A stretch of DNA of 64,000 nucleotides from Sulfurimonas sp. (GCF_026991475.1 NZ_JALXBK010000047.1:97443-161442), one strand, 5' to 3'. Shown: positions 1 to 64,000, counted from the stretch's first letter. Made by a program: numbers and translations. The notes: a model not told the origin generated them from the sequence alone.

Positions 1-4
1 CACC

Positions 5-811
5 CTATCTTTGTGGATCATCAATTACTTTTGATGACTCTTTATCTAATTTTGTAACCATAAATACGCCACCCTCTTCTTGATAAGATTCAACATGAGG
101 CTCTTCATTACCTGTAATCTCAGTACCTTTTGGAACTTCAAATCCAAGACGAGAAAAACGCTCAGAATCATATCTATCAACACGAGCAGTATCACGAAGT
201 TCAGGCCCAATAATATCGCGAGCCTCTTTTCCATAAATTTTATCTACTTCATACCATGCAGCAAACTCATCACCCTCAAGAGGATATGTTTTAAGAAGTG
301 GATGTCCCTGCCAGTCGTATGGCATCAAAATACGCTTCATAAATGGATGGTTATTTGCTTCAATTCCAAACATATCAAACATTTCACGCTCAGCCCAATC
401 TGCACTTCTAAAGAGTTTTTCTACAGAGTCAACAGCTTGACCATTCTCAATAAAATACTTCACACGAATACGCTTGCGCTTAGTCATAGAAAGCATTTGG
501 TAAAAGATTTCAAAAGTGTTATCTTTTGCAAGCCAATCAATAGCGCTCATCTCTGAGAGTTGTGTATATGCTAATTCATCTCTCATAAGTTCTAAAACAC
601 CATATATATCGTGAGCATTGATGTACACAACCATTTGCTCTACTTGAATATATGCATCTTTTACTTCAAACTTTGCTTTAATAGCCTCTAAATCAGCTGC
701 AAAAACAGCATCTGTATCTACCGCAGATTTTGGCACTTGTGGTGCAACATAAAATCTGTCAGTATAGTAAGCTTTTGCTTGTACATTGTCTTTAGGTTTA
801 TACGCTCTCAT
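5..811 (-). CDS. nuoC: NADH-quinone oxidoreductase subunit C
   Basis: ORF with NuoC-like motifs (DMFGIEANNHPFMKRILMPYDWQGHPLLKTYPLEGDEF); next to nuoB and nuoA. Confidence 0.95.
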   Translation of the reverse strand: MRAYKPKDNVQAKAYYTDRFYVAPQVPKSAVDTDAVFAADLEAIKAKFEVKDAYIQVEQMVVYINAHDIYGVLELMRDELAYTQLSEMSAIDWLAKDNTFEIFYQMLSMTKRKRIRVKYFIENGQAVDSVEKLFRSADWAEREMFDMFGIEANNHPFMKRILMPYDWQGHPLLKTYPLEGDEFAAWYEVDKIYGKEARDIIGPELRDTARVDRYDSERFSRLGFEVPKGTEITGNEEPHVESYQEEGGVFMVTKLDKESSKVIDDPQR

Positions 812-812
812 A

Positions 813-1322
813 TTACATTAACCTTTTAGCTTTTTGTGCATTGCCTGCTTTGTTAGCACGAATCTTTTTTTGTAACAACATTACACCATACTGAAGTGTT
901 TCAGGACGAGGTGCACAACCAGGAAGATACAAATCAACAGGAATAATTCTATCAACACCTTGAACAGTTGCATAAGTGTTGAACATACCACCAGTATTAG
1001 CACATGAACCCATACTTATTACCCATCTTGGCTCTGTCATTTGGTCATACAAACGTTTAATAAACTCAGAGTGTTTTTTTGTAAGCGTTCCCGCAACAAT
1101 CATTACATCTGATTGACGAGGAGAAGCTCTAAAAATAGTACCAAAACGGTCAAAGTCATATCTTGATGCACCCGCTGCCATCATCTCAATACCACAACAA
1201 GCAAGACCATAAGTCATAGCCCAAAGGGAGTTTGAACGCCCCCAGTTTACAATTTTATCAACACTTGTAAGTGCTATTGGTAAACCGGCATCTTGTGTAT
1301 AATTTACTTTATGTTGTGCCAT
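813..1322 (-). CDS. nuoB: NADH-quinone oxidoreductase subunit B
   Basis: [12 protein letters not shown] and [10 protein letters not shown] motifs; ATG at 1322 (MAQHK) preferred over the ORF-track start at 1343. Confidence 0.95.
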
Positions 1323-1693
1323 TCTAATGCTCCTTTTTTCCATGCATATACAAAACCAATTGCTAAGAGAACTATGAAAGTTACCATCTCAACAAAACCA
1401 AACCAGCCAAGAACTTTAAAGTCTACTGCCCATGGGAACATAAATACGATTTCAACATCAAATAGCAAAAATAGCAGTGCAAACAGATAAAACTGTGGTG
1501 ACACTCTATTTGGCTGTTTTGTGATTTCTGGTCCACATTCATAAACTGAAAGTTTAATCTTTTCACTATCTTTGCGTGCAAGCGCACGACTCGCTAGTCT
1601 AGCCACTACAGTCGTTGTAATGAATGCACCAAATGTTATAACAAACAGTACAAAGACCCCAAAATACGGATTTGCAGTGTTAATATGCTCCAT
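1304..1693 (-). CDS. nuoA: NADH-quinone oxidoreductase subunit A
   Basis: Three-TM protein with YECGPE motif; upstream of nuoB. Confidence 0.95.
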
Positions 1694-1856
1694 ATAAACC
1701 TACCTTTTTAAATTAAAAGTTGTATTTCTAACCCATACTTCATTAGAAAAAACAGTTCATTTACTATATCTAAAAGAGTATTAAAAAAAGTTGTGATGGA
1801 AGGAAAAAGGGGAAATGATGTCACTTAATGCAACATCATTAAGGTAAAATATTTGT

Positions 1857-3593
1857 TTATTTATTCAAAAAGCCCATAGACTTTTCACTATCAAAATTTG
1901 CATCTCTCTCTTTTCTAATTTCATCTATAAAATCTTTTAGCATAAACAGAGGTTTTTCTTTTACAGCAACTTTGTAGGCTGTGTTTTTTATGATGAGATT
2001 TATTTGCCCACCTGTGAGAGAATACTCTGCAAGTTTTTCTACATCAAAATTCTCTTCATAAGGAGCATCTTTTGGAAGCATTTTTTCCCAAAGTTCTAAT
2101 CTCTGCTCTTTATTTGGTTTTTTAAACTCTATTTTATAGTTAAATCTTCTTGAAAATGCTTTATCTATATTTTCAAGTAAATTGGTTGTTGCGATAAGCA
2201 TTCCCTTAAAGTTTTCAATTTGCTCTAAAAAAATATTTTGCATTTGGTTATGCATCTGATCAGAACCAGTGATATTCCCACTACTTCTTGCACCTAAAAA
2301 CTGGTCTGCCTCATTAAGTAGTAAAATTGGTTCTGTCTTAGTTTTAGCACTCAAATCATAAAAAGTATCGAAAATCTTACGCACATTTTTTTCACTCTCT
2401 CCCACATACATTGAAAGAATTTTAGAACAGTCAAACGCAAGAACCTGTCGTTTAAGTGATTTTGCAAGGGAGTATGCTGTCATTGTTTTTCCCGTTCCAG
2501 CTGCACCATAAAAGATTATACGCGCATCAATACCGCTCTTTTTATCTTTTATGCCCCACTTTACAAGACGAGAAACAACATCTTTATCTACCTGTTTCAT
2601 CAAGTTTTCAAGTGTCTCTTTTGTACTCTCATTAAGAACAACATCATCCAAAGAGGTATAGCTGTCTATAAGTTCAAATATATCTTGTTCAGCTACTAAA
2701 GCACCAAGTTTCAAACGTGTTACTTTTTTTGTTTTTTGAGGATGAATAATACTTTGAAGCACATCATCTACAATGTAAAAAGAACGACTTATGCCACCAA
2801 ATGGATTGAGCATCTCCTCATAATCAATAATACCGCTACTCAAAAGGTTCGAGCCTTCTTCTAAAAGAGAGCGATTTTTTATACGTTCATAATCATCTAA
2901 AGAGATTAAATCAATAAGCGTATTCATCTCGCGCAAAGATGAGTCAGTAGAGCCATACTCTTCACGCAATAGTGCAATGAAAATTACCTGCTCGTAGTTA
3001 CTCATCTTCTTTTGTTTAAAAAATTTATCGAGTCCCAAATTTTCGGAGGTCTGTTTAACTCTCTCCTCTATGCGTTTTTCGAGATGTTGGAGTTTGTTTT
3101 GTAGTCTGTCTATACCCAAAGAGTGTTCATGCACATTTTGACGGATGACGCTCATTTTTTGATAAAGCTCAATTCTAAAAAACTGGTCTTGGAGGTATTC
3201 AAGATGATCTGCATAGGGCTTAATGTCTGGTAAATCCAAATCAAGAGTACCATCTTGCAGTAGTTTTAAAAACGAAGGGGTAAGTCCTACCGCACTGTTT
3301 AAAAGTTCTAAGGGAGTCACCTCTGAAATTTTCACAGGAGTAAAACTCTGCTGGTGCAACCAACCAAGTTCTAGTAAATTTTTTACCTCTTTTAGATGTT
3401 GTAAATGCTCATAATTCTCACTTTTATACAAATCTTGTAACAGCTCAAGGACAAGCATATCATCTTGCCCTTTCATATATTTAGCTGCAATATGGCGCAA
3501 CATTTTTGCCTCATCTTTATTACATTTAAGATGTATAAAGATATCCGATTTTTCTATCTCTTTTGTTTTTAAAAAATTAACTAAAGTCTTCAA
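1857..3593 (-). CDS. AAA-family ATPase with long N-terminal region
   Basis: Walker A GAAGTGKT, Walker B-like ILLLNEAD, ATTNLLENIDKAFSRRF. Confidence 0.85.
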   Translation of the reverse strand: MKTLVNFLKTKEIEKSDIFIHLKCNKDEAKMLRHIAAKYMKGQDDMLVLELLQDLYKSENYEHLQHLKEVKNLLELGWLHQQSFTPVKISEVTPLELLNSAVGLTPSFLKLLQDGTLDLDLPDIKPYADHLEYLQDQFFRIELYQKMSVIRQNVHEHSLGIDRLQNKLQHLEKRIEERVKQTSENLGLDKFFKQKKMSNYEQVIFIALLREEYGSTDSSLREMNTLIDLISLDDYERIKNRSLLEEGSNLLSSGIIDYEEMLNPFGGISRSFYIVDDVLQSIIHPQKTKKVTRLKLGALVAEQDIFELIDSYTSLDDVVLNESTKETLENLMKQVDKDVVSRLVKWGIKDKKSGIDARIIFYGAAGTGKTMTAYSLAKSLKRQVLAFDCSKILSMYVGESEKNVRKIFDTFYDLSAKTKTEPILLLNEADQFLGARSSGNITGSDQMHNQMQNIFLEQIENFKGMLIATTNLLENIDKAFSRRFNYKIEFKKPNKEQRLELWEKMLPKDAPYEENFDVEKLAEYSLTGGQINLIIKNTAYKVAVKEKPLFMLKDFIDEIRKERDANFDSEKSMGFLNK

Positions 3594-3601
3594 CTGTTTC
3601 C

Positions 3602-4801
3602 TTAAAATTTATATCCAAGTCCTGCAGACATAATCAATACATTTGAGTTTGAGAACTCACCATTTACATCACTGTTTGTAACTTTTCTTTTATCTCTCAT
3701 AGAGTAAAGTGCTGAAAAACCTACATTGAGATTTTTTGAGTATTGGTAACGCACCCCGCCAGAGACTGAAACCGAATCTGAATCAGGTAGTTCAAAACCT
3801 AGACTCTTGTTAGGTATCGGAGATTCATCTTTTACAGCACCTGCCATAAGAGTGTACCTCTTCATTTGCTGTGTTATACCCAAACGATAAACATTTGTAT
3901 CTTTCCAGTCTTTTGCAATTGGGTCATCAAAATAAGGCTTCAAAATAGTCGGACTATTACTTACATAATTAAAATCAAGATTTTTATATGCGGACCAGTT
4001 TACTCTTTCATAGACAAATTCAACTGTTGTTTGTGTTGGAAATGTATACGCTACTGCTGCATCTATAGTCGCTGGGAGAGGCACAGTTACACTTGAACCA
4101 CCATCATAGACTTTCGCATTACCAATATATAATTTTGCATTTCCCTCAACTGTTAAATCCACGTTCGATCTATATGTTAAACCTATTTCTAAGGCTTTTG
4201 TTGGTTTATATGCAAGTGCCAAATTGTAGCCCATATCAATGCTGTCTCCTGTCATATCACGAGAAATAGCAGCTGAACTTTTAACTATACCAGTAGTGCT
4301 AACAACTCGAAAACCAACTGCAACACCAAGCTTATCATTTATTTTAAACGCAGCACTTGGATTTATCTCTATTACTTTTAGCGTAAATTCTTTAGCTTTC
4401 TCAACAGCAGGAGAATCATTCCATCTTTTGGATAGTCCACCTGGGACTACAATGCTTAAACCTACACGAGCATTATTTCCAAGTTTTTTTGAAACATAAT
4501 GCAATGAGGGCAAAATAAAAGTCTCTTTTTTTGCACTTATATCCGTTGTACCATCATTAGATTTATACCTTACTGGATCAAGCCCAATATAAATCAAGTC
4601 TGCTTCAATATGTTGTTTATTTTCCATAAATACCATATTTGCAGGATTTGAATAAGCATTCTCTGCACCATGAGAGTGTGCGACATTTGCCGCAGAGAGT
4701 GCTATTGCATTAAGTGATGTTTCTGGTATTTTGTATCCACCTCCATAAAGAGTTCCCGCAGCTACTAAAGAAAGTGTTGTTACTTTAATTATATTTTTCA
4801 T
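3602..4801 (-). CDS. OmpP1/FadL-family outer membrane transport protein
   Basis: Signal peptide followed by GGYKIPETSLNAIALSAANVAHSHGAENAYSNPANMVFM and a beta-barrel pattern ending in F. Confidence 0.85.
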   Translation of the reverse strand: MKNIIKVTTLSLVAAGTLYGGGYKIPETSLNAIALSAANVAHSHGAENAYSNPANMVFMENKQHIEADLIYIGLDPVRYKSNDGTTDISAKKETFILPSLHYVSKKLGNNARVGLSIVVPGGLSKRWNDSPAVEKAKEFTLKVIEINPSAAFKINDKLGVAVGFRVVSTTGIVKSSAAISRDMTGDSIDMGYNLALAYKPTKALEIGLTYRSNVDLTVEGNAKLYIGNAKVYDGGSSVTVPLPATIDAAVAYTFPTQTTVEFVYERVNWSAYKNLDFNYVSNSPTILKPYFDDPIAKDWKDTNVYRLGITQQMKRYTLMAGAVKDESPIPNKSLGFELPDSDSVSVSGGVRYQYSKNLNVGFSALYSMRDKRKVTNSDVNGEFSNSNVLIMSAGLGYKF

Positions 4802-6150
4802 TATATATCTCCATTTCTAATCTCAGCAAACCATTTTACTGCAGTTGCATAAGCTGCGGGCACACAATTTACATGAACAAAAGGATGTGTTGCATCTTTC
4901 TGTTGAGATAATATTCCAGTTGGAATAGGCGTAAGAGTTACATCTGCACCGTTGGCTTTAAATTTATTGTATATATCATTAGATTCACTAAAAGGAATAA
5001 TATCATCATCAACACACTGAATAAAGTTCATTTTACTTCTTGGTGTCCAATTATCAAGATTGTTTTCAGCAAACTTTTGTCTCATAATATTATTTTGATT
5101 ATTTTGATAATCAGAAATGAAGCTGTCTTTAAAAAGTTCATTTGTTGCATGGGTATAAAATCCATAATCTCCATTAGCAGGGTCTGCTAAGCCAAGTATA
5201 GTATGAATAGGTACTGTATCGTACTGTCCACTAAACGCTAATTGAAACTGAGCTAAAGATGGAATTGCAATATCACTTAGATTAACATCATTATAGTAAT
5301 GAGTATAAGAATAAGCTAAATCAGCCAAAAACGCAGGATACGCCATTGCTTGTGTTGCATTTAAATCAACATCAGCCAATGCTTCAACATTATATGGACC
5401 AGCCATAGGAGCAACACCCATTAAATTAACTTTATCTGAGAAGTTCTTTTCAACATCCTCAGCCATAGCAAGAGCATTATATCCACCCTCAGAGTAACCA
5501 GAAATATAGAGTTGATAATTCAATACTACATTTGTATTTTTCATATATGTCATACTAGCTTTTAGCATATCTACTGCTTCTCTTGCTGCCGCTTTTTTCA
5601 ATATATATGGATGTACCGTTGTATTTGAATCACCAAAACCAATATAATCTGGATAAATTGCTGCAAATCCAGCATACCCTGTCATTAAAACTGCTTGAGT
5701 ATAATCGGGTAAGCCATTTGAAACTTCTGTATTACTTGGAGCTTCAGAATCTGCAAAAATCGTTCCATGATTATTACAAAGCATTGAAACAGAAAACGGT
5801 TGTTTTCCTTGTGAAAGACGATACTGTTGGTACTGAGCTGTAGCAGTTGGAATAACTAACAGACCTGAAGCAACTGCTGGTTTATCATCTTGACCAACTG
5901 TTTTATAACTAATTTTGATTGCTTTATATCCAAAAGCATTTAGTGCATTTGGATCTATTTTATCATGAATTACTTGCAACATTGTTGAGGCATTAATATC
6001 ATCAATGACTGTTGCTTTTACTAGATTATTAAGATCCCCACTAACACTGTCTGTTCCATCATTCCCACTAACCCCACATGCACTCATAAAGCCTATAAGT
6101 GATAAAGAGACAGCATATACCGCACTTTTTTTTAGATACATTTTTAACAA
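4801..6150 (-). CDS. Secreted alpha/beta hydrolase (lipase-like lipoprotein)
   Basis: Lipobox-like FMSACG; nucleophile elbow GYSEGG; overlaps the FadL-like gene by 1 bp. Confidence 0.75.
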   Translation of the reverse strand: MLKMYLKKSAVYAVSLSLIGFMSACGVSGNDGTDSVSGDLNNLVKATVIDDINASTMLQVIHDKIDPNALNAFGYKAIKISYKTVGQDDKPAVASGLLVIPTATAQYQQYRLSQGKQPFSVSMLCNNHGTIFADSEAPSNTEVSNGLPDYTQAVLMTGYAGFAAIYPDYIGFGDSNTTVHPYILKKAAAREAVDMLKASMTYMKNTNVVLNYQLYISGYSEGGYNALAMAEDVEKNFSDKVNLMGVAPMAGPYNVEALADVDLNATQAMAYPAFLADLAYSYTHYYNDVNLSDIAIPSLAQFQLAFSGQYDTVPIHTILGLADPANGDYGFYTHATNELFKDSFISDYQNNQNNIMRQKFAENNLDNWTPRSKMNFIQCVDDDIIPFSESNDIYNKFKANGADVTLTPIPTGILSQQKDATHPFVHVNCVPAAYATAVKWFAEIRNGDI

Positions 6151-6202
6151 AATTTAACTCCCCTTATAAAAATATACTCATATTGTAACGAAAATTTTTA
6201 TG

Positions 6203-7099
6203 TTACTCCATAAAAGAGTAAAGCATCTCTATCTCTTCTTTCCAAATTGTCTCATCAATCGTCTCTAAAATAAGTGGAATATCATCCATTCGCTCATCAT
6301 TCATAATAAACTTAAACGCATCAATTCCTATTTCACCCTTTCCAAGTGAGTGGTGTCTGTCCACGTGCGAGCCAAGTGGTGGCTTAGAGTCATTAATGTG
6401 CATTCCACTCAAATACTCAAAACCTATAATCTCTCCAAACGCAGCCCATGTTTTGTCATACGCTTCGCGGGTTCTTATATCATACCCTGCTGTAAACATA
6501 TGACAAGTGTCAATGCAGACACCTACACGACTTTTATCTTCTACTTTGTCGATGATATGCGCAATATGCTCAAACTTCCAGCCAAGGTTACTCCCCTGCC
6601 CTGCAGTGTTTTCAATGACTGCTTTAACATTTTTTGTCTTATCAAGTGCAATATTTATAGACTCTGCGATAACATCAAGGCATACATCTTCTATGGGTTG
6701 CATCACATCGGGGTTCTCTTTATCTTTTTTAGCCACTTTTGCCAAGTGACTCCCTGGATGAAAATTAAGTCTGTCAAGCCCCAGCAAATCACAACGCTCT
6801 AGTTCATCTATAAACGCAGCTCTTGATTTTTCCAGCTTTTCAACTTCAGGATGTCCAAGATTTATAAGGTAGCTATCGTGAGGTAACACATGTTTGGGTA
6901 AAATACCACTTGCATCAAGTGCTTTTTTAAACTTATCTATCGTCTCAGCATCAAGCGGCTTTGCCACCCATTGTCTTTGATTTTTTGTAAAAAGGGCAAA
7001 TGCACGTGCTCCAATTTTTTCTGCGTTTAGGGGAGCATTATAAACACCACCACTTGCACTTACATGTGCACCTACAAATTTTTTCATTTTAGTAGCCAT
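6203..7099 (-). CDS. nfo: Endonuclease IV
   Basis: [47 protein letters not shown] motifs. Confidence 0.95.
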
Positions 7100-7562
7100 T
7101 TGGTTCCTTTATTTTTATAATAATATGATTTTTTCTATCTTTAAAAAAACTCTCATGAGCATTGACTCTATATTTTATATCGACACTCTTATTTTTTATA
7201 ATTTGCGTAAATCCATCATCCGATTTATGCTGATTTTTTTTATCGTAAATTGCATGACCCAGTATAATATTTTGCAAAATATCATTAGGATAGGAGGCGT
7301 TTAGGTACTCTTTGTTAAAGCTGTGTTTACTCATACAACCATCTTGCACACAAATCATTCTATTGATGTCAATTTTTTGAAAAACATGCCCTGCTTCAAA
7401 AAGCTCAAGCTCAATAGCATCATCTGTATGCCTAACATATCCTATATCTGAAAATTTAATTTTGGGAGATTTTATAGTGACGATTTTTGCTTCACTATAC
7501 TCGTAATTTTTTATGCTGCATCCAGCGAAAAAAATTACGAGAAGAGGGAGTAAGTATTTCAA
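7089..7562 (-). CDS. Putative lipoprotein of unknown function
   Basis: N-terminal [16 protein letters not shown] lipobox. Confidence 0.6.
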
Positions 7563-7569
7563 AAGTTAC

Positions 7570-7728
7570 TTATTTTTGTAAAAACTTACCACATTTCTTT
7601 TCAGCTGTACCGCCAAATGTTTTTATTTCAACTGCTGTGCCATTTTTAGCAATCACTTGTCTTTTACACTCATCTTTTGCTATACAATCTGGATTCTCAC
7701 ATCCAATATTTTCTGGTACTTGTGCCAT
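7570..7728 (-). CDS. Small Cys-containing conserved protein of unknown function
   Basis: ATG at 7728 (MAQVPENIGCENPDCIAKDECKRQ...); the longer ORF-track start runs into antisense dinB. Confidence 0.5.
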   Translation of the reverse strand: MAQVPENIGCENPDCIAKDECKRQVIAKNGTAVEIKTFGGTAEKKCGKFLQK

Positions 7729-7825
7729 TTTTTCTATCCTTAGAATTTTTTTTGCAATTATAGTCAAATTTTGGCAATATGCAATAAATTTTATAATTAT
7801 AAAATATCTATTATAAACTTCTGTT

Positions 7826-9097
7826 ATGAAAATACATATTGATATAGACTGTTTTTTTGTCAGTGCCACACGAATTTCACATCCTGAACTTGAACACAAG
7901 CCAGTTGCCATCGGTGGAAGGAGTGATACAAAAATATTTACTAAAGAGGCAAAGAATCAGACAGTAAACTTTGAAAATTCTGGTAGTTTTGTACCCACTT
8001 TTTATAAAACTTATGAAAGTAAAGATGATGATATAGCTGCGTTTAAAGATGCCGACGGTCGTGTTCGCGGCATACTTACAACCTCTAGTTACGAAGCAAG
8101 AGCCTACGGTATAAAAACTGCTATGAGCATACGAGAAGCACTGCAACTCTGCCCTGCACTTATTATAAAAGCACCAAATATGTCACTCTATCAAAAACTC
8201 TCACACCAGTTACATGATTTTTTGGCACTCAAAATTCCACTTATAGAACAAGCCAGCATAGATGAATTTTACGGAGATTTAAGCGGCTGGATAGAAGATG
8301 AAGATATTCCTCACTTTATTGACAATCTACGCCATGAAATAAAAAAAGAGCTCAATCTCCCTGTCTCCATCGGTGCAGCAAAAACTCGATACATTGCAAA
8401 ACTTGCCACCACTTATGCCAAACCATTTGGATGCAAAACCATTTATGAATGGGAGTTTGATGAATTTGTTAACCCTATAAAGGTAGAAGATTTTGCAGGC
8501 ATTGGGCGCAATATGCGAACAAAGCTAAACGCAGTACAAATAAAAACACTCGGTGCACTGCGTTTAAGACGAGGTACACTTGAGTCGTGGGGACCTTATG
8601 CTACAGAACTTTACAAAAGAGTAAATGGTGAAAGTGACGCTCCTATTCAAACGCAGCATAAACGCAAGTCCATAGGTATTTCACGAACATTTGACCCCAT
8701 TTTTGACAGAAATGAGCTAAAACGAAGAGTGCATGTTCTTGCACGACACCTAAGTTTCGCTATTTTTAAACTTGATGTTATTCCTACTGTTTTTCACCTC
8801 AGCATTCATTACGAAATGAATCAAAAATCATATATCAATATATCAAAAGCAGAAATTTTTACTGAAAAGAAGTTTGACATGCTTTGTTTAAAAATGTTTC
8901 ATAAAGCAGATACACAAAAGAGGTTACATATGATTCGCCTGAGCATAAACTGCTCAAGCTTTACGAGAGACTCACATAAAGAACTCTCTCTTATAGGTTT
9001 TGAAGAGGAAAAAAAGATGCAAACTCTAAGCAAGTCTACACAAGAACTACGCCAAAAATATGGCATAGATACTTTGAAATTTGCTAGTGAACTCTAA
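7826..9097 (+). CDS. dinB: Y-family DNA polymerase IV
   Basis: MKIHIDIDCFFVSA, SSYEARAYGIKTAM, SIDEFYGDLSG, SIGAAKTRYIAKLAT. Confidence 0.9.
   Translation: MKIHIDIDCFFVSATRISHPELEHKPVAIGGRSDTKIFTKEAKNQTVNFENSGSFVPTFYKTYESKDDDIAAFKDADGRVRGILTTSSYEARAYGIKTAMSIREALQLCPALIIKAPNMSLYQKLSHQLHDFLALKIPLIEQASIDEFYGDLSGWIEDEDIPHFIDNLRHEIKKELNLPVSIGAAKTRYIAKLATTYAKPFGCKTIYEWEFDEFVNPIKVEDFAGIGRNMRTKLNAVQIKTLGALRLRRGTLESWGPYATELYKRVNGESDAPIQTQHKRKSIGISRTFDPIFDRNELKRRVHVLARHLSFAIFKLDVIPTVFHLSIHYEMNQKSYINISKAEIFTEKKFDMLCLKMFHKADTQKRLHMIRLSINCSSFTRDSHKELSLIGFEEEKKMQTLSKSTQELRQKYGIDTLKFASEL
8526..8566. repeat. 10-bp perfect inverted pair of the iterated motif inside dinB
   Basis: TAAACGCAGT (8526-8535) and ACTGCGTTTA (8557-8566). 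Confidence 0.9.
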
Positions 9098-10425
9098 AAT
9101 TTAATAGTTCCCTGAATAGAAAGAAGATTTCCCATATGGTCAAGCACTTTTGCTACTTTTGGATTAGTGCTTCTAGGAGCAGTTAAATCTCTAAATGCAT
9201 AGTTCACATCAATTCTATTAGGACCTTTAAAGTGATAAGACATACCAACCGTGGTTGTTTTGAAATCTCGCTCACCCTCTTTTGAATTTGTCAAACGATT
9301 AAGATAATCATAACGAGCTAAGAGTTCCACTTTTTTAGGTAGTACATAATACTGTGCACTTACAAAGCCACCATCAGCTTCATTTTTACTCTCTGCAGCA
9401 ATTTGATACTGCCAATCATCACTAAACGCAGAAGAATCCGCATCTTTTGCACCATTATAAATCATACCTTTTGCTTTGATATATTCTACATCCACACGAA
9501 GTCCATTATGAAAATAATCAACACCCGCACCATATCTTGTACGATCATAATTCGTATTGTTTAATCTTCTTTTACCATCTTGATACCAAGCATACACTTT
9601 TACAGATTGTGTGTAGTAGCCTTTACCTTTACCAAATAGATACTCACTCGCAAGATAACCATAATATGTCATACTACCTGAAGCATTTTTAGAACTTAGT
9701 CCCGTACCATTACCTGCCATACCTGCAACACTCACAGTAATATTTTTTCTAATATGTGTCGTATTAAAGAGTTCTACACCACGGTCACGATATGCTCCAA
9801 CTGATTGATCTGTATCTCCTTGATAAATGCCAGGAGAGACTTCTGTCGCATTATTCGGGAGAAAACGCTCAAGAAGCAGTTGATTTCCTGCAGTTGAGAA
9901 GTTACGATACTCTGACGCAAAAACAGCACGCATACCCTCTTCACTACCAGGGTACTTAAACTGTCCTGCTCTTACATGCACATAAGGAATACCATTGTAT
10001 GTAATGGATGCATCAGTCAAATAGTTATGTGTAGGATGTCCAGCAGGTTCTGTAACACCATCTTCACCAAACTCTGTCATAAAAAAGTAATCAAGTTGAT
10101 TATTTTTATCAACCATTCCACGAACAGCTAAACGGGCACGATTTATTTCAAAACCAGATTGATGATCTAAACTTGGAGCCAACATAACAAAAGGTGTTTT
10201 ATTCGTCCCTGCCTTATCTAAGATTGTCCCATAATCTTTTTGATACCCAGCTTGAATAAATCCCCAAAAATGTGGCTTATTATTATGATTTGCTACTTTC
10301 TTGCCATCTTTTTTTACAAAAGATGGTTGTGTCCCTGCAATACTGAGCCAATCGGCTGCATTCAATCCCATTGAAAGAACTGATACACTTATGAGTGATA
10401 AAACTATTTTATTTTGAATTTGCAT
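9094..10425 (-). CDS. Outer membrane porin (OprO/OprP-like)
   Basis: Signal peptide; phosphate-selective-porin-like features (FEINRARLAVRGMVDKNNQLDYFFMTEFG, VRAGQFKYPGSEE). Confidence 0.75.
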   Translation of the reverse strand: MQIQNKIVLSLISVSVLSMGLNAADWLSIAGTQPSFVKKDGKKVANHNNKPHFWGFIQAGYQKDYGTILDKAGTNKTPFVMLAPSLDHQSGFEINRARLAVRGMVDKNNQLDYFFMTEFGEDGVTEPAGHPTHNYLTDASITYNGIPYVHVRAGQFKYPGSEEGMRAVFASEYRNFSTAGNQLLLERFLPNNATEVSPGIYQGDTDQSVGAYRDRGVELFNTTHIRKNITVSVAGMAGNGTGLSSKNASGSMTYYGYLASEYLFGKGKGYYTQSVKVYAWYQDGKRRLNNTNYDRTRYGAGVDYFHNGLRVDVEYIKAKGMIYNGAKDADSSAFSDDWQYQIAAESKNEADGGFVSAQYYVLPKKVELLARYDYLNRLTNSKEGERDFKTTTVGMSYHFKGPNRIDVNYAFRDLTAPRSTNPKVAKVLDHMGNLLSIQGTIKF

Positions 10426-10435
10426 TGTATTTCCC

Positions 10436-11395
10436 TTATTTTATTTTATGGTCGCCACGAATTTTGTCTACATTAAGACCAAATTGTTTAAAGTTACTAC
10501 GCACTGAATGTTTTTCATGTAAAACTTTTGAATTGTAATGCCCCATTTTACTCGCAGGATAAAGTGCTTTTCGTAAATCAAAATCAGCATGCGGTTGTGC
10601 ATTTACATAGAGCATAATATCTGCTGCTTCTTGATCTTTAAGTGTTTTACCTTGACCAAGTGGCATATTTGATTGTACCCATGCAGCACCTTTATTGAGT
10701 TTACTCATACCTGCACCAGTATTGTATGCAAGCCATTTTCCATTTTTTTGACCCCAAAGTGGTGGGAATGTTCCCATACCTGCACCATCTGCACCGTGAC
10801 ACATTGCACATTTAGCTTCATAAAGTTTTTTACCATTCACATAGTTTGCATGTGTCGCACGTTTTTGAATTTTTGCAAAATGTTTCGCACCATGCATCCA
10901 TCTCTCAGAATTTAACGGGCTACAAGGCATTTTTGCATTCATTTTCATAGGCATACCTTCTGAAAGCCAAGTAACATATGCTGCCATTGCTACAGATGCT
11001 TTTGTATCAACAATAGGACGTTTTCCATTCATACTACGCATAAAACAGTTGTTGATTCTGTCTTGTAGTGTCTGTACAGATTTTTCTCTTTTAGAGTATG
11101 CTGGAAAAGCAGTTGCCGTCCCTATAAAAGTAGCAATTCCCGGTGCAGTACCAGGCTTTCCATCACTCCCACGTATATGACAACTAATACATTGTAGTTT
11201 ATCACCTACCATATCTTTTGTAAGTGGATGCGTATTTGTATGCATCAAAATATCTTCACCAAGTTTTACCATCTTGCCAACTTCGCCAGCAGGATATGTT
11301 TTTGGTGCAGCTGTAGGCGTTGCTGCCATAGCGTTTGAGCCTATGATTAAAAGCGCTGCAGCACTCACGGAATATTTTAGTAAATTAGTTTTCAT
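10436..11395 (-). CDS. Diheme c-type cytochrome, TsdA-like (thiosulfate dehydrogenase family)
   Basis: Signal peptide; CISCH and CAMCH heme motifs; RINNCFMRSMNGK and WLSEGMP resemble the TsdA family. Confidence 0.75.
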   Translation of the reverse strand: MKTNLLKYSVSAAALLIIGSNAMAATPTAAPKTYPAGEVGKMVKLGEDILMHTNTHPLTKDMVGDKLQCISCHIRGSDGKPGTAPGIATFIGTATAFPAYSKREKSVQTLQDRINNCFMRSMNGKRPIVDTKASVAMAAYVTWLSEGMPMKMNAKMPCSPLNSERWMHGAKHFAKIQKRATHANYVNGKKLYEAKCAMCHGADGAGMGTFPPLWGQKNGKWLAYNTGAGMSKLNKGAAWVQSNMPLGQGKTLKDQEAADIMLYVNAQPHADFDLRKALYPASKMGHYNSKVLHEKHSVRSNFKQFGLNVDKIRGDHKIK

Positions 11396-11465
11396 TTCGT
11401 TCTCCTTTTTTCATCTACAACATACTAACAATAGCTGCGTAACTTTTGCGTAAGTAAAAAAAGAG

Positions 11466-12650
11466 TTATGAAAATGTATAGGAGAAGAGAGAGCCTTGTG
11501 CAAGCTGTGTATCTACTGATATTTTAATGCCATTTTTATCACATATATGTTTAACGATACTTAAACCAATACCAAAACCACCTTGAATTACATCCTCACG
11601 GGCATAACGCTCAAAAATCTTTTGAGTGTCTTTTATACCTACACCCTGATCTTGAACACTAAAAATAGTATGATTGTTTTCTTTATAAAGTCTAATTTTT
11701 ATCTGTGTATCTTTTGGACTGTATTTGATTGCGTTTGAGATTGTGTTGTCTATTATTCTTTGTATCTCTATTCGATTTATATTTAGAAACAGACCATCTT
11801 CTATATTTTCTTCAATAGATATATTTTTAATCCCTGCTAAATCTAAAAAAACATTGATTCGGTTTTGCAAAAAATGAGAAAAGTTCAAATTTTCTGCTTT
11901 ATACTCTACATGTGTATATTTTATATGGTACTCAATATCTTCATAAATCAAAATTATGCTCTGCATACTGTTATAGAGTCTTCGAAGAACTTTACTATCT
12001 CCCTTATCTCGTAAAAACTCTAAATTAAGCTGCATTACACCAAGTGGAGTTTTAAGTTCATGCATCGCATCATTAAAAAAAACATTCAAGTATCTATTTG
12101 CTTTTTCAAGTGGACGCAAAGAGATTTTTATAAAAAAAAGTGTCATAAAAAAGATAATAGCTCCCAAAAAAAGTGCTGCAATAAATGCTTTTGTATAAAT
12201 GTTTTTATATGAAAATCTCTTAGCAATTATAATCCTATCTGCCTGAAGTCTGTTTGGACTTAACAGAATTTCTTTACTAAGCAATCCATCTTGGCTTCTG
12301 TCTATTGTAATACTTTTACATAATGTCTCATCAGTTGCAAATAGTAGTTTAGTACTACTGCCATATAGACATGAAGTGTAAAAGAGCGAACGGGGAAAAT
12401 TAAATATATGTTTATTTGTACGAGAAAAATCATAAATGCTCTTCTCAACCCCATAAGCATAATGTTGTAAATCTTGCATTTGAGCCTGTTTATAACTCTT
12501 TTTCTCAACAGAAATATAAAAATATGCAGGAATACTGACCACAGAAATAATCAGCATAGAGTAAAAAAATGCTAGGGTATAGATATATCGTTTATCTTTT
12601 TCTATCAATTTTGTACCCAAACCCTTTTTTACTAACAATAAATGTTGCAT
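11466..12650 (-). CDS. Sensor histidine kinase
   Basis: DAMHELKTPLGVMQLN (H box), NTISNAIKYSP (N box), GFGIGLSIVKHICDKNGI (G box); the true start may be downstream of 12650 because of overlap with the RR gene. Confidence 0.9.
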   Translation of the reverse strand: MQHLLLVKKGLGTKLIEKDKRYIYTLAFFYSMLIISVVSIPAYFYISVEKKSYKQAQMQDLQHYAYGVEKSIYDFSRTNKHIFNFPRSLFYTSCLYGSSTKLLFATDETLCKSITIDRSQDGLLSKEILLSPNRLQADRIIIAKRFSYKNIYTKAFIAALFLGAIIFFMTLFFIKISLRPLEKANRYLNVFFNDAMHELKTPLGVMQLNLEFLRDKGDSKVLRRLYNSMQSIILIYEDIEYHIKYTHVEYKAENLNFSHFLQNRINVFLDLAGIKNISIEENIEDGLFLNINRIEIQRIIDNTISNAIKYSPKDTQIKIRLYKENNHTIFSVQDQGVGIKDTQKIFERYAREDVIQGGFGIGLSIVKHICDKNGIKISVDTQLAQGSLFSYTFS

Positions 12651-13257
12651 CTGTTTTATCTCGTATCTTTTTAATACACATACGAATATCTGCTTCAGTT
12701 ACCATTTTTTCTTCCCAGACATCTTCCCACAACTGCTTTGTTGAGATATACTCATCAAGATGTGTAATCAAATAATCAAGAACTTTTTGCTCTTTTGGTG
12801 TTAGGGCAACCGTTTCTTCTTTATGAAACAGTTTTCCTTTTGTGAGATTATACCTATAGTCATTATTTAAGCTTATCTCTTCTTCATTTGAGTGAAGATA
12901 AAAAACTTTTAAAACCTGTTCAACACGGTATTTTAACTCCTGCGCTGCAAAAGGCTTACGAATATAATCATTACAGCCAAGCTCATAACCTATACTCAAG
13001 TTATCTATATCTGTTAAAGAGGTAATAAAAATCACTGGTGTTTCATCTTTTTTCTCACGCATCATTTTTACAATCTCATAACCACTTTTACCTGGTACTC
13101 GAATATCTAAAAGTAGTAAGTGATATTTTTTAAAATAGAGTGCATCTATAACTTCATCCCCATTCTCAAAACTTTCAACCTCATAACCCAAAGATTCTAA
13201 ATACTCTTGAATAGTCTCTTTGTAGCTCACATCATCTTCTAAAAGTAAAATTTTCAT
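12592..13257 (-). CDS. OmpR-family response regulator
   Basis: MKILLLEDDVSYKETI, LLLLDIRVPGKSG, winged-helix LTPKEQKVLDYLITH. Confidence 0.9.
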   Translation of the reverse strand: MKILLLEDDVSYKETIQEYLESLGYEVESFENGDEVIDALYFKKYHLLLLDIRVPGKSGYEIVKMMREKKDETPVIFITSLTDIDNLSIGYELGCNDYIRKPFAAQELKYRVEQVLKVFYLHSNEEEISLNNDYRYNLTKGKLFHKEETVALTPKEQKVLDYLITHLDEYISTKQLWEDVWEEKMVTEADIRMCIKKIRDKTDATFIVSKKGFGYKIDRKR

Positions 13258-14171
13258 TGAATAATAACCCCTGAACTATTTGCTTCCTCTGTTGTTATTT
13301 CATCATGTGTTTTAAGCATAAGAGGTACACTATTTTCAAATACAATCACAAAGTAGCCCAGATTTTGGTTTTGAAAATTCTTGATGCTAAAGTAAGCAAA
13401 GGCATATTTATCTTGTGTAAAGTAACCAGAACTTTCTAGGTTTTGCAACTTCGATTTTTTTAAACTTTCAAAACTGTGTTTATCATAGCTCTTATTCACC
13501 AATGCAAATTTATTAAAAATGAGAGGATTATTTTGCACTCTTGTTGCGATATTAAGATATTTTTTATTTAAAAGAATAAAAAGGGCATAGCCATGTTCTG
13601 CAAGTGTTTTTCTTAAATGTTCAAAATTTTCAATCACTTCAATAGAACCTTCAAAAGAGCCATTTTTTAAAATGGGAGAGATAGCTTTAATATTTAAGCG
13701 TTTACCCACTTCTATAGAAACCAAAGGTTTTTTGTGCTTTTTAACAAAAACCAAGCCTTTACGAAAAGAGGCAAGTGGTACATTTTTTACAGAGTAATCC
13801 CAACTTCTAAGATAAGTATGCAAGTTTTTATCGTGTACCTGTACTTCAAAATTATAACCCTGCAACTTTTGTAAACTTTCAATCTTCTGCTCAATTATCT
13901 CAAATGCTTTTTTTCGCTTATTGTTATTAAATGCCGCTAAAAAAGTTCTGTCTTGTGCAAGTAGTAAAGAGAGAGAAAGGGCATGTTGTTCTTCTTCTTC
14001 AAGTAAGTTTCGTGTTAAAAAAAGTGCATTATCGAGCGACTGCAGTGTCTCTTTTTGAGAGTATGATTCTTTAAGAGTATAAACAAAATATAGAGAAGTA
14101 AAAAGAACAACAACCGTAAAAGTTAAAACAATTTTATCAATTTTACCAACAAATTTTTCAAATAAATTCAA
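13254..14171 (-). CDS. Membrane-anchored cache-type sensor protein without output domain
   Basis: N-terminal TM, then VQVHDKNLHTYLRSWDYS...SIEVGKRLNIKAISPI, resembling sensor domains at 14174-16402 and 41296-43107; no kinase, GGDEF or MCP domain. Confidence 0.65.
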   Translation of the reverse strand: MNLFEKFVGKIDKIVLTFTVVVLFTSLYFVYTLKESYSQKETLQSLDNALFLTRNLLEEEEQHALSLSLLLAQDRTFLAAFNNNKRKKAFEIIEQKIESLQKLQGYNFEVQVHDKNLHTYLRSWDYSVKNVPLASFRKGLVFVKKHKKPLVSIEVGKRLNIKAISPILKNGSFEGSIEVIENFEHLRKTLAEHGYALFILLNKKYLNIATRVQNNPLIFNKFALVNKSYDKHSFESLKKSKLQNLESSGYFTQDKYAFAYFSIKNFQNQNLGYFVIVFENSVPLMLKTHDEITTEEANSSGVIIQ

Positions 14172-14173
14172 TT

Positions 14174-16402
14174 TTACTCTTTAAACATTGGTGATGGCAT
14201 AGAAAAACAGTAGCCCTGTGAAAACTCTATGCCTATTTCTTTAACAATTTTTTGAATCTCTTCATTCTCTACAAACTCTGCAATAACCTTTATTTCCATC
14301 GAAGATGCAAATTCACTAATTGCTTTTACAATCTTATAACTCTTTGGATTTGTATCCAAATTTTTAATGTATTTTCCGTCTATTTTAATAAAATCAACAT
14401 CAAGTTCATTAATACGTTCAAAGTTGGAATATTCAACACCAAAATCATCAATAGCTAGTTGAAATCCTGCTTCTTTTAGCTCTTTAAGCTGAATAATATT
14501 GCTATGAGTACCTCCAGCACTTACCCCTTCCAAAATTTCTAAAACAATCTGCTCAGCCCTAAGATGGTAAAAATCTAATTTTTCTAATAAATAGTTTTTT
14601 AGTTTTTTACTGTAAAGGTCATCTTCTGTAATGTTAATAGATATTGTTACATCTTTTGAGTGTTTTGAGAGATATGCAAAACTTTTATCTATCATAATTT
14701 TTGTAATTTCAACTAAAAATCCACTATTTTTTGCAACTTCTATAAAATAGTACGGAGAGTAAATTTTACCATTTACTTCAAGACGGGCGAGTGATTCATA
14801 CTTCATAATCTTATTAGTTTCATTATTGCGAATACCTTGAAAATAGGGAATGATTCTTGCATCTTGTTGTGCAAATATAGCATCATACAGATAGCTGTTA
14901 AATTTTAAAAAGTCATTGTTTACACTCTGCTCTTTATAGTACACATACTCTTTATATGGCTCCATTTTTGCTTGTTTTATGGCAATGGTTAATTTACGCA
15001 GAGAATCCTCTTCTAAACCATGCACAACAGAAAAACTAAATGCAACTCTAATGTTAATATCATCCTTTGTTATATGTAAAGGATCATCATTAAAATGGTG
15101 ATTTATATTATTCACATCATCTGTTATCTCATCAGATATAAAAACAAATTCATCAGAATCAATCCTGTAAATTTTTCTCTCTAAAATGGTTTGTAGTCTC
15201 AAAACAGTTAATCTCAAAATTCCATCACCTATTTCAAAACCATAGCTAGCATTGATTTGACTGAAATTTTTAATATTGAGCATTACAAGTTCTTTATCTT
15301 TGTAAAGTTCTTTATCTGCTAAAAATTTCTCTTTTGTATAACATCTTGTAAGTTGGTCATTATAGATTAACGAGAGATTTTTCTCTGTCTCCTCCTTAAC
15401 TCTTTCATTGAGCGAAGCTATTAACTCCACATTTAGCACTTGTGTTTTAAACCCAAAATAGGACATTAGAAGAAAAAGCAGTGCCATAAGAATAGTAAGC
15501 GTTTGTAGTAAAATTTCTTTATTTTGAAGGTACTCTTTATCTTTTATAAAGACAATATAATGTGCTATTGCCTTTTTATTTACTCCAATAATATTTACTT
15601 GTGTAACAAAATAGTTATTTTTAAAGACTCCTTCATATATTTCATCTTTTTTTGAATCATCTAAAAAATACTTTACCCCATAATCATCTAAAAATCTCTT
15701 TACATTTTTATTAAGATTCAAAGTTGAAATATTATAACCATCAATAAAAACTTTTGAAAGAGGATGTGTCAACTGCTTTGTAAATCTTTTTTCAATAACC
15801 AATGCCGAATAGATTTGTTCTTTTTCTAAATCTCTAGCAATTGAGTCAAAATGACTAATTACTTCCACAACACCTAAAAAATTATGCTCATCATCATAAA
15901 TAGGCATAATACCTTTAAAAGTGATGTCAAAGACACCAACACTAATAACACTTTGAGGATGAGGATGTTTGTAGAGTTTTATCAGATCCTCTCTACTATT
16001 TAAAATATGTTTTCCAATAAGTTTATCTTTTTCACCGATCCATGAAATATATCTATTTACACCCTTTGCATCAACAATATGGAGCCAAAGATGTTTATAT
16101 GATTTGAATTTTTTTGCCATACTAAAAACATTTTCATCATAGAACTTTTTATACTGCCTATTTTTCATAATATTAACTAATTTTGTATCAATAGCAACTC
16201 TTTGTGCCATTTGAAATGTATTGTCTTTTTTGATTTTTATAAGCAGTTTTACTTCATTATGAATCGCTGAAATATAGTTTTGTTCACTCTCTTGCATATA
16301 TTTTGTCTGCACATAAAAATAAGCAATAAAAGAGAGTAAAAAGAGTAGAACGAAGATGCTTAATATTTTTGGTGTTTTTATTACAAAATTGATTATTTTC
16401 AC
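14174..16402 (-). CDS. Cache sensor / degenerate GGDEF / EAL-domain protein
   Basis: WLHIVDAKGVNRYISW; RIDSDEFVF in place of GGDEF; YESLARL, IDDFGVEYS, IKIDGKYI, AEFVE in the EAL domain. Confidence 0.85.
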   Translation of the reverse strand: MKIINFVIKTPKILSIFVLLFLLSFIAYFYVQTKYMQESEQNYISAIHNEVKLLIKIKKDNTFQMAQRVAIDTKLVNIMKNRQYKKFYDENVFSMAKKFKSYKHLWLHIVDAKGVNRYISWIGEKDKLIGKHILNSREDLIKLYKHPHPQSVISVGVFDITFKGIMPIYDDEHNFLGVVEVISHFDSIARDLEKEQIYSALVIEKRFTKQLTHPLSKVFIDGYNISTLNLNKNVKRFLDDYGVKYFLDDSKKDEIYEGVFKNNYFVTQVNIIGVNKKAIAHYIVFIKDKEYLQNKEILLQTLTILMALLFLLMSYFGFKTQVLNVELIASLNERVKEETEKNLSLIYNDQLTRCYTKEKFLADKELYKDKELVMLNIKNFSQINASYGFEIGDGILRLTVLRLQTILERKIYRIDSDEFVFISDEITDDVNNINHHFNDDPLHITKDDINIRVAFSFSVVHGLEEDSLRKLTIAIKQAKMEPYKEYVYYKEQSVNNDFLKFNSYLYDAIFAQQDARIIPYFQGIRNNETNKIMKYESLARLEVNGKIYSPYYFIEVAKNSGFLVEITKIMIDKSFAYLSKHSKDVTISINITEDDLYSKKLKNYLLEKLDFYHLRAEQIVLEILEGVSAGGTHSNIIQLKELKEAGFQLAIDDFGVEYSNFERINELDVDFIKIDGKYIKNLDTNPKSYKIVKAISEFASSMEIKVIAEFVENEEIQKIVKEIGIEFSQGYCFSMPSPMFKE

Positions 16403-16470
16403 TAAAATCCCCTACATAAAAAAGTTTATCGTATATTAACTTATAGAAACTTTTATGTTAAAATTCTTTT

Positions 16471-17421
16471 ATGACAAACAACAGACTCCTTAAGCAGTTC
16501 CGCTCATTTTACTTTAAGAACTATCCTGATGATATGGAGACGCAAATTTCTTACTTTTCTGTTTTTGGTGGACTTAACTGGCAAATCGATACTACACAGG
16601 AAATTTCTCTTCTTATAAAGTCACTTATTTTAGATAATTTTGCCATTTTAAATGAAAAAATCGATGAAATAACACTAAAAAATGATGCAAACAAAAGGCT
16701 ACTAAAAGCTCTAGCAACTGGAGATAGACGAATATTTTCTGCGTTTAACAGAGCCGGTTTAAACAATGGAAACGGTGGTGCAGCTCTGCATTACCTTCAA
16801 GAGAAAGGAATAATAGAGCTAGAGTACTCACGTGAAGAGCATCCCCGTAAACTGTACCCAAATAAAAAGCTCAAAAAAGAGGAAGCCAGATACAGAATTT
16901 CACATAAAGTGCTTTTTACCCATCCTTTTATTCGATTTTGGTTCTATTTTATCCAGCCAAACATAAAAAGTATTGCAGCAGGAGATTATGAAAAAGTTTT
17001 ACAAGAGTTTACACTTAAACGCAGCAGCTATACAAGTTTAATCTATGAAGAACTTTCAGAAGTTTTACTCAACTATCATCTTCGTGATGCAGATATTGTT
17101 AGTTCAGGGAGCTACTGGGATGCTAAAACAGAAATAGATATTTTAACTCTTACAAAAGATGAGAAATTTTACATCGGAGAGTGTAAATGGACAAATCATA
17201 AAGTCAATAAAAAAGAGTTCCATAAACTGGGTGACAAATGCAAAAAACTTGGCATTGTCCCTACACAAATCATTCTCTTTTCAAAGCGTGGATTTTCAAA
17301 AGAGTTGGAGCAGATGCAAGGTGCAAAACTTGCACTCTATACAAGTGATGATTTTATGAGTTTACTCAAAAAAAGTTCTGTGTTAACTAACAATTCTCAA
17401 AGCTTCATAAGCTTCTTGTAA
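16471..17421 (+). CDS. DUF234-like protein: winged helix plus PD-(D/E)XK-like domain
   Basis: EIDILTLTKDEKFYIGECKW resembles the E-x-D...ExK core; no Walker A motif. Confidence 0.6.
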   Translation: MTNNRLLKQFRSFYFKNYPDDMETQISYFSVFGGLNWQIDTTQEISLLIKSLILDNFAILNEKIDEITLKNDANKRLLKALATGDRRIFSAFNRAGLNNGNGGAALHYLQEKGIIELEYSREEHPRKLYPNKKLKKEEARYRISHKVLFTHPFIRFWFYFIQPNIKSIAAGDYEKVLQEFTLKRSSYTSLIYEELSEVLLNYHLRDADIVSSGSYWDAKTEIDILTLTKDEKFYIGECKWTNHKVNKKEFHKLGDKCKKLGIVPTQIILFSKRGFSKELEQMQGAKLALYTSDDFMSLLKKSSVLTNNSQSFISFL

Positions 17422-18186
17422 GAGTTGAAATTTTTGCGTATAGTGCTGCACCATATTTGGATCATCATGGTAAACAGTATCGGGATGGTACACTTTCACC
17501 AGTTTTTTATAACTTTTTTTCAAAGCATCCTGAGAAGCACCTATAGGGCACTCTAAAATTGTATAAAGATGTTTGTTCGCCTCTGTTTCACTCTCTCTTG
17601 TCAAATCACCAAAACTATAATTTACAAAGTCAGAGTAGAGTTTAGACATAAAATGATTATCATAAACATAGCGTATCTGATAGTGCAAAATATGGCGTTT
17701 ATTTAAAGTTCTCTCAAGTCGCCCTTTTGCCTTGTAATCACTAACATCCACAACTAAAGATATATCTGTTCCCCGTGCAACATAAACTTCTAACTGTGAA
17801 CGTAAATAGTTTAGTACCCATACATTTGGACTATCTAGTGTAATGAGCACCGTATTTTTATCATAAGCATAGAGTTTAACGGCAACATTTTCAGGTTCTA
17901 ACTCTTTTTCTAACTCTACTCGAATTGGCTGATTGCCAAATTTTAACATGGAGCGTAAAAAAAATTCATGGTTAAAATCATATTTTTGTGCGTGATATTG
18001 ACTCAGTTTTGAGAGAAATTCAATCCGTTCATCTTGCAAATCTTCATTTCTAAATACAAGCACTGCTTTAGAGAGAAAAAGCATACTTCTTGAGTGGCGA
18101 TTTAAAAACTCTTTCATCCATGCTGCGTTTAGAGTTTCAAAGTCAGTCGTAACTAAAATAAGATTATTTCGTAAAACAATATTCAA
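17383..18186 (-). CDS. DnaJ-domain protein
   Basis: C-terminal J domain YTILECPIGASQDALKKSYKKLVKVYHPDTV. Confidence 0.8.
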   Translation of the reverse strand: MNIVLRNNLILVTTDFETLNAAWMKEFLNRHSRSMLFLSKAVLVFRNEDLQDERIEFLSKLSQYHAQKYDFNHEFFLRSMLKFGNQPIRVELEKELEPENVAVKLYAYDKNTVLITLDSPNVWVLNYLRSQLEVYVARGTDISLVVDVSDYKAKGRLERTLNKRHILHYQIRYVYDNHFMSKLYSDFVNYSFGDLTRESETEANKHLYTILECPIGASQDALKKSYKKLVKVYHPDTVYHDDPNMVQHYTQKFQLLQEAYEALRIVS

Positions 18187-18365
18187 AACTCTATGCCCCT
18201 TACTTGGATTTTAGATTCTATTATCAACATAATTAAAGCAAATTTAGTTCCAATTTTTAACTGAAATATATTAACTAATTCAAACTACTTTCATATTTAT
18301 TATAGGAATTTTGAGTATAATTGCGAACATAATACCCTACTTAAGGATAAGATTTGCGCGAAAAT

Positions 18366-19709
18366 ATGAATGAAAAGTGTGCCGTTGTTGGAATTTTTGG
18401 TCACGAAGAGGCTTCAAAATTAGCTTATTTTTCTCTACATGCCTTGCAGCATCGTGGACAAGAAGCCGCTGGAATCTCTTCTGCAGATGGACATAAAGTA
18501 CATACCATCAAAGACCGCGGGCTTGTGATGAAAGTATTTAACGAAGAGAACTTAAAGACTCTTCAAGGTAATAGTGCCATAGGTCATACAAGATACTCAA
18601 CAGCAGGTAATGACTCAATTTTGGATGCTCAACCTGTATTTGCTAGATATGATTTAGGTGAGATGGCTATAGTTCACAATGGTAATCTTACAAACGCAGA
18701 AGAGGTGAGAAATAGACTTATAAAGCGCGGTGCAATTTTTCAAACTTTTATGGATACTGAAAATCTTATTCATCTTATTGCAAAGAGTGAAAAAGAGCAT
18801 CTCCTCGATAGAATTATAGACTCTGTACAAAAAATAGAAGGTGCATTTTCACTTGTATTTTTAAGTAGAACGAAAATGTTTGCTATGCGTGACAGATTTG
18901 GTTTTCGTCCGCTAAGCCTTGGTAGACTTCCTAATGGTGGCTATATTGTTGCAAGTGAAACATGTGCATTTGATTTGGTAGGTGCAAAATTTATCCGTGA
19001 TGTAGAACCAGGAGAGTTACTTGTTTTTGAAGAGAAAAAAGAGCCTCTTAGCATCAAAATATTTGAACCAACACCAAAACATTGTATTTTTGAGTATGTC
19101 TATTTTGCTCGTCCAGACTCTTCTGTTTTTGGACAATCTGTTTATGAAACAAGAAAAAAAATGGGTAAAGAGCTCGCCCTTATTGAGCCTATCGAAGCAG
19201 ATTTAGTTATTCCTGTTCCAGATGGTGGCGTTCCTGCTGCCATTGGTTATGCACAAGAGAGTGGCATTCCTTATGAAATGGGAATTATGCGAAATCATTA
19301 CATTGGAAGAACATTCATCGAACCAACGCAAGAGATGCGTGATTTAAAAGTAAAAATGAAACTCTCACCTATGACAGACATCATTAAAGGCAAGCGCGTA
19401 ATTGTCATAGATGATTCTATTGTCCGTGGGACAACTTCACGCCGCATTATTAGAATGTTAAAAGAAGCGGGAGCGCGTGAAGTGCATATGCGTGTCTCTT
19501 CTCCTCCAACAACAGACCCCTGTTTTTATGGTGTAGATACTCCAAGTAAAGAAAATCTTATTGCCGCAAATATGACAACACAGGGAATTTGTGACTATAT
19601 TGAAGCAGATTCTCTTGCATATCTTGACGAAGCGGCACTTCTTAGAAGTGTAAACGCAACAAAAGACATCTACTGTACAGCCTGCTTTACTGGAAAATAC
19701 ATAGTTTAA
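18366..19709 (+). CDS. purF: Amidophosphoribosyltransferase
   Basis: GHTRYSTAG, VHNGNLTNAEE, VIVIDDSIVRGTTSRRI; ATG at 18366 (MNEKC) preferred over TTG at 18354. Confidence 0.95.
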   Translation: MNEKCAVVGIFGHEEASKLAYFSLHALQHRGQEAAGISSADGHKVHTIKDRGLVMKVFNEENLKTLQGNSAIGHTRYSTAGNDSILDAQPVFARYDLGEMAIVHNGNLTNAEEVRNRLIKRGAIFQTFMDTENLIHLIAKSEKEHLLDRIIDSVQKIEGAFSLVFLSRTKMFAMRDRFGFRPLSLGRLPNGGYIVASETCAFDLVGAKFIRDVEPGELLVFEEKKEPLSIKIFEPTPKHCIFEYVYFARPDSSVFGQSVYETRKKMGKELALIEPIEADLVIPVPDGGVPAAIGYAQESGIPYEMGIMRNHYIGRTFIEPTQEMRDLKVKMKLSPMTDIIKGKRVIVIDDSIVRGTTSRRIIRMLKEAGAREVHMRVSSPPTTDPCFYGVDTPSKENLIAANMTTQGICDYIEADSLAYLDEAALLRSVNATKDIYCTACFTGKYIV

Positions 19710-20668
19710 TGCAGCAAATATATACCTTTGGAAGCTACTTAAAAAATAAATTTGGTGTCAAAGTTTACAAAGTTGGCATCAATATTTCAGGTTTTACCTG
19801 CCCAAATATTGATGGCACAGTTGCACGTGGTGGCTGTACATTTTGTGAAAACGACTCTTTTTCTGCAAGTACAGACGAAGTCAAAGAGCTTAAAGGTTTT
19901 CATCTCAATCTTGACTCTAAAGAAAATCCTTTCTTGGAAAAACAGCTCAAACAACTTGAACTTCAATTTGATGCTATTTCAAAGCGTCAGGCACAAGAGT
20001 ATAAGGCTGAAAAGTTTTTAGTCTATTTTCAATCTTTTACAAATACATATGCCCCGTTTGAGACGCTCAAAGCACTTTATGACAAAGCACTCTCGTTTGA
20101 CAATGTGGTCGGTTTAAGTATCGGTACACGTTCTGATAGTATTACAGATGAGACCCTAGAATACCTGAGTGAACTAGCAAAAACAAAAGAGATTTGGATA
20201 GAGTTTGGCATACAATCTGTTTATGATGAAACACTCAATAAAATAAATCGTGGACATGATGCACAAAATGTAAAAGAGTGGATAATCAAATCCAAAGATG
20301 CAGGTCTCAATGTCTGTGGACATCTCATCTTTGGTCTTCCTGATGAAACGCAAGAGATGATGCTTGAAACCTCAAAGGAAGCATACGCATGGGGCATTGA
20401 TTCTGTTAAGTATCATCCACTCTATGTAGTAAAAAAGACAGCACTTGCAAATGACTTTATGCGTGCTGCATTTACTCCTATTAGCGAAGAACTCTATCTT
20501 GACACTTTAGTCAAATCAATACAGATGAAACCAAAAAATGTCAATGTCCAAAGAGTAACAGCAGGAATTGATGATGATTCTCTACTTGCACCTCAATGGT
20601 GTAGAAATAAAAATCAACAAGTAAAACACATAAATGCAGCACTTAAAAAAGTAGGACTAAAATATTAA
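19709..20668 (+). CDS. Radical SAM protein, TIGR01212 family (YhcC-like)
   Basis: CPNIDGTVARGGCTFCENDSFS; IEFGIQSVYDETLNKINRGHD. Confidence 0.9.
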   Translation: MQQIYTFGSYLKNKFGVKVYKVGINISGFTCPNIDGTVARGGCTFCENDSFSASTDEVKELKGFHLNLDSKENPFLEKQLKQLELQFDAISKRQAQEYKAEKFLVYFQSFTNTYAPFETLKALYDKALSFDNVVGLSIGTRSDSITDETLEYLSELAKTKEIWIEFGIQSVYDETLNKINRGHDAQNVKEWIIKSKDAGLNVCGHLIFGLPDETQEMMLETSKEAYAWGIDSVKYHPLYVVKKTALANDFMRAAFTPISEELYLDTLVKSIQMKPKNVNVQRVTAGIDDDSLLAPQWCRNKNQQVKHINAALKKVGLKY

Positions 20669-21219
20669 TGTGCCGTAAGTTGTGTAAACTGCGCTACACT
20701 TCTAAAATATGGTGGAAACCTAAAATAGACATAAAATTGATGTGCATGACCAGGTTTTAAATTACGAGCAACAACAAACTTTTTTACAAGTGTCTGTGGC
20801 TTACTCTTATCAATTCCAAAACTACCTGTAAAAAAATCTAAAAATCCACTTGGCTTGTAAAAATTTCCACCTTTTACGTTCCCTGTAACATGCCCTTTAT
20901 TTACTAATTTAATCTCAAGAGTAACCTTTCCAATAGGATACTTTCCTACATTTTTCACTATGCCCGTGTAAGAAATACGTTCCAAACTCAGTAGCCTACT
21001 GTTCTTAAGATCATACAATTTTACATGTTTAGTATATTTATCTACCACAAAAATAGAAAAAACTGCCATAAAAACAGTAATAAGTGTCACTGTAAAAAGC
21101 ATAGAATACATCATCTTTTGGTTTTTCTCTTTCATTGCGCGAATAATACCTATTATAAACATCACAAAAATAACAATTAGCACCATATAGTGCCATACAT
21201 TAAATGAACTCATCTGCAA
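20665..21219 (-). CDS. DUF2393-like membrane protein
   Basis: Two N-terminal TM segments and beta-rich domain, typical of the paired DUF2393 genes in Campylobacterota. Confidence 0.7.
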   Translation of the reverse strand: MQMSSFNVWHYMVLIVIFVMFIIGIIRAMKEKNQKMMYSMLFTVTLITVFMAVFSIFVVDKYTKHVKLYDLKNSRLLSLERISYTGIVKNVGKYPIGKVTLEIKLVNKGHVTGNVKGGNFYKPSGFLDFFTGSFGIDKSKPQTLVKKFVVARNLKPGHAHQFYVYFRFPPYFRSVAQFTQLTAH

Positions 21220-21722
21220 CTAGCTCCTAGAGTAAGATTGTACTCCTTAGAGTATCTAAAAGGCTCTACAAAGAGCTTAAATTCTCTTGTTGTACCTTTG
21301 GGTATGTTATGCAAAATAAGAGCGCTGCGTTTAAGCGGTTTTATTTTATAAATATAATTTTTTAATCTGTTAGATGTAGATTTATAAACAGTAGCAACAA
21401 CCTTACACTCTGTAAAATTAAACTTCGACTCATTACTAAGCGTTGCATGTACGACAATGGCATCCACAAAGTTAAGCTTCTTTTGCGAAATAAGTTTTGT
21501 GGAGTTTTTAAAAAGGTATTTGTGTAGCTCAATATAACCTACAGTCGGACCTGCAATTAAAAAAGTGAAGCCTAGCAAAACAAAAAAAATAACAATGCCA
21601 AGCCTGTTTCGCAGTAAAATCGCAAGGATTATAAAGAGTAAAAAAAGAGTAAATGCAACGCCAAAAAGTATGTAATCATAAATTAAAAGATGGTGTACAA
21701 AAGCGAGGATTTTCTCTTTCAT
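21210..21722 (-). CDS. DUF2393-like membrane protein (paralogue)
   Basis: Similar topology; overlaps the previous gene by 10 bp. Confidence 0.7.
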   Translation of the reverse strand: MKEKILAFVHHLLIYDYILFGVAFTLFLLFIILAILLRNRLGIVIFFVLLGFTFLIAGPTVGYIELHKYLFKNSTKLISQKKLNFVDAIVVHATLSNESKFNFTECKVVATVYKSTSNRLKNYIYKIKPLKRSALILHNIPKGTTREFKLFVEPFRYSKEYNLTLGASCR

Positions 21723-21730
21723 ATAAGTCT

Positions 21731-22411
21731 CTAATCTTCTCTTGAGTTCTTCTCAGCAATGCCACTCATATCAAATCTACGAGCAAGCTCTTGCTTAATT
21801 CTATCTGGTGAAATATTTTTTGAAGCAAGTGCGACAAGCATATGATAGGTCAAATCTGCAGCTTCATAGACCATTTCATGCTCATCATTATCTTTATGTG
21901 CAAAACAGTACTCACCAGCCTCTTCTACAACTTTTTTAAGTATAGTGTTTTCACCTTTACTTAAAAGTTTTGCAGTCCATGAAGTTTTTGGATCTGCATT
22001 TTTACGCTCTTGAATCGTATGATAAAGCGTGTCTATAACCCCATAGGCCTCTTGTGTATCTACCTCAACTTTAGTAGTGATGTCACCACTTTCAAGCTCT
22101 GTAAAGAAACATGATTTACGCCCAGTATGACACGCTACACCATTTTGTTTTACTTTAATAAGTAGAGTATCATTATCACAATCAATAAAAAAAGATTTTA
22201 TCTCTTGTGTATGTCCACTACTCTCACCCTTTTTCCAAATGCGTTGTTTACTTCTTGAAAAGTAGTGTGCAATTTTTGTTGTAAGTGAAAGTTCTAAGGC
22301 CTCTTTGTCCATATATGCCATCATTAAAACTTCATTCGAACCACTCTCCTGCACAATCACAGGAAGAAGCTCTTGTTTATCCCAATCAACTCTATTTAAT
22401 ATCTCTTGCAT
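21731..22411 (-). CDS. hisIE: Phosphoribosyl-AMP cyclohydrolase / phosphoribosyl-ATP pyrophosphatase
   Basis: MMAYMDKEAL, RKSCFF (HisI) plus KVVEEAGEYCFAHKDND...EAADLTYH (HisE). Confidence 0.95.
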   Translation of the reverse strand: MQEILNRVDWDKQELLPVIVQESGSNEVLMMAYMDKEALELSLTTKIAHYFSRSKQRIWKKGESSGHTQEIKSFFIDCDNDTLLIKVKQNGVACHTGRKSCFFTELESGDITTKVEVDTQEAYGVIDTLYHTIQERKNADPKTSWTAKLLSKGENTILKKVVEEAGEYCFAHKDNDEHEMVYEAADLTYHMLVALASKNISPDRIKQELARRFDMSGIAEKNSRED

Positions 22412-22413
22412 CT

Positions 22414-23532
22414 CTATTTAGCCGTTGTTCTTTGTTTTATATCTTTTGTATCTACCCAAATATTTGGAGTAGAACCACCAGGAGTTAAGAAGATTTTAGC
22501 ATCTTTATTCACACGAAGAGCATCATTAAACTGACCTTGAACTTGCATCTGTTTAAGCTCAAGAAGTTTACTTGTTAATGATTTTGCAATAAGTAAGTTC
22601 GCTTTTGCCTGTGCATCTGCATTTATAGTAATGGCATCTGCCTTACCTTTTGCCTCAATTCTTGCTTGATCAGCTACACCTTGTGCTTGTGCTGCTTTTT
22701 TAAGTGCCTCTTGTTTTGCTCGTTGCACATCTTGCTCTGCTTTTTGAACCTCTTGTTTTGCGATCTGAACTCTTTCTATTTGGTCTTTTACTTTTGCAGG
22801 TAAAATAATATCACGAAGTTGAACTGATTGTAAAATAACAGGAGTATTTTTTAGACTTGCAATATTTTTTCTCAAACCTGCTTCAATCTCTGCTGCAATC
22901 TTATCACGGATCATAGGAAGAGATTCTGCATCATACTGACCAATAACATTACGAACAACATCACGCACAACTGGATTTATAATTTTATCTTCCCAGCTAA
23001 AACCCCAGTTTGAAATCGTCTGTGCAGCAAACTGTGCATTTAATCTATACTGTACTGTTAATTCAATAGAAACAGGAAGCCCACGCTTATCAAGCACAGT
23101 AACAGCAGGTTTAGAAACAATTCCTGACTCTCGCCCTGAATTTACCTCTATATGTGAAGCATAGTTGATTATACGAACTTTTGTATCTACTCTATAAACT
23201 TTTTGAATCACAGGAATAATAAAATGCAATCCTGGCAGAAGTGCCTGCTCTTGATACCTACCATTTGTACTTAAAATCCCACGCTCACCCTCTTGTACAA
23301 TAGTAAAAGGTTTAGCAAGTAGTAATACAAGAATAATACCAATGATTACATATATAGCAGCAGCTTTGCCTCCACCAAAATTAAAGTCTAAATTTGGCAT
23401 TTGCGGCCCTTTAGGTCCGTTACCATTGCCACCACTAGAGTTTGACTGCTTATTAAAACCGCCTCCCTCACTCTTCTTTTTATTAAAGTAATCGTTCATA
23501 TCTGAAGCCATAAGTATATTCTCTTCTTTCAT
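22414..23532 (-). CDS. SPFH/prohibitin-family membrane protein
   Basis: EGERGILSTNGR, QVRDIILPAKVK, coiled-coil KAEQDVQRAKQEALKKAAQAQG. Confidence 0.85.
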   Translation of the reverse strand: MKEENILMASDMNDYFNKKKSEGGGFNKQSNSSGGNGNGPKGPQMPNLDFNFGGGKAAAIYVIIGIILVLLLAKPFTIVQEGERGILSTNGRYQEQALLPGLHFIIPVIQKVYRVDTKVRIINYASHIEVNSGRESGIVSKPAVTVLDKRGLPVSIELTVQYRLNAQFAAQTISNWGFSWEDKIINPVVRDVVRNVIGQYDAESLPMIRDKIAAEIEAGLRKNIASLKNTPVILQSVQLRDIILPAKVKDQIERVQIAKQEVQKAEQDVQRAKQEALKKAAQAQGVADQARIEAKGKADAITINADAQAKANLLIAKSLTSKLLELKQMQVQGQFNDALRVNKDAKIFLTPGGSTPNIWVDTKDIKQRTTAK

Positions 23533-23544
23533 TTAAGTTCCTAG

Positions 23545-24471
23545 TTACACAGCATCAACATATGTTAAGTAGTGCTCATATTTTTTATTTCTACCAAAAA
23601 CAATATCAAAGTATTCACTTTGAATAATTGCTGTAATTTCACCACGTGAGCCACAACCAATCTCTCTTGCATCAACAAGAGCAATAGGTGTAATCTCAGC
23701 AGCAGTTCCCGTTAAGAATGCCTCATCTGCAACATAAACCTCTTCTCTTGTAATCCTACGACGAGTTACTTTATAACCCATATCTGTAGCCATTTCAATA
23801 ACCATTTTTTGTGTAATTGATGCAAGAGCATTATCACTTGGAGGTGTAATTATCTCACCATCTTTTATCATAAAAAATGAAGCGCCACTTGCTTCTGCAA
23901 CATAACCTTGATCATCAAGCAGAAGTGCTTCATCATAACCAGCATCTATTGCTTCATATTTTGCCATTTGAGAGTTTAAGTAGTTTGCCGTAGCCTTTGC
24001 TTTGCCCATATTTGAAGTATTTGCAGGTCTTGTCATAGAGACAATTTTTAGTCTAATTCCTTTACGCATTCCCTCTTCACCAAGGTAAGCACCCCACTCC
24101 CATGCCGCTACTGCAGTCTCAACAGGTGCATCTTTATGGTAAAGTCCCATAACACCATACCCTAAAAATGAAAAAGGACGAAGATATACATTGTCACCTG
24201 TAAATTCATTTTTACGAACAAGCTCAATTTGTGCAAGATTTAACTCTTCTACACTATAAGGAATATTAATCATAGTCATTTTAGCTGATTCTTTCAGGCG
24301 TTTCGTATGATCATTCAAACGAAAAATCGCATATCCTCTATCTGTTTTATATGCCTTAGTTCCCTCAATAACACCATTTCCATAATGAATTGTATGTGTT
24401 AGTACATGTACTTTAGCATCTTCCCATGCAACAAATTTTCCATTCATCCAAATATATTTGGCTGCGTCCAT
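23545..24471 (-). CDS. ilvE: Branched-chain amino acid aminotransferase
   Basis: YGNGVIEGTKAYKT, KATANYLNSQMAKYEAIDAGYDEALLLD, GTAAEITP. Confidence 0.95.
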   Translation of the reverse strand: MDAAKYIWMNGKFVAWEDAKVHVLTHTIHYGNGVIEGTKAYKTDRGYAIFRLNDHTKRLKESAKMTMINIPYSVEELNLAQIELVRKNEFTGDNVYLRPFSFLGYGVMGLYHKDAPVETAVAAWEWGAYLGEEGMRKGIRLKIVSMTRPANTSNMGKAKATANYLNSQMAKYEAIDAGYDEALLLDDQGYVAEASGASFFMIKDGEIITPPSDNALASITQKMVIEMATDMGYKVTRRRITREEVYVADEAFLTGTAAEITPIALVDAREIGCGSRGEITAIIQSEYFDIVFGRNKKYEHYLTYVDAV

Positions 24472-24589
24472 AAAAATTCTCCAGTTATTATAATAATTGC
24501 TATTTTATCCAAAATGATATTTATATTGTATTAACTATTAAGTAAAAACTCATTATAATTCTCTTTAATAATAAATATTAGGAAAACAT

Positions 24590-25753
24590 GTGAGTCAATA
24601 CGCAAACTACAAAGAGATAGACCAAGCACAACTGCAAAAAGATATAGATGATATTAAGAAAACACTTAAAGTAGGACAAAAAGATTTTGAACATCTTTTG
24701 AAGTTAGAGAAATGGGGGAGATTTGCAACTATTTTAGGATTTATACTTATTGCAGCAGTCACAATATTCAGTAGTTATAATTCAGGTATTTCACTTTTTG
24801 ATTTTTGGTTTTTTGGAACTTTTGGTGCATTTTTAATTGGGATTGGGAATGTCGCACGCTGGTCAAATGTAACACATCCAATACTCCATGGTGCTTATGA
24901 TAAAGTACCAAATATTCCTCACAGATACACTAAAGCTGGATTTGCAGCAGGAAATCGCAGATATATTGATTGGCTTGACTGGATAACACCTGATGCTTGG
25001 GCATATGAGCATAACATAATGCATCACTACCATTTAGGAGAACTAGACGACCCTGATAATGTTGAAAAAAATCTTGAATGGCTCCATAAAGCTAAAGTTC
25101 CTATGTGGATGAAGTATGCAGTTGTTTATTTATTTGCAGGTATGTGGAAACTCGCATACTATGCTCCAAATACACAAAGAATTTTAGCAAACAAAGAGAA
25201 TAAAACTATGAATGATCCACGAAGTCAAAAGTATGACTTCTCTCCTTTTACTAAAAAAGGACGTGAACTTTGGACACAGTATCTTCTACCTTATGGAGTT
25301 TTTCAATTTATCTTTTTACCACTACTATTTTTACCATTTGGATGGGGTGCAGTTGGTACTGCGTTTGGCTTTTTAGTACTTGGTGAACTTTTTGCGAATT
25401 TACACTCATTTTTGGTCATTGTTCCAAATCATTCAGCAGAAGATATTTACCAATTTTCAACACCGCATAAAACGCAAGGAGAGTACTATCTGCGTCAAAT
25501 TATGGGAAGTGTGAATTACAACACTGGTACAGATATGATAGACTTTTTACATGGATTTTTAAACTACCAAGTTGAGCATCATCTTTTTCCAAATATGCCG
25601 CACTCATTCTACCAAGATATGCAGCCAATAGTAAAAGATATATGTAAAAAGCATAATTTGGAGTATAGACAAGAGTCTGTTTGGAAGAGATTTTTTATGA
25701 CTATTGAACTAATGGTTGGAAACACAAAAGTCTTACGAGTCGAAGGGGTTTAG
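24590..25753 (+). CDS. Fatty acid desaturase family protein
   Basis: His boxes HNIMHHYH and QVEHHLFP; GTG start. Confidence 0.85.
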   Translation: MSQYANYKEIDQAQLQKDIDDIKKTLKVGQKDFEHLLKLEKWGRFATILGFILIAAVTIFSSYNSGISLFDFWFFGTFGAFLIGIGNVARWSNVTHPILHGAYDKVPNIPHRYTKAGFAAGNRRYIDWLDWITPDAWAYEHNIMHHYHLGELDDPDNVEKNLEWLHKAKVPMWMKYAVVYLFAGMWKLAYYAPNTQRILANKENKTMNDPRSQKYDFSPFTKKGRELWTQYLLPYGVFQFIFLPLLFLPFGWGAVGTAFGFLVLGELFANLHSFLVIVPNHSAEDIYQFSTPHKTQGEYYLRQIMGSVNYNTGTDMIDFLHGFLNYQVEHHLFPNMPHSFYQDMQPIVKDICKKHNLEYRQESVWKRFFMTIELMVGNTKVLRVEGV

Positions 25754-26727
25754 TACTTCTTCAACTCACTGTTTATCTGCACATACGCCTCTAAAATTCC
25801 CGTCTCAAAATAATCAATATTGTATTTTTTTGCAAACTCTTTTGTAATCTTTTGTACTTTTAAAAGATTAAATCGTGGTGCTTTTGGAAAGAGATGATGT
25901 TCTATTTGAGTGTTGAGTCCTCCATAAAACCAGTGTACAATCATACCACCACGTAAAGAACGTGAACCTCGCATCTGCAACTCCATCCATGAGAGCTTAC
26001 TGCCTACTTCATTATCAAAAACTTCACATCCTAAATGATTGGTAATAAACCCAAACGCAAGCCATGGAGAGAGTGTAAAATTCAGCGTCAATGCGACAAT
26101 AATAGCCTCACTTAAAGGCAGAAAATAAAATACAGGTCCCCAAATAAGTGGCCAATGTAGCAGCATTAAAGAAAACTCTCCCCATTTTTTACGCTTAATT
26201 ACAAAATTATATGACTGTGCAACAAACGCAGGATACATAAAAAACATGGCACCCCAAAAAACCAAATACTTTGTTTTTTTCAGCCAAGCTTTATTACCTT
26301 TTTTATGTGTAAAAGCACCATCCATTGCATTTATATCTACATCTTTTTCGATAATATTACACCAAGTATGGTGATTGACATTATGTTTAAAATCCCACCA
26401 AGAAGAGGAGTTACTTAAAATGATTGCAGAAAAAGGATAACTCAGTTTAAAAGAGAGTGCTTTGTCTTTAAAATATTGTCTATGAAGAATATCGTGAGAA
26501 ACAAAAACAGCGCGTGTAAAAACCAGACTCATAAAGAGACCTAAAAGAATACTTTTGTACGGATAGGCAATATTGATTGCATTCCAATGAAACAACGCAT
26601 AATAGATAAATGCCATACTTATAATGATAGCAAGCATCTCAACACTACCTCGAATAGGAACTCTATTTAAAAGCCCAGCCTCTCGTACCTCTTGTTTTAA
26701 CTCTTCAAACATCTCTTTAGACATCAC
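25750..26727 (-). CDS. Fatty acid desaturase family protein
   Basis: His boxes HDILHRQ, HNVNHHTW, QIEHHLFP. Confidence 0.85.
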   Translation of the reverse strand: MMSKEMFEELKQEVREAGLLNRVPIRGSVEMLAIIISMAFIYYALFHWNAINIAYPYKSILLGLFMSLVFTRAVFVSHDILHRQYFKDKALSFKLSYPFSAIILSNSSSWWDFKHNVNHHTWCNIIEKDVDINAMDGAFTHKKGNKAWLKKTKYLVFWGAMFFMYPAFVAQSYNFVIKRKKWGEFSLMLLHWPLIWGPVFYFLPLSEAIIVALTLNFTLSPWLAFGFITNHLGCEVFDNEVGSKLSWMELQMRGSRSLRGGMIVHWFYGGLNTQIEHHLFPKAPRFNLLKVQKITKEFAKKYNIDYFETGILEAYVQINSELKKY

Positions 26728-26868
26728 TCAATCCCCCATATTTCGAATAAGGAGTTATAATAACTTTAATTTGCTGAAATAATAGAATAAAAGATGAAAG
26801 AAGAGTGGCAAAGCTAAAAAGCTTCACACTCTATAAGGAGAAAATGAAATTTGAAATTTGTTTATAAT

Positions 26869-26892
26869 AAATAGATTTTTAGAAATCTATTT
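26869..26892 (-). terminator. Hairpin overlapping the porin stop codon
   Basis: AAATAGATTT-TTAG-AAATCTATTT, perfect 10-bp stem. Confidence 0.5.
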
Positions 26893-28063
26893 GAGTTGTT
26901 AGCATATATGCTGTACTTTTAGGAGTTGCTGTTCCCGCTTTATGTTCATTGTCATTTACTGTAACATTTGCTACCCACTCAACATTACGGTTTTGTTTCC
27001 AAGCTATACCACCAATATAAGTGTTTTTAGCATATTTTTTTGCACCACTTACTACATCTGGTGTCCATTTATCTGCTCTTGCAAATGCTTTGTATTGATG
27101 TTCTTCACCTATACGACCTTCAACGTTGAAAGAGTAACCATCACCAGAACCTTTAGAGACTGCACCTGTAGCAGATGAATTAGTTGATGTATCTGTAGAT
27201 GTAACATATTGACCAGAAATCAAGAATGCAGGCATATTATACACTGTGTGAAAACCATAAAAATCTAAATCATCATATTTATTTGTTACACTGTTTAAAG
27301 AGTGTTTTTGATTTAACTGACCAAAGAATGAGGCATCAAGATAAGTGTTTTTGTCAGGATGACCTTTTGTTCCAAGTAGGTGACCTGTAAATCTCCATTC
27401 TAAACTCATACCATTTGATGTTTGTGCAGAGTGATACCCTTCACCATTAAAAACACCATAATCAGCATCAAAGTATTTTGTTCTTGTTTTTGCCATTACA
27501 CCAAAGTCAGCTGAACTTGAAATATGTGCAGAATTTCCATTTTCAATCAAAATTTCAGAGGTACTTCTGTACAGCCAAGAGTTATGCTCTTCATAATCAT
27601 GCCAAGGACGATGTGCCAAACCAATTTCTAAACTTGTTGCTGTTACAACATCATGTAAATTTAAGTAAGCATATTTTGCACGAACAATCATACTACCATT
27701 TGTATTTGCAGTTGTACTTTTTTCTCTTGTTAAATCCATTGTAATACGATAGTAAGATTTAGGATCATCTAATAAATATGCTTTTAATTGAAAATATCCA
27801 CGACGAACTTCAAAATCTTGAGTATCTTGTGTTGCAGAATTTGCATAATCAGTATATTTATACCCAATAAATGCTTGTCCATCAAATTTCAATTTATCTG
27901 CATGAGAAAAAACTGAAGTAGGAGTTTTAATCAATGTTCTGCCTTCAGCAGCTTGAGTAAATACTTGCCCATTAGCATCTTGATATAATTTTAATGCACC
28001 TGCGTTTGCAGCAACTGAACCTAGAGTTAAAGCAGCTAAAGCTGATAAAACGATTTTTTTCAT
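26879..28063 (-). CDS. Outer membrane porin, probably phosphate-regulated
   Basis: Signal peptide, beta-barrel repeats, C-terminal F; Pho-box-like element upstream and divergent pstS. Confidence 0.75.
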   Translation of the reverse strand: MKKIVLSALAALTLGSVAANAGALKLYQDANGQVFTQAAEGRTLIKTPTSVFSHADKLKFDGQAFIGYKYTDYANSATQDTQDFEVRRGYFQLKAYLLDDPKSYYRITMDLTREKSTTANTNGSMIVRAKYAYLNLHDVVTATSLEIGLAHRPWHDYEEHNSWLYRSTSEILIENGNSAHISSSADFGVMAKTRTKYFDADYGVFNGEGYHSAQTSNGMSLEWRFTGHLLGTKGHPDKNTYLDASFFGQLNQKHSLNSVTNKYDDLDFYGFHTVYNMPAFLISGQYVTSTDTSTNSSATGAVSKGSGDGYSFNVEGRIGEEHQYKAFARADKWTPDVVSGAKKYAKNTYIGGIAWKQNRNVEWVANVTVNDNEHKAGTATPKSTAYMLTTQIDF

Positions 28064-28113
28064 TTTTGTAATTTCCTTGTTTGTTTTGATGCTCGAAGTC
28101 TATTACAGTTTGG

Positions 28114-28131
28114 TTACGAAAAGATTACGAA
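28114..28131 (-). promoter_or_regulatory. Pho-box-like direct repeat upstream of porin
   Basis: Reverse strand TTCGTAA-TCTT-TTCGTAA (7-4-7). Confidence 0.65.
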
Positions 28132-28216
28132 ACAAAATAGACTCTTTTAAACGCAGCAGGAGTATTCTATATATAATAGAAAATTTAATTTACAAAAATA
28201 GTCCTACGAAGATATA

Positions 28217-28234
28217 TTTGTAATCTCTTTGTAA
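28217..28234 (+). promoter_or_regulatory. Pho-box-like direct repeat upstream of pstS
   Basis: TTTGTAA-TCTC-TTTGTAA (7-4-7). Confidence 0.7.
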
Positions 28235-28281
28235 CCAAAGTATCTTATACTTTCACAACTTAAATTTAAAAGGTGTAATAA

Positions 28282-29286
28282 ATGACAAAAGTACTTAAAC
28301 TTGCTCTTGCAACTTCAGTTTTAGCTGGGGCTCTTTCGGCTAATGATGTAATCAAAGGAAGCGGTGCTTCTTTTCCTTATTCTGTATATCAACAATGGAT
28401 TAAAGCTTACAATAAAGATACTGGTATCAAAATTGACTATATTAGTGAAGGTTCTGGTGCTGGTATTAAACATATCGAAGCGAGACAATCAAACTTCGGT
28501 GGAAGTGATAAACCTCTTACTCCAAGAACACTGAAAAAACATAAGCTTTACCAATTCCCAGCAGTTGTTGGTGCGATTACAATGGCATACAATATTCCAA
28601 ATCATAACGACATCAAATTAAGCCGTGCAGCAATCGCTGAAATCGCACTAGGTCACATTAAATACTGGGATAACAAACTCATTACAATGAGTAACCCTGC
28701 CGCACATTTACCACACAAAAAATTAACATTTGTTCACCGTTCAGATGCAAGTGGAACTACATTTAACTTTACTTACTACCTAGCAAAAAGTAACCTTGAG
28801 TGGAGAAAAGCATTTGGTGCAAAAAAATCTGTAACTTGGCCTGGTGATCATCATGTTGGTGGAAAAGGAAACCCAGGTGTTGGCGCGCTTATCAAACAGA
28901 CTCCATACTCTGTGGGTTATATGGATTACGCTGATGCAAAATCTAACAACATCACAATGGCAACAGTAGAAAATAGAGAGGGGTACTATGTTAAGCCAAC
29001 TCTTAAAGCATTTCAACAAAGTGCTGCAAAAGCTAGTTTTGATCCAAGAAAAGATTTCTATGCTATCATCGCAGACCCTGCAGGTGCAAAATCTTACCCT
29101 ATTGTAGCGGGAACTTTCATTTTACTTCCAAAAGAACATAAAGCAATGGATAAAAAAGTAACAGCATTCTTTGACTGGTCATATAAAAATGGTGCAGATA
29201 TAGCTTCAAGCCTTGGATATGTTCCATTACCAAACACTTTAACAACAAAAATTAAAAAATATTGGGAAGAAAAAGGGATTAAATAA
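28282..29286 (+). CDS. pstS: Phosphate ABC transporter substrate-binding protein
   Basis: IKGSGASFPYSVYQQWIKAY, YISEGSGAGIKH, HRSDASGTTFNFTYYL. Confidence 0.95.
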   Translation: MTKVLKLALATSVLAGALSANDVIKGSGASFPYSVYQQWIKAYNKDTGIKIDYISEGSGAGIKHIEARQSNFGGSDKPLTPRTLKKHKLYQFPAVVGAITMAYNIPNHNDIKLSRAAIAEIALGHIKYWDNKLITMSNPAAHLPHKKLTFVHRSDASGTTFNFTYYLAKSNLEWRKAFGAKKSVTWPGDHHVGGKGNPGVGALIKQTPYSVGYMDYADAKSNNITMATVENREGYYVKPTLKAFQQSAAKASFDPRKDFYAIIADPAGAKSYPIVAGTFILLPKEHKAMDKKVTAFFDWSYKNGADIASSLGYVPLPNTLTTKIKKYWEEKGIK

Positions 29287-29380
29287 TCCCCCTTCTTCTC
29301 TCATCTGCCCCCTTTATAAAATAAAATTTCACAATTTCATTTTCTTCCTTATTCTCCCTTTTTTGTAGAGGGGGCACCTC

Positions 29381-29398
29381 CATGTAATCTCTTTGTAA
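29381..29398 (+). promoter_or_regulatory. Pho-box-like direct repeat upstream of pstC
   Basis: CATGTAA-TCTC-TTTGTAA, followed by an AT-rich TATAAT-containing stretch. Confidence 0.65.
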
Positions 29399-29444
29399 TT
29401 AAATTTTTATATAATATCGTTATCAATTTAATGAGGTCTATTTC

Positions 29445-30428
29445 ATGGAAAAAATCTTTCAAAAGTTCGCCTTTTCTAGTGCTACTTTAGTGTTTATCAT
29501 TCTGCTTGGGATTTTTATCACACTTTTTAATGCAGCTAGACCTGCTATTAATGAGTTTGGTTTAAACTTTATAGTTGACCCTGCATGGAATAAAGAGGTT
29601 CCTATTACAACACCTCAAGCCAAAACAGATAAAAGTGTTACACAAAGTGCTGTCTCAAATACAGATGATGAAACAGTTGATGTAAATGACTTTGGTGATG
29701 ATTCTGATGATATGATGATGCAAGATGAAGATGACACGCCTACAAAGACTATTTATGGTGGTTTAGTGCCACTTGTAGGGACTATTTTTTCAACGCTTAT
29801 CGCACTTGCGTTTGCTATGCCAATTGCTATGGGTATTGCAATCTTTTTAGCTGAAATTGCTCCAAAAAAGATTGCAACCTTTGTCGGTGGTGCTATTGAG
29901 CTGCTTGCTGCCATTCCTAGTATTATATTTGGTATGTGGGGGCTTTACTATTTTGCCCCTATTGTAGCCGCTCTCTTTGGAGGTTTTCAAGTCTCACTAC
30001 TCACAGCTGGACTTGTCTTAGGGGTTATGATTCTTCCATTTATGGCAGCCATTACAAGAGACTCTATGAACACCACACCAGATATTTTAAAAGAGTCTGC
30101 CTATGCTCTTGGTGCTACAAAGTTTGAAGTTATTAAAGATGTAATTTTTCCATATTCAAAAGTTGGAATTATTGGCTCTATCATCCTCTCTTTAGGACGC
30201 GCGCTTGGTGAGACAATGGCAGTTGCATTTCTTATTGGTTCTATCTTTGAATTGCCACATAAGATTACAGACCCGACCATCTCGATTCCAGTTGCACTAG
30301 CAAACAACTTTGGTGAGGCAAGCGGGCTTGGTATGAGTTCTCTTTTTTATCTTGCACTTATCCTCTTTGTTATGAGTTTTGCAGTTATCTCTTTTGCAAA
30401 ATTCTATTTTCTAAGAAAGGCTAACTAA
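29445..30428 (+). CDS. pstC: Phosphate ABC transporter permease
   Basis: GGLVPLVGTIFSTLIAL, AIPSIIFGMWGLY; followed by pstA. Confidence 0.93.
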   Translation: MEKIFQKFAFSSATLVFIILLGIFITLFNAARPAINEFGLNFIVDPAWNKEVPITTPQAKTDKSVTQSAVSNTDDETVDVNDFGDDSDDMMMQDEDDTPTKTIYGGLVPLVGTIFSTLIALAFAMPIAMGIAIFLAEIAPKKIATFVGGAIELLAAIPSIIFGMWGLYYFAPIVAALFGGFQVSLLTAGLVLGVMILPFMAAITRDSMNTTPDILKESAYALGATKFEVIKDVIFPYSKVGIIGSIILSLGRALGETMAVAFLIGSIFELPHKITDPTISIPVALANNFGEASGLGMSSLFYLALILFVMSFAVISFAKFYFLRKAN

Positions 30429-31234
30429 TGAGAAGATTGCTTATAAATAAAATCATTTTAACACTATCTACAATCTCTGCTCTTATAGGTCTTGCATTTT
30501 TAGCGTGGATTTTAGTAACGCTTTTTGTAAAAGGTCTAAGCTCTTTTCACTTTTCACTTTTTGTAAATGACCTTATAGATAATGGTCTTCGTAACCTCAT
30601 CATAGGACAGTTTATCTTGGCAGGGATGGCGAGTGTTATTGGTATTCCTCTTGGAATGGTCGCTGGTATTTACATTAGAGAGTATGGACAAGGGCGCTAT
30701 GCAAATCTTATTAGAAATCTAAGTGATATTATGATGAGTGCGCCTTCTATCGTCATCGGTGCATTTGTTTATGCCATCATTGTTGTTCCAACAGGACATA
30801 CCAGTGGTTTTGCAGGTTCTATTGCTCTTGCAATTATGATGATTCCTATCGTTATTAGCACAACAGACTCTATGCTTTCGCTTGTTCCAAAAGAGTTGCG
30901 AGAAGCGGGAATTGCACTTGGTGCTAGCAAATACAAAGTTATCTTTGATATTGTTATAAAATCTGCAAAAGTAGGAATTATGACAGGAATCTTACTTGCG
31001 TTTGCAAGAATTGTAGGAGAGACTGCACCGCTTCTTTTTACCTCACAAACAAGTAACTACTTCACACTTGATTTAACACATGCATTTCCATCTCTTAGTG
31101 TAAGTATTTATGATCTTGCAAGTGACGTGCAGACAAGTAGTAGAGATTTGGCTTGGGCAGCATCGTTCATACTTACAGTTATGGTGCTTGTTATCAACCT
31201 TACGGGTAAATTTATCACAAGAAATAAAAAATAA
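30428..31234 (+). CDS. pstA: Phosphate ABC transporter permease
   Basis: [24 protein letters not shown]. Confidence 0.95.
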
Positions 31235-31247
31235 GGAAAGAATTACT

Positions 31248-32030
31248 ATGCCAGTTATGAATATTAAAAAATTCTCTTTTACATATCCAGGGGTGAGTGA
31301 CCCTTCACTAAAAAATATTACACTGCCTATTAAGAAAAACAAGATAACTGCACTTATAGGTCCTAGTGGTTGTGGTAAATCAACCCTTCTGCGTTCAATG
31401 AACAGAATCCATGACCTCTACCCTGGAAATAAATATGAGGGAAAAATAGATCTTCTTGATTTTGAGAGTGGAAAGTATAAAAATATTTTAGATATTAAAA
31501 AAGAGAATGAGTTTATAAAACTACGCCAACAGGTGGGAATGATTTTTCAAAAACCTACACCATTTCCTATGAGCATATTTGATAATGTTGCTTATGGATT
31601 AAAAATCGATGGTATTAAAAACAAAAGTGAACTCTCTGACCGTGTAGAAGCAGCCCTTAAAGGTTCTGCTCTTTGGAGTGAAGTGAGTGATAGACTAGGA
31701 AAATCAGCTATGGGACTCTCAGGTGGACAGCAACAGCGCCTTTGTATTGCCCGTGCAGTTGCAGTGAAACCTGAAGTTCTACTCTTTGATGAGCCAACTT
31801 CAGCACTTGATCCTATCTCAACTGCGGCCATTGAAGAACTCATCGTTGAACTTAGAAACGATATAAGTATTGCTATTGTTACGCATAATATGCAGCAGGC
31901 TTCAAGAATAAGTGACTACACTGCGTTTATGTATTTAGGTGATTTAGTTGAGTATGATAAGACAGAAAATATCTTCTTAAATCCAAAAGAGAAACGAACA
32001 GAAGATTATATTACTGGCCGTTTTGGTTAA
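31248..32030 (+). CDS. pstB: Phosphate ABC transporter ATP-binding protein
   Basis: [33 protein letters not shown] at 31248 (MPVMNIKKF) rather than the ORF-track start. Confidence 0.95.
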
Positions 32031-32062
32031 AAATAGATAAAATAAGATAAAAGGGAATATAT

Positions 32063-32725
32063 ATGCTACCAACATTTAAAACAAACCTAGATGAAGTAAA
32101 AAGTAAAATCACATCTATAGGAGAAGATTTAGTAAAGGCAAATGAGCTTATACTTGAAGCTTTGAAAGATTGTAATCAAGAGCTTTTTAATGAAGCAAGA
32201 AACTCCATTAAAAATATTACTTCAAGAACAGATGAAATAGACAATGCCATCATCAAGATTCTTGCACTCTATACTCCAGAAGCAAAAGATCTTAGACGGG
32301 TTGTTGCCTACTTTAAAATTACAAATGAAGTGGCACGAGCATGTTCAAATACAAGAAGTTTCATACGTGGGTTTACTGCTGTTTGTAATGACCTTGAAAT
32401 CAAAACAATCAACGAATACACTCTGCCTATGCAAGCTTCAACAGTAAAAGCTATTAAAACGAGTATTATGATGATTAACATTGATGATACAGATGAATTG
32501 CAAGAGATGTATGAAGAGGTGCTTATTGAAGAGAATAAAGCTGATGATTTATATGAAATGATAGAGAGAAATCTCGTTTCAGAAGCAGAAAATTCCGCAC
32601 AAAGTTTTGAAAAGTTTCATAAAATGCTTAAAGCTTTAAGAAAGAGTGAAAAGATTGCAGGTCGCGCAATTAGTGTTGCAAATCTACTTGTTTACATTAA
32701 ACTCGGCGGAACAATACACAACTAA
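32063..32725 (+). CDS. PhoU-family protein
   Basis: Downstream of pstB; helical; residues such as LYTPEAKDLRRVVAYFKITNEVARACSN. Confidence 0.85.
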   Translation: MLPTFKTNLDEVKSKITSIGEDLVKANELILEALKDCNQELFNEARNSIKNITSRTDEIDNAIIKILALYTPEAKDLRRVVAYFKITNEVARACSNTRSFIRGFTAVCNDLEIKTINEYTLPMQASTVKAIKTSIMMINIDDTDELQEMYEEVLIEENKADDLYEMIERNLVSEAENSAQSFEKFHKMLKALRKSEKIAGRAISVANLLVYIKLGGTIHN

Positions 32726-32742
32726 AAATATAAAGGCAAAAA

Positions 32743-34122
32743 GTGTTAAAATTTCACCAAATAATCTTACGAAAATTCTTAATACTTTTTGCATCTCTCT
32801 TTTTACTTGTAGGAGCAATCGTTCACTACTGGACTTATGAATACTACATAGAATCATCCAAACAGTCGCTTATACAAGACCTTGACCTTATCTCTTATAC
32901 CATTAATTCCAAAAGTGATTTAGATGCACTTGCAAAAAAAATCAAAAAAAATCTACAGCTGCGTTTAACAATCATAAGTAAAAATGGACTTGTCCTTGCA
33001 GAAGCTTACAAGGACAAAACAACTATGGATAACCATAGATATAGACTAGAGATTATGCAAGCAGATAAGAAAGATTTTGGCATTATAATCCGTCACTCAC
33101 ATACTCTAAACAAAGATATGCTCTATGTAGCAAAAAAAATAAAAATAAAAAATAAAATTCTTTATATTAGACTAGCAAAAGAGCTTAAAGGAATTTATCA
33201 TGAATTTCTTAATCTCGGTATTAAAATCTCTGCTGTTTTAATTCTCTTTTTTATTGTCTTATTTATTATAAGTTATAAAATAAATTCACAAATCCAGTAT
33301 GAAACAGATAAAATTGTTAAGTTTTTAAAAGCATTGACAAAAAAAGACAAACCAAGACATATCTCTTCAAATTACTCTCAAGAGTTTGCACTCATCACAA
33401 GCCTTCTTACAAAAGTCTCAAAAATTTTGGCAAAAAAAGATAAACAACAAGAGAAATATACTCGTAAACTACAAAATTCCAACAAGCAAAAAGATGACAT
33501 TATTTCTGCCATCTCGCATGAGTTCAAAAATCCTATTGCCGTTGTAAATGGCTACTCACAAACACTGCTTGAAGATCAAAATATCAATGCTAATATACGA
33601 AAAAAGTTTCTAACAAAAATTTACAACAATGGAACAAAACTTAGTGAACTCATTGATACACTCAGACTCTCTATGAAGCTTGACGGAGATACACAATCCA
33701 TACAAACACATAAAACAAATCTCTATGAATTAGCGTATGAAACCGTTCAAACACTGCAGCTAACATATCCACGCAAACATATCATCATACAAGGTGATAA
33801 AAGCGTTTTTATAGATGTGGATAAAACACTCTTTGGAGTTGTAATCAGTAACCTAATAGAAAATGCCCTTAAATATTCAGAAGATGAAGTGATAGTCAAA
33901 ATTTCTCAAAAAACTCTTGAAGTTATTGACACGGGAATAGGTATTAACGAAAAAGATTTGGACAACATTACACAAAAATTTTACAGGGTACATCAAAATT
34001 CTTGGAATAACTCACTAGGGCTTGGACTCTTTTTAGTCAATAAAATCATTGCCCTACATCACTTCACACTTAAAATAAGTTCCAAAGTGAATAAAGGTTC
34101 AACATTTTCTATTGTGTTTTAA
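32743..34122 (+). CDS. Sensor histidine kinase (PhoR-like)
   Basis: AISHEFKNPIAVVNGY, NLIENALKYSED, LGLGLFLVNKI; last gene of the pst operon; GTG start. Confidence 0.85.
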   Translation: MLKFHQIILRKFLILFASLFLLVGAIVHYWTYEYYIESSKQSLIQDLDLISYTINSKSDLDALAKKIKKNLQLRLTIISKNGLVLAEAYKDKTTMDNHRYRLEIMQADKKDFGIIIRHSHTLNKDMLYVAKKIKIKNKILYIRLAKELKGIYHEFLNLGIKISAVLILFFIVLFIISYKINSQIQYETDKIVKFLKALTKKDKPRHISSNYSQEFALITSLLTKVSKILAKKDKQQEKYTRKLQNSNKQKDDIISAISHEFKNPIAVVNGYSQTLLEDQNINANIRKKFLTKIYNNGTKLSELIDTLRLSMKLDGDTQSIQTHKTNLYELAYETVQTLQLTYPRKHIIIQGDKSVFIDVDKTLFGVVISNLIENALKYSEDEVIVKISQKTLEVIDTGIGINEKDLDNITQKFYRVHQNSWNNSLGLGLFLVNKIIALHHFTLKISSKVNKGSTFSIVF

Positions 34123-34250
34123 AGAACAACTCACTCATTTGTAATGATTTGAAACACATTTACTTTCTGTCTCTTTTTTAATCAAAATTACATCAAAGAT
34201 TACAAATTATTGAGATATACTACAAAAAGATAAAAATCAGGAGAAAATTA

Positions 34251-35681
34251 ATGGGAAAATTCGTTAATAATATAGAAGAGTTCTTTACATTTTGTAATGA
34301 AAATGATGTTCAATTTGTAGATTTAAGATTTAGTGATATTAAAGGTGCTTGGCACCATCTTAGTTACCGTTATAGTGCGGTAAATGCAGAAAATTTAGAA
34401 AATGGTTTCCCATTTGACGGTTCTTCAATCGAAAACTGGCAACCAATTAATGAATCTGATATGCTTTTAAAAGCAGATGCTACAACTGCATTTTTAGATC
34501 CTTTTACTGCTGATCCAACTGTAATTCTATTTTGTGATGTATATGACATTTACAAAAATGAACTTTATGAAAGATGTCCTCGTTCAATAGCTAAAAAAGC
34601 ACTTCAATATGCAACTGATCATGGTATTGCAGATGCTGCATACTTTGGACCTGAAAATGAATTTTTCATTTTTGATGATGTAAAATTTGTTGACAATATG
34701 AATGAAATGGGCTTTAAAGTAGATACTGAAGAGGGTGAATGGAACTCAAACACAGACTACGAAGGTATGTACAATACAGGTCACAGACCAGGAACTAAAG
34801 GTGGTTACTTCCCAGTTGCACCAACAGATTCTATGGTAGATATGCGTGCCGAAATGATGCAAGTTTTAGAGCAAGTTGGTCTTGAAGTTATTCTTGGTCA
34901 CCACGAAGTTGCTCAAGGTCAAGGTGAGATTGGAATCGTTTTTGGTGACATCATTGAAGCTGGTGATAATGTTCAAAAATACAAATATGTTTGTAAAATG
35001 ATTGCACACTTAAATGGTAAAACATGTACATTTATGCCAAAACCACTTTATGGTGACAATGGTAACGGTATGCACGTACATCAATCACTCTGGAAAGATG
35101 GTAAAAACCTTTTCTACAAAGAAGGAAACTATGGTAACCTTTCAGAATTAGCTGTTAACTATGCTGCAGGTATCTTTAAACACTCTGCTGCTGTTGCATC
35201 TTTTACTAATCCAACAACAAACTCATACAAAAGACTTCTTCCAGGTTTTGAAGCGCCAAGTATCTTAACTTACTCTGCTAAAAACCGTTCAGCTGCTTGT
35301 CGTGTTCCTTATGGAGCTGGTGAAAAAGCTACTCGTATTGAGATGAGATTCCCAGATAGCACTGCTTGTCCTTATCTTGCATTTGCTGCTATGATGATGG
35401 CTGGTCTTGATGGTATTTCTAACAAAGATGTTCCTGTGGGTCCACTTGATGAAGATCTTTTTGAGCTTTCTCAAGCAGAAATTGCAGAAAGAGGAATTCC
35501 TCAAATGCCACATACACTTCGTGAAGCATTAGAAGGTCTTGCACAAGATTACAAATTCTTAGAGCCTGTATTTTCTGAAGAGTTTATTAAGACATATTTA
35601 GACTATAGATTTGATCGTGATGTTATTCCTGATGAAGGTCGTCCAACTGCTTACGAGTTTAAAACTACTTACCAGTGCTAG
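34251..35681 (+). CDS. glnA: Glutamine synthetase type I
   Basis: [39 protein letters not shown]. Confidence 0.97.
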
Positions 35682-35699
35682 GCTATTAGCCTTCACTTT

Positions 35700-35717
35700 T
35701 TCCCACTTTTGTGGGAA
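35700..35717 (+). terminator. Hairpin downstream of glnA
   Basis: TTCCCAC-TTTT-GTGGGAA perfect 7-bp stem; no strong U-tract. Confidence 0.45.
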
Positions 35718-35800
35718 TAAATCTTACATTTTATCTTCAAAATATTTCAATCTCAACTACCAAACTTTTTTATAATACAAAATTTGATATAATTCGCAAA

Positions 35801-35830
35801 TTAATAACGAATGTAAGAGTCTGTTATTAA
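35801..35830 (+). promoter_or_regulatory. Leader hairpin between putative promoter and leuA start
   Basis: TTAATAAC ... GTTATTAA, 8-bp stem with 14-nt loop, downstream of a TATAAT box near 35789. Confidence 0.4.
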
Positions 35831-35853
35831 AATTTCAAGCAAAAGGATTCAAA

Positions 35854-37515
35854 ATGATGAATCATATACCACAAGGTAAATATAGACCTTATCCAAAAAT
35901 AGATTTGCCAAATAGACAATGGCCTGATAATACTATTACAAAAGCACCCCGCTGGTGTAGTGTAGATTTACGTGATGGCAATCAAGCACTTATTAACCCA
36001 ATGGATATGCAAAAAAAACTTGAACTTTTCAGACTCTTACTCAAACTCGGATTTAAAGAAATAGAAGTTGGTTTTCCATCTGCCTCTAAAATAGAATATG
36101 ATTTTTTACGCCGTCTTGTGGATGACAATCTTATTCCTGATGATGTAACAGTACAAGTGCTTGTTCAGGCTCGTGAACATTTAATAGCAAAAACTTTTGA
36201 TGCTTTACGTGGGGTCAAAAAAGCAACTGTACATCTTTATAACTCTACAAGTGTTGCTCAGAGAAAAATCGTCTTTTCAAAATCTCAAGAGGAGATTATT
36301 GCGCTTGCCCTTGAAGGTGTTGATTTGGTAAAAAAATATGAAGCAAATCATAATGGAGAGATTTACTTAGAGTACTCTCCTGAAAGCTTTACAGGAACAG
36401 AGTTAGAGTTTGCAGCTACTATTTCAAACGCAGTCACAGCACGCTGGGGCATATCGGACAATAGAAAAGTAATCATCAATCTACCTGCAACAGTAGAGAT
36501 GGCAACGCCAAATATTTATGCCGATCAGATAGAGTGGATGTGTAGAAATTTAGACAATAGAGAAAATGTCATCATCTCAACGCATACACATAATGATAGA
36601 GGTACATCAATAGCAGCAACAGAGCTTGCTATTTTAGCAGGTGCCGACAGAGTGGAGGGAACACTTCTTAGTAATGGTGAGCGTACAGGAAATGTAGACA
36701 TCATCACATTAGCACTTAATATGACAAGTCAAGGTATAGATACAGGGCTTGATTTTTCAGATGTAAATGAAGTTGTAGCAGTTGTAGAAAAAGTAACTGA
36801 ACTTCCAACGCATCCTCGCCATCCTTATGTGGGTGAGCTTGTTTACACTGCATTTTCTGGTTCACATCAAGATGCAATTAACAAAGGTTTAGCCTACCAA
36901 CAAGCAAAAGAGGAGCCATTTTGGGAAGTGCCATATTTACCAATAGACCCTGCCGATGTTGGACGTACTTATGAGTCCATTATCCGTATTAACTCACAAT
37001 CAGGTAAAGGTGGTGTAGCGTACATTTTAGAAAAAAACTATGGTTACCATCTTCCAAAAGCAATGCATCCAGAGATTGGTCGTGCAGTGCAAGCACTTAG
37101 CGATGCAGAGGGAAGAGTTTTAGAGAGTGAAGAGATTTTAAAAGTATTTAAAGACAACTACTTTAACATCAAAGAGCATATAACTTTTAAAGATGTCTCT
37201 TTAACTTCTGATAATGGTAACTCAAAATGCACTTTAAGTTATCTTCATAATGGCAAAGAGATAACTTCGCAAGGCGAAGGCAACGGTCCAATAGATGCAT
37301 GCAAAGATGCTCTTATGAAAGAGTATGAAAACAACTTTAGTGTAAAATCCTATTCAGAACACTCATGTGGCAATAAAAGCAGCGCAAAAGCAGTTGCATA
37401 CATAGAAATACAGAGTGAAAAAGTACTTTCATGTTTTGGTGTTGGAGCAGATAATGACATTACAGTTGCTTCAATTAAAGCACTCTTTTGTGCTTTAAAC
37501 AGAGCGTTTAACTAA
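35854..37515 (+). CDS. leuA: 2-isopropylmalate synthase (long, yeast-like LeuA type)
   Basis: APRWCSVDLRDGNQALINPM, HTHNDRGTSIAATELAILAGADRVEGTLLSNGERTGN. Confidence 0.93.
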   Translation: MMNHIPQGKYRPYPKIDLPNRQWPDNTITKAPRWCSVDLRDGNQALINPMDMQKKLELFRLLLKLGFKEIEVGFPSASKIEYDFLRRLVDDNLIPDDVTVQVLVQAREHLIAKTFDALRGVKKATVHLYNSTSVAQRKIVFSKSQEEIIALALEGVDLVKKYEANHNGEIYLEYSPESFTGTELEFAATISNAVTARWGISDNRKVIINLPATVEMATPNIYADQIEWMCRNLDNRENVIISTHTHNDRGTSIAATELAILAGADRVEGTLLSNGERTGNVDIITLALNMTSQGIDTGLDFSDVNEVVAVVEKVTELPTHPRHPYVGELVYTAFSGSHQDAINKGLAYQQAKEEPFWEVPYLPIDPADVGRTYESIIRINSQSGKGGVAYILEKNYGYHLPKAMHPEIGRAVQALSDAEGRVLESEEILKVFKDNYFNIKEHITFKDVSLTSDNGNSKCTLSYLHNGKEITSQGEGNGPIDACKDALMKEYENNFSVKSYSEHSCGNKSSAKAVAYIEIQSEKVLSCFGVGADNDITVASIKALFCALNRAFN

Positions 37516-37518
37516 CAG

Positions 37519-39525
37519 TTAAAATACTAACTCCCCTTCTGGATCTGTATCTTCATCTACACGGGGAGGCTTAGAAATATTACTAAAATACTCTTTTTTG
37601 CCATTAATTTGTACCTCTATTATACCATCTGGCACATCAAATTTACGCTTAATTTGAGGGTAAAGTTTTAGTAACTGCTGGTAATATCTCCTAAACGCAG
37701 GACCTGAAACACGCCCTCCTGTCTCTTTATGATACATTGGTGTATTGTCATCATTACCAAACCAAACTACTGTCTCAATTGTTGGAGAATAACCAGCAAA
37801 CCATGCATCCATATTGTTATTTGTTGTACCAGTTTTTCCTGCAAGTTCTATACCTCTTGCTCTTGCGCGTCGCCCCGTTCCTCTTTTTACAACATCTTCT
37901 AAAATTGTTGTCATAATATAAGACTGAGTCTGAGGTGAAGTTCTCATTTGTTTGTCTTGTTTCTCATAAACAGTACTGCCTCGTTTCTCTATAGAACTAA
38001 TAAGATGAGGAGCAACCTGCACACCTTTGTTAGAAAATGATGTGTAATAACCTGCCAATTGAAGTGGTGAAAGAGAGATTGTTCCAAGTGCAATAGATAA
38101 ATCATGTGGCAAATTTTTAATATGAAACTTTTGCAACTCTCTTAAAAGCTGATGCAATCCTATATCGTTAACAAGATTAATGGTTGCAAGGTTTCTTGAG
38201 TGTACCAAGGCATTTCTCAAGGAGATAAGCCCTTTGTAATCTTTTTCATAATTTTCAGGCTGCCACTTCATATCTTTACCATTTTTTTCATAATCATAAG
38301 TTTTTGCAATATCAACAAGTTTCGTAGCACCACTGTACCCCAAATCTATGGCAACCTGATAAATAAACGGTTTAAATGCAGAACCAGGTTGTCGTCTACC
38401 TTGTGTTGCACGATTATAAGAACTTTTTTTATAATCTACACTTCCAACAAGTGCTAAAATATCCCCACTTTTTGAATCCAAAGAGACCATTGCACCATTT
38501 AACTGTGACACATTGACATCTTGTGGCTCAAACTCTTCATCTCCATTTGCACGTGCCTGTTCTAATTTTTGTAAATCTTTTTCTTTATACTTCCCTATTC
38601 TTTTTAGTGCTAAATCATAAGCATATTTGAGTGATTTTTTTGCTGCATTTTGTAATCGTAGATCAATAGTCGTATGCACTTCATACCCACCAGTTTTAAA
38701 ATCTCTAATACCCATCTTTCTCATTCTTCTCTCAACAGCATCAACAATGAAAGGGGCTCTATTTTGAGTAAGTGTATCATTATAAACTTTAGGGTTTTCA
38801 ACCAGTGCTTTTTCAAACGCAGCGTCATCAATCCATCCTAGAGTATGCATTCTCGTCACAACACGATTTGCTCTACCCATAGAAATTTCATAATTTTTCG
38901 TTGGTGCATAGGTACTTGGTGCTTTTGGCAATCCAACTAAAATTGCCATCTCTTTGAGTGTCAAATCTGATAACTTTTTATGAAAGTAGCCATTTGCCGC
39001 CGTTTTAATGCCATAATAACCATGTCCATAATAAATTTCATTCAAATAACGCTCAAGTATCTGCTCTTTTGTTAAAGCATTTTCTACTTTATAGGAGTAA
39101 ATAAACTCTTTTATTTTACGAGAAATCTTTTTCTCACGAGTAAGAAGTTTATTTTTTACAAGCTGTTGGGTAATTGTACTTGCTCCCTCTACCATCTTTC
39201 GTGCCTTGACATCTTTAATGAATGCCCGAAAAATAGCACCAAAATTCACCCCAGAATGTTCAAAAAATGTTGTATCTTCTATGGCAACAAGGGCTTCGAC
39301 TATACGAGGAGGAATATCATTAAATTTAACATAAGATCTATTTTGTTTATCAAATACATTTGCAATTTTTTCACCATTTTTATCATATATATGACTAGTA
39401 AGTGGTGGATTAAAATTGACTAATGATGATATGTCATAATTATAATTAAAATAGTAATACCCTACTATAAGAAAAGGAGACAAAACTCCCAATACAAAAA
39501 GTGTTATAAATGTTTTTTTTATCAT
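37519..39525 (-). CDS. Penicillin-binding protein 1A (bifunctional)
   Basis: IEDTTFFEHSGVN, GASTITQQLVKN, GSAFKPFIYQ, AGKTGTTNNNMDAWFAGY. Confidence 0.93.
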   Translation of the reverse strand: MIKKTFITLFVLGVLSPFLIVGYYYFNYNYDISSLVNFNPPLTSHIYDKNGEKIANVFDKQNRSYVKFNDIPPRIVEALVAIEDTTFFEHSGVNFGAIFRAFIKDVKARKMVEGASTITQQLVKNKLLTREKKISRKIKEFIYSYKVENALTKEQILERYLNEIYYGHGYYGIKTAANGYFHKKLSDLTLKEMAILVGLPKAPSTYAPTKNYEISMGRANRVVTRMHTLGWIDDAAFEKALVENPKVYNDTLTQNRAPFIVDAVERRMRKMGIRDFKTGGYEVHTTIDLRLQNAAKKSLKYAYDLALKRIGKYKEKDLQKLEQARANGDEEFEPQDVNVSQLNGAMVSLDSKSGDILALVGSVDYKKSSYNRATQGRRQPGSAFKPFIYQVAIDLGYSGATKLVDIAKTYDYEKNGKDMKWQPENYEKDYKGLISLRNALVHSRNLATINLVNDIGLHQLLRELQKFHIKNLPHDLSIALGTISLSPLQLAGYYTSFSNKGVQVAPHLISSIEKRGSTVYEKQDKQMRTSPQTQSYIMTTILEDVVKRGTGRRARARGIELAGKTGTTNNNMDAWFAGYSPTIETVVWFGNDDNTPMYHKETGGRVSGPAFRRYYQQLLKLYPQIKRKFDVPDGIIEVQINGKKEYFSNISKPPRVDEDTDPEGELVF

Positions 39526-40211
39526 TCTCTATATTTCCTATTTGCAAAATTTGCTTCTATTAATGTTTTTGTATACTCTTGTTCTGGATTACTCAAAACA
39601 TTCTCTAAATTCCCAGATTCAACAACCAGCCCATCTTTAATGATGCAAACATCCTCGCATAAATCTTTTGCAGATGCAATATCGTGCGTAACAAAAAGCA
39701 TTTTAAATGCCTCTTTTTTTTGAAGCTTTTTTAAAAGTTCTAAAATAATCTGCTTGGTTTTTGGATCAAGCGCCGTTGTTGGTTCATCTAGCAGTAAAAG
39801 CTTAGGATGCTTCTCTAACGCCATTGCAATCACAACCCGTTGGAGTTGTCCTCCAGAGAGTTCAGGGGCAAAGCGCTCTAATAATGCCTGATCTAAACCA
39901 ACGGCATCAAAAAGTGCTGTTACTCGTTCCTTTTTTGCAAAAAATTGTTTTTTAATCTTTGTTAGCGGTGAGAGTGCTGTAAAAGGATTTTGCGGCACAA
40001 ACGCAACGCTCTCTCCACTCACAAGTTTAAAATCAAAATCTTCTTCTAACTCTAGTTGCATACCCTGTGGTAACATCCCAAGCAGTGCTTTAATAGTCAA
40101 ACTTTTTCCACTTCCACTCTGCCCAATAAGAGCCAAAGAGTTTTTTATATCAAAAGCAATATTGACTAAATCTTTCTCTTTATAAACAATTTTAAGTTTT
40201 GATACACTCAT
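39522..40211 (-). CDS. ABC transporter ATP-binding protein (peptide/nickel type), no partner permease nearby
   Basis: GQSGSGKSLTIKALLG, ELSGGQLQRVVIAMAL, LLLDEPTTALD. Confidence 0.85.
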   Translation of the reverse strand: MSVSKLKIVYKEKDLVNIAFDIKNSLALIGQSGSGKSLTIKALLGMLPQGMQLELEEDFDFKLVSGESVAFVPQNPFTALSPLTKIKKQFFAKKERVTALFDAVGLDQALLERFAPELSGGQLQRVVIAMALEKHPKLLLLDEPTTALDPKTKQIILELLKKLQKKEAFKMLFVTHDIASAKDLCEDVCIIKDGLVVESGNLENVLSNPEQEYTKTLIEANFANRKYRE

Positions 40212-41299
40212 TTTCTTGCCAACACTTCACACAAAGTTCTCAAATCATCACAACTCTCACCAACTCTAGCAATAAGACGAATAATCGCTTTTTCTACCGT
40301 GGGTTGGCGTATTGCACCAACTGCATATCCTAAAGAGAGTAGTTCATTTTTTATCTCTATGACCTTTTTATTGTCACCATAAACAATGGGGACTATAAGT
40401 CCATCTACTTTTATACCAAGTTTTTCGTTTATTATGGATTTACGCAAAGCTATTGCTTCTTTTAAAGTCGCTATGTTTGAGAGAATATAGTTTAAAGAGT
40501 TATGTGCTAAAAGGGTGTCATACAGCGAAAGAGAAGTCGCATAGATGATAGGCTTTGCCCTATTTAAAAGATACTCAGAGATATGTAGTGATGATAAAAT
40601 AAAAGCACCAAAGCTTCCATAAGCCTTACCGAGTGTCCCCATTTTTATGTAGTTATTTTTCACTTTAATGTCATAATAATCAAAAACACCCATTAGTTGC
40701 TCTCCAACAACACCACTGCTATGTGCTTCATCCACTAAAAGCATTGCTTCATATCTATCAGCTAAGGTAAAGACCTCTTTTGCACATAAATCACCATCCA
40801 TCGAGTAGATGCCCTCAACTGCAATAAGGCTGCGTTTAGCACTACTGCGTTTGAGTAACTCTTCAAGATGATTCATATCATTATGGCGAAATAGCACTAC
40901 ATTTATAGTACCAATTTGAGAGGCTAAAACTCCAGAAGCATGGTAAAGTTCATCCATAAAAAGTGTATCGCCTTTTCTCATTAACGCTTCAATTATGGCA
41001 ATATTTGCATTAAAACCACTCCCTAAAACTATACCTGCTTCAAAACCATTTGCCTGACAAAGTGCATCTTCAAAATCTTTATGTATTTTATGGTAACCAT
41101 TGACAAGCATCGAAGCTTTTGGAGCATGCACTGCGTTTAGAGACAGGGCTTGACAAGCTTGAGTATGGAGCTCTTTTTTATGAGCAAGTCCCAAGTAGTC
41201 ATTTGAAGCAAAATCTTTCAGGCTATAATCCACTAACTCACGTGAGCGAAATCTTTGCGCCTTTTTTAGTGCTTTTAGCTCATTTTCATAAAAATTCAT
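40208..41299 (-). CDS. bioF: 8-amino-7-oxononanoate synthase-like PLP enzyme
   Basis: DFASNDYLGLAHKKEL, VEGIYSMDGD, LLVDEAHSSGVVG, GTLGKAYGSFGA. Confidence 0.85.
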   Translation of the reverse strand: MNFYENELKALKKAQRFRSRELVDYSLKDFASNDYLGLAHKKELHTQACQALSLNAVHAPKASMLVNGYHKIHKDFEDALCQANGFEAGIVLGSGFNANIAIIEALMRKGDTLFMDELYHASGVLASQIGTINVVLFRHNDMNHLEELLKRSSAKRSLIAVEGIYSMDGDLCAKEVFTLADRYEAMLLVDEAHSSGVVGEQLMGVFDYYDIKVKNNYIKMGTLGKAYGSFGAFILSSLHISEYLLNRAKPIIYATSLSLYDTLLAHNSLNYILSNIATLKEAIALRKSIINEKLGIKVDGLIVPIVYGDNKKVIEIKNELLSLGYAVGAIRQPTVEKAIIRLIARVGESCDDLRTLCEVLARK

Positions 41300-43107
41300 C
41301 CTAAAACCACTTTGTTTCTACCACTCTTTTTGGCTTCATATAGAGCATTATCAGCACGTTTAAACATACTGTCTTTATCTTCATCATTTTCATGTTCGGT
41401 CACACCAAAACTCATAGTAATAGGCACAATATGCTTCGATTTTTCTACAATTTTTCGTATCTTTTCTGCCAATTTATAGGCATCAATTTTCGTAGTATGA
41501 GGTGCAATAATAACAAACTCTTCTCCACCAATTCTACAGAGGGTATCACTATCTCGTAGTATCTCTGAAATTAGCTCCGTATATTCTATTAAAACTTTAT
41601 CACCAACATCATGTCCATGAATATCATTTACCTGTTTAAAGTGATCTATGTCAAACATAATAATAGAGAGTGGAATATCATACCTACATGCACGAGAAAT
41701 TTCATACTGTATGCGTGATTCATAAAAACGTCTGTTTTTTACTCCAGTCAAAGGGTCTGTTACGCTTCGCTCTTCAAGCTCATGTTTATAAATTTCCTGT
41801 TCAGTAATATCCGATAAAATAATCGCATTTTGCAGAGGTTTTTGAGATATAATAGAAGCTGAAGCGAGAAAATAAAAAATCTCTCCATCTATATCCATCT
41901 TAATCTTATTATTTTCACCTTGATGTTGTAGAAGATAATCTACCCAATTCACTCCATTCATCTCTTTTTGTATATAACCATCTTCTTGAACAAAAAATTC
42001 ACATATACAAGAGTTCTCTTGAAGAAAACTTCTCAAGGTTTTATACTTTTTAAAATAGTGAAAAAATGCATTATTTACATCTGTCATGCTCTCTTTATTA
42101 TTTGTAATTATCATATTTTCAGAGGTATTTATAATACTCCTGTAATATTTTTTCTGTCTTTGGAGTACATAATATATGCCAATATTTCCAACAATAGCAA
42201 TAAAGGTAACAACAATAAAACCAAAAATCAACCATTTTAAAATAAAATCATCTCTATTCTCAGAACTTATATCTTTAAGTTTTTCAAACATAATATATGC
42301 ACCAACAGGATTATGATGATCTGTTATAAGATAAGAGGTAATAAGATAACCATTCTCAATCTTATAAGAGTTGTTAAAATAATCTTGCATATTATGTCTT
42401 GAGAGATACTCAATAAGTTTTTTGTCTGCCATCTTATTTGAAACATAATAATTAGCTATAAATGTTTTATTCCATGGATGCTTGAGTTGTTTTTTAAAAT
42501 ACTCATCCGCTACTACTATGGACTGTACACCCTCTTGTGCTAAGAGCTTTGTAATAGAGTCAAAATGCGATATAACCTCTACCAAACCCATAAATTTACC
42601 ATCAGAAAATATAGGGGCAATGGACTTAAGTGATAGATTAAATGCTCCTGTACTAATTGACATTTGTGGTTTTTTGATTTTAAGTGCACTTCTAATATCT
42701 GCTCTAATTTTACTTAAATCATCTCCATGATTCAAACTCCAACTTCTATAGAGTGAAATTCCCTTAGTGTCAATTACCTGAATCCAAATATTTTTATAAA
42801 ATGTGTTCTCAGAATATTGAGTAATTAAATCATCATAATATGAGGCAGGAATCTCTTTTTTGTTTATATATTTTACAAGCTCTTTGTCATGAGTAGCAAG
42901 TGTTATTGCCAATCCTAAAGTAGATTTTTGCTTTGCCTCAATCATATTTTTCAAACTCGCTCTTAAGGTAAGTGCTTGTTTTTCATAATTATTATGAATA
43001 AAATCCTCTTTTGTAGATTTTAAAAAATACAAATAAGCAAAAATTACAAGTAATGCGAGAAGTATAAACGCAAGACTAGAGATATAAAGACGGCTATTTT
43101 TTATCAT
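41296..43107 (-). CDS. Cache-sensor diguanylate cyclase
   Basis: WIQVIDTKGISLYRSWSLNHGD sensor; SVTDPLTGVKNRRFYES...CRIGGEEFVII. Confidence 0.9.
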   Translation of the reverse strand: MIKNSRLYISSLAFILLALLVIFAYLYFLKSTKEDFIHNNYEKQALTLRASLKNMIEAKQKSTLGLAITLATHDKELVKYINKKEIPASYYDDLITQYSENTFYKNIWIQVIDTKGISLYRSWSLNHGDDLSKIRADIRSALKIKKPQMSISTGAFNLSLKSIAPIFSDGKFMGLVEVISHFDSITKLLAQEGVQSIVVADEYFKKQLKHPWNKTFIANYYVSNKMADKKLIEYLSRHNMQDYFNNSYKIENGYLITSYLITDHHNPVGAYIMFEKLKDISSENRDDFILKWLIFGFIVVTFIAIVGNIGIYYVLQRQKKYYRSIINTSENMIITNNKESMTDVNNAFFHYFKKYKTLRSFLQENSCICEFFVQEDGYIQKEMNGVNWVDYLLQHQGENNKIKMDIDGEIFYFLASASIISQKPLQNAIILSDITEQEIYKHELEERSVTDPLTGVKNRRFYESRIQYEISRACRYDIPLSIIMFDIDHFKQVNDIHGHDVGDKVLIEYTELISEILRDSDTLCRIGGEEFVIIAPHTTKIDAYKLAEKIRKIVEKSKHIVPITMSFGVTEHENDEDKDSMFKRADNALYEAKKSGRNKVVLG

Positions 43108-43652
43108 CTAAAACTCTTTAAGACCTCAACACAGAGTCCCATAGCAGTACTCTCAAAGCCTTTTACCTCTTTGATGTAGCTTTTACAAAAGCCCTCCACC
43201 ATACAAGCTCCAGCTTTTCCTCTCCACTCACCACTCTCTAAATACTCTTCCAAATCTTCTTGATTAAAATCATCAAAAATATAATCGGTCTGGGAGATGT
43301 CAATAATCTTTTTTTGCTTAGATTGATAAATCATACAGGTGATAATACTCGTAATATTTCCACTTTGTGTCATTAAAATATTACGAGCGTCATCTTTGCA
43401 TTTTGCTTTTCGAAGAATGTGACCTTGTGAAGTCACAACAGTATCTGCTACCAACAGTGGATACTCTTCGTATCCAAAAGCTCTCAGATTTGCCTCATAC
43501 TTACCAAGCGTTGCCTGATAAACAAAGTTTTTTGGACTATGGGCAACAATGCTCTCTTCATCAAAATCAACACTCTCTTGAATAAAATCAATACCCGCTG
43601 CGTTTAACAATAGCGCTCGTGTTTGTGATGAAGAACATAATCTAATAGGCAT
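43104..43652 (-). CDS. maf: Maf-family nucleotide pyrophosphatase
   Basis: MPIRLCSSSQTRALLLNAAGIDF, LLVADTVV, GKAGACMVEG. Confidence 0.9.
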   Translation of the reverse strand: MPIRLCSSSQTRALLLNAAGIDFIQESVDFDEESIVAHSPKNFVYQATLGKYEANLRAFGYEEYPLLVADTVVTSQGHILRKAKCKDDARNILMTQSGNITSIITCMIYQSKQKKIIDISQTDYIFDDFNQEDLEEYLESGEWRGKAGACMVEGFCKSYIKEVKGFESTAMGLCVEVLKSFR

Positions 43653-44178
43653 TTCTAAGTGTCACTCCCAAATAAATAGCAACTAAGCCTAATATAATGT
43701 TAAGAGGTACCATATAGTTACCAATAAGCCCAAGACTTTTTTTCGCACCTGCACTGTCACCCTTATCGAGTAATTTTTGGGCTTTGTTACGTAAAAGAAT
43801 CATAAGTGCCAAGTTTCCTGACATAACCATCCAAATAACCTCTTTTGTATGGACAAAGTTATAAATATGCATAGCATAAGCATCAATAACATTGCCATTT
43901 GCATCAACTGCCGCTGCACGAAAACCAAGTCCAACAGACATAATTACAGCAGTAATAATAAGAATAATCACAAAAGGAGAAACAATAATAAAAAGACGCT
44001 TCAAGGCTTGTGAAATTCTCTCTAATCTATGCAGAGGAGACTCTATACTCATAAATGCAGGATGCGCAGCAAATTTCATAGCAATCATACCACCAACCCA
44101 AACAACAGCACTTACAACATGTAAAAATACAATCTGCGTTCGATAGTCTGCAAAAAATTCTACTAAAAACGCTTTCAT
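43642..44178 (-). CDS. CopD-like integral membrane protein
   Basis: Multi-TM; HVVSAVVWVGGMIAMKFAAHPA. Confidence 0.65.
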   Translation of the reverse strand: MKAFLVEFFADYRTQIVFLHVVSAVVWVGGMIAMKFAAHPAFMSIESPLHRLERISQALKRLFIIVSPFVIILIITAVIMSVGLGFRAAAVDANGNVIDAYAMHIYNFVHTKEVIWMVMSGNLALMILLRNKAQKLLDKGDSAGAKKSLGLIGNYMVPLNIILGLVAIYLGVTLRNAY

Positions 44179-46730
44179 TATATAAGAACCTCTTTTATAA
44201 ACGCAAGCGCTGCCTCTTTTGCCTCTGGAAGTTTTGAAGCATCTTTTCCTCCGGCTTGAGCAAAGTCAGGGCGACCACCACCGCCACCGCCTAAAATGGG
44301 AGCAATTTTTTTAATCCAATCACCTGCTTTTGCACCACACCCTTTCACACCAGCAGCAATAAGAACTTTATCTCCTTTTACTTGAAAAAGCATAGCACAA
44401 AGTTTCTCATTTTGATTTTTAAGCTCATCTATTTTCTCTTTAATGTCGCCATTAGGAAACTCTTCAACAACTACTGCCACACCATTAACATCATCTGCTT
44501 TTATCTCAACTTTTGAAGACTCTTGTGCCTCTTTAAGTTCAGTTTTAAGTTCATTAATACCTGATTTAAGTCTATGAATACCTGCTAAAACATCAAGATT
44601 TTTCACTTCACTTTGTGCCTGATGCAGCAGTGCTCTTTGTGCTACAAAATAGTTATAGGCTGCGTTTCCACATACTGCTTCTATTCTTCTTACACCAGCA
44701 CTTACTCCACTCTCTTTTGTAATAATAAAGCTTCCAATATTTGCCGTATTTTCCACATGCACACCACCACAAAACTCTACTGAAGTCTCTGCAAATTTTA
44801 CAACACGCACTTCATCGCCGTACTTCTCGCCAAATTGACTTTTTGCACCAGATTTTTTTGCTTCTTCTATTGGAAGAACCTCTGTTTGAGCAGGAATTGC
44901 ACGCATAATCTCTACATTTACCCGTTTTTCTATCTCGCTAAGTTCTGCTTCACTTAAAGCTTTTGGATGAGAAAAATCAAAACGCAATCTTGTCGCTTCA
45001 ACAAGTGAACCAGCCTGAGAAATGTGCTCTCCAAGTTCATCAAATAAAACAGCATGAAGCAGATGAGTAGCAGAGTGATGTTTTGTAATCTCATTACGAG
45101 AAATATCTACAATAGCATCTACATTTATGCCTACTTTTATGCTTGAAGTTACAGCAATTTTAGAGAGATTTATATCGAAAAATTTTCTTGTATCAAGAAC
45201 CTTTGCACGGCACTGTAACTCTCCAATATCACCACACTGTCCACCACTTTGTGCATAAAAAGGAGTTTTATCAAGCATTACCCAGCCATTTTCTCCAATA
45301 TCTAGCGCATCTACTTTTTTGTAGTTTTCATCTAAAAGTGCCAATACCTTTGCAGCATGCTGTGTTGTCTCATAGCCTACAAATTCATTTGTGCCAAATG
45401 CTTCAAGCAACTCTTTAAAATCACCTTGCACTGCATCATCACCACTACCCTTCCAAGCAGCTTTTGCTCGTGTTTTTTGTGCACTCATAAGCTCTTCAAA
45501 TTTTGCACTGTCAAGACCAAGATTTTTCTCTCGTAACATATCTTCAGTCAAATCAAGTGGAAAACCATAAGTATCGTACAGTTTAAACGCAACCTCTCCT
45601 GAAAAAATCTCTTTTGTATTTTGAAGTTCCATATTAAAAAGTGCAATTCCAGATTCAATAGTTTTGAAAAAACGTGCCTCTTCAAGCTCTATTTGTTCTT
45701 TTACAACATCAGATTTCTGGATTAAGTACTCATACTCACCACCCATAATATCTGTCAATGTATCGACAAGCTTATACATAAAAGGCTTACGAAGACCTAG
45801 CAGATAACCATGACGCACAGCACGGCGAAGGATTCTACGAAGAACATATCCGCGTCCCTCATTAGAGAAGTTTGTCCCTTGAGAGAGAAGAAAAACAGCC
45901 GTTCTTATATGGTCAGCTATAACGCGATAAGATGCGCCGCTCGCATAGACATACTCTCTGCCCACCATATCTTCAACTTTACGGATGATTGGCATAAATA
46001 GAGATGAACCATAGTTTGAGAGTGCGCCCTCTTTAATGGCAACGACTCTCTCTAAGCCCATTCCTGTATCTATGGAAGGTTTTGCTAGAGGAATACGTTC
46101 ACCACCTTTTACTTTCACCTCGTACTGCATAAAGACAAGGTTCCAGATTTCTAAAAATCTATCACCCTCTCCACCCATATAATCTTCAGGACCGCTAAAG
46201 TGCTCTGCACCCTGATCATAAAAAATCTCAGAACATGGTCCGCATGGTCCAGTATCGCCCATTGCCCAAAAGTTATCTTTATCGCCTAGACGCATAATTC
46301 TCTCAGCTGCTATATGCTTTTTCCAAAACATTTCAGCTTCATCATCACTCTCATGAATGGTCACCCAGAGCTTACTCTCATCGAGATGTAAAACTTCGGT
46401 AATAAACTCCCACGCATAAGCTATGGCTTCCTCTTTAAAATAGTCACGAAAACTAAAGTTTCCAAGCATTTCAAAGAAAGTGTGGTGGCGTGCAGTATGC
46501 CCTACATTTTCAAGGTCATTATGCTTCCCTCCTGCACGAATACAAGTTTGACATGAAGTCGCACGAGGATTTTTAGGAGCTGGAATCTCTCCTGTAAAAA
46601 TTGACTTAAACGGAACCATACCCGCATTGTTAAAAAGCAGTGTTGCATCATCTGGAACAAGTGGAGCTGAAGCCACCCTTGTATGATTTTTTGATTCAAA
46701 AAATTTCAGAAATTCTTCTCTAATATCCAT
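44178..46730 (-). CDS. alaS: Alanyl-tRNA synthetase
   Basis: [52 protein letters not shown]. Confidence 0.97.
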
Positions 46731-46847
46731 GTAGTTTTCTCTTTTATAAAATTACGCGATTATATCCAAAATGAGCTAAAGATACGAACTTTTTTCTCTA
46801 GTAAAGATAATTTATGATATTATTGCTTATAAATTTTAAATAGAGAA

Positions 46848-48065
46848 GTGGAGATAATTATGGGTTTTTTTTCAAGTAATAAAGTAGAGTACGATTTTGG
46901 ATTTTTAAATAAAGAGGTTACATCAATCTTAAATGACAAAAAGATAGTCGTCTTTGAAAATGAAAAAAAAGTACTTAATTCTACAGATGTAGAAGAAAAA
47001 ATCAAAACACTTTTCGCCATTAAAAACAGAGAGATGTTCTACTGGGAAGAGTTTAAACGCACTTATCCTGTCGGAATGTTTGCCGTTTTACCTGATAGAA
47101 AATTTGTAGAGTGGAATGATGATTTTAAAAATCTTGTAAAATGGAATGACAGTGATTTAAGAGATGTCAGCGGTGCAGGAAAAGTACTCTGGCCAAGTAA
47201 CCCTAGCGAATGTCAAGTTTGTAAAATTGTTGGACAATTCGATATGAAAGAGAAAAAAGCTGGATATGGCAATGCAAATGTTGAAGATAAAAATGGAAAA
47301 ATCATTCCTGTATTTGTTTATGTAATTCCTGTTTTTATGAGCGGCAAACTCGATAGAACATTTGTTATCATTAGAGATAGACGCGAAGAGATACAAACCA
47401 GAAAAGAATTTTTACAGGAGCAGACTGCACCTATTATTAAAAGACTTGCAAGATTACGCGATAGAGATATTTCAGACCTTATGCATCTTGATGAAAATTC
47501 TGAACTCAAAGCACTTGAAGAGCCTATTAATTCCATCATTAGAACCCTTCAAGGCATAGTGAGCCAAACGCAAACCTCAGCAAATGAAGTCGATGAAGAC
47601 TCTGCAAAAACAAAAGAGGTTGTCAAAAACTCAGTAGAGTGGGCAAGTGGAGAGTTCCAAGCTGCACAAGCAGAGCTTGTAGAAAAAGCAAAATCACTAG
47701 AATCTTCAACAAATGAGATTGAAAATATGGTCGGACTCATCAAAGACATCGCGGACCAAACAAATCTACTTGCACTAAACGCAGCCATAGAAGCTGCACG
47801 TGCGGGTGAGCATGGTCGTGGCTTTGCTGTAGTTGCCGATGAAGTAAGAAAACTAGCAGAGAGAAGCCAGCATGCGACTTCTGAAATTACAGCGACTATT
47901 TCCGTCATTAAAGATGCAACTTTTACCATGGTCTCAGACATCGAACGCTCAAATGACGACGGAGAAAAACTGGTAAATGATCTTTCTCAAATAGATGAAA
48001 ATGTTGACTCCATCGAAGAGCATGTGAATGTACTTAAAAATGCAATCGAAGGTTTTAAACTTTAG
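46848..48065 (+). CDS. Cytosolic PAS-containing methyl-accepting chemotaxis protein
   Basis: [40 protein letters not shown]; no TM segment; PAS-like N-terminal half with CQVC. Confidence 0.9.
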
Positions 48066-48144
48066 CATATATTTAGCAAAATAAACTAAACTTATTTTAA
48101 ATATAAAAGAATATAATTTTTTTAGATTAATTAGAGGGTATATT

Positions 48145-48516
48145 ATGCAATTTTTAGATGAAGATATTTATGATGCTGTAGAGAATTACATTCCAAAAGT
48201 AAGTGAGTATGTAAATTCTCACGGCGGAGGGATTGAACTTTTAGGGGCAAAAGATGGTGTTGTTTACATCACTCTTACAGGTGCTTGTGGTGGTTGTTCT
48301 ATGAGTTTAATGACTACAAAAATGGTTGTGCAAAAAAAACTACGTGAGCTTATTCACCCAGAACTTCAAGTTGTTAATGTCGATGGAACTCCTGAGAATG
48401 TTATGCCGCAGGATGCCTACACAGGAAAAACAACTACAAATGAAGAAAAAGATGAAACTGCTCATGAAGAAAAACATGGCATGCTAGATAACATAAAACA
48501 CATAGTAGGTCTTTAA
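48145..48516 (+). CDS. NifU-like C-terminal domain Fe-S scaffold protein
   Basis: GGGIELLGAKDGVVYITLTGACGGCSMSLMTTK. Confidence 0.85.
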   Translation: MQFLDEDIYDAVENYIPKVSEYVNSHGGGIELLGAKDGVVYITLTGACGGCSMSLMTTKMVVQKKLRELIHPELQVVNVDGTPENVMPQDAYTGKTTTNEEKDETAHEEKHGMLDNIKHIVGL

Positions 48517-48517
48517 G

Positions 48518-49114
48518 ATGCTTGTTGATTATGCAAACAAAGAGCTCACACAAAAGTACCAACTTATGGCTCAGACCATTATTCCAAGACCTATTGCCTG
48601 GATAGTCACTCAAAATGAAGAGGGGCTTCTTAACATTGCACCTTTTAGCTACTTTATGGGGTTAAGTTCTGAACCTGCCACTATGATGGTAAGCATTGGG
48701 CATAAAAGTGATGGCAGCCAAAAAGACACACTTAAAAACCTGCGTGAAACAAAAAAATGTACCATTTGTATGGTTGATGAGGCACATCTTGAAGCGATGC
48801 ACTTTAGCTCTAAAGAGCTTGGGGCAAATGAGAGTGAAGCCACTGCGTTTAACATTGAGACAAAAGAGGTTGTAGAGGGTTTTCCTCCTATGGTTGCAGG
48901 TGTTCCTAGTGCATTTTTTTGTGAATTTTATCAAGAGATAGAGTTAAAAAGTTCAAAAACTATTCCTCTCGTTGTCGAGATAAAAGCACAATTTATTGAT
49001 GATAAAATCATAAGTGATAAAGAGAGAATTACACTTGATTATGCACCTCTTGCACGAGTTGGAAAAAGCTATGCCCTTCTTAGTAAAAACATTACACCAC
49101 CAACTATAAAATAG
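48518..49114 (+). CDS. Flavin reductase-like domain protein
   Basis: TIIPRPIAWIVTQNEEGLLNIAPFSYF. Confidence 0.85.
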   Translation: MLVDYANKELTQKYQLMAQTIIPRPIAWIVTQNEEGLLNIAPFSYFMGLSSEPATMMVSIGHKSDGSQKDTLKNLRETKKCTICMVDEAHLEAMHFSSKELGANESEATAFNIETKEVVEGFPPMVAGVPSAFFCEFYQEIELKSSKTIPLVVEIKAQFIDDKIISDKERITLDYAPLARVGKSYALLSKNITPPTIK

Positions 49115-49123
49115 TAATCATAA

Positions 49124-49861
49124 ATGCATGATTATATACTCTACTCACTTATAACACTTGTTCTCTCTGTCATATTTTCTATGGGCGGAGCAGGAGCAGG
49201 AATAGCTCTTATTCCTATTCTCAGTTTTTTAGGATTTGATTTCAATGTTGCTAAAGCAGTTGGTCTTTTTGCGGGAGCTTCCACAACTATAACTTCAAGC
49301 ATTATGAACATCAAAAGAAAAGTAGTTGATTACAAGTTTGTATTTCCTCTTGCTGTTGCAATGCTTATTTTTGCACCACTTGGTGCATATGCCAGTAGTT
49401 TTATAGATGAAAAAATTGTAAAATTTCTCTTTATGCTTATGCTTTTTTACTCTGCAACTATGATGATGTTTGGCAAGAAAAAAGCTCTTTTTAATGCAGA
49501 ATCAATATATATGCTTTTTATAGTAGGCAGTAGCATAGGGTTTTTATCTGGACTTTTAGGAGTAGGAGGTGGGAACATACTTATACCTCTTTTGTTACTT
49601 ATAGGGTACGAGCCTAAAAAAGTAGCGGTTGCTGTCAGTTTTGTCGTTCCATTCTCTGCACTTAGTTCCTTTTTTACCTATGCTTCTTATGTTCCCCTTG
49701 ACTGGGTAATGCTTCTTGTTGTTGCACTCTCAGCCATAGTTGGTGGCTACATCGGAAACTATATGATGCACTTCAAACTCAAACAGAGTCATATTAAAAA
49801 AGTTATGGCGCTGCTTTTATATCTATTAGCACTCAAGTTACTTTGGCATTTTATCGCATAA
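49124..49861 (+). CDS. TauE/SafE-family sulfite exporter-like permease
   Basis: Multi-TM; SGLLGVGGGNILIPLLLL. Confidence 0.85.
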   Translation: MHDYILYSLITLVLSVIFSMGGAGAGIALIPILSFLGFDFNVAKAVGLFAGASTTITSSIMNIKRKVVDYKFVFPLAVAMLIFAPLGAYASSFIDEKIVKFLFMLMLFYSATMMMFGKKKALFNAESIYMLFIVGSSIGFLSGLLGVGGGNILIPLLLLIGYEPKKVAVAVSFVVPFSALSSFFTYASYVPLDWVMLLVVALSAIVGGYIGNYMMHFKLKQSHIKKVMALLLYLLALKLLWHFIA

Positions 49862-49870
49862 GGAAAATTT

Positions 49871-50395
49871 ATGAAAATCAATACCACTCCCTCTGTAGTC
49901 GTACGAATAGTTTTATGGCTCTTTATGCTAATAGGCGGTGCTTTGTATACATATAGCATTGACAAGAATGACCTCCTTTTTCACTCGCCACTCTTTCATC
50001 TACTCTCAGCACTCATCGGTCTTTTTATACTGCGTTTAGCCTTTCGCGCAGCAGCCAATGGCGGTAAAGAGTTAGCAAAAGGAAGAGGTGAAAATATGCC
50101 GCGTTTAGAGACAAACAAGCTTGTTACATCTGGCATCTACAAATGTATGCGCCACCCTATGCTCTTTGGTCTCACACTCCTACCCCTTGGTTGGGCACTG
50201 CTTTTAGGTCTGCCAACTTTCATTACCATAATTGCTCCATTAGAGATGCTCTTCATTGTTTTTATGATAACAGTCTTTGAAGAGATGGAAGTCAAAAGAA
50301 AGTTTGGTAATGAGTACAAAATATATGCGCAAAGAGTCCCGATGGTCTCTTTTAAACGCAGTTGTCTTAAAAGACTTTTTAAGAGAAGAGCATGA
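49871..50395 (+). CDS. Isoprenylcysteine carboxyl methyltransferase-like / NnrU-type membrane protein
   Basis: TSGIYKCMRHPMLFGLTLLPLGWALLLG, VFEEMEVKRKFGNEYKIYAQRVP. Confidence 0.75.
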   Translation: MKINTTPSVVVRIVLWLFMLIGGALYTYSIDKNDLLFHSPLFHLLSALIGLFILRLAFRAAANGGKELAKGRGENMPRLETNKLVTSGIYKCMRHPMLFGLTLLPLGWALLLGLPTFITIIAPLEMLFIVFMITVFEEMEVKRKFGNEYKIYAQRVPMVSFKRSCLKRLFKRRA

Positions 50396-52227
50396 AACTA
50401 ATATTTACAATATGGATTTTACTCTTTACACAACTTAGTGCAGCAGATATAAACGCAACACTGATTAATGCAAATAAAAATGTATATGTAAACTTACTTA
50501 AAACATTAAATAAATCAGCAACGAAAAAAAATGAGCAGACGCTTTTACAAGTTGCACTACTAGAAAGACTGATTTCATCTCCTAAACCGTTAAAGCAAGC
50601 TCAATCACATCTGAGTGTTCCAAAAACAGCAAAAGATGCGCAAAAAGTTCTTTTTCAATGGTTCAATCTTCTTGATAAAATTGCTACACTACAAACAAAG
50701 CAAAAATCTTTACAAAGTAAAAAAGCAACTCTACAAGATGAAATAACAAACGCATTACAAACAGATCCACTACTCTCTACATATCAACTACAATATGTAC
50801 TTTACCAAAAAAAAATATCTTTTCTCAAAAAAGAGCTGACTCTTTTAAATAAAAGAAGAGAAGCAATAGAAAAAATAGTTATAAATATTCCAAAGATAGT
50901 GCTTTTAAAACAAGAAACGCTAAAAAAGCAAGAAGAAAAATATTTACAACAACTCATCTATGAAAATAAAAAATTCAAAGAGTTACAAATAAAAAAAGAG
51001 CGTATAGAGCTTTTAGAAAATCCTAGAGAGCTCACAAGAGTAGAAAAAAACATCACAGCAGAAGGGGTAAAACAGCAACAAATATCGCAACAGCTCATCG
51101 CAACAGATTTTTTGATTTTTTGTAATGAGTTACAACAGAAGAAACACACTGCTTTTACATATAAACAAAAAATTATGCAACTAGAAAAAGACAACATTAA
51201 AAGTGCTGCATTAGATAATCTTTTAAGCACTATGGAGCAAAAATATCTAGGTATTATATATACTATTGGCGGAGCAACTGAACAGACAGTAAAAAACTCA
51301 GCAGAATCCATCTGGAATTTACTTGCTAATCCACTCTTTCACATCAATGAGACTCCTATTAGTATTTTAAAATTAATTTGGGTTGTCTTTATTTTACTGT
51401 TTGGCTTTATTTTTGGTGCTCTTTTTAAAAGAAAAGTCTTAAAAGAAAAAAATAGTGATGATGATGCAGAAGCCACAGAACAATCTTCTCGTTCAGCACG
51501 AATGATTATTTCAAATATTGGCTATTACATCATTATAATCATTGCATTTTTCAGTTCACTGAAAGTGGTTGGAATTAACCTCTCATCTCTTGCAGTAGTA
51601 GCTGGTGCACTCTCTGTTGGAATAGGTTTTGGACTACAAAACATTGTCTCAAATTTTGTTTCAGGTCTTATTTTAATGTTTGAGAGAAGTGTCAAAATTG
51701 GAGACTATATACAAATTAATGATGATTTAAGAGGACGAGTGACAGACATAAGAATGCGCTCAACCACCATAAAAACAAATGCAAATATTGATGTCATTAT
51801 TCCAAATCAAAACTTCATCCAAAACAATGTCATTAACTGGACAATGACAGATAATATTAAACGATTTGAAATCCCTTTTGGAGTAAAATATGGGACAAAC
51901 CCTCAAGAGGTCATTGATGTACTACTTAAAGCTGTAAAAGAGAGTGACTTTAAAGATATTTATAATTCTCGTACACACTTTACAAGAGTTCTTATGACAG
52001 AGATGGGAGATAGTAGCATCAACTTTAATCTCTTTGTATGGATAAAGGGGAGAGAGATTCTCTACCCAAAACGAACTACATCAAGATTTTTGATTCTAAT
52101 CTATGATGCGCTCAATGAGCATAACATTGAAATACCATTTCCACAGGTTGATTTACATGTACGCTCCATTGAAGCTGCACTACCAATCATAAATACAGAT
52201 AAAATCCAAGAACAAGGAAAAAATTGA
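50392..52227 (+). CDS. Mechanosensitive ion channel (MscS family) with long coiled-coil N-terminus
   Basis: GALSVGIGFGLQNIVSNFVSGLILMFERSVKIGDYI. Confidence 0.9.
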   Translation: MKLIFTIWILLFTQLSAADINATLINANKNVYVNLLKTLNKSATKKNEQTLLQVALLERLISSPKPLKQAQSHLSVPKTAKDAQKVLFQWFNLLDKIATLQTKQKSLQSKKATLQDEITNALQTDPLLSTYQLQYVLYQKKISFLKKELTLLNKRREAIEKIVINIPKIVLLKQETLKKQEEKYLQQLIYENKKFKELQIKKERIELLENPRELTRVEKNITAEGVKQQQISQQLIATDFLIFCNELQQKKHTAFTYKQKIMQLEKDNIKSAALDNLLSTMEQKYLGIIYTIGGATEQTVKNSAESIWNLLANPLFHINETPISILKLIWVVFILLFGFIFGALFKRKVLKEKNSDDDAEATEQSSRSARMIISNIGYYIIIIIAFFSSLKVVGINLSSLAVVAGALSVGIGFGLQNIVSNFVSGLILMFERSVKIGDYIQINDDLRGRVTDIRMRSTTIKTNANIDVIIPNQNFIQNNVINWTMTDNIKRFEIPFGVKYGTNPQEVIDVLLKAVKESDFKDIYNSRTHFTRVLMTEMGDSSINFNLFVWIKGREILYPKRTTSRFLILIYDALNEHNIEIPFPQVDLHVRSIEAALPIINTDKIQEQGKN

Positions 52228-53381
52228 GTAGCAGCATACAAGAAGAGAATAAATTTATCTCTTATCTACAAGATTACTGGGATATATATGTAGGAGTGTT
52301 TTGTGTTGCTTTAGCATTTTACTTTTATCATAATAATATGGATGCATTAGCAACTATTGTTTCAGCAGTTGCCATTGGCACGCTCTCATTGACAGTTTCT
52401 GAGATTGCCGAAATTCTCTCTGAGCGATTTCCTGAACCCTATGGAAGTTTTGTGCTTACTGCAAGTGCTGTTATAGTTGAGATTATACTTCTATATATGA
52501 TTTTACTCCAAGCGGTACAAGACCCTGAAGTTGTAAAGACTGTAAAGGGTGGGATTATTGCTGCTGTTATTGTAGATATGAATGTACTGCTTGGATTTGC
52601 AGTCTTTGTAGGAGGTCTGCGTTTTGTGGAACAAGAACACAACAAAGATACCTCTAGCACCTACACAACCATCTTACTTGTAGCAAGTTTGGCACTCCTT
52701 GTACCGAGTATTTTAAATGAGAGTAATCACTCTCAAACTACACTCTATCAAGTCTCTATGATTCTCTCAGGCTTATTGATGATTTATTATATTATTATTG
52801 TCGTATTTCAGACCAAAACGCATACACATTTTTTCAAACAAACTGCAAGAAGCAGACTACTCAGACTTAAAAGAAAAATGAAAGAAGAGCATGATGAGGA
52901 AGAAGATGATGACTATCTATTTGACAGATTTAATAATTTTGGCTTAATAGTTGCAATATTCATTTTTATTGCCATTATTGCACTCAGTGCGGAGATATTT
53001 GCACATGATGGGATGAAACTTGCTGCAGATTATGGCATTTCTCATGGTATTGCAGGCTTAATTATTGCGCTAATTTCTGCATCTCCAGAGTTACTCACAG
53101 CAGTTAAGGCTGCAAAAAATGATGAGATACAGCGTGTCATCAACATTGCCATGGGAGCATCTACAGTCTCCATACTTGTAACAGTTCCCGTTCTAATGGG
53201 ACTAGCATATGCTAGTCATATCAACTTGACACTAGACTTTAGCCCACTTGAGATTGGGGCACTCATCTTTACAATTATTTTAGCGTGGAAGACTACAGAA
53301 GAGGGTCATACCAACTACATTGAGGGGCTATCGCACCTTATGTTCTTTGCTGCGTTTACAATTATTGCAGCGTATTATTAA
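52224..53381 (+). CDS. Cation/proton exchanger-like membrane protein (CaCA superfamily)
   Basis: Multi-TM repeat; SEIAEILSERFPEPYGSFVLTASAVIVE, GISHGIAGLIIALISASPELLTA. Confidence 0.75.
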   Translation: MSSSIQEENKFISYLQDYWDIYVGVFCVALAFYFYHNNMDALATIVSAVAIGTLSLTVSEIAEILSERFPEPYGSFVLTASAVIVEIILLYMILLQAVQDPEVVKTVKGGIIAAVIVDMNVLLGFAVFVGGLRFVEQEHNKDTSSTYTTILLVASLALLVPSILNESNHSQTTLYQVSMILSGLLMIYYIIIVVFQTKTHTHFFKQTARSRLLRLKRKMKEEHDEEEDDDYLFDRFNNFGLIVAIFIFIAIIALSAEIFAHDGMKLAADYGISHGIAGLIIALISASPELLTAVKAAKNDEIQRVINIAMGASTVSILVTVPVLMGLAYASHINLTLDFSPLEIGALIFTIILAWKTTEEGHTNYIEGLSHLMFFAAFTIIAAYY

Positions 53382-53522
53382 TAAGCGATATGAAGGGAAT
53401 GAAAAATAAAATCTTAACAAAAATAGTCGAGAAAAGTACAAAAAATATTTATCAGCACTAAATAAGGAATTTGAAGTTACTATACATATGGTATAATTAT
53501 CTTATATGTGAAAAGGTCTTAG

Positions 53523-53789
53523 ATGTATAGATGGAATGAAGAAAAAAATGAGTTATTATTATCTCAGAGAGGCGTTAGTTTTAATGATGTTCTCTATGAA
53601 CTAGAAAACAATGGAGTTATAGATAATTATAAACATCCAAATATTGAGAAATATCCAAATCAATATATTTATGTTATTTCTTTAAAAGGCTATATTCACT
53701 ATGTACCATATGTAAAAAATGACGATTATATATTTCTAAAAAATATAATACCAAGTAGAAAGTTAAATAAACAGTATAAAGGAGTTTAG
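53523..53789 (+). CDS. BrnT-like type II toxin
   Basis: MYRWNEEKNELLLSQRGVSFNDVLYEL...FLKNIIPSRKLNK, similar in layout to BrnT RNases. Confidence 0.75.
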   Translation: MYRWNEEKNELLLSQRGVSFNDVLYELENNGVIDNYKHPNIEKYPNQYIYVISLKGYIHYVPYVKNDDYIFLKNIIPSRKLNKQYKGV

Positions 53790-53790
53790 T

Positions 53791-54060
53791 ATGAATTATT
53801 CAAATGAAGAATTAGAGCTATTGAATGACATAGAAAGTGGTAATATAAAGAGTGTACCATTTGATAATGATAAAATAAAACAAATGGCAAAAGAGACAAG
53901 ACAATACAACCAAGAAAAGAAACAAATTAGCATAAATCTTAAAAGATCAGATTTAGATATGATAAAACAAAGAGCAGATAATATTGGAATATCTTACCAA
54001 AATATTATACAAGCGTTGATACATAATTATACAAGCAATAAAATAAGTATAAATATTTAA
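53791..54060 (+). CDS. CopG/BrnA-like antitoxin
   Basis: Follows toxin after 1 nt; C-terminal RHH-like ISINLKRSDLDMIKQRADNIGISYQNIIQALIHNY. Confidence 0.75.
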   Translation: MNYSNEELELLNDIESGNIKSVPFDNDKIKQMAKETRQYNQEKKQISINLKRSDLDMIKQRADNIGISYQNIIQALIHNYTSNKISINI

Positions 54061-54175
54061 TGAAATAGGTATTTTTAATGCTTCACTTTTATTATAGAAG
54101 ATAATTTTTATCGTTTACTAAATATTGTCTTTATAGTTTTATAATTTCAACATATCAAAAATATAAGGAGTTGCA

Positions 54176-54877
54176 ATGGCATGTGACGCTCCAATTCAAG
54201 TAAAAAAAGAGGTTGTCTCAGAACATGAGACTGAAATATCAACTATAAAAGAGGAGAAAAAAATGAGTTCAACATTAGTAATGCAAAAAGCACCAGAGTT
54301 TTCTATGGAGGCGTATGACGCTAAAAGTGGTCACTATACAACTGTTAGTAGCAGCGATTATGAAGGGAAATGGCATGTGGTCTGTTTCTATCCTGCTGAC
54401 TTTACTTTTGTATGTCCTACTGAGATTGCAGCGATGAATGCAAAATATGATGAGTTTCAAGCGATGGGTGTTGATATTTTAGCAGTATCAACTGACACTA
54501 AATTTTCTCATAAAAGATTTGTAGAGACAGAACCACTTTTAAAAGATTTAAAACTGACTATGGGTGCTGATGGTACAAAAGAGGTGAGTCGTGCTTTTGG
54601 TGTACTTCTTGAAGATGAAGGTGTTGCACTTCGTGGTAGATTTCTTATAAATCCAGAGGGTGTTGTCGTAGCACAAGAGGTTCAAGCGCCATCGGTCGGT
54701 AGAAATGTAAATGAGTTCTTAAGACAAGTAGAAGCGTGGCAACATGCTACAAGAACAGGTGAAGTTTGTCCTGCAGGATGGAGACCAGGTAAAAAAACAC
54801 TGCCAGTAAACACTGATGTAGAACAGATGACAGGTCGTGTTGGTGATTACATCACAATTGAAGAAATTTTAAGTTAA
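54176..54877 (+). CDS. Peroxiredoxin, AhpC/typical 2-Cys type
   Basis: FYPADFTFVCPTEIAAMN, HATRTGEVCPAGWRPG; alternative internal ATG at 54263. Confidence 0.9.
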   Translation: MACDAPIQVKKEVVSEHETEISTIKEEKKMSSTLVMQKAPEFSMEAYDAKSGHYTTVSSSDYEGKWHVVCFYPADFTFVCPTEIAAMNAKYDEFQAMGVDILAVSTDTKFSHKRFVETEPLLKDLKLTMGADGTKEVSRAFGVLLEDEGVALRGRFLINPEGVVVAQEVQAPSVGRNVNEFLRQVEAWQHATRTGEVCPAGWRPGKKTLPVNTDVEQMTGRVGDYITIEEILS

Positions 54878-54887
54878 AGGAAAAAAT

Positions 54888-55283
54888 ATGGCAACAATAA
54901 CAAAAGAGACATTAACACAAATCATTGCTAATGATGTTAAAAAAGAAAATTTAGGTCTTGTAGATTTACATAAAACAAGAGAGTTGTTGATGGATGCTGG
55001 TGCAGTTCTTTTAGATGTAAGACCACCAGCAAAAGTAGAAGGTGACAATGCTCAAGAAGCAGGAATTGCCAACGCTTTTTATACTCCATATCCAAAATTT
55101 ACAGACTCTTTAGACCTGCTACCAACAGATAAAAATACACCTATAGTTGTAGGCTGTTTAAAAGCTTGGTTTGCAAACCGTGTAATGGGTTACTTAGAAG
55201 TGATGGGCTATACAAATGTTTATGTTTTAGATACTAGTATTGTTGATCTCATAGAAGTACACTACGCACATACAAATCGCTAG
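54888..55283 (+). CDS. Rhodanese-like domain protein
   Basis: LLDVRPPAKVEG; TPIVVGCLKAWFANRVMGYLEVMGYTNVYVLD. Confidence 0.8.
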   Translation: MATITKETLTQIIANDVKKENLGLVDLHKTRELLMDAGAVLLDVRPPAKVEGDNAQEAGIANAFYTPYPKFTDSLDLLPTDKNTPIVVGCLKAWFANRVMGYLEVMGYTNVYVLDTSIVDLIEVHYAHTNR

Positions 55284-55287
55284 ATTA

Positions 55288-55330
55288 TGCTTAGAGACCT
55301 CTAATAACGGGTCTCATAAGCAAATTTTTT
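55288..55330 (+). terminator. Rho-independent terminator-like hairpin after the rhodanese gene
   Basis: GCTTA-GAGACC ... GGTCTC-A-TAAGC stem with one bulge, followed by AAATTTTTTCTCC. Confidence 0.7.
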
Positions 55331-55448
55331 CTCCTAATTCAGTATTTTTACCTTATTCAAACCTTTTGAAATGATATTAGTCAATAATTTTTCAAAAAAA
55401 TTATGTCATACTTTAAACTATTACATATAATTGAAAACAAGGTCAAAA

Positions 55449-56567
55449 ATGATAAAAATTATTTTTCTTACTCTATTTGTCACACTTTTGTCGGCAAGCT
55501 ATCGTACAAATAAATCGTGCAGTGAGTGTCATCAACAAATTTTCCAAGAGTATCAAAGTTCTTACCACTCTAAGACATATTTCAACGATAAGCTACATAG
55601 AAAAGTTGCCAACCTAGCAGCAAGTGAAGATCATTATAATTGTGCAACATGTCATATGCCATCGGCTCAAAACCAAAAAGAGTTAGCTAATGGTACTCTA
55701 AAACCTGATTCATCAAAACAGAGAGAAAAAGATGCTATTAGTTGTTTTTATTGTCATCAGATTGCCTATGTAAAAAAAGCCCATCTTAAAAACAAAATAA
55801 TTCTTACCAAACAAATAGCAAATTATAAACCAACTTTATACGGCTCTTTAAAAAATCCTGACGAGAGTGATAAACACACAATGACACATAGCCCTATTTA
55901 TGACAAATATGTCTGTTCTGGCTGTCATTCACATAAAAGAAACACCCATGGTACGCTAATCTTTGATGCGATGAATGGCAAGATGGACAGTAAAGAGTGT
56001 ATTAAATGTCATATGCCTCTTGTAGCTGGAAAAGTTGAAAAAATGAACAAAAAAATTCGTACGCAACATCATGACCATAGCTTTAATGGCATACATAATA
56101 TGAGCATGAGAAAAAAAGGGATAGAGTTAAATATTCATGTAAAGAATAAAAAAATTGAAGTGAGCATTAAAAATAAAATGCCTCATCCACTTATCATCCA
56201 AGTTGCAAGGTTAAATTATTTACAACTTAATATAAAAAGAGATGGCAAAATCATCTGGCAAAATTATAAAAAATCTCCTACTGAGGACAAACAGGGTATA
56301 TTTAAAATTGATTTTTTAGGGGCTGATGGAAAACCTGTTGTTATACCTGCTTTTGCATACAAAAGAGGGTTTGTAAACAATATAAAAGCAAAAGAGACAA
56401 AAAAATTGATTTATAATGTTCCAGACTTGAAAGATGGTGATATAATCACAGCTTCTATGTATGTGATATTAGAAAAACCTAGCTGCTGGAAAACTCTAAA
56501 TTTACAAGATTCCAGTTTAAAAACACCAATGCTTTTAAAAAGTAAAATATATACAATAGAGAAATAA
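55449..56567 (+). CDS. Periplasmic pentaheme c-type cytochrome (cytochrome c554-like)
   Basis: Five CXXCH motifs (CSECH, CATCH, CFYCH, CSGCH, CIKCH) after a signal peptide; ATG at 55449. Confidence 0.8.
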   Translation: MIKIIFLTLFVTLLSASYRTNKSCSECHQQIFQEYQSSYHSKTYFNDKLHRKVANLAASEDHYNCATCHMPSAQNQKELANGTLKPDSSKQREKDAISCFYCHQIAYVKKAHLKNKIILTKQIANYKPTLYGSLKNPDESDKHTMTHSPIYDKYVCSGCHSHKRNTHGTLIFDAMNGKMDSKECIKCHMPLVAGKVEKMNKKIRTQHHDHSFNGIHNMSMRKKGIELNIHVKNKKIEVSIKNKMPHPLIIQVARLNYLQLNIKRDGKIIWQNYKKSPTEDKQGIFKIDFLGADGKPVVIPAFAYKRGFVNNIKAKETKKLIYNVPDLKDGDIITASMYVILEKPSCWKTLNLQDSSLKTPMLLKSKIYTIEK

Positions 56568-56577
56568 CAAATTAATT

Positions 56578-56853
56578 TTAACCTATTCGTATCGCCTTAG
56601 TATGCAAAAGAGCATCTGCAATTTTTCCCCTAGCAGACTCTATAAGGCGAGAGAATGTGGTGCGAGAGATGCCCATTTTATCTGCACACTCTTGCTGGTA
56701 AAGCCCTTCATAGTCTGCTAAACGCAGTGCTTCCATCTCATCTTCACGCAGTGCGACTCTTTCAAGTTCACTGCGTTTAACACCACATGGCTTAAAGCAG
56801 ATATGGCTATGATCTGCATCTATATTTCTCTGTATTGGTTTTCTACCTCTCAT
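56578..56853 (-). CDS. DUF134-family HTH protein
   Basis: MRGRKP...LREDEMEALRLADYEGLYQQECADKMGISRTTFSRLIESARGKIADAL. Confidence 0.9.
   Translation of the reverse strand: MRGRKPIQRNIDADHSHICFKPCGVKRSELERVALREDEMEALRLADYEGLYQQECADKMGISRTTFSRLIESARGKIADALLHTKAIRIG
56719..56779. repeat. 11-bp perfect inverted pair of the iterated motif inside the DUF134 gene
   Basis: TAAACGCAGTG (56719-56729) and CACTGCGTTTA (56769-56779). Confidence 0.9.
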
Positions 56854-56868
56854 ACAAACCCCCTGCGT

Positions 56869-57243
56869 TTAGATATTGCCATCTAAAAAGTTACGCACTA
56901 CCTCATCAGCTGTTGCACCATGTTTTTGACGTATTTTTTTTACTTTTAAGCCAATGGACTCTAATGCTTCTTTCATATTTTCACCCACAGCTTGCACTAA
57001 AATAATGTCACAATTTTTAAGCGCTTCTACATCTTTTCTATGTGAATTCGTATGCTCTTTATGTCCCATCTCAGAGTGGTCATGTTCTTCATTTTCTCTA
57101 TGAGCATGATGCCCACCATCATGATGTTTGTTTGGCACTACTTCTACAAATTTATCATCATCATAAATCGCAAAGTATGCACTTTGTCCTGTTTTTTTTA
57201 CTATTGTCTTTTTATCTTCATCTACTGCTAAAACTATTTTCAT
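56869..57243 (-). CDS. NifX/NifB-type dinitrogenase iron-molybdenum cofactor-binding family protein with His-rich insertion
   Basis: MKIVLAVDEDKKTIVKKTGQSAYFAIYD...CDIILVQAVGENMKEALESIGLKV; HHDGGHHAHRENEEHDHSEMGHKEHTNSH. Confidence 0.8.
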   Translation of the reverse strand: MKIVLAVDEDKKTIVKKTGQSAYFAIYDDDKFVEVVPNKHHDGGHHAHRENEEHDHSEMGHKEHTNSHRKDVEALKNCDIILVQAVGENMKEALESIGLKVKKIRQKHGATADEVVRNFLDGNI

Positions 57244-57959
57244 TTTTTATCCTTTTGTGATTTTAAAGAGAGTATCCACTGAGCAATTGTTTTAACATCT
57301 GCGTCTCTTAACTTTTTAAACGCAGGCATCACTGCACCTTTAGAGCTTGCATATTTTTTCTTACTACCATTTTTAATGCTATGCATCAAAACTGCTAATG
57401 AGTTTCCTTTTCTCTTTGCAATATCTCTAAATGCAGGTCCAACGATTTTTTTATCTACTTTATGACAAGAGAGACACCCATTTTTAAGCACCAATCGCTC
57501 ACCTTTTGGCATTGCATTTAGTTTGTTTTCTAAAAGTTGTGCTTCATTCAGATTTTTCTCTGTAAAATGTGAGAACATATACTCTGCTATAGCTTGAAGC
57601 TCATCTTGTGTTACTTTTCCTTTTTGTGAAGGCATAATTCCATAAGTTTTCAGACTTGCTTTATCACAAAATGATTTACTCGCACTTGGATTTATAACAT
57701 AATCTTTCACAAACGCAATCGCCTTTGGAATTCGCTGACTCTCATCTTCTGTTTTTATGAAATGTACTACATGAAAAGCAACTGCCATCATCGCTGGTGC
57801 TTTTTCATCTTTAAAAGTCTTAGGTGGCAGGTCAATATTATGACACTTCGTGCACTTTTGCTCTAAAAGTTTTTTTCCGTCTAAATTATTTACCTTTTTA
57901 TCTTGTGAACAGCCACTAAAGAGTAATAATAGAACCGATGTTAAAAATATTATTCTCAT
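57240..57959 (-). CDS. Diheme c-type cytochrome lipoprotein
   Basis: Lipobox LLFSGCS; CTKCH and CLSCH heme motifs. Confidence 0.85.
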   Translation of the reverse strand: MRIIFLTSVLLLLFSGCSQDKKVNNLDGKKLLEQKCTKCHNIDLPPKTFKDEKAPAMMAVAFHVVHFIKTEDESQRIPKAIAFVKDYVINPSASKSFCDKASLKTYGIMPSQKGKVTQDELQAIAEYMFSHFTEKNLNEAQLLENKLNAMPKGERLVLKNGCLSCHKVDKKIVGPAFRDIAKRKGNSLAVLMHSIKNGSKKKYASSKGAVMPAFKKLRDADVKTIAQWILSLKSQKDKK

Positions 57960-59281
57960 TTTTCATCCTTTTTTAGTAATTTTCTAATACTCTCTTCATC
58001 TGTTAAACTCTCATCATATTTAACAACTACAACATGTTCTGTATCATTAATATACCACTCTATAACACCCTCTTTAGTGTGCAATTCTTGATGTTTAGCA
58101 TGGTCTGTATCATCTAAATGAATGTAAGCAATTTTATTTTTTGCAGGATTATCAAGAGTAAAAAGCATAACAGCCCAAGCAATACATAAAACAATAATTC
58201 CATAAGAGACAACACTCAAACTTGTTATATCAAGAAGCATACCACCAATAAAACCGCCAATAAAAGTTCCAAAGTAACCAAAGCTATTGAAAATTCCAAG
58301 AACTTTACCTCTTTGATGAACTTTTGCATATTTTGAAGCTAAAGATTGCAATATAGGTTCTTGAAGATTAAAACCGATAAAAAAGATAATAACACCTGCA
58401 ACAAATGCCATATATGTATGACTTAGTCCAATAATGAGATATGCAATAGCGAGAAAAAGAACACCAAGAAGTAAAATAAGTTTATACTTCCCTTTTTTCT
58501 CTGCTATCATAGCAGCAGGTCCCATTGCTAAAATTCCAACTATCATAGATGGAAGGTAAATTTTATAGAGTTCACTTTCGCTCCATCCATATGTCTTAAT
58601 CAAAACAATAGGAATAATCATAAATGCAAAAGTCATAAAACCTTTTACTAGCATATTTGTTATGTTCATCTTCATGAGATTTTTATTTTCAAACATTTTA
58701 AATTTATCACTTTCTAAATATGTATGCTTAATGACTGGAGGATCCGGAACATATTTCACTAAAACATAAATAGATGCAAGTGCTAAAAATGTAACAATAA
58801 AAAACAGAGTAGGAACACCACCACAATAAGCAGCAATAGTAGGTCCAGCAATCATAGAGAGTGCAAATGCCATCCCAATACTTCCACCCATTATAGCCAT
58901 TGCTTTACCACGCTCTTCCTCTTTAACTACATCACTAATAGTCGCAGTAATTACAGAACCAATAGCACCAGCACCTTGAAGCAATCGCCCAATAAGCAAG
59001 GTATAAACATCTGTCGCCAAACCAGCAACCAAAGAACCAATAGCAAAGATAATAAGACCAAAAATAATCGTCTTTTTTCTCCCTATTTTATCACTGATTG
59101 TTCCAAATGGAACCTGAAAGAGCATCTGCGTTATCGCATATCCACCGATGATAATACCAACCATAGTATGACTGGAGTTTGGCATATCTAAAGCATAGAC
59201 AGAAAGCACTGGAAGGACTATAAAAAGCCCAAACATTCTTAACGAAATAATAAGATTTAGAGGTAATATTTTTTTAAACAT
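57956..59281 (-). CDS. MFS transporter with C-terminal cytoplasmic domain (YajR-like architecture)
   Basis: GTISDKIGRKKTIIFGL; 12-TM pattern plus a C-terminal domain VIEWYINDTEHVVVVKYDESLTDEESIRKLL. Confidence 0.85.
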   Translation of the reverse strand: MFKKILPLNLIISLRMFGLFIVLPVLSVYALDMPNSSHTMVGIIIGGYAITQMLFQVPFGTISDKIGRKKTIIFGLIIFAIGSLVAGLATDVYTLLIGRLLQGAGAIGSVITATISDVVKEEERGKAMAIMGGSIGMAFALSMIAGPTIAAYCGGVPTLFFIVTFLALASIYVLVKYVPDPPVIKHTYLESDKFKMFENKNLMKMNITNMLVKGFMTFAFMIIPIVLIKTYGWSESELYKIYLPSMIVGILAMGPAAMIAEKKGKYKLILLLGVLFLAIAYLIIGLSHTYMAFVAGVIIFFIGFNLQEPILQSLASKYAKVHQRGKVLGIFNSFGYFGTFIGGFIGGMLLDITSLSVVSYGIIVLCIAWAVMLFTLDNPAKNKIAYIHLDDTDHAKHQELHTKEGVIEWYINDTEHVVVVKYDESLTDEESIRKLLKKDEK

Positions 59282-60449
59282 TCATTTTTCCTTTTTGTAT
59301 TGTAGCATCCAAAACAGATGCAAAACCAATGGCAATATATGCCAAAACTGCAGCGATTATGTAAGTAGTTTTCAAACCTATAGCATCACCAAAAACTCCC
59401 ATAGCCAGCACTACAATAGAACTTATTGAGAAGTTTATACTCATATAGACACTGTTTATAAATGTCGGCATTTTTGTATCTAACTCATGAATAACAGAGA
59501 GCATAATAGGACCATTTGCAAACATAAAAATTCCCAAAAGTGCTAAAAGTGGAAACATTGTGTAGGGTGTTGTACTAAAGAGAAAAGCACTCATAGTAAG
59601 CGCTGCCCCACTTGACATGATGACAAGCGTTTTTTGTCTTCCGATTTTATCTGAAATAGTTCCCGAGGCAAATGTGCCAATAACCCCAAAGAACTGCAAA
59701 ACTGCCAAAGCACTACTTGCTACCCACAAAGAGAAACCCTCTTGTGTGAGATAAATAGCCAGATAAAGCGTTACCGCCATCTTCATAGCAGACTGAAAAA
59801 ACATAAAACCGCTCATAACACCAAAGAGAGGTAAAAAGCGTTTTACTTCACGCAGGGCATCGCCCTTCTCTCTCTTTTTTGTAAACTTTGTCTGAGTAAA
59901 GTTAAAATTTCTCAGTTTATAGTACAAAATCAGCGAAGCGATAATTCCAAAAGGCATAAGTCTCCAAGTACCCTCAAGTCCCCACAAAGAGACACCACCA
60001 GTGATTATCAAAGGACCAAGTGTACGCGCAAGCTCTCCACCAACCATAAAGTAACTCATTCCCCGTCCAAGTTTATCGCCAGAAGATGCTTTTATCATCC
60101 CGGGCGAGGGAATATGAAAGAGTGTTGAAGTAATCCCTGCAATAAAAAGTAAAATGAGTAACATCGCATAAGAGTTAGCCACGCCCAAGAGTGACATCAC
60201 AACAGCAGTAAACGCAGGAGATAAAATCACAAAATAACGAGCATCACTCCTCTCAGCCAAAAGACCAAAGAAAGGATTTAAAAGAGAAGGAATTTTTCTA
60301 GCAATATCTAAAAAAGCACTCATAACAAGGCTCATACCAAGCTTATCTATAAGCAGTGGCAAAATAGGTGCTAAAAAAGCGGAGTAAGTATCTTGTACTA
60401 AATGTGCTACAGAGACCGTAGCAATGATATTATTATCTTTTTTTTGCAA
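59274..60449 (-). CDS. MFS transporter (fosmidomycin-resistance-like subgroup)
   Basis: VAHLVQDTYSAFLAPILPLLIDKLGMS; GTISDKIGRQKTLVIMS. Confidence 0.85.
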   Translation of the reverse strand: MQKKDNNIIATVSVAHLVQDTYSAFLAPILPLLIDKLGMSLVMSAFLDIARKIPSLLNPFFGLLAERSDARYFVILSPAFTAVVMSLLGVANSYAMLLILLFIAGITSTLFHIPSPGMIKASSGDKLGRGMSYFMVGGELARTLGPLIITGGVSLWGLEGTWRLMPFGIIASLILYYKLRNFNFTQTKFTKKREKGDALREVKRFLPLFGVMSGFMFFQSAMKMAVTLYLAIYLTQEGFSLWVASSALAVLQFFGVIGTFASGTISDKIGRQKTLVIMSSGAALTMSAFLFSTTPYTMFPLLALLGIFMFANGPIMLSVIHELDTKMPTFINSVYMSINFSISSIVVLAMGVFGDAIGLKTTYIIAAVLAYIAIGFASVLDATIQKGKMNV

Positions 60450-60481
60450 TTTAGCATTATCCTTGAAAACATATTACTGAA

Positions 60482-60510
60482 ATTATATCGGTCATATGTT
60501 CACAAGTCAA
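60482..60510 (-). promoter_or_regulatory. Sigma70 promoter with palindromic operator in spacer, upstream of MFS operon
   Basis: Reverse strand TTGACT-TGTGAACATATGACCGA-TATAAT (17-bp spacer); start codon at 60449. Confidence 0.75.
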
Positions 60511-61168
60511 TAGAAAGAGTAAATAATTCAATTGCCCTGTCACCACTACAGTGTGTAGGTCTTGCACACTTAACACCCATCTCTTTAAGCGCATCTATTG
60601 TCTGTAATATTTTTTCATCACTACTTCTTAAAAGATGAAAACCACCCTCAACGCAGCGAATATCTCTACCAATAATCTCTCGTGCAACTTTTGTAATATT
60701 TTCAACTCCAAAGTGTCCACAACCCGTTATGAGCGTACTCTCTTGTTTATCTATTATGAGAGACTGCTCGGGAGTTTCATCTCCTAAAACTCCAGTTGTA
60801 TAGAGATTTGCAAAAAGTTTTTGTGGTTTTTTCCCACAAACTACGACCTCTTTCACCAAAGTTTTCAGATCTTTAATCAAATGTTTTGAGAGTGAAGAGG
60901 GAACAAAGAGTGTAAGATTTGGATTAAGCTCAATAATGCTGTCTAAACCTCCAATATGATCCCAATGAGAATGTGTAATAAAAAGATACTCTATTTCCTT
61001 CACATCAACATTAAGTTGCTGCATATTTTTTAAAAGAACACGCCCATTGCTGCCTGTGTCAAAAAGAAGTTTATACTCCTCTAGGTAAGCACTAAATCCC
61101 CAAAGAGAGTGGCATGTATCACATACTTTATAGTTATCAAAAAGAATTTTCATGATTTTTATCTCCAT
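60500..61168 (-). CDS. MBL-fold metallohydrolase
   Basis: LFITHSHWDHIGGL, TGCGHFGVENI, PTHCSGDRA; likely start MKILFDNYK at 61153. Confidence 0.85.
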   Translation of the reverse strand: MEIKIMKILFDNYKVCDTCHSLWGFSAYLEEYKLLFDTGSNGRVLLKNMQQLNVDVKEIEYLFITHSHWDHIGGLDSIIELNPNLTLFVPSSLSKHLIKDLKTLVKEVVVCGKKPQKLFANLYTTGVLGDETPEQSLIIDKQESTLITGCGHFGVENITKVAREIIGRDIRCVEGGFHLLRSSDEKILQTIDALKEMGVKCARPTHCSGDRAIELFTLSIDL

Positions 61169-62405
61169 ATTTTTTTAACCCTAAACTTATAACTAAGCCT
61201 GCAAACAGAAGTCCAATAGTTAGAAAGTATATAAGCTCATAACTCCCAAAACTTTTCAGTAACAGACCACCAAGAATAGGAAAAAAAAGTCCAAATGAAC
61301 TGAGATTTGTTTGCACCGCAGTATAAATAGGGCGTTTTTCTTCTGGTGCTATCTCTATAATGAGATTCATTCCACTATTTCCAAAACCATCAAGAGCTAT
61401 GCCATAGAGAAAAAAGACAAGAGCATATATATAGCTATTATTCGCAAAAAGTGCAGCTGTAAACGCAGCTATCATAAAAATAAAACTCAAATAGAGCATC
61501 TTTTCATAATTGCTTATTTGTCTCCATAACAAAGAGCTTCCCACTATGCTTCCAAACATCTGTACCATTATGAATCCACCTAAAACCCAACCGGTCAAAG
61601 TAACACTGTTTTTTGCTTCTAAAATGACAAAAGGAATGGAGAGATAACAGGCAAAACTTAAAAAAATGGCTAAAGTCTGCTGCTGTAGTCGCTTGTCATC
61701 TTTAAGCGTGGCAAAGGCATTTTTTATAAAGAGCCCAAAATGTTTCTCTTTTTCTTGTACATTCTCTTTTAATGGTTCATCATCAATAGTACCAAAAATA
61801 AAAAAGCCAATACCCATAATAAAACTACTGACAATGAAAAGATAGGCATAATTAAGTGGCGCTTGAAAATGGCTCAAAACATATCCCGCAACACCACCAC
61901 TAACGATGGAAGCAATAGAACCCGCAACCTGACGATTTGCCATGGTCTTTCCACGATACGCTTTAGAAAAAAGTTTTGCCTGAAGTTCTTTAAAATAGAT
62001 TGCACCAAAACCAGCAGAGAGGGAAAAAGCAAAAAGCCCTAATCCTATAAAAGTAAGGGTAAGTGTTTTATGAGCATCTCCGATAAAAAAAATACTCAAA
62101 CCAATACTAAACCAAGAGAGCCAACGAAAAAAAAATACTCTTCGTAAATAAGGCAAAACTTTTTTATAACTCTGTGCATGAAACGCAGCATAAAGCTGTG
62201 TGAGTATTGCCCCTCCACGCAACAAAGAGACAAAGAGACCAACAATAAGAGCACTATTACTAAAGTGCTCAATTATAAGCGGCAATACAGTCGAAGGCTC
62301 TGCTATGGTAATAGCTAAAGAGAGAAAAAATGCATGAGCTACATTTTTATAATTATTGGTCGGATTGTCCTGTTCATATAACTGACTCATTCTCTTGTCA
62401 TTCAA
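61137..62405 (-). CDS. MFS transporter
   Basis: 12-TM pattern; SKAYRGKTMANRQVAGSIASIVSGGVAGYVLSHF. Confidence 0.8.
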   Translation of the reverse strand: MNDKRMSQLYEQDNPTNNYKNVAHAFFLSLAITIAEPSTVLPLIIEHFSNSALIVGLFVSLLRGGAILTQLYAAFHAQSYKKVLPYLRRVFFFRWLSWFSIGLSIFFIGDAHKTLTLTFIGLGLFAFSLSAGFGAIYFKELQAKLFSKAYRGKTMANRQVAGSIASIVSGGVAGYVLSHFQAPLNYAYLFIVSSFIMGIGFFIFGTIDDEPLKENVQEKEKHFGLFIKNAFATLKDDKRLQQQTLAIFLSFACYLSIPFVILEAKNSVTLTGWVLGGFIMVQMFGSIVGSSLLWRQISNYEKMLYLSFIFMIAAFTAALFANNSYIYALVFFLYGIALDGFGNSGMNLIIEIAPEEKRPIYTAVQTNLSSFGLFFPILGGLLLKSFGSYELIYFLTIGLLFAGLVISLGLKKYGDKNHENSF

Positions 62406-62429
62406 TTTTTACTCTCTCACTAATTTAGT

Positions 62430-62966
62430 TTATTTTTCTTGATTCTGTTTCATTGTTTCAATAACATCATCTACACTCTGCCCTTGAGCGGCTACTGGCG
62501 TTATACCAAGAGCAAGCAAATTATCTTTCACACCTTTACCAAACTCATAAGAGACAAAAATATCTACACCATTTGCTTTAAGAAATCTAGGAATTTCAGT
62601 ACCAACATGAAGTCCTCTATTTCCTTCACTATCTTTTTCTATTACAATATTTTCATCTTTAATCTTTTTCATAATTGGATTTTCAATCATCTCTAAAAAT
62701 TCACCCTCTGGAAGTGAATAAAAAACTATATTTTTTGCAAGCCCAATATGCTTTGCAAGACGCTCTCTACCATTTGTCATAAATGCCACTTTCATTTGTA
62801 ATCCTTCCCTATTATTTTCATTTTTTGAAAAGATGCCTTGGAAATTTCTTCTTCCAAAACCTCTACCACCACCAAAACTTCCATTGTCACCAAAGTTTCT
62901 TCCTCTACTAAGGCCTCTGTGTTTTCTACCAAAACCTTGACCTTTTCCTCTTGTAAACTCTCTCAT
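62430..62966 (-). CDS. NifX/NifB-like cofactor-binding family protein with N-terminal Gly/Arg-rich segment
   Basis: MKVAFMTNGRERLAKHIGLAKNIVFYSLP...VDIFVSYEFGKGVKDNLLALGITPVAAQGQSVDDVI; N-terminal RGKGQGFGRKHRGLSRGRNFG...GGGRGFGRRNF. Confidence 0.75.
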   Translation of the reverse strand: MREFTRGKGQGFGRKHRGLSRGRNFGDNGSFGGGRGFGRRNFQGIFSKNENNREGLQMKVAFMTNGRERLAKHIGLAKNIVFYSLPEGEFLEMIENPIMKKIKDENIVIEKDSEGNRGLHVGTEIPRFLKANGVDIFVSYEFGKGVKDNLLALGITPVAAQGQSVDDVIETMKQNQEK

Positions 62967-62993
62967 TTTAAATCCTTAAAATTTAGTTTATAT

Positions 62994-63037
62994 GCACATA
63001 TGTTCAGAATTATAACAAACATATGTTCATTTGTCAA
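62994..63037 (-). promoter_or_regulatory. Consensus sigma70 promoter with two operator copies, upstream of NifX-like/MFS/MBL operon
   Basis: Reverse strand TTGACA-AATGAACATATGTTTGT-TATAAT (17-bp spacer), then TCTGAACATATGTGC over the expected +1. Confidence 0.8.
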
Positions 63038-63154
63038 ATTTTTTAAGAGATTGAAAAATTAAAAAAAAGGGAAATTTATAAAAAAGTTTAAATTAGGATT
63101 GAAGTTCATCTCAAAATTTTAAGATGAACTGAGTGTAGAAATATGATGAAGTAT

Positions 63155-63718
63155 TTATTTTATGATTGTAACAACAAACGCACCTCTAAAGTCGCCTTTT
63201 TTATATCCAACTGCTTTGTCATTTGGATATTTCGCTTTAATGAGTTTATATGCCTCTGGATCTCTTGTTTTTGCATCACCGTGACAAGTTAAACATACAC
63301 CTTTGTTGATGAAAATTGGTTTATAAACTTTATAAGAGTTTTTCGCTATCTCTTTTACTATCATTTTAGGTACTGTTTTGTGTGCAGCTACATCACTCTG
63401 AATCTGCTCAAGCACTTTTGCTTCATCTGCCGTTGGTTTGTCTGCTGGGTTTCTATACTTAAGTGAAACTCTTTTTACACTTACACCTTTTGGATAGCTC
63501 GCATTTACCTTTTTAGCGATGCCCGATGCCTCATCAAGACAAAAACCTGCCGCTTGAACTGGTCCACCTGCTTTCATATTTTGTTTCATATGTGACTTTA
63601 AAGCTCCACCCATTTTCATAATGGCACTCTTAGCCTCTTGTTTTATCTCTTTATTTGTAGCAGCACTCAAAAGTGAAGCACTCGCCAGTAACATAATCGG
63701 CAATACGATTCTTTTCAT
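63155..63718 (-). CDS. Monoheme c-type cytochrome, DUF3365-like
   Basis: Signal peptide; KRVSLKYRNPADKPTADE; single CLTCH heme motif. Confidence 0.85.
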   Translation of the reverse strand: MKRIVLPIMLLASASLLSAATNKEIKQEAKSAIMKMGGALKSHMKQNMKAGGPVQAAGFCLDEASGIAKKVNASYPKGVSVKRVSLKYRNPADKPTADEAKVLEQIQSDVAAHKTVPKMIVKEIAKNSYKVYKPIFINKGVCLTCHGDAKTRDPEAYKLIKAKYPNDKAVGYKKGDFRGAFVVTIIK

Positions 63719-63751
63719 TTTTCTTCCTTTTATAGTTTTATAATATACAAA

Positions 63752-63780
63752 ATTATATCGGACATATGTTCACAAGTCAA
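63752..63780 (-). promoter_or_regulatory. Sigma70 promoter with palindromic operator in spacer, upstream of DUF3365-like cytochrome
   Basis: Reverse strand TTGACT-TGTGAACATATGTCCGA-TATAAT (17-bp spacer); nearly identical to 60482-60510. Confidence 0.8.
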
Positions 63781-63840
63781 GTAAAATCAACTCTTGTTTT
63801 AGAAGATAAGATATAATAAGCTATTCAAATGGAGAAAAAA

Positions 63841-64000
63841 ATGGCAATGGCTAAAAACTTTAGTGTTGGATACGGATTTTTAATTATGGCAGCTGTGGTT
63901 ATTGTACTTGCAGGCATTAAGGCTGCTTCTGCTATTGTAGTTCCCTTTTTACTTTCACTTTTTCTTGCCATTATTCTCTCTCCCCTGTTTTTATGGCTCA
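63841..64000 (+). CDS. AI-2E family transporter-like membrane protein, N-terminal fragment cut by window end
   Basis: MAMAKNFSVGYGFLIMAAVVIVLAGIKAASAIVVPFLLSLFLAIILSPLFLWL. Confidence 0.65.
   Translation, partial: MAMAKNFSVGYGFLIMAAVVIVLAGIKAASAIVVPFLLSLFLAIILSPLFLWL

Follow-up and report, generated by a model that had tools for sequence, protein, structure and literature searches.

The window analysed here is a stretch of 64,000 nucleotides from Sulfurimonas sp., a sulfur-oxidising-type marine bacterium, and its end coincides with the end of the contig (64000). It carries three transcription units on the minus strand (Table 1): operon (a), in the order MFS-MFS-diheme cytochrome c-NifX-like-DUF134; operon (b), NifX-like-MFS-MBL; and gene (c), encoding a Tll0287-like cytochrome. 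Profile searches bore out the gene calls of the initial annotation, with matches to PF02001, PF02579 (Nitro_FeMo-Co, two proteins), MFS_1 (three proteins), MBL, a diheme cytochrome c, and PF11845. The overlapping or abutting ORFs that it had described for operon (a) were also found; the successive overlaps measure 8, 4, and 4 bp, and DUF134 follows after a gap of 15 bp.

Table 1. Genes, promoters, and operators of the three transcription units. Coordinates are counted from the first letter of the window.
Feature	Position	Strand	Detail
DUF134, proposed repressor	56578..56853	-	91 aa; helix 3 GISRTTFSR; motif CFKPC; PF02001 76.3 bits vs gathering threshold 27
NifX-like protein, His-rich insert	56869..57243	-	PF02579 36.2 bits
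Diheme cytochrome c	57240..57959	-	PF00034 and two CxxCH motifs
MFS transporter 1	57956..59281	-	PF07690 199.7 bits
MFS transporter 2, operon (a) first gene	59274..60449	-	PF07690 105.7 bits
MBL-fold hydrolase, operon (b) last gene	60500..61168	-	PF00753 42.8 bits
MFS transporter 3	61137..62405	-	PF07690 80.7 bits
NifX-like protein, RG-rich N-terminus, operon (b) first gene	62430..62966	-	PF02579 38.4 bits
Tll0287-like (DUF3365) cytochrome, gene (c)	63155..63718	-	PF11845 94.5 bits
Promoter a	60482..60510	-	TTGACT-17-TATAAT
Operator a, inside promoter spacer	60489..60502	-	TGAACATATGACCG
Promoter b	63009..63037	-	TTGACA-17-TATAAT
Operator b, inside promoter spacer	63016..63029	-	TGAACATATGTTTG
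Second operator of operon (b)	62993..63006	-	TGAACATATGTGCA; 23 bp from operator b
Promoter c	63752..63780	-	TTGACT-17-TATAAT
Operator c, inside promoter spacer	63759..63772	-	TGAACATATGTCCG

The DUF134 protein was the sole HTH match among the operon proteins. It covers positions 4–88 of the 98 in the PF02001 profile, and the strongest of its secondary matches are with sigma region 4. The initial annotation had listed this gene but left the regulator unnamed; judging from the sequence, the last gene of operon (a) is most likely that regulator. The NifX-like proteins may plausibly handle some other metal or redox cofactor.

Operator-promoters in the window

The combined operator-promoter pattern TTGACNNNTGAACATATGNNNNNTATAAT matched with 0 mismatches at all three promoters described in the initial annotation, with no further match in the window at up to 3 mismatches and none in 100 shuffles. 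These are also the top three sigma-70-type promoters of the region (scores of 12, 11, and 11 out of 12). The three operator copies originally listed stand, and to these we add a fourth copy of the operator motif TGAACATATG, absent from the earlier list, at a position shortly after the -10 box of promoter b. At each site in the window one arm has the full consensus TGAACAT and the opposite arm is degenerate. The start of promoter (a) overlaps the final codons of the MBL gene of operon (b).

Sites a and c have 28 of the 29 core bases in common, as might be expected if the three promoters were recent local duplicates without shared control. The likeness is confined to the operator-promoter, however, because the flanks of the two sites are unrelated (10/40 bases shared upstream and 15/40 downstream). 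Diverged genomes and other phyla, moreover, keep the operator before the same kinds of gene, and this conservation mostly refutes duplication, which we consider hardly credible.

The initial annotation had proposed a search of the genome for further operators. A pattern search of the assembly (2.07 Mb in 131 contigs, 99.96% complete) found 12 occurrences of TGAACATATG, only the four copies in the window being at promoters, and no TGAACATATG in a -35/-10 frame outside the window. The pattern TTGACN{2,5}TGAACATATG occurred three times, always in the window. Promoter-framed TGAACATATG is thus restricted to the window, and the regulon therefore appears to be local in this assembly.

Some other features of the window were recorded alongside. 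A multiheme cytochrome gene (55431-56567, plus strand) is convergent with operon (a) and has no exact TGAACATATG before it. By eye, two small adjoining ORFs (53523-54060) form a candidate BrnT/BrnA-type toxin-antitoxin pair. Nfu-like and flavin-reductase-like genes often lie beside the DUF134 locus in Sulfurimonas (L054:9156-9513, L053:347-938), and the window ORFs at 48145-49114 resemble them, both again by eye.

Operators near DUF134 in relatives and in other phyla

A scan of 84,980 species yielded 62 loci with relatives of the window DUF134. In Campylobacterota, TGAACATATG is mostly completed to TGAACATATGTTC(A/G); it stands before the DUF134 gene, at ~20-70 bp, or else before the operon that contains this gene, often surrounded by a TTGAC-...-TATAAT frame, and in Nautiliaceae, at a protein identity of 61%, the operator also adjoins DUF134. 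Tandem operators in relatives are mostly spaced by 23 or 33 bp. Where DUF134 is not the first gene, the operator was found before MFS2 (L042, L044, L051, L052, L064, L069, and L269), before NifX-like genes (L050, L052-L056, and L065), or before the DUF3365 cytochrome (L047-L049), and the first genes behind it are of the same three kinds as in the window. The initial annotation had held that loss of the operators from relatives that keep the genes would speak against a regulon. Since the operators are kept before MFS2, NifX-like, and Tll0287-like genes, that outcome did not arise, and the proposal of an operator-repressor regulon is well supported.

The genomes compared throughout are mostly metagenome bins. 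Across genomes of the family, promoter-framed sites track the presence of DUF134, occurring in 4/22 genomes with the gene and 1/129 without it (p=0.0016); MFS2, present in 2/151, is too rare for a presence/absence test. The 14-mer perfect palindrome was rejected as a stand-alone marker. In a family scan it matched one DUF134 promoter but also coding regions and TetR genes, and on its own it is therefore not diagnostic. Matches with relaxed TTGAC spacing (N2, N5) lay inside coding sequence and were rejected.

DUF134 (UPF0251) is found in both bacteria and archaea, and conjugative plasmids of Enterobacteriaceae carry it too. Upstream of DUF134, a palindrome centred on CATATG also occurs in Spirochaetota, Altiarchaeota (archaea), Omnitrophota, the phylum of genome G153, Rhodocyclaceae, and enterobacterial plasmids, with different arms (TGAGCATATGCYCA, TGCCCATATGGGCA, TTAGCATATGCTAA, TTGACATATGTCAA, TGTGCATATGCACA, and ATRGCATATGCCAA). 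In a non-redundant set of 78 DUF134 genes (<75% protein identity), 38 carry the palindrome, compared with 3/359 upstream regions of further ORFs in these loci, used as controls (Fisher p=2.6e-29). When all 64 palindromic hexamer cores were compared upstream of DUF134, CATATG was found 38 times and the runner-up 5 times. Looser palindrome calling drew in chance sites, and these were excluded from the counts. For about half of the 78 genes, the 150 bp upstream contain no palindrome of this kind; some of them are located deep within operons, and the others lack an explanation.

On plasmids, separate NifX genes lie behind DUF134. Matches to DUF134 were found in 188 plasmid records, and DUF134-NifX pairs occur on plasmids of Klebsiella, Citrobacter, Providencia, and Morganella (L172, L173, L233, and L234), often together with a SLAC1 channel or a PaaI thioesterase.

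Helix 3 of DUF134 and the operator arms

When 39 diverged DUF134 proteins were aligned with their own operators, the bases of the operator arm covaried with the residues at the start of helix 3 (numbered from the window protein as GISR64-T65-T-F-S68-R69). In 90 cases, Arg69 goes with G at arm base 2 (57 pure, 7 mixed), and Asn, Ala, or Lys at this position with T (24/26). At arm base 4, Thr, Pro, or Ser65 goes with A (54/54), Gln with G (20/20), Gly with G (5/5), and Arg with C (9/10). The rule for bases 2 and 4 was fixed before a first held-out set was read, and all 11 palindromes of this set fit it at both positions.

Further subfamilies refined these readings. Omnitrophota proteins with Gln in place of the otherwise invariant Arg64 (SQQ for SRQ) have the operator TGAGTA-NN-TACTCA, in which C5 is changed to T5; within the SQQ subfamily, 24/28 match it at 12/14 positions or better, compared with 0.08 expected from shuffled sequences. 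Arm base 5, paired with residue 64, is a third readable position of the code. A second held-out set comprised 40 genes, for the most part paralogs that share a genome; here the readings at bases 2 and 5 were upheld where the palindrome was clear. The claim that residue 65 alone sets base 4 was rejected, because seven Omnitrophota proteins with an [AP][ST]FGR helix have G there; given this failure, residues 65 and 68 seem to set base 4 together, a reading that is post hoc. In a tree test of independent pairs, no base-2 pair changed in the wrong direction; well-supported independent changes are few in these short proteins, and the result is not significant.

For the window protein, R64, T65, S68, and R69 predict TGNACA (TGNACATATG), which is the sequence found, with one arm at full consensus. 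As expected of an autoregulator, a TGAACATATG that fits its own helix lies at promoter (a) of its own unit. The operator is thus, as far as its sequence tells, very probably recognised by the DUF134 protein encoded in the same gene set. If the code is true, R69N would move the preference to TTAACATATGTTAA, R64Q to T at arm position 5, and T65Q combined with S68G to TGAGCATATGCTCA, and DUF134 targets could be predicted from protein sequence.

The covariation also bears on whether the sites are occupied by a different protein, such as a TetR-family regulator from another part of the genome, while DUF134 is co-regulated and does no more than sense or fine-tune. The perfect palindrome TGAACATATGTTCA does lie upstream of a TetR-type gene in three relatives that lack DUF134 (L118, L119, and L123, the last with two copies), and TetR-type proteins are present in the window genome. 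These, however, are only 26-37% identical to the TetR of the relatives, mainly across the HTH, and a TetR regulator was rejected here since the window genome has no close homologue of it. By contrast, the operator tracks DUF134 across phyla and varies with helix 3, even among paralogs of one genome: G154, G488, G512, G555, G581, G596, and G645 each encode two or three DUF134 paralogs whose operators fit their own helices, which argues strongly against one third protein binding all of them. We therefore regard a different regulator as very unlikely. The TetR genes behind TGAACATATGTTCA in the DUF134-less relatives perhaps reflect convergent use of the operator.

A proposed DUF134 repressor and its relation to known systems

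Taken as a whole, it is highly probable, on sequence grounds, that DUF134 represses operons (a) and (b) and gene (c) through TGAACATATGTTCA palindromes until a signal relieves repression. We infer that DUF134 would act as a sigma-region-4-like HTH repressor, probably as a dimer, and would bind imperfect TGAACATATGTTCA palindromes in the -35/-10 spacers of three strong promoters, thereby blocking RNA polymerase at its own operon (a), at operon (b), and at gene (c). A signal, probably sensed through a NifX-fold partner or through the CFKPC cysteines of DUF134, would then lead to production of the MFS exporters, the NifX-like cofactor binders, the MBL hydrolase, and the two periplasmic cytochromes.

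The predicted DUF134 fold (mean pLDDT 87 in a 90-residue model) has helices at residues 36-47, 52-59, and 63-83, and the code residues sit where the long third helix begins. A sequence search of the PDB found no DUF134 structure. The nearest Foldseek matches of the HTH, all weak (E-values of 0.05 or more), were sigma region 4 and the DeoR DNA-binding domain. This resemblance to sigma region 4 would suit a protein that binds the sites as an activator or anti-sigma-like modulator rather than as a repressor. Each site, however, is located within the spacer or a short way past the -10 box of a near-consensus promoter, a type that needs no activator, so an activating or modulating DUF134 is very unlikely. 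With operators in the spacer of such promoters, repression is much more likely than any other mode of action for DUF134.

Fusions of PF02579 domains to DUF134 occur in four groups, namely the family of the window, Spirochaetota, the phylum of G153, and Selenomonas, and such fusions in several phyla suggest a NifX-fold sensor. The CFKPC motif is present in 63 complete stand-alone DUF134 proteins, compared with 0/23 long or fused ones. We infer that the signal would be carried by the NifX fold or, where this is absent, by the cysteine pair. In other genomes, the operator also stands before operons with MinD-type ferredoxin ATPases, TrmO, SLAC1 anion channels, DUF302, a DsbD-like protein, and cytochrome bd. 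Redox or metal-sulfur stress would be our guess at the common theme of these operons, and metal-sulfur or redox state our guess at the signal. Two cydAB loci were also noted: in G073 an operator-promoter, TTGACTTTTGAACATATGTGCGTTATTAT, lies ~490 bp upstream of a cydAB (cytochrome bd) operon that is distant from the DUF134 gene (L270:4880-5370), and in L276 NifX-NifX-cydAB runs divergently from a DUF134-NifX fusion gene.

More tentatively, and with somewhat less than even confidence, DUF134 and the NifX fold may form a bacterial and archaeal sensory system, in which NifX, separate or fused, senses a metal-sulfur cluster or redox state and controls DUF134 repressors that carry the helix-3 code, with exporters, cytochromes, SLAC1 channels, and cytochrome bd as targets in Campylobacterota. 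If DUF134 does recognise the operator, the family would acquire a function for the first time, with a DNA-recognition code that can be read in part, and the poorly understood NifX/ORP-like proteins would be linked to gene control. The operator, the recognition code, and the conserved NifX-fold partner together make DUF134 function testable.

Among known systems, sigma region 4 and the B. subtilis DeoR DNA-binding domain have an HTH that superposes on the DUF134 model (0.5-0.8 A over 39-49 residues), but they show no close sequence relation to it, and the window DUF134, at 91 residues, lacks its own effector domain. ArsR/SmtB metalloregulators are small local repressors that bind an AT-rich palindrome over the promoters of transporter genes, and the mode of action proposed for DUF134 is similar. 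A profile search found no HTH_5 match in the window DUF134, and an ArsR regulator was rejected, as none scored above the Pfam cut-off anywhere in the genome. The window NifX-like proteins share the PF02579 domain with nitrogenase NifX but, as the initial annotation had supposed, are not nitrogenase NifX (20.3 and 21.6 bits against the TIGR02663 equivalog cut-off of 112).

The ORP clusters of Desulfovibrio combine NifX-fold ORP proteins with MinD/Mrp-type ferredoxin ATPases. They have the NifX fold in common with the window, whose operons differ in carrying MFS pumps, cytochromes, and an MBL hydrolase. No MinD/Mrp-type ATPase was found in the window operons; in relatives it is present under the same operator, which precedes NifX-MinD-MinD-NifX operons in L055, L065, and L271. 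In the open-access literature, as far as titles and the opening lines of abstracts tell, no study of DUF134 function was found, and UPF0251 is mentioned in a mutation table only. Because of this, and because the Desulfovibrio orp operons are reported to be under sigma54 control (PMC6345978) and not that of DUF134, we rate DUF134 as a new regulator family among the known small HTH repressors.
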